NCBI GenBank assembly: GCA_020348925.1
Contig: CP070758.1
Span: 3,745,047-3,776,864 of the forward strand
Source: Gemmatimonadota bacterium
GTDB lineage: Bacteria > JBHIER01 > G020348925
Length of the DNA: 31,818 nucleotides
Reading direction: 5' to 3'
Part shown: positions 1 through 31,818 of the stretch, piece after piece
Layout of the letters: each line of letters opens with the position of its first letter
Numbering within the stretch: the stretch's first letter is position 1
Notes under the pieces: generated by a model
The model's database searches: none
Told to the model about the DNA's origin: nothing
Seen by the model: only the letters and a program-made list of their open reading frames with translations
Translations under genes and position numbers: made by a program

Positions 1-216
1 GTCGATATAGCGGGTGAGCGCATCGTCCTGGTACAATCCGTAAGAGGCTATAATTTGAGGATCGGTTTCACGGCCAAGTTGTATTTCCTGGGATTCGCTC
101 ATAAGCATGAACTCCCGTTTTCCGGTGACCGGATTCGTGGCACATTGCAGCAGCCACCCCGCAATGCCCAAAAGTATAAGACTGAATAGACAATGAAGCA
201 GAATTGTTCTCCGCAT
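1..216 (-). CDS. M48 family metalloprotease, N-terminal part (runs off left edge)
   Basis: Read on the minus strand from ATG at 216, the 72 visible residues begin with a hydrophobic leader (about residues 4-24) ending at Cys25 in an LLQC context. That could be an atypical lipobox or simply a signal anchor. The mature start NPVTGKREFMLMSESQE followed by LGRE is the signature N-terminus of periplasmic M48 (Ste24/BepA/LoiP-like) peptidases, which degrade or assist misfolded envelope proteins. The catalytic HExxH lies beyond the window. An AGGAGGT Shine-Dalgarno sits just upstream of the ATG, which supports this start. The gene is last in the minus-strand block and separated from the preceding lipoprotein gene by about 190 bp. 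Family assignment rests on the N-terminal signature alone. Confidence 0.8.
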   Translation of the reverse strand, partial: MRRTILLHCLFSLILLGIAGWLLQCATNPVTGKREFMLMSESQEIQLGRETDPQIIASYGLYQDDALTRYID

Positions 217-281
217 CAGACCTGACCTCCTCTTTTTGTGTTAAAGTAAGATGTACAATATTTTAATGTGTCTTTTCAATT

Positions 282-312
282 CTTGTCATTCTGACCGAAG
301 GGAAGAATCTGA
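282..312. repeat. Dispersed-repeat remnant (CTTGTCATTCTGA type)
   Basis: The stretch reads CTTGTCATTCTGACCGAAGG followed by GAAGAATCTGA. It matches the general form of short intergenic repeats seen in many bacterial genomes (TGTCATTCTGAGCGnAGCGAAGAATCT). An inverted partial match, TCACAATGACAAG, occurs near 1169-1181. It lies in the 217-403 gap between two minus-strand genes, where I see no other feature. Confidence 0.5.
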
Positions 313-403
313 CATCGTCAAAACATTGAGAATTTTTTGCCTTCATCTTGCTAATTTCTCTCCCCTCCCAATGAAATCGGGGCTTGAAGGAAACAGATAA
401 AAC

Positions 404-928
404 TCATTGCAGTGGTCCTCGAATGAGATGTATGTCATCAATCCAGGCAGTGCCGCTGCCATTGATAACGAGATTGAGTTTGACCCGGTCGGGATTTTCG
501 CACGCCTTGAGAAAGAAGGGTGTTTCCACTGTCGTCCAATCGGATGTACCCTGCAGTGGCGTTTGGAGACCTCTGGAAAAGAACTCCCCTCTACCGGGAA
601 AATGGCACCACATCTCCAGGTACACCTGCCCCTGGATGTTTTCCGTCCGAACGCGCGCCTTATAGATGAGGCGGGCGTTCTCGATGTCGATATCTCCGGT
701 TTCAAACAGGTTTACTGTTCTCGGCTCGGAAGCCTTAATCTTGAGCGATCCCCCTCCGTCGCTGGAGATAGCCTTATCAATTTCAACGCCCGATCTGGTG
801 ATGATGTCCTCCATGGAATTGAGAGGGAAGTGCTTCAGCTCGGTCACCTCCTTTGACGGCTTGGAGCAGGCAAAGAACAGCATGATAATTGTGCATATGA
901 GTGGTCGTGCCTTTGTGAAAAAACGCAT
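404..928 (-). CDS. Small predicted lipoprotein, carbohydrate-binding-like fold
   Basis: A 174-residue protein with a basic n-region, a hydrophobic stretch and a lipobox LFFAC (Cys21), so probably exported and lipidated. The mature part contains a segment of alternating beta-type residues ending in a WIDDIHL motif (about residues 161-167). That ending is typical of jelly-roll carbohydrate-binding or discoidin-like modules, but I do not recognise a specific family. An AGGAGGG Shine-Dalgarno about 9 nt upstream supports the ATG at 928. It is flanked by pdxA (445 bp upstream) and the M48 peptidase gene downstream, and probably has its own promoter. Function is unknown. Confidence 0.75.
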   Translation of the reverse strand: MRFFTKARPLICTIIMLFFACSKPSKEVTELKHFPLNSMEDIITRSGVEIDKAISSDGGGSLKIKASEPRTVNLFETGDIDIENARLIYKARVRTENIQGQVYLEMWCHFPGRGEFFSRGLQTPLQGTSDWTTVETPFFLKACENPDRVKLNLVINGSGTAWIDDIHLIRGPLQ

Positions 929-1373
929 ATCCTTGACCCTCCTCGACTTTGTTTGTGATTGCTGTCCTCACTCTTCGTCTCCGCTCAGGGTGAGGAAAGG
1001 TGTTTTCATGATTGCCGGTTTGGCCTTCGATCGAAGCAATCCTTTGTAAGGTAACGGGTTCAGGATTTCGGTTGCTTGATACTTCTTCATGTCGAGCGGA
1101 GTCGAGGCGTCTCGTGTCCGCTTCAAGAGCTGACTCAATTCATCGCGGTATTGATCACCATTGCATACTCACAATGACAAGAGACTTTTCCTTTTATGGT
1201 AATATATATTTTGAAAATATCATGACAAGACAAAACCTCATTACCCTTCGGCTGCGCTCGGAGAGAAGGAGGGAGCTGCGATGTTTGCCGCTTCACCTTT
1301 CTTGTTACGATTGGCATGAAAGATTTGAATTTTAAGGTGTATTACAGATGCTTGGTGCAAGAATGAGGACAGC
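929..1373. other. Intergenic region with degenerate repeat copies
   Basis: This 445-bp gap between pdxA and the lipoprotein gene holds no convincing gene. It carries several decayed dispersed-repeat pieces: CTCTTCGTCTCCGCTCAGGG near 971-990, TCATGTCGAGCGGAGTCGAG near 1088-1107, TCACAATGACAAG near 1169-1181, and CCCTTCGGCTGCGCTCGGAG near 1245-1264. The short reading frames here have no Shine-Dalgarno support and no recognisable product. The minus-strand promoter of the lipoprotein gene should lie in it, but no element stands out. Confidence 0.5.
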
Positions 1374-2375
1374 TTATCGGTTTTCCCTGGCCATTTGGAC
1401 CGCCAATTTTATGGCCTCGATCATACTGCCCTGGTCGGCGATACCTTTTCCGGCTATGTCAAAGGCCGTGCCATGGTCGGGTGAGGTGCGGATAATGGGC
1501 AGGCCCAGGGTTACGTTCACACCCTTTCCGAAGGCGTCCATCTTTACGGGGACGAGCCCCTGGTCGTGATACATGGCCAGGTAAGCGTCGTACGGCTCCT
1601 TTTTGAGCTGCGCAAAGAGGGTATCGGCCGGCACGGGTCCGGCCGCGGTCAGACCCAGGCTTTTCGCCCTTTGAATCGCCGGTTCGATGATCTCTATCTC
1701 TTCGCGCCCGAAGATACCACCATCGCCGGCATGGGGGTTTAACCCACAGACGGCTATTCTGGGTTTTTTGAGACCGAAGTAGTCTTGCAACCAAGTGTTC
1801 AATATCGTCAATTTTGTGAGGACAGTTTCCTTTGTGATTTGAGGCGTGACATCGGAGAGACTGCAATGCGTGGTGACCAGAGCGACTCGCAAGTTCTCGG
1901 AGACCATCATCATGACGACCTCGGGCGTACGTGTGAGATCGGCCAGAAATTCGGTTTGGCCCGGATAGATGTATCCGGCGAGATGAAGGGCGTGCTTGGA
2001 AGTTGGCCCGGTCACGATGGCATCAACCTTTTCCTCCAGAGCAAGCTTGACCCCTTTCTGAACAGCCTGGGCTGATGCCTGTCCGGTCAATTTCGAATCA
2101 TGTCCGAACTCGATGGCATTCACAGGACCGGAGATAGAATCAAGAACCGAAATTGTATGTGGATGAAAATCGATGTCCGTGGCGTTCTCACACCGTCTCA
2201 CAGCAATGTCCGATCCTATCAGATCAACAGCCTTCTGTATGATGAATGCCGATCCTACAATCAGAGGAGTGCACGCGTCGTTAACCTCCGATGTTGCCAG
2301 ACTTTTAACAATAACCTCAGGACCTATGCCGGCAGGATCACCCATTGTGATGGCAATAAGCGGTTTGTCTTTCAT
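1374..2375 (-). CDS. pdxA: 4-hydroxythreonine-4-phosphate dehydrogenase PdxA
   Basis: The 333-residue product opens with AITMGDPAGIGPE, the PdxA signature. It has the three metal-binding histidines of the family in their usual contexts: TTHCSL (His170), NPHAGDGG (His215) and YHDQGLVP (His270). Length is normal for the family. PdxA oxidises 4-phosphohydroxy-L-threonine with NAD; the product decarboxylates to the amine that PdxJ condenses into pyridoxine phosphate (DXP-dependent vitamin B6 pathway, cytosol). The gene follows the S4-domain gene and the surA homologue on the same strand, the surA-pdxA linkage known from enterobacteria. No Shine-Dalgarno is visible before the ATG. Confidence 0.95.
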   Translation of the reverse strand: MKDKPLIAITMGDPAGIGPEVIVKSLATSEVNDACTPLIVGSAFIIQKAVDLIGSDIAVRRCENATDIDFHPHTISVLDSISGPVNAIEFGHDSKLTGQASAQAVQKGVKLALEEKVDAIVTGPTSKHALHLAGYIYPGQTEFLADLTRTPEVVMMMVSENLRVALVTTHCSLSDVTPQITKETVLTKLTILNTWLQDYFGLKKPRIAVCGLNPHAGDGGIFGREEIEIIEPAIQRAKSLGLTAAGPVPADTLFAQLKKEPYDAYLAMYHDQGLVPVKMDAFGKGVNVTLGLPIIRTSPDHGTAFDIAGKGIADQGSMIEAIKLAVQMARENR

Positions 2376-2431
2376 GATTTAAACGATGAAAATATTGACC
2401 GTGTATGAGTTGAAAAAATGTGAGTTTGCAC

Positions 2432-2704
2432 TCAAAAATCGAGCAATTTTTTGTGCTCGTCATGAATAATACGGTACAACTTCTTGGCTTCTTTCTTCGA
2501 TACTTGTTTCGGGGGGATGTCGAGGATTTCCATCTCCAAGAATCTGCTGTCTGAGTTCACACTGATGATGTCGCCGGGGCGAACGTCCTTGCTCGCTTTC
2601 ACTGGCCGCCCGTTCACCGTTACGACGCCGAGATCGCAGGCTTTTTTCGCTTCGGTTCGGTGTTTCACCAGACAGGAGGTTTTGAGAAACTGGTCTACCC
2701 GCAC
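2432..2704 (-). CDS. S4-domain RNA-binding protein, Hsp15/RqcP-like
   Basis: A 90-residue protein that is essentially one S4 domain: MRVDQFLKTSCLVKHRTEA, then VNGRPVKASKDVRPGD. This corresponds to the alpha-L RNA-binding motif of Hsp15 (HslR) and RqcP (YabO), which bind 50S subunits carrying stalled peptidyl-tRNA and take part in ribosome rescue. The start is GTG at 2704, preceded by GGAGG that lies inside the end of the surA homologue, so it is probably translationally coupled to it (gap 6 nt). The lysine-rich C-terminus is usual for the group. Which subfamily it belongs to (rescue factor or other small S4 protein) cannot be settled by eye. Confidence 0.85.
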   Translation of the reverse strand: MRVDQFLKTSCLVKHRTEAKKACDLGVVTVNGRPVKASKDVRPGDIISVNSDSRFLEMEILDIPPKQVSKKEAKKLYRIIHDEHKKLLDF

Positions 2705-2710
2705 ACGCGG

Positions 2711-4033
2711 TCAATCCTCCAATCGCACCTCAACGTACATTTTTTCCCGCAGGTTTCGCAACCAGGTCTGGAACTGATCCTGCACCTTATACTGTTTCGC
2801 CAGACCTTTGATGGCGTCCCAATCATTTTCGAGAGAGAGCGTTCCACCTTCTCTCCGTTCCAGGATTGTTATGAGATGATATCCGAAATCACTTTTAATG
2901 GGAGCGCTCACCTGGTCGACGTCGAGGGACTCGATCTCCGTCTTGAAAAGAGGTGGGATCTGAGCCACATAGAACCAGCCAAGTTCACCGCCCTTGGGGG
3001 CAGTTGTCGGGTCTTCCGAATATTCTCTGACGAGAGCGCCGAAGTCTTCACCCTGATCGATTCGTGCTTTGAGGTTTTCAATATCCTCTTTGGCCCGTTC
3101 TTCGTCTTCAAGACCGGTCTCCATCTTTATAAGGATATGTCGTACTCGTATTTCGTTTCCCCTCTTTTCTTCCAGTTTGATAATATGATACCCAAACTGT
3201 GTTTCAACGATTTGACTGACCTCTCCAACGTCCAGGGCAAACGCTGCGCGCTCAAATTCTGGGACCATGGTCCCGGGCCCGAAGAAGCCGAGATCGCCCC
3301 CGACAGATGCGCTCGGGCCTTCTGAGTATTGCTCGGCCAATTTTGCGAAGTCCGCCCCAGCTTTGGACTCATTCAAAATGTCCTGAATGCGTCCAAGGGC
3401 TTCACGCTTCACATCATCACCTGGTTTTGCCTCCAAAAGGAGGTGAGCAATGCGAACGGCTTCTTGCTGCTCAGGGAGGCTGTCTTTGTATGTTGCGTAA
3501 AATTCTTCGACTTCACGACGTGAAATGTCAATATCAGCGATTTTAAGCTGCATCACTCTTTCGGCCAGGAGTTCGTTTCGAATCTCATCACGATACCGTT
3601 TTTTCAGATCCTTGAGTGTCAGGCCGTACCGCAGGAGCTCTTTGTTGAATGCCTCCTCCGAACCATATTGATCGATCATCTGTTGAATGCGGTTCTCTAA
3701 AGTCTGTTCGACCTCATTGTCTTTCACTTCAATCGTGTCCTCTGTGGCTTTTACGAGGAGTACTTTTTCGTCTATCATTCTATTGAGGAGTTCGGTCCTC
3801 AATTGCTCGATCTTCTCTCGGTCGTTCTGAGGATTCAACTCCAATTGAACGGCTGCCTGTTGAAGGGCCTCATTGAGATCGGAGAGAAGGATAATCTCTT
3901 CATCGATAATCGCAAGAATCCGATCAAGAACCTGTTGACTGTGAACAGGATACGAGCTCGAAAGCCAAACCAAGCAAAAGACGGATAGACCTATGAAAAA
4001 CCGATTCAGCAAACTAACGTTTGATTTTAACAT
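2711..4033 (-). CDS. surA: SurA-like periplasmic peptidyl-prolyl isomerase/chaperone
   Basis: From the ATG at 4033 the product is 440 residues. It has a signal peptide ending near VHS-QQ, a SurA N-terminal chaperone domain (about 35-165), two parvulin (PpiC) domains (about 192-289 and 295-390) and a short C-terminal segment. Both parvulin domains keep the family core: RIAHLLLE, GGDLGFF and FGYHIIK in the first, RVRHILIK, GGELGWF and FGYHLI in the second. The overall layout is that of SurA, which escorts outer-membrane proteins through the periplasm. An upstream in-frame ATG at 4090 would add 19 polar residues before the leader and is less likely. The chosen start overlaps the end of the preceding parvulin gene by 20 nt. 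Confidence 0.9.
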   Translation of the reverse strand: MLKSNVSLLNRFFIGLSVFCLVWLSSSYPVHSQQVLDRILAIIDEEIILLSDLNEALQQAAVQLELNPQNDREKIEQLRTELLNRMIDEKVLLVKATEDTIEVKDNEVEQTLENRIQQMIDQYGSEEAFNKELLRYGLTLKDLKKRYRDEIRNELLAERVMQLKIADIDISRREVEEFYATYKDSLPEQQEAVRIAHLLLEAKPGDDVKREALGRIQDILNESKAGADFAKLAEQYSEGPSASVGGDLGFFGPGTMVPEFERAAFALDVGEVSQIVETQFGYHIIKLEEKRGNEIRVRHILIKMETGLEDEERAKEDIENLKARIDQGEDFGALVREYSEDPTTAPKGGELGWFYVAQIPPLFKTEIESLDVDQVSAPIKSDFGYHLITILERREGGTLSLENDWDAIKGLAKQYKVQDQFQTWLRNLREKMYVEVRLED

Positions 4034-4943
4034 TGTTGCTTGTCTCGTTTTGTGAGTCGATAAGATCCCAGTAGATTTCGATTTGTTCATGTTCTTTCAG
4101 TTCCTTCATCAACATATCAAAGGCATGACGCTGCTTGGAGGTAAAAATCTTATTGGCGATCTCGTCCCATACTTCATCAAGGGTCAGTGTCGTTCCTTCC
4201 TCCTGTATGGTCGTCACTTGAATGATGTGATATCCCCGTTCCGTTTGTACGGGTGGGGAAAATTCTCCAACTTCCATGGAAAAGGCGACTTCAGCTATGG
4301 CTGGATCCGCTTCGTTCCGGAAGAAGAGACCGAGGTCTCCGTCTGTGTCGATGGTCTCGGTGTCGAGAGTGTTCTCCCGAACAAGCTCTTCAAAAGGTTC
4401 TCCATTGACTAAACGATTTCTGATTTCCGTCGCTTTTTCGCGGGAATTCACAAGGATATGCCGGGCTCGAAGGCGCGGTTTGACCAGTATAAATTCATCA
4501 CGATGCTGGAGATAATATTCCTCAATCTCGCTGTTGGTGATGGCCATCTGACTGCCCACCCTTTTTTCCATCAGCTCTGCAGCCAAAAGCTCTTTTTCCA
4601 TTTGCTCGATCACTCGTTTCAGACGGATATCCTGGTGAAGATTTTCCCTGAGGGCTTGCCTGTAAAGGACCTCAGTGTCAATCCATTGACGGACAAATTC
4701 CCTTTTCGCCACGGCAGAGGCTCGTTCCTCTTCCGATGATGTGAGTGCTTCGATATCTTCCAGATATAAGGTTTGATTTCCTACCCTGGCTACCACAGTA
4801 CCTTTCTTATTTTGCCCGGAGCATCCAATGATGATGGAGAGAAAGATAACGGTGAGCCAGAAATAACAATTGAAACGGTAGATTCTCCTTGTCTTGCCCT
4901 CACAGGGGAGCGTTGAGCGGTTGCAACCTGAAAAATCTCTCAT
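4014..4943 (-). CDS. Lipoprotein peptidyl-prolyl isomerase, single parvulin domain
   Basis: From ATG 4943, preceded by AAGGAA at good spacing, the product is about 309 residues. There is a long basic n-region, a hydrophobic stretch and lipobox IIGC (Cys41), then a SurA_N-like helical part and one PpiC domain with RARHILV, GDLGLFF and RGYHIIQV. It is probably an inner- or outer-membrane-anchored foldase facing the periplasm. ATG 4982 is an alternative start but lacks a Shine-Dalgarno and gives an even longer n-region. It sits between another lipoprotein parvulin and the SurA homologue, and overlaps the latter, so the three are almost certainly one transcript. Confidence 0.88.
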   Translation of the reverse strand: MRDFSGCNRSTLPCEGKTRRIYRFNCYFWLTVIFLSIIIGCSGQNKKGTVVARVGNQTLYLEDIEALTSSEEERASAVAKREFVRQWIDTEVLYRQALRENLHQDIRLKRVIEQMEKELLAAELMEKRVGSQMAITNSEIEEYYLQHRDEFILVKPRLRARHILVNSREKATEIRNRLVNGEPFEELVRENTLDTETIDTDGDLGLFFRNEADPAIAEVAFSMEVGEFSPPVQTERGYHIIQVTTIQEEGTTLTLDEVWDEIANKIFTSKQRHAFDMLMKELKEHEQIEIYWDLIDSQNETSNNVKIKR

Positions 4944-5050
4944 CGGTTTCCTTGCGAACTTTTTTTTGTGCGGCATGCTCATCGAAGGGACAGTTATTTC
5001 TGAGGCCGTTTCCTCCTGGTCGCGTCGGAGCTATGGCGTCGAAGGTGCCT

Positions 5051-6766
5051 TTAACTTTTATCTTGTTCGCTCGGTTGCTCCTCAGCGACGTTCATTATGA
5101 GAATCTGAAAGTTGATGTCAACATCTGCTCTTTCCCTGAGTGAAGTCATAACATCATCAAAGGCTGTTTTCTTTTTCTCAGTTTCCAGATCCCTTCTGAT
5201 CGTGGATTTCACCTCATCGAAGGTCTTCGTGCGAGCTGCCTGTTTATCAGTCACTTTGAAAATGGAGTATCCGTTCGTGACTTTGATCGGACCACCAAAT
5301 TGTCCAACGTCCAGGGCGAACGCTTCTTTTCCGATGGGACCGTACTGGTTTTCTGTGAACAAGCCGAATTCTCCCCCCCGCTCTGCCGCCCATTTTCTTT
5401 CGGAATACTGCTTGGCCAAGGAGGCTATATCCGAACCACTCTTCATTCGCTTGAGTAAATTTTCAGCAACGGTTTTGTCTTTGACTAATATTTCTTGGAT
5501 GTTCACTTTCTCCGGATCCACATAGTCTTCCTTGTGCTGATCAAAATGGGTTTTTACATCTTCGTCTGTTATAATCACGTTCTGTTCAATGTTCTTATTG
5601 AACTCCTTGACCATGAGCTGTTCTTGTTGCTCCTGGATCTTTTTCTTTATATGGGGTTCGTTCTGCAAATTCAAGGCCTTTGCTTTCTCGACAAGGAAAT
5701 CATTGACGAGCTTTCCTTCGATATGTCGCTGTAAGCTGGCGACATCTGTTGCTCTCGCTTTGGCTTTGGGGGGTAGCTCCTTCTCCCACTCCATATAGTC
5801 TGAGATTGTGAACGCACCACCATCGTATCGAGCGAGAACTGTCGATTTCTCAGACTCTGTCAATGGTGCAGCGTTGAGATCCCCTTCTTTCTTTTTTTCG
5901 CTGAGAAAGGTCAAGGCTTGCTGCTCGAAGCTGAGACTTTTCTCGTTCTTTAAATTTTCTATGTACTCATCGGCTTTCTTTCGAAGCTCATTCTTCTTTT
6001 GACCCATCAATTTATTGCGGATCGTCTCTTTCATTTGATCGTAGCTGCCTCGTTCGGCCTCCCGCTGTGCCTCAACCTTAATGATATGGTATCCAAATCG
6101 GGTTTCGACGACATCGGAAATCTGACCCGGTTTGAGGGTGAAGGCCACACGTTGGAATGCATCGTCCCACGCGCCCCATTCGACGAATCCTAAATCGCCC
6201 ATGTTTCTCGCACTCGTAGGATCCTCTGAGTGCTCCATGGCCACTTTGCCGAAATTTTCGCCTTTCTCTTTTATCACGATCAGAAGGGAATCGATCTTGG
6301 CTCTGGCCTTTTGGCGTTCCTCGGGTGATGCATTCGGTGGAGCCTTTATGAGAATAAGACTTGCCTTCACTTCTTTGTTCGAATGATCGTAAAATTCTCG
6401 AATCTCAGAGTCGCTCACAATGTTTTCCACAATCTCTTTCATATACAGAGATTGCAAAATCAGACCTTTTTCCGTTTGTTCAACCTGAGTCAAGACGTCC
6501 TCGCTTTTATTCAAGTCCTGCCTGTACGATTCTTGAATGATCAACTTTTTTTGGATGATCGATTCCAGGTACTCTCTCTTTGCTGCGGAGTCGTCCTGGG
6601 CGCGGCGATACTGAGGCGATTTTATGTATCCTTCTTTGAATTCTCCCCACGTGATCTTTTCACCACCCACTTTCGCCACAATCATGCCCTCTTGTTTTGA
6701 GCAACCGACCTGGAGGATGATGAAAGAGGTCAGAATTGCGCACACACACTGAATTGTTTTTCTCAT
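5051..6766 (-). CDS. Large lipoprotein peptidyl-prolyl isomerase, two parvulin domains
   Basis: A 571-residue product with lipobox LQVGC (Cys22), a SurA_N/PpiD-like helical region (about 28-125), a first parvulin domain (about 132-232; GDLGFVEWG, FGYHIIKVE) and a lysine- and glutamate-rich helical spacer. A second, more divergent parvulin domain follows (about 420-507; GGEFGLF, NGYSIFKV). A clear AGGAG Shine-Dalgarno precedes ATG 6766. The layout resembles PrsA- or PpiD-like foldases with tandem domains. Its neighbours are mfd upstream and two more parvulins downstream, all on one strand, so it is probably part of an envelope-folding operon. Confidence 0.88.
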   Translation of the reverse strand: MRKTIQCVCAILTSFIILQVGCSKQEGMIVAKVGGEKITWGEFKEGYIKSPQYRRAQDDSAAKREYLESIIQKKLIIQESYRQDLNKSEDVLTQVEQTEKGLILQSLYMKEIVENIVSDSEIREFYDHSNKEVKASLILIKAPPNASPEERQKARAKIDSLLIVIKEKGENFGKVAMEHSEDPTSARNMGDLGFVEWGAWDDAFQRVAFTLKPGQISDVVETRFGYHIIKVEAQREAERGSYDQMKETIRNKLMGQKKNELRKKADEYIENLKNEKSLSFEQQALTFLSEKKKEGDLNAAPLTESEKSTVLARYDGGAFTISDYMEWEKELPPKAKARATDVASLQRHIEGKLVNDFLVEKAKALNLQNEPHIKKKIQEQQEQLMVKEFNKNIEQNVIITDEDVKTHFDQHKEDYVDPEKVNIQEILVKDKTVAENLLKRMKSGSDIASLAKQYSERKWAAERGGEFGLFTENQYGPIGKEAFALDVGQFGGPIKVTNGYSIFKVTDKQAARTKTFDEVKSTIRRDLETEKKKTAFDDVMTSLRERADVDINFQILIMNVAEEQPSEQDKS

Positions 6767-6830
6767 GGCCTTCTCCTTTCTTCGGTAGTGTGTTCAACGG
6801 TTTAAAAGTAACTATTCATAATATAAGACC

Positions 6831-9800
6831 TTACAGTAGATGAAGCAAGATGTTTTTGATCAGGCTGAGCACTTCTTCGTCATTGTGAGCCGCCACGCTG
6901 GCTTTGGCGATCAAGAGTTTTTCTGCTTGGAACTCAAAGGGTACCGATGATTTGGAGATGAGCTTCTTGATCACATTTTGGTGTGAATCATACCCCGGGT
7001 AGAATTCAAGCCGCAAGAGATGATCGGAGAGAACAATTCTTCCCGCCCCCACTTGCCGGGCGAGAAGTTTCACAGCAATAACGGACAGAAGTGACTGGAC
7101 CGGTTTGGGAGGTGTTCCGAAGCGATCCGTCAGCTCCTCTTCCAAATCCCTGATTTCCTCTGTGTCACTTATTTTTGCCAACCTCTGGTAGAGCATCATT
7201 TTTTGGTCACCGTCCGGTACGTATTTGTCTGGGATGAAAGCGGAAACTGAAATTTCAATCTTCGGATCCGGTGTCTCCTCGGGGGATTTGCCCTGCGCTT
7301 CCATCACAGCATCGGCCAACAATTTGCAGTAGAGATCGAACCCGACGGCGGCCAGAAATCCGTGTTGTTGCGGGCCGAGGATATTTCCCGCGCCTCGAAT
7401 CTCGAGATCCCTCATGGCCAGCTGAAAGCCAGAGCCCAATTCGGTGAATTCCTCCAGAGCCCGCAAACGCTGGCGTGCTGTTCGCGTGAGGCTTCGGAAG
7501 GGCGGAATCAGCAGGTAGGCATAGGCCATTTTGTCGGACCGTCCGACTCTCCCGCGGAGTTGATAGAGCTGCGCCAGTCCGAAACGGTCGGCTCGATTGA
7601 TAATAATCGTATTCACATTCGGGATGTCCAGGCCGGCCTCGATGATCATCGTCGAGACGAGACAGTTAAATCGTCCTTCGAGAAAATCGATCATGACTCG
7701 TTCCAGATGTTTTTCATCCATCTGACCGTGCGCAATACGCACCGAGACTTCGGGGACGACTCTTTCCAACAGGCTGGCCATCGCTCGAATGGATTGGACG
7801 CGGTTGTGAACGAAGTAGATCTGACCACCACGATCGACTTCCCGCAAAATGGCTCCCCTGATGAGGGCTTCGTCAAACTGGGAAATTTCCGTATGAATAG
7901 GCAGCCGCTCCTTCGGGGCCGTATGAATGATCGACATGTCCCTGGCTCCCATGAGGGACATGTGCAGGGTTCGGGGTATGGGTGTAGCGGTCAGAGTCAT
8001 AACATCCACAAGCGTTCTCAATTTCTTGAGGCGCTCCTTATGGGTGACCCCAAATCGGTGTTCTTCATCAACGATCACCAAACCGAGATCTTTGAATCCA
8101 ATGTCCTTTTGGAGGAGCCTATGGGTGCCGATGACAATATCGACAGTCCCATTTTTGAGATTCCGCAGGATCTCCTTTTGCTCACTTCGGGTCTTAAATC
8201 GGCTGAGCATTTCGATCCGAAGGGGATAATCCCCGAACCGGTCGAGGAACGTTTTGAGATGCTGTTGGGCCAAAATAGTCGTCGGGACCAGAACACAGAC
8301 CTGTTTGGCGTCCATGACCGCTTTGAAGGCGGCACGAATGGCCACCTCGGTCTTTCCGTAACCGACATCTCCACAGATGAGCCTGTCCATTGGTGCAGGA
8401 TGCTCCATGTCCTGTTTTACCTCATTGGTGGCTTTCAACTGATCAGGAGTCTCCTCGTATGGAAAAGCGGCTTCCAATTCCATCTGCCATTCTGTATCCA
8501 CCTGGAAGGCATGGCCCGTTTGTGTCTTGCGGGTGGCACCGATCCGAATGAGGTCTGCAGCCATGTCGGCAATGGCCTTTTTCGTCTTCTCCTTGGTGCG
8601 GTCCCATTGCATGCCACCGAGCTTACTCAGGGTCGGGACGGTTCCCTCTGTTCCGACGTATTTTTGGACTCTCTGCAACTGATCTATGGGGACAAAGAGA
8701 CGATCATTGCTGTGGTAGGTGATGGCCAGACATTCCCGTTCTTTTCCCCGGGCAGTGATGCGCTCCAAACCCTCGAATCGACCGATACCGTAGTCGATGT
8801 GGACGACGAAATCGCCGTTGCGGAGTGTCGCATAGTCCCTGAGAGGTGTTCCGCTTTCATACTTTGGGAGATGGTGGGGGAGCCGCTGCCGGAGGAACAC
8901 CTCGTGATCGGTGTACACGGCTAATTGTGCGTCGGGAAGGAGAAAACCGTGATGGATATGACCGACGATGAAGTGGATGTTTCCCTTGAGATCCTCGACC
9001 AGCTCCTCGAGGCGCTCCGCTTGAATACGACTGTCGCAAATGAGAAAAGAGCGGTAATTGTTTTTCAGTAATCGAAGGAGGCCCTCTCGAAGGAGTTTGA
9101 GGTTTCTGTGAAAGGATTCTTGGCTTTTGGCACCGATATCGATGACCTCTTTCCCCTTTGCCGATAATGATGAATGGCTGAGGACTGAGTATGAACGGTA
9201 TTGGTTCTCCAAGTCCTCGATCCGACTTAGAAAGCCTGAGGATTTGAGCCGGTCATGGGCAGAATCGTATTGATGGAGTTGTATCTGGATTTGTTCCGAG
9301 ATGTGTTGAGCCTGATCATGAATGAGACTTGGCTCTTCCAGAAAAAGAATGGTGTCCCCCGGAAGATATTGAAAAAGCGTGCAGCTTTCATCTGCCGATG
9401 ATACTTCCCCGACATCGTGGGTTTCGTAGCAGGGCAGGATGGTGGCGCTCTGCTGCTGACTCGTTGATCGTTGCGTCTGGATGTCAAAGAATCTGATGGA
9501 TTCGATGCTCTCGCCGAAAAAGTCAAGTCGCAGAGGTGCCTTTGAGGCGAAGGAAAAGAGATCGATGATGCCTCCTCTGACACTGAATTGTCCCACAGTC
9601 TCCACGAGGGGCTGCCGTTCAAATCCAAGTTCGACGAGTTTGGACACGAACCGGTCGAAGGCGACGGTTTGACCGACGTGAAGTTCGAGTAAAAGCGATG
9701 AGAACGTTGCCGGCGAGAACACTTTTTCAAGAACAGCTTTGATAGGGGCTACGACGATGAGGGTGCGTTGGGCGGTTACATCAGCCAAAGTTTCGAGACG

Positions 9801-10181
9801 CGATCCCAGCGTTTCAGCGGTCGGCGCTTTGCCTTCAAAGGGGTGGACATCCCGTGAAGGATAGTAGCGCACCGATCCCCGACCAATGAAGCTTTCGAGA
9901 TCATCTCTGATCTCCTCTGCCTCTTGGGTGGTGCTGGTGAGGATCATGAGCGGGCGCGATAGCGCCTGAAAGAGATGGGTCAGAAGAAGCGACTTCGAAG
10001 AACCGTGCAGTCCGGTGAGTGCAATCTTTTTCGGCCCTTCTTGGAGTTTTTGAGTGAGTTCGACAAAAGAGGCCGACTCTTTTGCCAATTCTCCGATTTC
10101 ACGCAGCGGTGGACGAACATTCATGTGCGTATTTTTCTCTTGCATGAGGGATGAAGGGATCCGCGTATTGAAAGTGTTCAC
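6831..10181 (-). CDS. mfd: Transcription-repair coupling factor Mfd
   Basis: A 1116-residue SF2 translocase that removes stalled RNA polymerase from DNA lesions and recruits UvrA. An N-terminal UvrB-homology region (about 40-250) includes the SRDVHPFEG segment. The RNA-polymerase-interacting CarD-like Tudor domain is at about 452-515 (GDFVVHIDYGIGRFEG). Helicase motifs follow: Walker A GDVGYGKT (604-611), DEEH box (705-708), TATPIPRTLHMSLMGARD, and the GRVGRSD motif VI. A TRCF C-terminal domain ends the protein. The annotated first codon is GTG at 10181 with GAGGAG about 11 nt upstream; ATGs at 10145 and 10124 are alternatives with weaker upstream sites. It lies 46 bp downstream of the M50 protease gene. 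Confidence 0.97.
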   Translation of the reverse strand: MNTFNTRIPSSLMQEKNTHMNVRPPLREIGELAKESASFVELTQKLQEGPKKIALTGLHGSSKSLLLTHLFQALSRPLMILTSTTQEAEEIRDDLESFIGRGSVRYYPSRDVHPFEGKAPTAETLGSRLETLADVTAQRTLIVVAPIKAVLEKVFSPATFSSLLLELHVGQTVAFDRFVSKLVELGFERQPLVETVGQFSVRGGIIDLFSFASKAPLRLDFFGESIESIRFFDIQTQRSTSQQQSATILPCYETHDVGEVSSADESCTLFQYLPGDTILFLEEPSLIHDQAQHISEQIQIQLHQYDSAHDRLKSSGFLSRIEDLENQYRSYSVLSHSSLSAKGKEVIDIGAKSQESFHRNLKLLREGLLRLLKNNYRSFLICDSRIQAERLEELVEDLKGNIHFIVGHIHHGFLLPDAQLAVYTDHEVFLRQRLPHHLPKYESGTPLRDYATLRNGDFVVHIDYGIGRFEGLERITARGKERECLAITYHSNDRLFVPIDQLQRVQKYVGTEGTVPTLSKLGGMQWDRTKEKTKKAIADMAADLIRIGATRKTQTGHAFQVDTEWQMELEAAFPYEETPDQLKATNEVKQDMEHPAPMDRLICGDVGYGKTEVAIRAAFKAVMDAKQVCVLVPTTILAQQHLKTFLDRFGDYPLRIEMLSRFKTRSEQKEILRNLKNGTVDIVIGTHRLLQKDIGFKDLGLVIVDEEHRFGVTHKERLKKLRTLVDVMTLTATPIPRTLHMSLMGARDMSIIHTAPKERLPIHTEISQFDEALIRGAILREVDRGGQIYFVHNRVQSIRAMASLLERVVPEVSVRIAHGQMDEKHLERVMIDFLEGRFNCLVSTMIIEAGLDIPNVNTIIINRADRFGLAQLYQLRGRVGRSDKMAYAYLLIPPFRSLTRTARQRLRALEEFTELGSGFQLAMRDLEIRGAGNILGPQQHGFLAAVGFDLYCKLLADAVMEAQGKSPEETPDPKIEISVSAFIPDKYVPDGDQKMMLYQRLAKISDTEEIRDLEEELTDRFGTPPKPVQSLLSVIAVKLLARQVGAGRIVLSDHLLRLEFYPGYDSHQNVIKKLISKSSVPFEFQAEKLLIAKASVAAHNDEEVLSLIKNILLHLL

Positions 10182-10227
10182 TGTTGAGAAGATCTCCTCA
10201 CGAGGATGCAGGTGTTCGACGGATGAT

Positions 10228-11157
10228 TTATTGAAACGTCAGTTGTATTGGGGTGGGTATGAAACACAGGATAAAGATAATGAGAGTGATCAGACCGACT
10301 ATTTTTCTCTTGGAATCCAAAGGGGTACGATCATCAGTTGGGGGCGGATGTTTCAAACCGACTATGGCTCCAAACATGATCCATACAAACCATCCGGGCC
10401 AGAGAAAAAAGCCCATGGGGACCAGACCTAAGAAGAATATGCCCGACAGGTACCTGTGGTTGTTTCCTAAGAGGGCATAGGCGATAGGGCCGCCGTCAAA
10501 TTGGCCGATCGGTATGAGATTGAGAACGGTCACGAAGAGACCGAGCCAGCCGGCAAAGGCGATGGGGTGGAGGAGAATATCGTGGTTCGCCGCCACAGGA
10601 CCGACGGCGATCTTGGACAAAAAAGAGAAGAGCAATGATTCTCCCAGCTGGAGGGAGCCCGCCCCTATTTCACCGACATCGACAACCCTGGACAATTTCA
10701 ATCCGATCAGGATGATCACAACCGAGACGACAAATCCGCTGAGAGGACCTGCGGCCCCTATGTCCATGAGCCCTTTTCTGTCGAAAATTCGCGACTTAAT
10801 CTTTATGAACGCTCCAAGAGTACCCAGAAAGAAGGGAGGAGGGACCGGTATGAAGTAGGGCAGTGTTGTTTTTACTCCGCAGCGTTTGGAGGCGAAGTAA
10901 TGACCCATTTCGTGGATCCCCAGTATGAAGATGAGGGAAAAGGAGAAGGGGATACCCCGATAGAGCAGCCTTGGATCAGTCAAAGGATTGTAACCGGCCA
11001 TGAGTGTCCCGGCGAAAAGGGTTGTCACCACGGTCGCCAGGAACAGAATGAGATTGAGTCTGTATCTCGGTTTCCGGGGTCCAGTGCCTGTAATTGTGAC
11101 ACTCTCGGGGTCAAAACTGCTCGCCCAACTTTCCCAGTGTCGATGCTGTTCGTCCAT
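10228..11157 (-). CDS. Site-2-type membrane metalloprotease (M50 family)
   Basis: A 309-residue multispanning protein with the zinc motif HEMGH (His82, Glu83, His86) in a membrane segment and the third ligand in NLIPIGQFDGG (Asp221). These are the two hallmarks of S2P/M50 intramembrane proteases. No PDZ domain is apparent, so it belongs to the compact M50 type rather than RseP. About six membrane segments are visible. An AGAGGA site lies 12 nt before ATG 11157. It heads the run toward mfd. The substrate is unknown; regulated cleavage of a membrane-bound transcription factor or clearance of remnant signal peptides is usual for the family. Confidence 0.9.
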   Translation of the reverse strand: MDEQHRHWESWASSFDPESVTITGTGPRKPRYRLNLILFLATVVTTLFAGTLMAGYNPLTDPRLLYRGIPFSFSLIFILGIHEMGHYFASKRCGVKTTLPYFIPVPPPFFLGTLGAFIKIKSRIFDRKGLMDIGAAGPLSGFVVSVVIILIGLKLSRVVDVGEIGAGSLQLGESLLFSFLSKIAVGPVAANHDILLHPIAFAGWLGLFVTVLNLIPIGQFDGGPIAYALLGNNHRYLSGIFFLGLVPMGFFLWPGWFVWIMFGAIVGLKHPPPTDDRTPLDSKRKIVGLITLIIFILCFIPTPIQLTFQ

Positions 11158-11579
11158 AAATTCTCTGTCCTCTTCAGCAAAGAACGTCTAACCACATAAG
11201 AGCTATCAAGATACAATAAAGAAACATTTCAATCAAGAACTTTCTTGGGGGGGAATGTTCTTCTATTGGGCTTTTCCTTATTTTTTTTGCAGATCGTTCT
11301 ATTTCTGACAGTGGTGCGAGGCCTTCTCTCATTGTCCTCGGGATCTCGGCTCGGCCCACCCTTACATGGAACATATTACATTTGACGGTCTTATAGGGGG
11401 GAGGTTCCCAGGAAAAATGCGGACACCTCGATGCCTGTGAGGTCTTTTAAGCGGCAGTGGATGATGGTTCTTCAAAATGAGGTAAGACCAACAGCCAAAA
11501 CTTTTAAATTCACCTCGCAATGACAGGTAGCGACGTATCGTTCCCATACCCTCTTCGCTTTACCCTTGTCTCAGCGCTT
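11158..11579. other. Intergenic region between M50 and TPR genes
   Basis: This 422-bp gap contains no supportable gene. It holds a possible minus-strand promoter (listed separately), an AAGAAC...GTTCTT inverted repeat around 11235-11262 enclosing a G-run, and a repeat remnant CACCTCGCAATGACAG at 11511-11526, of the type frequent between genes of many uncultivated bacteria. No U-tracted terminator for the TPR gene was seen. Confidence 0.45.
11208..11236 (-). promoter_or_regulatory. Possible sigma-70-type promoter for the M50-mfd-parvulin block
   Basis: On the minus strand TTGATT (11236-11231) is followed after 17 nt by TATCTT (11213-11208), about 50 nt before the M50 start codon. Both hexamers deviate from consensus at two positions, so this is only a candidate. 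Confidence 0.35.
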
Positions 11580-12122
11580 CTATTTTAGCAATTCCCTGTA
11601 TCTCTGCCAATGGTACGAGGATTTTTCGCTGTCTTTAAGATCTCGATACATGGCTCCCAAATTGTAATGGGCCTCAGCACATTTCGGATCGAGGCGGACG
11701 GCCTCCAAAAATGCATCCAGAGCCTTCTCCTTCTCCCCTTTTTGGTAGTACGTCAATCCCAAGCTGTTGTATGCTGTTGCGGCGAGAGAATCAAGTTGTA
11801 TAGCCTTGTGTAAGGCACGGATTGCCTCGTCGTATTTGTCCAACTTTCTCAGGGCGACACCGAGTTCGTGATACGCTTCAAAAGAGGTCGAATCGATCTC
11901 GGTTGCTTTCTGAAACTCATCGACCGCTTGTTTCAGCATCTCTCGAGCAATATAGACCTTACCCAGACCGAGACGGGCTGCAATATTCTTGGGATCCTCT
12001 CTCAGTTGTTTTTTATACTTGACAGTCAGTTTCTTCGAATCTGGCGGTTGATCTTTTCGACAGGCTCCTATGAATAGGAGCGCGATTACAATTGTATATG
12101 TCGTCAGAAGTTTTCCGAACAT
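11580..12122 (-). CDS. TPR-repeat lipoprotein
   Basis: From ATG 12122 the product is 180 residues. A short leader with lipobox FIGAC (Cys21) is followed by four consecutive tetratricopeptide repeats with the usual pattern (IAARLGLGKVYI; AYHELGVALRKL; AYNSLGLTYYQKG; AHYNLGAMYRDL). It is probably a membrane-anchored scaffold or adaptor facing the periplasm. In-frame codons upstream to 12236 would place a hydrophilic stretch ahead of the signal and are unlikely to be translated. The gene is divergent from the MFS transporter, and its leader contains a perfect ATCTCT/AGAGAT hairpin (12150-12166). No specific partner can be named. Confidence 0.82.
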   Translation of the reverse strand: MFGKLLTTYTIVIALLFIGACRKDQPPDSKKLTVKYKKQLREDPKNIAARLGLGKVYIAREMLKQAVDEFQKATEIDSTSFEAYHELGVALRKLDKYDEAIRALHKAIQLDSLAATAYNSLGLTYYQKGEKEKALDAFLEAVRLDPKCAEAHYNLGAMYRDLKDSEKSSYHWQRYRELLK

Positions 12123-12229
12123 TTTTTCACACTCTTGTTTTTCGACCTCATCTCTATAAGAGAGATACTCTTCTGGTCGTTGCACAAACAGTTGACGGTT
12201 CGATCCTCCCGAGGTTCCAAAGAAATATG

Positions 12230-12258
12230 TTGACACATAGACTTAGCGGTGTTATTAT
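12230..12258 (+). promoter_or_regulatory. Sigma-70-type promoter for the MFS transporter
   Basis: TTGACA (12230-12235), a 17-nt spacer and TATTAT (12253-12258): a perfect -35, optimal spacing and a 5/6 -10. The predicted transcript starts near 12265, leaving a leader of about 100 nt before the transporter ATG at 12363. Confidence 0.65.
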
Positions 12259-12362
12259 TGCATCTTCGAAGGACAGAGGGATGTTGTTCGTTGGCTTTGT
12301 GACGAAAGAACGAAGGGAATATATCAGGATTAATACCCTAATTCATCGGGTTACTTCTAACA

Positions 12363-13532
12363 ATGGAACGCGTACCCCATTGCTCTCAAGAACGATACGG
12401 GATTCAAAAGGGACAGATCGCGCTCCTCACGACTGCCCATTTGATCAATGATACGTATGCCGGATTTTTAGCGCCGCTCCTCCCAGTCGTAGTGGAAAAA
12501 TTCGGCCTGACAATGGCTGCGACTGGATTCCTCTCGTCAGTGCTGGCCGTTTCATCTTCGTTAGCCCAGCCATTGTATGGGTATCTGGCCGACCGTCTGG
12601 GGCGGAGGTATTTTGTCGTTCTGGGGCCTTTGCTCACGTCGATCTTCATGAGCTCAATAGGTCTGCCTCGAAGCTATGGACTTCTTGTTCTTGTGATTTT
12701 CATGGGAGGAATGGGGACAGCCTTCTTCCACCCCCAGGGTGCGGCCTTGGCCGGAGCTGCCGGGGGATATCGGAAGGGCCTCGGTATGTCCATTTTCTCA
12801 GCAGGTGGAAATGCGGGTTATGCCTTGGGACCGCTCCTCATCATACCCATAGTCTCGATAGTGGGATTTGAAAACACATTTGTCGCCGTAATCCCGGGAG
12901 TCATTATTTCCATGCTCCTGTATAAATATATCGCTCGTGCCAAGATCACAGCGAAGGAAGCCAGTAATGATGGGTTCACAGGGTGGTCTGCTTTCACCTA
13001 CAGACCGCTTTTATATCTATGGTTGATCGTCTTTCTGAGGGCGACCGTTGTCACATCCTTTGGGACCTTTATTCCGTTGCTCCTCGAGGAGCGCGGATAT
13101 TCTCTCATGGTCGGTGGCACGTCCATTTTTGTGTTTTTATTCTGTGGAGCCGTAGGTGGACTGTTCGGGGGATACTGGTCTGACCGGATAGGTCGCAAGA
13201 AGATCATCTTGATGTCCTTAGGGCTATCGACACCCTTTCTCTTCGTTTTTCTTTACACATCCGGCTTATGGACAACGCTTGGATTGGCTTTGGCAGGAAT
13301 GGTGCTCCTGTCCTCAATCCCTGTCGGTATCGTCATGGCCCAGGAGTTTATGCCCACTCGGATCAGTACCGTGTCCGGACTCATGATGGGCTTCGGATGG
13401 GGTTTGGGAGGACTTGCCGTCTCCTTCATCGGTATGCTTGCCGACCACATAGGTCTCACCCCGGCGCTTGCCGTGGTGGCACTGATCCCTTTGATTGGCT
13501 TTGGCTGCGGACTCAGATTGCCTGATGAATAA
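12363..13532 (+). CDS. MFS exporter, fosmidomycin-resistance (Fsr) family
   Basis: A 389-residue protein with about 12 membrane segments. It has the MFS loop 2-3 motif (GYLADRLGRRY), the repeated motif in the second half (GYWSDRIGRKK), and the FFHPQGAALAG segment (about residues 119-129) characteristic of Fsr-like transporters, which export small antibiotics or metabolites by proton antiport. No Shine-Dalgarno is visible before the ATG at 12363. The gene stands alone behind its own promoter between a divergent TPR gene and the sigma-54 regulator. Substrate cannot be inferred; homologues are often annotated by family only. Confidence 0.88.
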   Translation: MERVPHCSQERYGIQKGQIALLTTAHLINDTYAGFLAPLLPVVVEKFGLTMAATGFLSSVLAVSSSLAQPLYGYLADRLGRRYFVVLGPLLTSIFMSSIGLPRSYGLLVLVIFMGGMGTAFFHPQGAALAGAAGGYRKGLGMSIFSAGGNAGYALGPLLIIPIVSIVGFENTFVAVIPGVIISMLLYKYIARAKITAKEASNDGFTGWSAFTYRPLLYLWLIVFLRATVVTSFGTFIPLLLEERGYSLMVGGTSIFVFLFCGAVGGLFGGYWSDRIGRKKIILMSLGLSTPFLFVFLYTSGLWTTLGLALAGMVLLSSIPVGIVMAQEFMPTRISTVSGLMMGFGWGLGGLAVSFIGMLADHIGLTPALAVVALIPLIGFGCGLRLPDE

Positions 13533-13588
13533 AGATATTTGCAATTTGTTCCACAACAGTAAGATACGATAGATGGCGCTGCATGAAA

Positions 13589-13615
13589 TGGTGGGGCACT
13601 GTAACAGCTCCACCA
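13589..13615 (+). terminator. Hairpin after the MFS gene, possible weak terminator
   Basis: TGGTGGGGC and GCTCCACCA form a stem with one G/T bulge around a 9-nt loop, 57 nt after the stop codon. The following bases (GGATATCCCATTTTCCC) are only modestly T-rich, so termination is uncertain. Confidence 0.35.
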
Positions 13616-13654
13616 GGATATCCCATTTTCCCAACATATTTCCTTAAGAGAGCC

Positions 13655-13682
13655 TTGACAAAACATCGAGAGTGTTATATTT
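13655..13682 (+). promoter_or_regulatory. Candidate promoter of the sigma-54 regulator gene
   Basis: TTGACA (13655-13660), 16 nt, TATATT (13677-13682). The expected transcription start (about 13689) falls just after the first ATG at 13686. If this promoter is used, translation must begin at ATG 13740 or 13749, or the message is leaderless. Confidence 0.45.
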
Positions 13683-13685
13683 TGA

Positions 13686-15164
13686 ATGCAAAGTGTCTCA
13701 TCAGACGTAACTAAGCACAAGATAATACAGTGTGATTGGATGAGTTGGATGGAGAATCTGCAAAAAGAATCCGATAGAAATATGCTTCTTTCTCATTTTA
13801 CAATCGAGCACGCGAAAGATGCAGTTATTTGGCTGGATTCTGACGGACGCATTCACCGCGTCAATGATTCAGCCTGCAGGCTTTTGGGGTATACCCCTGA
13901 GGAACTTGTTGGGACAAAATTGTACGCTCTTCATCCGGAAGAGAATGAAGAGGTCTGGCGTCAAAGATGGAAAATTACAAAGGACAAAAGAGTCCATACC
14001 TTTGAAAAGGTCCAGCCCACAAAGGACGGGGTTTGGATACCGGTTGAAGTGGTTCAACATTTTCTTGAACTTGAAGGTGAGGCGTATTGCTGTAGTTTTC
14101 TTCACGATTTGAGTGAGCGAAAAAGAACCGAAGAGGATCTCAGAAGTACCCTGGCAGAACTTGAGCGATTGAAGAACCAGCTTCAACGCGAGAACGTCTA
14201 TCTGCAAAATGAGATCAAGCGCATTCATAATTTTGAGAATATAATTTGTCAGAGCAACATACTCAAAGAAGTGTTGGGGAGAGTGGAACAGGTCGCATCA
14301 ACAGATGCAACGGTCCTCATTCTCGGTGAAACCGGAACCGGGAAGGAACTTATTGCCCGATCTATTCACAGTATCAGCCCTCGCAGCCACCGACCTCTGA
14401 TTAAGGTTGATTGTGCGATGTTACCGGCAAATCTTATTGAAAGCGAGCTTTTTGGTCACGAGAAAGGGGCTTTTACAGGGGCTTTTTCTCGAAAAATTGG
14501 ACGTTTTGAAATAGCCCATGGCAGCACAATCTTTTTAGATGAGATAGGCAATCTCCCTATAGATATGCAGGTGAAGCTCTTACGAGTTCTACAAGACGGT
14601 GAATTCGAACGTCTGGGAAGTGCCAAAACAATCACGTGTGACGTTCGCGTTATCACTGCGACAAACAGAAATCTCGAAAAAGAAGTGGAAGAAGGAAATT
14701 TCCGCGAAGATTTGTACTATCGCCTGAATGTATTTCCGATTCATATTCCCTCGCTTCGAGAACGTAAGGAGGATATACCCTTATTGGTTAAGTTTTTTAT
14801 TCAAAAGTACAATAAAAAATTGGGGAGGAATATTGAGAGAATCCCGCAAAAAGTGATGGAAAGATTGACTCAATACCACTGGCCGGGAAATGTGCGGGGT
14901 TTAGAGAATATAATTCAAAGAGCGATGATTGTCAGTAAGGGGCGCCAGCTCGAAATTGGCGACTGGTTCTTACCGCAGAATGTATCTGCCGCTGTTTCTA
15001 CCGTGAAAACATTGGAGGAGGTTGAAAGAGCGCATATCACAGAAGTGCTGGAAACGACTCACTGGCGGGTAAGCGGTGAGAGGGGAGCTGCAAACATTTT
15101 GGGGATGAAGCCTACGACACTGGAATCAAGGATGAAAAAGTTGGGAATCAAACGGAAGAATTGA
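13686..15164 (+). CDS. PAS-domain sigma-54 enhancer-binding transcriptional activator
   Basis: A 492-residue regulator. A PAS sensor domain (about 35-143) is followed by a coiled linker (145-185) and an AAA+ sigma-54 interaction domain with Walker A GETGTGKE (214-221), an intact GAFTGA loop (261-266) and Walker B FLDEIG. A Fis-type helix-turn-helix lies at about 445-490. It should bind upstream sites and remodel sigma-54 RNA polymerase in response to a PAS-sensed signal; no response-regulator receiver domain is present. The usual WPGNVRELEN reads [10 protein letters not shown] here. The start is uncertain: ATG 13686 overlaps a good promoter, so 13740 or 13749 may be used. A sigma-54-like promoter lies 138 bp past its stop codon, suggesting it controls the following genes. 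Confidence 0.93.
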
Positions 15165-15186
15165 ATTCCCGATATTTCGGGAATTC
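15163..15186 (+). repeat. Perfect 10-bp inverted repeat at the regulator's stop codon
   Basis: Arms GAATTCCCGA and TCGGGAATTC flank a 4-nt TATT loop; the left arm includes the last two bases of the TGA stop. No T-tract follows. It may serve as an mRNA 3'-end hairpin, or as a binding site for the adjacent enhancer-binding protein about 115 bp upstream of the sigma-54-like promoter. Confidence 0.6.
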
Positions 15187-15263
15187 ACGAAATAATGGAA
15201 AAAATGATATGAAAATCTGTTAGGCTCTGTTTCCTCAGTAAAAGACATAAACAATTAAAATTT

Positions 15264-15297
15264 AGCCTTTTGGATAACAATCCAAATGGCTTTTTTA
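15264..15297 (+). terminator. Intrinsic terminator after the sigma-54 regulator
   Basis: AGCCTTTTGGAT, a 4-nt AACA loop, and ATCCAAATGGCT (one mismatch in 12 pairs) run directly into TTTTTT. This is a textbook Rho-independent terminator, separating the regulator from the thioredoxin-like gene. Confidence 0.85.
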
Positions 15298-15301
15298 TTA
15301 T

Positions 15302-15317
15302 TGGTATGCTAATTGTA
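15302..15317 (+). promoter_or_regulatory. Candidate sigma-54 (-24/-12) promoter
   Basis: TGGTATG-N4-TTGTA, with GG and the downstream GT separated by exactly 10 nt, fits the TGGCACG-N4-TTGCA layout except that the -12 GC is GT and two -24 positions differ. It sits just after the terminator of a sigma-54 activator gene and about 57 nt before the next start codon. The context makes the match more credible than its score. Confidence 0.5.
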
Positions 15318-15373
15318 ATATACCACTACGGAGTTGGTTTCGATGAATGAGAATAGAAGCGAGTGAATAGAGA

Positions 15374-15742
15374 ATGCGTACGTTGCTCAACAACAGTGAT
15401 TTTGAAAGGGAAGTTCTGTTTAATGAAAAAGTGGTCGTAGTTGAGTTTTTTCTCGACTGGTGCGGGACGAGCCATATCATTGCACCAATATTGAAAAAGA
15501 CAGAAGCGCAGTATGAAGATCTTGTGCAATTCTATAGAGTAGATAAAGATCGAAACAATGAACTGTGCGAACAATACGGAGTATACGAAATACCGACAAT
15601 TCTTTTTTTCAAGGAAAGTCGCGTTGTGGATGAAATAAACGGTGGATTTCCCAGAATTTTGATTGAGCAGAAACTGGACAGATTACTTCGGATTGATGAA
15701 GGTGCAGCATCAGATGCTCAATTGAATGAAGCAAGAATTTAG
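15374..15742 (+). CDS. Thioredoxin-like protein with a single active-site cysteine
   Basis: A 122-residue thioredoxin fold without signal peptide: VVVVEFFLDWCGTS at the active site, the central strand FYRVDKD, and the conserved cis-proline in YEIPTILFF. The usual CGPC is CGTS, so the resolving cysteine is lost and ordinary dithiol-disulfide exchange is not expected. A monothiol, chaperone-like or partner-binding role is more likely. The C-terminus carries an acidic tail. It is the first gene after the sigma-54-like promoter. The Shine-Dalgarno is weak (GAATAGAG). Cytosolic location is inferred from the lack of a leader. Confidence 0.85.
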   Translation: MRTLLNNSDFEREVLFNEKVVVVEFFLDWCGTSHIIAPILKKTEAQYEDLVQFYRVDKDRNNELCEQYGVYEIPTILFFKESRVVDEINGGFPRILIEQKLDRLLRIDEGAASDAQLNEARI

Positions 15743-15834
15743 GGAAAAGAAATATAACGGGATTATTAACCCCCTTATTCTGTTCGGCGCTTAAGTCGAA
15801 GAAGTAATACAAATAACCTCAAGTGTTCAAGGAG

Positions 15835-15850
15835 GAATTTGATCAAATTC
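15835..15850. promoter_or_regulatory. Perfect 16-bp palindrome, possible operator
   Basis: GAATTTGATCAAATTC is fully self-complementary and lies in the non-coding gap between the thioredoxin-like and coiled-coil lipoprotein genes. The same gap also contains GAGGTGAATGCCTC (15901-15914). Palindromes of this size are typical of dimeric-regulator sites, but no regulator can be linked to it. Confidence 0.4.
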
Positions 15851-15959
15851 ATTTATCAGAAACAGATGGAAAGATAAGGAAGGATACATTCTACCATCAT
15901 GAGGTGAATGCCTCTGATTAGATGTTTGGTAAGAGTTCGCTTTTTTCTGGACTGTCGGC

Positions 15960-15980
15960 AGGGGAGTGACACACTTCCCT
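15960..15980 (+). repeat. Hairpin in the leader of the coiled-coil lipoprotein gene
   Basis: AGGGGAGTG-ACA-CACTTCCCT forms a 9-bp stem with one mismatch about 35 nt before the ATG at 16016. It leaves the GGAAAG ribosome-binding site free, so it may stabilise the message 5' end rather than block translation. Confidence 0.4.
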
Positions 15981-16015
15981 ACCGAATAAATCTTGAAAAC
16001 AAAAGGAAAGATGTG

Positions 16016-16519
16016 ATGTATAAGAACTCTATGACAATGAGGGAAGTATTGATTCTACTCCTCACTTTTTTATTCTTGTTCCCCTCATGTGAGAAAAGAG
16101 AAGGTGTCGGCGTACCTCAAGAGGAAGTGATCGTGGAAAAGCCCGAAAGGGGAGAAGAAGTGGAGGACGTGCCGACAGCGATTGATGAAAAAAAGGTTGA
16201 GCTGAAAGAGGATTTGGAAGCTCTCATCGCGGCTCTGGAAAATAAAGAGGAGAAATTAAAAGCTAAGGAATCGGAGCTCGACATGAGAGAGGCTCATTTG
16301 CGTGCAAGAGAAACAGCGGTCATGGAGAAGGAGGAAAAGCTTAAGAGCCGCGAGACAGCGTCATATGTAGTTTTAGCCCTTGGGATAATCCTCATTGTCA
16401 TCGTCGTCATTATTGGGATTAGGAGATTGCCCGGCAAAGCGTTAGAAAAAGAGGGGGCTGCCAAGAAGAGAGAGAAGGAGGCTGAAAAACCGTCATCGCA
16501 GGCACCAAAAGAACCGTGA
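16016..16519 (+). CDS. Coiled-coil lipoprotein with C-terminal membrane helix
   Basis: From ATG 16016, preceded by GGAAAG, the product is 167 residues. A leader ends in a lipobox-like FPSC, followed by an acidic stretch and a long heptad-rich coiled coil (IAALENKEEKLKAKESELD...). Next come a second hydrophobic helix (VLALGIILIVIVVIIGI) and a highly basic lysine-rich tail. If both membrane parts are real, the coiled coil is periplasmic, tethered at both ends to the inner membrane, with the basic tail in the cytosol. I do not recognise the family. An in-frame extension upstream to 15908 is possible but has no leader logic. It lies in the putative sigma-54 operon ahead of the permeases. Confidence 0.7.
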   Translation: MYKNSMTMREVLILLLTFLFLFPSCEKREGVGVPQEEVIVEKPERGEEVEDVPTAIDEKKVELKEDLEALIAALENKEEKLKAKESELDMREAHLRARETAVMEKEEKLKSRETASYVVLALGIILIVIVVIIGIRRLPGKALEKEGAAKKREKEAEKPSSQAPKEP

Positions 16520-16986
16520 GTTTGTCGAAAAGGCATGAAGGATTCGGAGAAAGAGGTGTCGATGAGGGATGAATGATTTTGGAGGTATCTACGATTTCTT
16601 TCGAGAGAGAGAAACGGGTCAGAAGTTGGAAATTATGGTTTCAAAGAATCCGCTTTTTCGTTGGCATTCCGAGCCCTGGGATATCTCCGAATAGCTTCGA
16701 AGAGCTAACGTATACAGTCAAGGATAAGATGAACAGGCGAAGGAGACGGTGCATTGACATCTCTATGGGAATCGAAGTCAAATCAGCAGAGGACTGGGGA
16801 AACGCGAAGTGATCGTACAATGGTAGACGCCATGGGGGTTCATCTGCTGTGACCGACCGGTTTCCAACGAGGCAGACAACGGATTCAGAATAAGAAAGCG
16901 ATTTTAAAATGAGTTTGTGGGCAAACGGGCTCGGAAAATGACCCAACTTTCGGAAGGAGCGAAGAAGAGGGGAAGGGAGATGCAGT
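16520..16986. other. Long gap between two coiled-coil genes
   Basis: These 467 bp contain only one short plus-strand frame of note (16573-16812), entered separately with low confidence. No terminator with a T-run and no promoter close to consensus were found. The region is unusually long for the interior of an operon and may contain the remains of a gene. Confidence 0.4.
16573..16812 (+). CDS. Doubtful small ORF, 79 residues
   Basis: An ATG preceded by GAGGGATGA opens a basic, low-complexity frame of 79 codons with a run of five arginines. I recognise no domain, and the composition looks only marginally protein-like. It could be a short real gene of the transport module, a degraded gene, or chance. 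No membrane helix or signal peptide is evident. Confidence 0.2.
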   Translation: MILEVSTISFEREKRVRSWKLWFQRIRFFVGIPSPGISPNSFEELTYTVKDKMNRRRRRCIDISMGIEVKSAEDWGNAK

Positions 16987-17361
16987 ATGAGAGAAGACGA
17001 GGAAAAGGGAACTGTCAAAAGACAGGAAACTCTGAGCATTTTTAAAATTAAGATTCTGATTCATAATCTCAATCGTAAAAAAGAGAAGAAGTTCACCGAA
17101 CTTGGAAGGAGAGTCTACGATCTCATTCAGAAGAAAGTTCCCCAGATCTTAGGAGATGATGCCATTAAAAGACTGCTTGAGGAAGTTCGAGGAATTGAGA
17201 GGGGGATCGAAAAGGCTGAACGCCAGATTGGGAGCATCCGAACAAAAGTGCACGAGGAGAACAAAAAGCCTGAGATTCTTTTTGACGAAAAAGGAAAGCA
17301 TGGGAATGGCAGCAACGATACTGGATTACATTTGATGAGTAGAAACCCGGATTCATTATGA
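16987..17361 (+). CDS. Small coiled-coil protein coupled to the permease
   Basis: A 124-residue, charged, largely helical protein (for example KFTELGRRVYDLIQKK and a heptad-like stretch RGIERGIEKAERQIG), with no leader or membrane segment. A strong GGAAGGGAG site sits 7 nt before the ATG at 16987. Its TGA overlaps the ATG of the downstream APC-EIIA permease (ATGA), and the permease has no Shine-Dalgarno of its own, so the two are probably translated in a coupled way. I do not recognise the family; a cytosolic accessory subunit of the permease is an inference from coupling only. Confidence 0.75.
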   Translation: MREDEEKGTVKRQETLSIFKIKILIHNLNRKKEKKFTELGRRVYDLIQKKVPQILGDDAIKRLLEEVRGIERGIEKAERQIGSIRTKVHEENKKPEILFDEKGKHGNGSNDTGLHLMSRNPDSL

Positions 17362-19187
17362 AACTAAGAAGAAAACTCAATTTCCTCCACGTATTCAGCA
17401 TTTGCTCAGGCGCCATGTTTTCGGGATTATTTATTCTTCCCGGATTGGCCTATGCTCAGGCGGGGCCGGCTCTTCTTTTCTCTTACTTCTTGGCTTCCCT
17501 GTTGGCCCTGACAGGGATGCTGAGCCAGGCAGAACTCGCCTCAGCTATGCCCAGAGCGGGCGGGACATATTTTTACGTGACTCGGAGCATGGGGCCTGGA
17601 GTCGGTTCTGTTTACGGACAGATAACATGGTTCTCCTTAGCATTGAAGAGTGCCTACGAATTCTTCTTCATTGCCACAATTGTAGCAATCATATCCAATC
17701 TCAATCCGCACCTCGTAGCCGCACTACTCTGTCTGAGTTTTCTGGTTGTGAATATTATCGGAATCAAGGAGGCGGGAAACCTGCAGACTGTACTGGTGAT
17801 GAGCTTGCTGGCGGCACTTCTCTTTTACATCTTTCGAGGTCTGCCGAAGGTCGATTTGCGTAACATGCAGCCTTTCATACCCTACGGCTGGTCCTCAATA
17901 TTTTCAACCGCCGGTTTCATTTTCATATCCTACGGTGGTCTGCTGAAAGTTGCCAGTATGGGCGAGGAGGTGAGGGAACCGGGTCGTGTTTTGCCCTGGG
18001 GTATGATTCTTTCGTTCATTGTAGTCACTCTGTGCTATCTTACCATTGTCTTTGTAACCATCGGGACACTTGGCGGTGCGAAGCTTGACGGCTCCCTCAA
18101 TCCAATTTCCGACGGCGCTCGAGTATTTCTTGGTTCTGGGGGGTCGATTCTGTTCGGTATTGCCGGGATTTTAGCCGTGGCGTCGGCTGCCAACACGGGT
18201 ATTATGTCAGGTTCCAGGTATCCGCTGGCGCTGGCTCGAGATGATATGCTACCCAACTTTTTCGGCCGTATCAATCAACGGTTCGGAACACCCTATATCT
18301 CCATTCTCATTACAGGGACTGTTGTCATTGCCGCCATGTTTCTCCCGCTCCATGTTTTAGTCAAAGCGGCCTCAAGCGTTTTGATCCTGACATATATATT
18401 TACAGGTTTGGCTGTCGTGATCCTACGAGAGGGTCGACTTCAAAACTACCGGCCCCCTTTCCGAGCCCCTTTGTATCCCTGGATTCAAATCGTGGGGACG
18501 ATCGGATTTCTGATCCTCCTTTATGAAATCGGTCGGGAAGCGCTGTTGTCAAGCATCATACTTATTGTGGGAGGATTCCTCGTCTACTGGTTTTACGGAC
18601 GCATACGATCATACCGGGAATACGCCTTGCTTCATCTTATCGAAAGGATTACGGCGAAAGATCTGACCCAACATTCCCTCGAGGCCGAGTTGAAAGAGAT
18701 CATTAGGGAACGCGATGATATGCTCATGGATCGTTTTGATCATCTCATTGAGGAGAGCCATATTCTCGATATTGATCATACTGTTGACGCTGATGAATTT
18801 TTCAGAATGGCTTCCCGAATAATAGCTGAAAGATTGAAAGCCGATCCGGAGACGCTCTTCAAATTGTTTGTCGAAAGGGAAGGGGAAAGTTCAACGGTTA
18901 TAAATCCGTATCTCGCTATTCCTCACATCATTGTGGAAGGTGAGAAGACATTCGACATTCTTCTCGTCCGATGCAGGGAGGGGATATCCTTCTCAGATGA
19001 AGCACCTGGCGTGCACGCGGTATTCCTTTTGGTGGGTAGTCGTGACGAAAGACCCTTTCATTTGCGCGCCTTAGCGGCCATCGCCCAGATTGTCCAAGAT
19101 TCATCTTTCGATAAAAGATGGATGGCAGCTCGCAGTGAGGAAGTGTTGCGTGACATTATTCTTCTGGGTGCAAGGATGAGACATTGA
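17358..19187 (+). CDS. APC-superfamily permease fused to a PTS EIIA (IIA-Ntr/Fru-like) domain
   Basis: A 609-residue fusion. Residues 1-415 form a 12-helix APC amino-acid permease: an N-terminal SGAMFSGLFILPG segment like the substrate-binding GxxxGxGIF region, AMPRAGGTYFY in helix 2-3, and SANTGIMSGSRYPLALARD in the second half. After a basic helix and linker, residues about 455-605 match the PTS EIIA-2 fold, with the phospho-acceptor context LAIPHI (His523) and RPFHLRALA. IIA-Ntr-type domains are phosphorylated by NPr/EI and regulate partners, so transport may be gated by phosphotransfer. It is translationally coupled to the coiled-coil gene upstream. Substrate unknown. Confidence 0.88.
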   Translation: MKLRRKLNFLHVFSICSGAMFSGLFILPGLAYAQAGPALLFSYFLASLLALTGMLSQAELASAMPRAGGTYFYVTRSMGPGVGSVYGQITWFSLALKSAYEFFFIATIVAIISNLNPHLVAALLCLSFLVVNIIGIKEAGNLQTVLVMSLLAALLFYIFRGLPKVDLRNMQPFIPYGWSSIFSTAGFIFISYGGLLKVASMGEEVREPGRVLPWGMILSFIVVTLCYLTIVFVTIGTLGGAKLDGSLNPISDGARVFLGSGGSILFGIAGILAVASAANTGIMSGSRYPLALARDDMLPNFFGRINQRFGTPYISILITGTVVIAAMFLPLHVLVKAASSVLILTYIFTGLAVVILREGRLQNYRPPFRAPLYPWIQIVGTIGFLILLYEIGREALLSSIILIVGGFLVYWFYGRIRSYREYALLHLIERITAKDLTQHSLEAELKEIIRERDDMLMDRFDHLIEESHILDIDHTVDADEFFRMASRIIAERLKADPETLFKLFVEREGESSTVINPYLAIPHIIVEGEKTFDILLVRCREGISFSDEAPGVHAVFLLVGSRDERPFHLRALAAIAQIVQDSSFDKRWMAARSEEVLRDIILLGARMRH

Positions 19188-19249
19188 TTTCGGTGTCCTC
19201 GGTCTTCTCCCAGTGGAATCACATAAGTTATTCATAGATAGTTCAAAGG

Positions 19250-19277
19250 TTTGGCGGCTCTTTCCTCGATTTGGCGG
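19250..19277. promoter_or_regulatory. Direct repeats TTTGGCGG, 20 bp apart
   Basis: Two identical octamers (19250-19257 and 19270-19277) occur with a 20-bp period, about two helical turns, in the 228-bp gap before the second permease. The layout suits tandem regulator binding, but no regulator is known. An AT-rich stretch (ATTATATTTAATC) follows. Confidence 0.35.
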
Positions 19278-19328
19278 TACTCTGACATTATATTTAATCA
19301 GAATAGACAAAGGTGTTCGCGGGAGAAG

Positions 19329-19406
19329 ATGCTGGATTTGAAACAACTCTGTGTGCGGATGATTCAGGAAAGTTTCCAGGGCACCTTGTCTGCACAACAG
19401 TCATAG
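19329..19406 (+). CDS. Possible 25-codon leader ORF before the RCK permease
   Basis: ATG with GGGAG just upstream opens MLDLKQLCVRMIQESFQGTL plus five residues, ending in TAG 9 nt before the permease ATG at 19416 and in the same frame. The permease start itself has no Shine-Dalgarno. This short frame could therefore deliver ribosomes to it by reinitiation. It may also be chance. Confidence 0.3.
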   Translation: MLDLKQLCVRMIQESFQGTLSAQQS

Positions 19407-19415
19407 CGTACACAT

Positions 19416-19874
19416 ATGGGAGAACAAGTAACATTCAAACGCAACATCGGATTGTTTATGGCCGTGATGATCGGCATTGGCGCCATGATGGGACCGGGTA
19501 TATTTACCCTGCCCGGCGAATTGGCTCATATGGTCGGACCACTCGGCATTTTTGTCTATTTGGTTATGGGGCTCATCACCGTATTTACGGCCCTGAACTA
19601 CAGCGAGCTCGGCGCCGCCATCCCCCTTGCCGGTGGGGGATACTCCTTCACCAGCCGTACACTTCCCAAATCAGTGGCATTCTTCACAGGCTGGTTTTTC
19701 TGGATCGGCAATACTCTCGCCTGTTCTATGTATGTCATTATCTTTGCTCTCACTATCCGGGCTTATTTCTGGCCCGATGTAAGCGTCCCTCTTTTGGCTC
19801 TTCTCACAACGCTCGTATTTACGGCTGTCAACTTCAGAGGGATTTCTGAATCGATAAAAGTTATAACCTCATGA
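19416..19874 (+). CDS. APC permease, N-terminal part (split by a frame change)
   Basis: 152 residues covering the first four or five membrane helices of an APC amino-acid transporter. The family motif GIGAMMGPGIFTLPG lies at the substrate-site first helix, followed by NYSELGAAIPLAGGGYSF. It stops at TGA 19872-19874, right where a normal permease would continue, and the next frame begins at the overlapping ATG (19871). Joined residue by residue (...SIKVITS + MNLVELAIL...), the two frames give an ordinary APC sequence without gap or duplication. It is either a sequencing or genomic single-base loss, or a genuinely two-part permease with coupled translation. Confidence 0.8.
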   Translation: MGEQVTFKRNIGLFMAVMIGIGAMMGPGIFTLPGELAHMVGPLGIFVYLVMGLITVFTALNYSELGAAIPLAGGGYSFTSRTLPKSVAFFTGWFFWIGNTLACSMYVIIFALTIRAYFWPDVSVPLLALLTTLVFTAVNFRGISESIKVITS

Positions 19875-21463
19875 ATCTCGTGGAGCTTGCGATACTCGTC
19901 GGAGTTGCACTGTTGGGGCTCTTTCAGGTCGAGCCTGTAAACCTCAAACCCATGGCCCCTTTGGGATATGAGCAGTTCGTACCTGCCATGGCTCTCATAT
20001 ACATTTCTTATGTTGGTTTCGAATTAATCACTGTGGCCGCCGAGGAGATAATTAATCCGGGGAAGACTATCCCCAGAGCCATCCTCAGCACGTTAGGGGT
20101 AGGTGTGACTGTCTACGTGTTTGTTGTGTGGGTTATGATGGGAGCTGTCAACTATGAAGACCTCGCCCGGAGTGATGTGCCTTTCATATTTACCGCCGAT
20201 CGACTCTTCGGAGCCTGGGGACGCTGGGCCGCCATTGTGGCTACCGTCATGGCCAGTCTCTCGGCCTTGAGTGTAACATTGGGGGCCAGTGCACGGGTTT
20301 TGTATGCCCTGGGTCGGGATGGACATTTCCCCCTTTTTTTCGCGCGGCTTCATCGCCACTATCGCACACCACACGTAGCCCTTTTCGTATGCGCCCTTGT
20401 TGTCATTCTATTCAGTGCATCAGGAATCGTGAAATTTGTTGCCTCGGTAAGTGATTTCGGCTACTTGATGGGGCTCGGTATTGTCAACTACGCCGTGATA
20501 TCACTCCACAAGCGTATGCCAAACTTACGGCGTCCCTTTAAGGTGATTCTGTTTCCATTTATTCCGATATTGGGAATTCTTTCCTGCTGGCTTTTCGTGC
20601 CCGCTCTGGAGACGAGAAGCTTTCTCCTGGGTGGTGTGCTCACTTTCGCAGGTGGAGGTATCCACCTCATCCGCCCGACCAATCGAGCTGAGATTCGGAG
20701 AACACGGGAAATTCTTTCAGCGATCAAAGTGTTCATTCTTTTAAAACGGAGGAAACGGATGCGTGTGCTCATAATTGACGGAGGAAAACAGGCTCAAAAT
20801 ATCGCCAATCGACTTTTAGCCAAGGATGAATTTCGACTGATGTTTCGTTCGTCAGAACATCAAATCACGTTCATCGAGGAGGATGATGTCCGGTGCAAAG
20901 AGCTGGAACAGCGTTTCAATGTTCCGATATATCAGGGTGATGGTACCAAGAGGGAGCTGCTCGAGCAGGTGGGATTGGATAATATCGATGTCGCCATTGC
21001 GGCCTCAAACGATGACGGTCGCAATGTGATTGTCGCGCTTCAGGCGAAACAACTTGGATTGAGTCAGGTTATTGCCATCGTTCAGGATCCCGATTATGTA
21101 CCTCTTCTTGAGGAGAATGGTGTCGTTGCCATCAGTGCACCGTGGGCCACTGCGACGATGGTGGAAAACTATTTAGATCGGCCCGGTGTCGCTGAACTCT
21201 TTGAGATAGGGACAGGTGAAGCCAGTCTTGTTGGCGTTTTTGTGCCGGAAAAATCTCGAGTGGTTGGAAATCTTATCAGGGAAATTGAGATTCCAACTGA
21301 GTGTGTTGTGGCAGCCATTATCAGGGAAAAGCGATTTGTTGTCCCCCGTGGTGACACAAAAATAGAGGTCGGCGACCATGTTGTCTTTGTAGGACCCGCC
21401 TCTGCCATCAAGAGGGCACAGGATATTTTCATGTTTAAGAAACAGTCAACAGGAATTCCTTAA
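19871..21463 (+). CDS. APC permease, C-terminal part, fused to an RCK (TrkA-N/TrkA-C) module
   Basis: 530 residues. Residues 1-280 hold the remaining permease helices (YVGFELITVAAEEIINP, SLSALSVTLGASARVLYALGRDG). Residues about 297-430 form an RCK/TrkA-N Rossmann domain beginning MRVLIIDGGKQAQNIA, with the acidic strand-2 end (FIEEDD) and GDGTKRELLEQVG. Residues about 450-525 form a TrkA-C (RCK-C) domain. The glycine-rich loop reads GGKQAQ rather than GxGxxG, so nucleotide binding may be altered. RCK domains gate K+ channels and transporters on binding NAD(H), ATP or c-di-AMP. ATGA overlap couples it to the first half. An internal start at 20759 could yield the RCK part alone. Confidence 0.85.
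   Translation: MNLVELAILVGVALLGLFQVEPVNLKPMAPLGYEQFVPAMALIYISYVGFELITVAAEEIINPGKTIPRAILSTLGVGVTVYVFVVWVMMGAVNYEDLARSDVPFIFTADRLFGAWGRWAAIVATVMASLSALSVTLGASARVLYALGRDGHFPLFFARLHRHYRTPHVALFVCALVVILFSASGIVKFVASVSDFGYLMGLGIVNYAVISLHKRMPNLRRPFKVILFPFIPILGILSCWLFVPALETRSFLLGGVLTFAGGGIHLIRPTNRAEIRRTREILSAIKVFILLKRRKRMRVLIIDGGKQAQNIANRLLAKDEFRLMFRSSEHQITFIEEDDVRCKELEQRFNVPIYQGDGTKRELLEQVGLDNIDVAIAASNDDGRNVIVALQAKQLGLSQVIAIVQDPDYVPLLEENGVVAISAPWATATMVENYLDRPGVAELFEIGTGEASLVGVFVPEKSRVVGNLIREIEIPTECVVAAIIREKRFVVPRGDTKIEVGDHVVFVGPASAIKRAQDIFMFKKQSTGIP
20748..20761 (+). promoter_or_regulatory. Internal ribosome-binding site and start within the permease-RCK gene
   Basis: GGAGG (20748-20752), 6 nt, then ATG (20759-20761) in the reading frame of the gene and exactly at the first residue of the RCK domain. 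This could make a separate 234-residue TrkA-like protein ending at 21463, close to the size of stand-alone KtrA-type subunits. Confidence 0.5.
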
Positions 21464-21585
21464 ATAATATGGGATCTCGACGGGAATCAATATCAGAGTG
21501 GCCCCATTATCTGAAAGGCATATGTTTCAGTCATCGCGAAGATCAGGATGAGCTGTCCATGACAGGTGGTAGTTCTATCTAAAAA

Positions 21586-22647
21586 ATGACTGAGGGAAAG
21601 GTTACAAGAACAATGCCCATGATAAAAGACAAATTAGCTAAACTCGATACATTACTCAGGAAATGCGATATTCTTTTGACACTCTTGCACGATTATCCAG
21701 ATCCCGATGCGTTAGCCAGTGCGTTTGTTCTCTCGCATTTGGTGAGCAAGCGATACGGTTCTCAGACGCATATCGCCTATGGAGGAGTCGTTACTCGAGC
21801 AGAAAATAGGGCTATGGTTCAGCAGCTCAAGATGAAATTGATCCATGTCGATGAGATTGCTTGGGAACACTATCCCCATATCGCCATGGTCGATACGCAA
21901 CCGGCCTTTAACAATCATAGTCTTCCCAGGGATATCAAGCCGACCATTGTTATCGACCATCACGGAAAGAGAAAAGGTTTCGAAGTCGCTTTCTTTGATA
22001 TACGCACAGAATATGGCGCATGTGCGACAATGCTCCTGGAATATTTGGAAGCCGCAGGTTTAAGTGTTACGGTTGATATCGCAACTGCAGTCGCTTATGC
22101 TATCCGGAGTGAGACACAGGAGCTGGGGCGAGAAGCCTCAGCGTCGGACATAAGCACGTATTTGGCCGTCTACCCAAAAGCCAACATAAGGAAATTGGCA
22201 CGAATCGTTAAGCCTCTATTACCAAAGTCCTACTTTGTCCTGTTGGAAAGATCCCTGCGAAAGGCGAAGGTATTTCGCCATCTCACACATGTACATCTTG
22301 GGAAGGTAAAGTCTCCGGAATTTGTTTCACAATTTGCGGATTTGCTTTTGCGGCACGAGCGCATTGGCTGGTCTCTTGCCACCGGACGGTTCAAAGGAAA
22401 ATTGTTCGTTTCGATGCGCTGCAGCGATCCTCATGCAAAGGCGGGAAATATATTGAAGCAGATAGTTGGCACTTTGGGTTCTGCTGGTGGTCATGCCATG
22501 ATGGCTGGGGGGCAAATCTTTTTTGATGAATACAAGTATAAGAATTGGCAACAATTGGAAGACATGGTTATTGTTCGGTTTTTACGAAAACTCGGAATGT
22601 CTGAAACGACTGAATGGAAGTCGATGCTGTTGAGAAATGGTATGTAA
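21586..22647 (+). CDS. DHH-family phosphoesterase (NrnA/RecJ-like)
   Basis: A 353-residue protein with an N-terminal DHH domain. Motif I is HDYPDPDALAS (H35, D39, D41), followed by MVDTQPAF (D103) and VIDHHGKR (D124-H125-H126). The position usually filled by the Asp of SDT reads RSETQELG (Glu176). A C-terminal DHHA1-like part ends in SAGGHAMMAGG (300-309). Such proteins cleave short RNAs, pAp or cyclic-dinucleotide breakdown products with Mn2+. A substrate in the c-di-AMP/pApA group would fit the RCK neighbour, but this is inference. ATG 21613 (after GAGGGAAAGG) is an alternative start. The gene follows the permease by 122 bp. Confidence 0.87.
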   Translation: MTEGKVTRTMPMIKDKLAKLDTLLRKCDILLTLLHDYPDPDALASAFVLSHLVSKRYGSQTHIAYGGVVTRAENRAMVQQLKMKLIHVDEIAWEHYPHIAMVDTQPAFNNHSLPRDIKPTIVIDHHGKRKGFEVAFFDIRTEYGACATMLLEYLEAAGLSVTVDIATAVAYAIRSETQELGREASASDISTYLAVYPKANIRKLARIVKPLLPKSYFVLLERSLRKAKVFRHLTHVHLGKVKSPEFVSQFADLLLRHERIGWSLATGRFKGKLFVSMRCSDPHAKAGNILKQIVGTLGSAGGHAMMAGGQIFFDEYKYKNWQQLEDMVIVRFLRKLGMSETTEWKSMLLRNGM

Positions 22648-23032
22648 CACATTATGTTTTATGAGGATAGTACTGTGAGAGAGGCAATCTGAAAGATGCT
22701 GTCTCGTGTTCCCTGCAGGATTGCATGAAGCACCGTGGGTGTTTTATTGAAATCTGTTCCGCTCACATGCTTAAGATTTCCGTGAGAGGTGTATCGAAAA
22801 AATCGACGGAAGAACACTGTTATGTAAAAAATTGATTGATAGGATCAATTAAAAGTGTTATTATTTATGTGAGTTAAGTGAAGCCTGTGAGGTATGGTGC
22901 AAAAAATGTGCTGGGCGGAATGCGGAATGGTGACACATGATGTTTCTTGACATGTGAGACCGTTGCATCCGGTTTCTTAAATGATGGAATTGGCACGTGT
23001 CCATAATTTTAGATACTGTCTGAGATTTCGTA
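22648..23032. other. Intergenic region and leader of the PLP/DUF1611 operon
   Basis: 385 bp without a recognisable gene. It contains a good promoter (22836-22864) and then a leader of about 160 nt carrying a CACATG...CATGTG hairpin (22934-22956). An AATTGAT...ATCAATT inverted repeat (22830-22850) overlaps the -35 element and could be an operator. The TGGCACG at 22991 lacks a matching -12 element. I do not recognise a riboswitch. Confidence 0.5.
22836..22864 (+). promoter_or_regulatory. Sigma-70-type promoter for the 23-28.8 kb operon
   Basis: TTGATA (22836-22841), 17-nt spacer, TATTAT (22859-22864); each hexamer matches consensus at 5 of 6 positions. A 7-bp inverted repeat AATTGAT/ATCAATT overlaps the -35, which suggests repression by a dimeric factor. 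Transcription would begin near 22871. Confidence 0.6.
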
Positions 23033-24172
23033 ATGTTTCATCGAGGCTCAAAAGAAGACGCTTCCATAAAGAGGAATACCATTAATACGCCTGACAGTGG
23101 ATTTGGTCTTAACCTCCTGGATGGTGCGACGTCCGAAGTGCTGCGTCTGCCACCTGAGCTGGAGACACAGAAGAAAGTCGCCGCAGATGTGAACCGTCCT
23201 TTGGAAGAACGCATCGAGGCTTTCGAGGACATCATGGATTCCGAGGTGGGCGATACAACCATGTCACGGGCGCGCAATATTGAGCGGGAGGTGGGATTCC
23301 GACAAATCTATGTCAAGTTTGAGGGGGGAAATCCCACTGGTACACAGAAGGATCGCATCTCCTTCGCCCAAGCCATGGATGCCATGCGGCGGGGATTCGA
23401 CACCGTCACCACAGCAACGTGTGGTAATTATGGCGTTGCCGTGGCCCTGGCTGCTTCGTTGGCCGGCTTGAAGTGCATTATCTATATTCCGGAAACATAT
23501 CATACCAAGCGTGTCAAAGAGATGACCGATTTTGGTGCGGAAATCGTACGGGTGCCGGGCGATTATGAACAGGCGGTGGTCGTCTCCAGAAAACGGGCCG
23601 AGCGGAATGAGATATACGATGCCAATCCCGGGGGGGCCAATACAATCCAGCAAATGAGGGCCTACGGTGAGATCGCCTATGAAATCTACGATGAACTCAG
23701 GGATGCTCCGGCCACGGTTGCTGTCCCGGTCTCCAACGGGACGACACTGGCTGGAATTTTCAAGGGCTTTCAAAGCCTGTATCGTCGCGGAAGAATCTCC
23801 AGAATTCCCAAGATTATTGCCGGTTCCTCGTTCGGGAAAAATCCCATCATTCAGGCCTTTTTGAAGAATTCGTCCCAGTGTGACGATCTCGATCCCCAGC
23901 ACATTCACGAGACGGCCATAAATGAGCCATTGATCAACTGGCACTCCTTTGACGGAAATCATGCTCTGGAAGCCATCAGAGGATCCCGAGGTTGGGCGGC
24001 CTATGCCAGCGATAAGAACATGTTGCTCTACTCGAAGTTGATTCGGGAGCGGGAAGGCTTGAGCGTGCTTCCTGCCTCCACGGCCGGCCTGATTGCTCTC
24101 CTGGATCATCACCAGAAGGAACCGCTCACCAGTGATCGCTATGTGGTTATTCTTACAGGGAGAAAAACGTGA
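23033..24172 (+). CDS. Threonine-synthase-like PLP-dependent enzyme (fold type II)
   Basis: A 379-residue fold-type-II PLP enzyme. The cofactor lysine is in GGNPTGTQKDR (Lys106; threonine synthase has NPTGSFKDR), the phosphate/substrate loop is TATCGNYGVAVALAA, and the region PVSNGTTLAGIFKGF lies near the PLP phosphate. The relatives nearest by eye are threonine and cysteate synthases, which do beta/gamma-replacement or elimination on phospho- or acyl-amino acids. Position 1 of a tight operon (GTGA overlap with the next gene) suggests it makes or consumes an amino acid used by the following enzymes. No classical threonine operon partners (thrA, thrB) are nearby, so a specialised role is likely. 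No Shine-Dalgarno precedes ATG 23033. Confidence 0.85.
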   Translation: MFHRGSKEDASIKRNTINTPDSGFGLNLLDGATSEVLRLPPELETQKKVAADVNRPLEERIEAFEDIMDSEVGDTTMSRARNIEREVGFRQIYVKFEGGNPTGTQKDRISFAQAMDAMRRGFDTVTTATCGNYGVAVALAASLAGLKCIIYIPETYHTKRVKEMTDFGAEIVRVPGDYEQAVVVSRKRAERNEIYDANPGGANTIQQMRAYGEIAYEIYDELRDAPATVAVPVSNGTTLAGIFKGFQSLYRRGRISRIPKIIAGSSFGKNPIIQAFLKNSSQCDDLDPQHIHETAINEPLINWHSFDGNHALEAIRGSRGWAAYASDKNMLLYSKLIREREGLSVLPASTAGLIALLDHHQKEPLTSDRYVVILTGRKT

Positions 24173-25251
24173 GCACCTTTCCGGAAGGGTATGCCATTGT
24201 GTACTGCCATGGAGCTTTTGGGACCCCGAATGGTAAAACGGCCCACGGTTTGGTGAGAAGGACGTATCGATACAACGTTCTGTCCGTTATCGATTCCCGA
24301 TATGCCGGTCAAGATGCCGGCTTCGTTTTAGATGGCATGAGTAAGAATGTGCCGATAGTTGAGGATGTCCAGACAGCAGTGGCTGCGTCGAGGTCGGGAA
24401 CAACTCCGGCAACCCACTTCGTCATCGGACTGGCCCCGGATGGCGGGCGGCTGAGTCCCGAGGCCAGGGACGATGTGAAGGAGGCGATAGGGCTTGGCCT
24501 GAACGTGGATTGTGGACTGCACGATTTTCTCTCCGAGGATCCTGAACTATCGGGCCTGGCGTCGGCCTGCGGCGTCCGGTTGCGCGACGTCCGCAAACCG
24601 CCGCCTCGAAGCGAGCTGCACTTTTTCAGCGGGAAAATTGAGCAGGTTGACTCGTTGAAGATCGCCATGTTAGGGACTGATTCCGCCGTGGGCAAACGGA
24701 CGACGGCCTGGATCCTCGTAGAGGCCCTCAGGGCTGCCGGTCACACTGCCGAGATGATCGGCACGGGCCAGACGGCCTGGATGCAGGGGGTTCGATACGG
24801 CCTCATCCTGGATTCGCTCGTCAACGATTTCGTGGCCGGCGAGATCGAACATGCCGTCTGGTCGGCCTGGCGTGACGTCCACCCTGACGTCATTATGATC
24901 GAAGGACAGGGCAGCCTCATGAATCCGGCCTATCCCGGTGGTTACGAAATTCTGGCAGCCGGTCGCCCGGATGCGGTCATTCTCCAGCATGCGCCGGCGA
25001 GAAAGGAGTACGACGGATTTCCAGGGTATCAAATTCATCCTCTGCACAAGCAGATCGAAGCCATCGAGCTCGTTTCGGGGAAGCCGGTAATAGCGATTAC
25101 GATCAATCACGAGAACCTCTCCAAGGAAGAGATCCCGGCTGTGTGTGAGAGGATACAGACAGAGACCGGATTGCCAACGTCCGATGTCCTGAAGTATGGA
25201 GCCGACGAGATTGTGTCCTCCATTCTTACCTATTTGAAAAAAGGATTGTAG
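24169..25251 (+). CDS. DUF1611 P-loop protein (DgcN / D-glutamate N-acetyltransferase family)
   Basis: A 360-residue protein with the DUF1611 layout. An N-terminal Rossmann-like part (about 1-145) contains VIDSRYAGQDAG. A C-terminal P-loop NTPase-like domain carries GTDSAVGKRT (169-178) and IEGQGSLMNPAYPGG (244-258). Members of this family were characterised as DgcN, which N-acetylates D-glutamate so that DgcA (an enolase-superfamily racemase) can convert it. An enolase-superfamily epimerase is encoded two genes downstream here. Start is GTG 24169 overlapping the previous TGA, with GGGAG 6 nt upstream. Family call is firm, the enzymatic call is by homology. Confidence 0.85.
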   Translation: MSTFPEGYAIVYCHGAFGTPNGKTAHGLVRRTYRYNVLSVIDSRYAGQDAGFVLDGMSKNVPIVEDVQTAVAASRSGTTPATHFVIGLAPDGGRLSPEARDDVKEAIGLGLNVDCGLHDFLSEDPELSGLASACGVRLRDVRKPPPRSELHFFSGKIEQVDSLKIAMLGTDSAVGKRTTAWILVEALRAAGHTAEMIGTGQTAWMQGVRYGLILDSLVNDFVAGEIEHAVWSAWRDVHPDVIMIEGQGSLMNPAYPGGYEILAAGRPDAVILQHAPARKEYDGFPGYQIHPLHKQIEAIELVSGKPVIAITINHENLSKEEIPAVCERIQTETGLPTSDVLKYGADEIVSSILTYLKKGL

Positions 25252-25256
25252 GACCT

Positions 25257-27677
25257 ATGCCTGAAACGAAAGGGAGAAGAACCATGCCCAAGGGTCGCCC
25301 ACGAGAACGGACAGAAGACGATCCGTTAGGTGTTTTGAGTGTCATTCGACGTTTGGAGGTCGGTCCGGTCCGGCTTGAGAAAAAGCGCATCATTGCGCCC
25401 TACACGGTGATTCAGAATGGGGTGAGGGACGTCTATGATTTCGAATACCGCTTCGAAGAAACTGTGTTCGATCCAGGGGAGCCGGCCTCTCTCAATGTGG
25501 CCTCGGTGATGGCGGCCCAGGTGGCCCTCAACTACGGCCTGTTCTGTGATGAAATCGTCTTTCACGGATTGTTCGACCGACGGGATCGTCGGTTCATTCA
25601 GGAGATGGCGGATAATACGGCTCGCGAGATATACGTCAAGAAGTTTCTCGAACCCAATCCCTTTCTCCTCAAGGGGGCGGCAAAACTCCCCCCGCTGAAG
25701 CGGGAGAAGTACTTGCGGGCGGAGCTCATTTTTTCGAATGATGAATTAAGATCCTCCTCCCGTGCTGATGATGTGATTCCAAAATTGGATGCCTGGACCA
25801 TCCACCGGACTCGCCACGCCATACTCAGCAGCGGGGGGAAGGATAGCCTCTTGAGTTATGGCCTGTTGCGGGAGATGGGATGTGAGACGCACCCCATCTT
25901 TATCAATGAGTCCGGGCGCCACTGGTTCACCGCCTTGAACGCCTACCGACATTTCAAGAGCCACGTTCCGGAGACGGCCCGGGTGTGGACCAATTCGGAC
26001 CGGGTATTCGCCTGGATGCTGCGACATTTTCCTTTCATACGCCAGGATTTTGCCCAACTCCGTTCAGACGAGTATCCCCTCCGGCTGTGGACGGTGGCCG
26101 TATTTTTGTTCGGTGCCCTGCCCCTCCTCAGAAAAAGGGGTATCGGGAGACTCATTATTGGTGACGAATACGATACAACGCGAAGGCTGTCTCATAAAGG
26201 CATACCTCATTACGACGGTCTCTACGATCAAAGCATGTACTTTGACAATGCCCTGACCCGTTACTTCGGACGGAAGAATTGGGGTGTCACTCAATTCTCA
26301 ATTGTGAGGTCGCTTTCTGAGATGTTGATCGAGAAAATATTGGCCGAGCGATACCCTGAACTCCAGCAGCATCAGGTCTCATGCCACGCCGCGCACAAAG
26401 AGGGGGAGAGAATACATCCCTGCGGTCGGTGCGAGAAGTGTCGGAGAATTGTAGGTATGCTAAAAGCCCTGGGGGCAGATCCGGGCCTGTGTGGATATTC
26501 AAAGAACCAGATAGAATACTGCCTCAAGAGCCTGACAGAAAAAGAGGTGCACCAGGAGGCGGCCGGGGCTCAGCATATGATGTCTCTGTTGGCCGAGAAA
26601 AACATTTTTCCGAAAGCCTTCGGGATTTCGAAAGGTTTCAAACAACACCCCGAAATTTTGAAGCTCAGAATTGATCCGGAGCGGTCCCCAATAGAGGGTA
26701 TACCTGTTGATCTTCGTCAACCTCTCTTTAACATTTTTCTCAAACACGCCGAAGGGGCCGTTCGGCGCAGCGGCCGTGTCTGGCTCGAATTTGATCCTCT
26801 CTCTGATCCGGCTCTTGTCGAGCCCTATCCTTTTGAGAATCCGAAAGGTGAAATGGGACCACCATCCTCCGATGGGCAACGTCGGGCGAGTCAAAAAAGT
26901 AAGCACATCTTGGCCGAACTGACCTGGCCGGAGGCAAAAGAGAGACTGAAGGAGGTCGACGTCGCCCTGTTGCCGGTTGGGTCCGTGGAACAGCATGGGC
27001 TTCACCTGCCTTTGGACACGGATGCCTTCGATGCCGACTACCTGGCCCGTCGGGTTGCGGAGACATGCAGCGATCCCAAACCTCTGGTTCTGCCGCTGAT
27101 TCCCTATGGCGTTTCGTATCATCACGAAGATTTTGTGGGTACGATCAGTATCTCCAACGATACGCTGGGGCGTTTGGTCTACGATATCGGTGTGAACGCA
27201 GCCCGGCACGGTATCACGAAATTGGTCATTATTAACGGACACGGTGGGAACACGCCGGCCCTCCAATTTGCCGCTCAGATGATTAATCGTGACGCGCATA
27301 TCTTCACCTGTGTGGACTCCGGTGAGTCGAGTGATGCGGACATTGCTGCGATGATCGAAACACCGAACGATGTCCATGCCGGGGAAATCGAGACGAGTAC
27401 CTCCCTGGCTACCCGGCCTCATCTGGTCGATGTGGAGAAAGCACGGAAGTTTGTTCCCCATTTCTCCAGCCGTTATCTCAATTTCAGCTCGAAGCGAAGC
27501 GTGGAATGGTATGCCAGGACGGCTAAAATATCCAAGGCCGGTGTGCTCGGGGATCCCAAAAAGGCGAGCCGCCAGAAGGGCGAACGCATATGGGACGTTA
27601 TGATCAAGAATCTTGTTGAATTCGTGGAAGACTTGAAAAGCATGACGCTGGATGAGATCTACGAGAAGAGGTATTGA
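25257..27677 (+). CDS. Fusion: MurL-like PP-loop domain + creatininase-family amidohydrolase
   Basis: 806 residues from ATG 25257; ATG 25284 has the better site (AGGGAG, 7 nt) and would remove 9 residues. Part 1 (about 30-530) has the PP-loop ATP-pyrophosphatase motif SSGGKDS (191-197) and a QueC-like zinc site, C376 plus CGRCEKC (C389, C392, C395). Its N-terminal segment (DFEYRFEETVFDPG) and order of motifs recall MurL, the ATP-dependent UDP-MurNAc-L-Ala-L-Glu epimerase. Part 2 (about 551-800) is creatininase-family: LPVGSVEQHGLHLPLDTDA (E578, H580, D587), NGHGGN (660-665) and HAGEIETS (E710). It resembles the MftE/ArfB branch more than creatininase. Both active sites look complete. The family-specific reaction is unproven. 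Confidence 0.85.
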   Translation: MPETKGRRTMPKGRPRERTEDDPLGVLSVIRRLEVGPVRLEKKRIIAPYTVIQNGVRDVYDFEYRFEETVFDPGEPASLNVASVMAAQVALNYGLFCDEIVFHGLFDRRDRRFIQEMADNTAREIYVKKFLEPNPFLLKGAAKLPPLKREKYLRAELIFSNDELRSSSRADDVIPKLDAWTIHRTRHAILSSGGKDSLLSYGLLREMGCETHPIFINESGRHWFTALNAYRHFKSHVPETARVWTNSDRVFAWMLRHFPFIRQDFAQLRSDEYPLRLWTVAVFLFGALPLLRKRGIGRLIIGDEYDTTRRLSHKGIPHYDGLYDQSMYFDNALTRYFGRKNWGVTQFSIVRSLSEMLIEKILAERYPELQQHQVSCHAAHKEGERIHPCGRCEKCRRIVGMLKALGADPGLCGYSKNQIEYCLKSLTEKEVHQEAAGAQHMMSLLAEKNIFPKAFGISKGFKQHPEILKLRIDPERSPIEGIPVDLRQPLFNIFLKHAEGAVRRSGRVWLEFDPLSDPALVEPYPFENPKGEMGPPSSDGQRRASQKSKHILAELTWPEAKERLKEVDVALLPVGSVEQHGLHLPLDTDAFDADYLARRVAETCSDPKPLVLPLIPYGVSYHHEDFVGTISISNDTLGRLVYDIGVNAARHGITKLVIINGHGGNTPALQFAAQMINRDAHIFTCVDSGESSDADIAAMIETPNDVHAGEIETSTSLATRPHLVDVEKARKFVPHFSSRYLNFSSKRSVEWYARTAKISKAGVLGDPKKASRQKGERIWDVMIKNLVEFVEDLKSMTLDEIYEKRY

Positions 27678-27692
27678 TGAGCAGGATGTGCT

Positions 27693-28766
27693 ATGAAGAT
27701 CACCAAGGTTGAAGCATGGCCTGTCTCCATGCGACTGGAGGAGCCATACACCATCGCCTATGAGACCGTGGAGACGGCGACGAACGTTTTTTTGCGCATC
27801 GAGACCAACAGCAGTGTTGTCGGTTTCGGTTGTGCCGCCCCGGATGTGCATATCACCGGTGAAACAGCGGAAGGCGTGCTCCAAAATCTGAACGACAGTG
27901 TCAAGCAAAGTCTTTTGAATTCGGACCCCCTGCGGTCGGCCATGCTCCTGGAGCGGCTGAAAGGTATTTTGAACAAACAGTATTCGACCCTTGCTGCCGT
28001 TGATATGGCGCTCTATGATGTCGTCGGGAAAACGGCCGGCCTGCCGGTTTGGAAACTATTGGGAGGATTTCGTGACAGAATCAAGACGAGTGTGACCATC
28101 GGCATTCTGTCTGAAAAGGAGACCGTGGAGAGAGCGAAGGAGTGGATTGCCCGTGGCTTCACAAGTCTCAAGCTCAAAGGGGGAAAGGACGTAGAGTCCG
28201 ATACAGCGCGTGTTCTCAAGGTAAGAGAAGCGGTGGGCAAGGATGTGGAACTTCGTTTCGATGCCAATCAGGGGTACACGGTCGAGGACTCCCTCGCCTT
28301 TGTTGAGCGTACACGGGCCGCTCACCTGGAACTCATTGAGCAGCCGACACCCAAAGGTGAACCGGATCTCCTCGGCAGGGTAACCAGCAGCGTCCACATC
28401 CCTGTCATGGCGGATGAGAGTCTCATGACACTGCGTGACGCTTTTCGCCTGGCGCGCCGCGACCTTGTCGATATGGTCAACATCAAACTGATGAAGGTTG
28501 GAGGCATCTCTGAGGCGCTTCATATCAATGCAGTGGCAAAGGCAGCGAAATTGGAGGCCATGGTTGGCTGTATGGACGAAGCGGCCTTGGGCATCGCGGC
28601 CGGTCTTCATTTCGCCCTGGCGCGACCGAACGTCATGTATGCCGATCTCGACGGTCATATCGGTCTTGTGAACGATCCTTCCGAAGGTGCGGTCATGATT
28701 CGAAGCGGAACGCTTTTCCCGAACCCCAAACCGGGATTGGGATGTGACTTGAAGGTGAATAATTAG
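27693..28766 (+). CDS. Enolase-superfamily dipeptide epimerase (Ala-Glu epimerase / DgcA-like)
   Basis: 357 residues of the muconate-lactonising-enzyme subgroup. The catalytic acid/base lysines are in LKLKGG (Lys162) and KLMKVGG (Lys268). Metal ligands are in FDANQG (D190), EQP (E216) and ADES (D241). The lysine numbering is the same as in Bacillus subtilis L-Ala-D/L-Glu epimerase as I recall it. The C-terminal DLD (318-320) is the DxD that in dipeptide epimerases holds the substrate amino group, favouring a dipeptide over an N-acyl substrate. AGGA lies 6 nt before the ATG. The gene is 15 bp from the fusion gene, so it belongs to the same operon. Roles fitting the context: muropeptide recycling, or racemising N-acetyl-D-Glu (DgcA). 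Confidence 0.9.
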   Translation: MKITKVEAWPVSMRLEEPYTIAYETVETATNVFLRIETNSSVVGFGCAAPDVHITGETAEGVLQNLNDSVKQSLLNSDPLRSAMLLERLKGILNKQYSTLAAVDMALYDVVGKTAGLPVWKLLGGFRDRIKTSVTIGILSEKETVERAKEWIARGFTSLKLKGGKDVESDTARVLKVREAVGKDVELRFDANQGYTVEDSLAFVERTRAAHLELIEQPTPKGEPDLLGRVTSSVHIPVMADESLMTLRDAFRLARRDLVDMVNIKLMKVGGISEALHINAVAKAAKLEAMVGCMDEAALGIAAGLHFALARPNVMYADLDGHIGLVNDPSEGAVMIRSGTLFPNPKPGLGCDLKVNN

Positions 28767-28792
28767 TTCCAATTGAAAGTCGAAGCTCTTTT

Positions 28793-29533
28793 GTGAAAAA
28801 TCCTAAGACACAACAAGGAAGACACATTACAGACTTTGACTTGCCTCCTGGATATGAGCTGGCTGGGAAGTATCAAATCATTTCCAAGCTCGGGTCGGGA
28901 TGGGAGGGGGAAGTATACAAAATTCGGGAGATGAGGACCGGCATCGACAGGGCCGCCAAGCTCTTTTTCCCTCAAAGAAATATAGGCAATCGAACCGCGA
29001 AACGGTATGCGAAAAAATTGCATAAGTTGCGGCACTGCTCGATTTTGATCCAGTACCACACCGAAGAGCTGATCCGGTATCGAAAGGTCCCGGTCACTGT
29101 CCTTGTCTCCGAATATGTTGAAGGGGAGTTGTTGTCCGATTTCCTGAAGAGACATCCGGGCCACAGGCTCCAGCCCTTCGAAGCGCTTCATCTCCTCCAT
29201 TCTCTAACAAAAGGGATGGAAGAAATCCATCTTCATAACGAATATCACGGCGATTTGCATCTGGATAATATTATTGTCAGGCGCTTCGGGCTTGCGTTCG
29301 ATTTGAAGCTCATCGATCTTTTTCACTGGGAAGGATCGAAAAGTGAAAACAGGCAGACGGATATCTGTTTCTTGATACGTGTTTTCTACGACACCCTTGG
29401 TGGCGCACGCCACTATCAGAGACACCCGGAGGCCGTAAAGTATATCTGCAGCGGTCTGAAACAGTCCATTATTCTGAAAAAATTTCGGACAATGACGCAG
29501 CTGCGGAAACATCTGGAAACAATGGAATGGTAA
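28793..29533 (+). CDS. Small eukaryotic-like protein kinase fold protein
   Basis: 246 residues with the kinase core: glycine loop LGSGWEGEVY (33-42), VAIK-lysine equivalent AAKLF (Lys56), hinge SEYVEGE, catalytic loop YHGDLHLDNI (151-160), and metal Asp in LIDLF (Asp175; DFG reads DLF). A C-lobe follows with RQTDICFL like the DxW region. It starts at GTG 28793, 26 bp after the epimerase stop, with a weak upstream site. The HGD form of the catalytic loop is shared by bacterial Ser/Thr kinases and small-molecule (APH/choline) kinases, so the substrate may be a protein or metabolite. No membrane helix or sensor domain is seen. Confidence 0.8.
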   Translation: MKNPKTQQGRHITDFDLPPGYELAGKYQIISKLGSGWEGEVYKIREMRTGIDRAAKLFFPQRNIGNRTAKRYAKKLHKLRHCSILIQYHTEELIRYRKVPVTVLVSEYVEGELLSDFLKRHPGHRLQPFEALHLLHSLTKGMEEIHLHNEYHGDLHLDNIIVRRFGLAFDLKLIDLFHWEGSKSENRQTDICFLIRVFYDTLGGARHYQRHPEAVKYICSGLKQSIILKKFRTMTQLRKHLETMEW

Positions 29534-29609
29534 TTTTGTGCGGTGTCTCATTGAACGTTGAAATACGAAAGACGTGAGCTTTGTATTCATTGCGCAGGGA
29601 GGATTGAGA

Positions 29610-30131
29610 ATGGAGGCTGTATTAGGAGGATTGATGGTTTTTTGCATGCGGGCGTGTGATATGAGCCTGGGGACCGTGAGAATGATTTTCATTATTCAGG
29701 GTCGGCGCCTCTTCGCTTCGATAATAGGTTTTGTCGAGGTAACCATTTTCGTCCTGGCCATCTCGAAAGTGATCCATAGTCTGACGGATGTCTGGCATAT
29801 TTTGGGATATGCCGGAGGATTCGCCTTGGGGACGTACATTGGCATGTTCATCGAAGGAAAGCTGTCCATGGGATTTTCACTGGTCAGAGTCGTTTCCCGC
29901 TACACACCTGAGGATGTGGCAGGAATACTCTGGCAACATGGATACGGTGCGACCATCATCGACGCGCGCGGCAAGGACGGACCGGTCAAGCTCATTCATA
30001 CCTTGTGCCGGAGAAGAGAGGTGAAAAAGATCTTGACCCTGGTGAACATCATTGATCCGAAGGCCTTCATTACCATACAGGACGCACGATCGAGTATACA
30101 CGGCTACTTGAATCCGGTGAAGAAACGGTGA
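29610..30131 (+). CDS. UPF0316 membrane protein (DUF5698 + DUF2179)
   Basis: From ATG 29610 the product is 173 residues, with AGGGAGGA 6 nt upstream as a strong reason to prefer it over GTG 29574. Three or four membrane segments (LGGLMVFCMRACDMSLGTVR at the start, VEVTIFVLAISKVI, GGFALGTYIGMFIE) are followed by a cytosolic alpha/beta DUF2179 domain ending RRREVKKILTLVN. The family is widespread and of unknown function; DUF2179 domains are also found on YitT-type membrane proteins. It sits between the kinase-like gene and the PsiE-family gene on the same strand, with short gaps. Confidence 0.85.
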   Translation: MEAVLGGLMVFCMRACDMSLGTVRMIFIIQGRRLFASIIGFVEVTIFVLAISKVIHSLTDVWHILGYAGGFALGTYIGMFIEGKLSMGFSLVRVVSRYTPEDVAGILWQHGYGATIIDARGKDGPVKLIHTLCRRREVKKILTLVNIIDPKAFITIQDARSSIHGYLNPVKKR

Positions 30132-30181
30132 TGATATATGTTGCCCGTATGGCAATGACGTGAAAGGAAAGGTGATACTGT

Positions 30182-30619
30182 ATGACGAAAGTATTAAATT
30201 ACTTTGAGAGATACATCGTGCTTGTTCTCATGGTCATGATGATGCTCGTCGTCCTGGTATTAACTGTTGAACTCGGTATCATCATTGGGAGGGAATTGAT
30301 AAAACAGCCGAAATTACTTTTGAATTTCAAGGAGATTCTCGAAGTCTTCGGATTCTTCTTCATGATATTAATCGGATTGGAGCTCATTGATACGATTAAA
30401 TCATATTTGACAGAAGAGCGGATGCATGTGGAGATTGTCTTCCTCGTTGCCATGATCGCCATTGCACGGAAGGTGATTATCCTTGATCTTAAAACACTCA
30501 GTGCATTAACATTATTGGGGATGGCAGCCATTATTTTGGCCCTTGCTGCCGGATACTTTTTCGTCAAGCTCGCTCATCGAGGCGTAAAGTTTGACGACGA
30601 TGGAAGAAAACAGAAATGA
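30182..30619 (+). CDS. PsiE-family inner-membrane protein
   Basis: 145 residues with four membrane helices. The segment FKEILEVFGFFFMILIGLEL followed by YLTEERMHVEIVFLVAMIAIARKVI is characteristic of the phosphate-starvation-inducible PsiE family. Some members are induced by phosphate or carbon limitation, but the biochemical role is not known. A GGAAAGG site lies about 10 nt before the ATG. A TTGCC/GGCAA hairpin is found in the short gap upstream (30139-30153). No Pho box was recognised. Confidence 0.8.
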   Translation: MTKVLNYFERYIVLVLMVMMMLVVLVLTVELGIIIGRELIKQPKLLLNFKEILEVFGFFFMILIGLELIDTIKSYLTEERMHVEIVFLVAMIAIARKVIILDLKTLSALTLLGMAAIILALAAGYFFVKLAHRGVKFDDDGRKQK

Positions 30620-30657
30620 GTGTAATCCTTGGTTAACTGTTACACCATGAGGTCTCT

Positions 30658-31818
30658 ATGAACACTTCGAATTCAAAAGCGTCTGAGAAGAAGCGCACTG
30701 TAGCTTATTTTTCAATGGAGATTGGCCTTGATTCAGCCATACCGACATATAGTGGTGGATTGGGCGTATTGGCCGGGGATACGGTTCGGGCCGCAGCGGA
30801 TCTTGGTGTGCCCATGGTGGGCGTGACACTGCTGTATCGAAAAGGATATTTCCGCCAACATCTGGATGGCGATGGAAACCAGTCGGAGAGCCCGTATGAG
30901 TGGAACCCAGAAAGTTTCCTGGTACCACTGAAGTCCCAAGCAACATGCACCATGAATGGACGCACCGTGCATATACGTGTGTGGAAGTATGAGGTGCAGG
31001 GTATCAACGGTCATGCGGTCCCTGTCTATTTCCTGGATACGGCGTTACAGGAAAATGATTCATGGGATCAGACATTGACGGACCACCTCTATGGCGGCGA
31101 TGCTCATTATCGATTGTGCCAGGAGACACTTCTGGGAATAGGAGGTATGGCCATGTTGGCTGCCCTCGGATACGAGAACATCCAAGTATGCCACATGAAC
31201 GAGGGACACTCGGCTCTTCTCGTGTTGGCGCTCTTGGAGGGCGAGGCGAAGGGACGAGGTCTACAACTCCCTTCGAAAACCGATATCGATGAAATTCGCA
31301 AGCACTGTGTGTTTACAACGCATACTCCTATTCCCGCAGGTCATGATAAGTTCTCAACGGATCTGGTCGAGCGCGTCCTTGGTGAGGAGCGAACGAGGGC
31401 CATAGAGACCCTGGGATGTCTTTTTGATAAGGAATTGAATATGACCTATCTGGGAATGTTTTTTTCCCATTACATCAACGGCGTATCCATGCGTCACGAA
31501 CAGATCTCACAGGATATGTTTCCCAACTATCCTTTAAATTCTATCACAAATGGTGTTCACGCAATAACGTGGACGTCGGCGCCCTTTTGTCAGTTGTATG
31601 ATTCGCATATCCCAGAGTGGCGCCAGGATAATCGTTACTTACGGTATGCAGTGAGCATACCCCTCGATGAAATCCAACATGCTCATGCTCAGGCAAAACG
31701 AGAATTGTTTCAGGAGGTTGAACAGAGAACAGGTCTCCGTCTGGACCATACGGTTATAACTTTGGGTTTTGCTCGACGCGCCACTCAGTATAAACAGGCA
31801 CATCTCTTGTTTTCAAAC
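30658..31818 (+). CDS. glgP: Alpha-glucan phosphorylase, N-terminal part (runs off right edge)
   Basis: 387 codons are visible and the frame is still open at the edge. The start region VAYFSMEIGLDSAIPTYSGG and GLGVLAGDTVRAAADLG, then VCHMNEGHSA, FTTHTPIPAGHDKF, NSITNGVHA and GFARRATQYKQAHLLFSN, mark the short (Thermus/Thermotoga-type) glycogen phosphorylases of family GT35. These release glucose-1-phosphate from storage or oligomeric alpha-glucans. The PLP-binding lysine lies beyond the window. There is no DUF3417 N-terminal extension before the catalytic domain. GAGG sits 5 nt before the ATG at 30658. Confidence 0.93.
   Translation, partial: MNTSNSKASEKKRTVAYFSMEIGLDSAIPTYSGGLGVLAGDTVRAAADLGVPMVGVTLLYRKGYFRQHLDGDGNQSESPYEWNPESFLVPLKSQATCTMNGRTVHIRVWKYEVQGINGHAVPVYFLDTALQENDSWDQTLTDHLYGGDAHYRLCQETLLGIGGMAMLAALGYENIQVCHMNEGHSALLVLALLEGEAKGRGLQLPSKTDIDEIRKHCVFTTHTPIPAGHDKFSTDLVERVLGEERTRAIETLGCLFDKELNMTYLGMFFSHYINGVSMRHEQISQDMFPNYPLNSITNGVHAITWTSAPFCQLYDSHIPEWRQDNRYLRYAVSIPLDEIQHAHAQAKRELFQEVEQRTGLRLDHTVITLGFARRATQYKQAHLLFSN

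Follow-up and report, generated by a model that had tools for sequence, protein, structure and literature searches.

Four adjacent genes in a Gemmatimonadota genome very probably make up a single ATP-using pathway, so far undescribed, that builds or edits a small amino-acid-like molecule, since they are also neighbours, in unchanged order, in dozens of bacteria at the least, drawn from about ten phyla. Within the window, which is the whole 31,818-nt stretch of DNA analysed, the operon and its parts are laid out as follows.

23033-24172, + strand: PALP ORF, 379 aa
24169-25251, + strand: DUF1611 ORF, 360 aa
25257-27677, + strand: fusion ORF (MurL-like N-terminal part, creatininase C-terminal part)
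25257-26882, + strand: MurL/QatC/QueC-like PP-loop ATPase domain of the fusion, residues 1-542, with SSGGKDS at residues 191-197 and the Cys/His motif C376-H377...C389..C392..C395
26901-27677, + strand: creatininase-family amidohydrolase domain of the fusion, about residues 549-806 (PF02633, 240.7 bits, over the gathering score)
27693-28766, + strand: epimerase ORF of the enolase superfamily, 357 aa
28793-29533, + strand: Ser/Thr protein-kinase-like gene

The original prediction described the gene number, order, shared strand and spacing exactly: on recomputation PALP and DUF1611 overlap by 4 nt, DUF1611 and the fusion are 5 nt apart, and 15 nt separate the fusion from the epimerase. A single promoter driving all four genes is plausible, the best sigma-70-like match lying upstream of PALP at 22836-22864 in a region with 13 such matches against a chance expectation of 5.9 +/- 2.5. 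The transcript may extend beyond the epimerase, since the kinase-like gene follows on the same strand after 26 nt; this would be an extension particular to this genome, and the kinase-like family is not conserved among neighbours at the other operon loci. A riboswitch search of the region upstream of the operon and of five other loci returned none. The window and five other loci also have amino-acid permease genes close to the operon.

Conservation was assessed by scanning 84,980 species genomes with an alignment of six homologues; the same kind of contig scan using the single fusion sequence as query gave zero matches. Relatives of the fusion's N-terminal domain were found at no fewer than 151 loci, of which 80 were retained, 52 of these with adequate flank. 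The original prediction had raised the question of whether the four families co-occur elsewhere, and they do: at 41 of the 52 informative loci of other genomes all four genes are present in identical order on one strand. Together with the recurrence of the 4-nt PALP/DUF1611 overlap (33/66 loci), this places the arrangement beyond chance. The genes form one conserved unit, spread over Desulfobacterota/Myxococcota, Acidobacteriota, Gemmatimonadota, Planctomycetota, Bacteroidota, Ignavibacteriota, Latescibacterota and Zixibacteria among others, with co-evolution among the four proteins at r 0.56-0.73 and catalytic motifs that are nearly invariant. DUF1611, the epimerase and the creatininase domain are each missing from some loci; DUF1611 and the epimerase are both missing at L060 and L072, and the operon-type epimerase at L116, L119, L133 and L121, the PP-loop domain being retained in every case. 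Clustering by phylum in the tree is partial, and some mixing of phyla might suggest that genes of unrelated function were simply transferred together. However, order, strand and translational coupling are kept across about ten phyla at ~60% identity while the flanking genes vary, which leaves such a neighbourhood artefact highly improbable and close to refuted. The original prediction knew of no described system with this combination, and our searches found none. Fusion relatives were sought in viral contigs and plasmids, with none seen. Stress genes (sigma-54 activators, GroEL, Hsp20) recur as neighbours at scattered distances; there is no background rate for comparison and we draw no claim from them.

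As judged from profile comparison and structural models, the N-terminal domain of the fusion is a true, remote homologue of MurL with the QatC/QueC PP-loop ATPase fold. DUF6395/MurL matches were weak in the family search and the MurL model NF041275 gave 18.5 bits where 700 are required, yet the resemblance noted in the original prediction reflects real homology, with MurL matched by 6/6 domain members (best 3.6e-7) and by hhalign (96.7%, E 3.9e-10, about 24% identity). QueC proper (PF06508) was matched by two of six members, at best with E 0.055 and short of a gathering match; at the level of fold the domain has the PP-loop Rossmann core, SGGxDS loop and C-terminal Cys motif of the QueC family. 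Its SGGK(D/E)S and C/H/C/C/C motifs are present in 68/68 homologues. MurL is the closest named family, sharing the PP-loop motif, an FSxxRPxxE-like motif, the Cys motif and, in models, a QatC/QueC-like fold, but the operon domain differs in being fused to a creatininase, in having no MurD2-like partner and in its substrate-side motifs, with GDExDT and HYDGxYDQS where MurL has SNENSA and NHQYSKS. MurL systems contain MurD2, an L-Glu-adding ligase, and lack MurI (PMC8788868), whereas here no MurD2 or other Mur-ligase-like gene was found among the recurrent neighbour clusters and the source genome does have MurI. MurL, an antibacterial target, has been described as without known domains. It too models as a QatC/QueC-family PP-loop enzyme, a match that came only through VIA-align re-ranking, Foldseek alone giving nothing significant for the MurL model; tying MurL to this fold suggests how its ATP-dependent epimerisation works.

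Among solved folds the operon domain matches QatC best (Z 12.9 over 307 residues). With QatC, QueC and Cap9 it shares the fold, the QatC-type N-terminal extension, the SGGxDS loop and the C-terminal Cys motif; it differs in having neither queuosine nor defence partners and in its extra creatininase domain. The QatC match would fit a QatC/Cap9-type modification of proteins or peptides, in which the PP-loop domain attaches or alters a group at a protein terminus. We consider such modification very unlikely: PADLOC gave zero matches, qatA, qatB and qatD neighbours were not seen, QatA-, QatB-, QatD- and CD-NTase-like partners do not recur, and the partners that do are small-molecule enzymes.

The C-terminal domain keeps EQHG (578-581), D587, D589, NGHGGN (660-665) and E712, and the EQHG...H..DxD...NGHGGN core is common to creatininase, MftE and ArfB. 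It scored 111 bits with the creatininase model TIGR04448 (cut-off 235) and 149 bits with MftE (cut-off 172). Creatinine amidohydrolase was rejected as an assignment on the TIGR04448 score and on the presence of NGHGGN where creatininase has NGHYEN; the operon domain thus has no Glu of the HYE motif, and differs further in its fusion to a PP-loop ATPase.

PALP is a fold-type II PLP enzyme (PF00291, 186 bits) whose PLP lysine, K106, is kept in 67/67 homologues and which passes the cut-off of NF004996 'threonine synthase' (PRK06381 subfamily) with 440.9 bits against 266. A housekeeping threonine synthase role was rejected, a separate ThrC being present in the same genome. PALPs of at least 57% identity occur in six of 372 domain-wide genomes sampled, this genome counted, and all six adjoin operon partners, so that within this sample the subfamily is seen only in genomes with partners. 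One of the six, G328, has PALP, DUF1611 and epimerase without the fusion.

The DUF1611 protein (PF07755, 223.6 bits, and PF17396, DUF1611_N, 82.2 bits, both over the gathering score) combines a Rossmann-like part with a P-loop, GTDSAVGKRTT, in which K176 and T178 are present in 69/69 homologues. At 161.1 bits with the DgcN model NF041892 (cut-off 480) it is, by sequence, a remote DgcN relative. The epimerase is of the MR_MLE dipeptide-epimerase type in the enolase superfamily, with catalytic lysines and metal acids conserved (K160, K162, D190, E216, D241, K265, K268). It shows full-length homology to the dipeptide epimerases of B. subtilis (YkfB, 1jpm), M. capsulatus (3rit) and E. faecalis (3jva), including catalytic lysines, metal ligands and DxD, and scores 161 bits with DgcA (cut-off 400) and 232 bits with L-Ala-D/L-Glu epimerase (cut-off 500). 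DxD was dropped as a divider of dipeptide epimerases from DgcA-like enzymes, as DgcA-like sequences carry it too. The family names first given to the four genes mostly hold.

The assignment of the operon to glutamate fares less well. Family likeness to MurL, DgcN, DgcA and Ala-Glu epimerase would suit an operon for the synthesis, inversion or salvage of D-Glu, or of a peptide containing it such as peptidoglycan fragments, and in 7/16 other operon genomes no MurI passes the curated cut-off. However, MurI is found in the source genome, which also has its own ThrC, and in the remaining 9/16, so the operon is no replacement for MurI in those genomes, and in several of the seven there is a racemase of the YgeA/RacD type or a divergent MurI-like one; with presence so mixed, MurI replacement was rejected. 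No MurD-like neighbour is conserved. By alignment, the operon epimerase is missing the substrate-loop arginines of the B. subtilis Ala-Glu epimerase and DgcA-like enzymes, among them Arg24 in the 20s loop, which we take to hold the Glu side chain in the YkfB complex; in its place are Y23 (56/57 homologues) and E or D24 (56/57). The invariant acidic pair D295-E296 lies in a GCMDE pocket like that of 3rit, whose specificity is presumably cationic. As in the DgcN-DgcA pathway, an enolase-superfamily epimerase is encoded alongside a DUF1611 protein in one operon, but here both fall far under the cut-offs, PALP, PP-loop and creatininase parts are added, and a second DUF1611-epimerase pair elsewhere in the source genome resembles DgcN/DgcA far more closely (248/226 bits, the operon pair scoring 161/161). 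Taken together, we regard a D-Glu role as improbable.

DUF1611-epimerase adjacent pairs also occur outside the operon, in G000, G396, G398, G400 and G401. A paralogous pair in another genome lies close to an M20 peptidase and to what seem to be Opp-type permease genes, a setting that looks catabolic.

We tentatively favour, at somewhat less than even confidence, a dedicated ATP-driven biosynthetic operon whose product would be a small amino-acid or dipeptide derivative with edited stereochemistry and not cell-wall D-Glu; each reaction, substrate and product is inferred from relatives. PALP may make an unusual amino acid by PLP-dependent beta- or gamma-substitution. The PP-loop domain would then adenylate a carboxylate (ATP to AMP and PPi) and hand it over to an amine or, alternatively, invert the alpha-carbon of the carboxylate in the manner of MurL. 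The creatininase-type domain might cut or close an amide, or release ammonia for the adenylation step, and DUF1611 would move an acyl group onto an amine in DgcN fashion. Lastly, the epimerase could equilibrate the alpha-carbon of a C-terminal or N-acylated residue, a step perhaps optional in some lineages. Synthesis is favoured over breakdown because the unit has an ATP-consuming activator and contains neither a transporter nor a conserved peptidase. Against this, a creatininase-type hydrolase with an epimerase would equally fit salvage, and the catabolic-looking pair and the permeases near the operon also count on that side.

One such scheme, unlikely in our estimation, follows the DgcN-DgcA plan to racemise irreversibly, or to salvage, some D-amino acid other than Glu. 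In it DUF1611 would N-acylate the amino acid, the epimerase would invert it and the creatininase domain would remove the acyl group, with PALP supplying or draining the amino acid. Creatininase-family enzymes do hydrolyse amides, and DUF1611 and the epimerase behave as a pair, occurring together outside the operon and jointly missing at L060 and L072. However, it leaves the ATP-consuming MurL/QueC-like domain with no role, although this domain persists at those two loci and is kept at the four loci without the operon-type epimerase.

Returning to biosynthesis, a more speculative and quite unlikely extension is that the fusion represents a novel type of amidotransferase, its creatininase-type domain freeing ammonia or an amine and channelling it to a carboxyl-adenylate on the PP-loop domain, within a widespread pathway whose product would be an osmolyte-like or signalling metabolite containing a D-residue. 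If so, it would reproduce, by means of an unrelated amidase, the arrangement seen in GMP synthetase, asparagine synthetase and NAD synthetase. A pathway intact in about ten phyla also points to a metabolite so far not looked for. Most hosts are uncultured; Desulfosarcina alkanivorans, D. widdelii, strain NaphS2 and Flexithrix dorotheae have been cultured, which opens the pathway to testing.

The four genes form a conserved unit. Re-examination of the window matched exactly the open reading frames, strand and spacings given in the original prediction, including the 4-nt overlap (GTGA) between the first two genes and the following spacings of 5 nt and then 15 nt. A single promoter common to all four is plausible. 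Profile searches identified the genes as follows.

23033-28766, + strand, the four-gene operon, in order:
PALP (PLP enzyme), ending at 24172: matches NF004996 at 441 bits, over the cut-off
DUF1611 protein, starting at 24169: DUF1611_N and DUF1611 domains
Fusion protein: N-terminal domain with no confident Pfam family, joined to a creatininase domain
Epimerase: enolase-superfamily protein of dipeptide-epimerase type

The source genome, one contig of 5.04 Mb, is the sole representative of its phylum in the genome collection examined. A 386-genome domain-wide sample contained five strong matches to the fusion's N-terminal domain (55-61% identity), each adjoining the same operon partners wherever the contig extends far enough. 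Searching 84,980 species genomes with an alignment of these homologues returned 151 relatives, a lower bound because only two peptide patterns were scanned. Eighty loci were retained, 52 with sufficient flank for counting gene content, and the predicted co-occurrence of the four families in other genomes was borne out, with the complete set in unchanged order at 41 of the 52. The departures were:

Epimerase absent: 3/52 (L116, L119, L133)
DUF1611 and epimerase absent: 2/52 (L060, L072)
Creatininase domain absent: 2/52 (L085, L100)
Creatininase domain and adjacent epimerase absent: 2/52 (L106, L121)
PALP, or PALP and DUF1611, absent: 2/52 (L081, L091)

Of 66 loci, 33 share the 4-nt overlap between PALP and DUF1611. 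Among 44 complete operons, mean pairwise identity is 59-62% for the operon proteins and the distance matrices of the four correlate (r 0.56-0.73); in the tree, phyla cluster partly, with mixing. The cultured carriers are Desulfosarcina alkanivorans, D. widdelii, strain NaphS2 and Flexithrix dorotheae. We found no description of the gene combination, or of a QueC/MurL-creatininase fusion, in a literature search covering non-subscription papers.

Of the 372 genomes sampled domain-wide, six (the source genome among them) carry PALP at 57% identity or more, each time accompanied by operon partners. One genome, G328, has PALP-DUF1611-epimerase with the fusion absent. Since DUF1611-epimerase pairs also stand apart from the operon (G396, G398, G400, G401 and the window's own genome), these two genes look like a reusable module, here joined with PALP and the fusion. 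A paralogous epimerase-DUF1611 pair in a Desulfobacterales genome (L175:1393-8911) follows apparent Opp-type peptide-permease genes, and an M20 peptidase is encoded on the opposite strand; this is likely a dipeptide salvage locus. In a small genome (L173:8906-12568), a PALP of 44% identity divergently adjoins genes judged from sequence to be SerB- and aminotransferase-like, possibly hinting at a phosphoserine-type substrate.

The original prediction centred the operon on glutamate stereochemistry and raised the possibility of murI loss in its carriers. Neither idea is supported. The source genome has its own MurI (257 bits) and a canonical ThrC elsewhere (175 bits), and MurI exceeds the cut-off in 9 of 16 other operon genomes. 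Weak MurI matches in 4 of the remaining 7 represent racemases, either YgeA/RacD-like or divergent MurI-like:

D. alkanivorans L176
D. widdelii L178/L182
L179
L181

A second DUF1611-epimerase pair in the source genome (L174:7954-10019) scores 248 against DgcN and 226 against DgcA, where the operon pair reaches 161 on both models. The racemase distribution and this closer pair indicate that operon presence does not track D-Glu need. The epimerase itself, whose closest solved relatives are the dipeptide epimerases 3jva, 1jpm and 3rit, keeps the catalytic lysines and metal acids invariant and lacks Glu-type arginines. Tyr23 and Glu/Asp24 (each 56/57) occupy the loop bearing Arg24 in the B. subtilis Ala-Glu epimerase, where it would hold the Glu side chain; DgcA-like enzymes, proxies here because they score under the DgcA cut-off, have arginines at 20 and 23. 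Asp295-Glu296 (57/57) is also present, as GCMDE, in the M. capsulatus enzyme, presumably a cationic-dipeptide epimerase. This pattern argues against glutamate as the residue inverted.

The MurL likeness of the fusion's N-terminal domain was confirmed as remote homology: matches are weak but consistent (6/6 members, best 3.6e-7), and profile-profile comparison with MurL-like proteins gave 96.7% probability (E 3.9e-10), pairing the SSGGKDS loop with VGGGKDS as well as both Cys motifs. Across 68 homologues SGGK(D/E)S and C-H...C-G-x-C-x-x-C are invariant. An AlphaFold model of the domain (pLDDT 73, pTM 0.77) matches QatC over 307 residues, N-terminal extension included (Z 12.9, 4.7 A), then QueC (Z 12.4) and Cap9 (Z 11.2). 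Enzymes of this fold use ATP to activate a carboxylate or its equivalent: the product of QueC is a nitrile, an N-terminal glycine is conjugated by Cap9 (PMC13279940), and a Glu is inverted by MurL, described as having no known conserved domains (PMC8788868). The MurL-like protein L134 (269 bits against NF041275, under the cut-off) gave a model (pLDDT 80.5) whose best match, spanning most of the protein, is QatC (Z 17.6, 318 residues), followed by QueC (13.0); the remaining PP-loop enzymes reach about 9 or less. On this modelling MurL appears to belong to the QueC/QatC family of PP-loop enzymes. A 2026 QueC-family survey mentions neither MurL nor creatininase. The fusion's creatininase domain retains EQHG, two Asp and NGHGGN, lacks the Glu of creatininase's HYE motif, and falls under the cut-offs of both creatininase and MftE in profile searches.

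We tentatively judge most likely a putative biosynthetic pathway that uses ATP to produce a small, stereo-edited derivative of an amino acid or dipeptide, because nearly every operon version includes an ATP-dependent activator, the unit includes no transporter or peptidase, and dedicated paralogues stand beside housekeeping copies. The main rival, judged less likely, is a putative cycle that racemises or salvages a non-glutamate amino acid.

Small membrane proteins (DUF5698 and/or DUF2179, or YitT plus DUF2179) lie near the operon at about 16 of 81 loci in several phyla, many under 1 kb away, and are possibly transporters or regulators:

Window 29574-30131
L056, L057, L063, L066-L068, L070, L076, L078, L103

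At 16 of 81 loci (window 13686-15164 and 15 others) sigma-54 activator genes lie no more than 8 kb from the operon, at scattered distances and with no background rate for comparison. An amino-acid permease at window 19416-21463 lies seemingly in two ORFs in different frames that overlap by 4 nt. The first (19416-19874) matches the beginning of an AA_permease profile, and the other (19871-21463), which also has TrkA domains, matches a later portion of that profile; the split seems to be a frameshift or assembly error.
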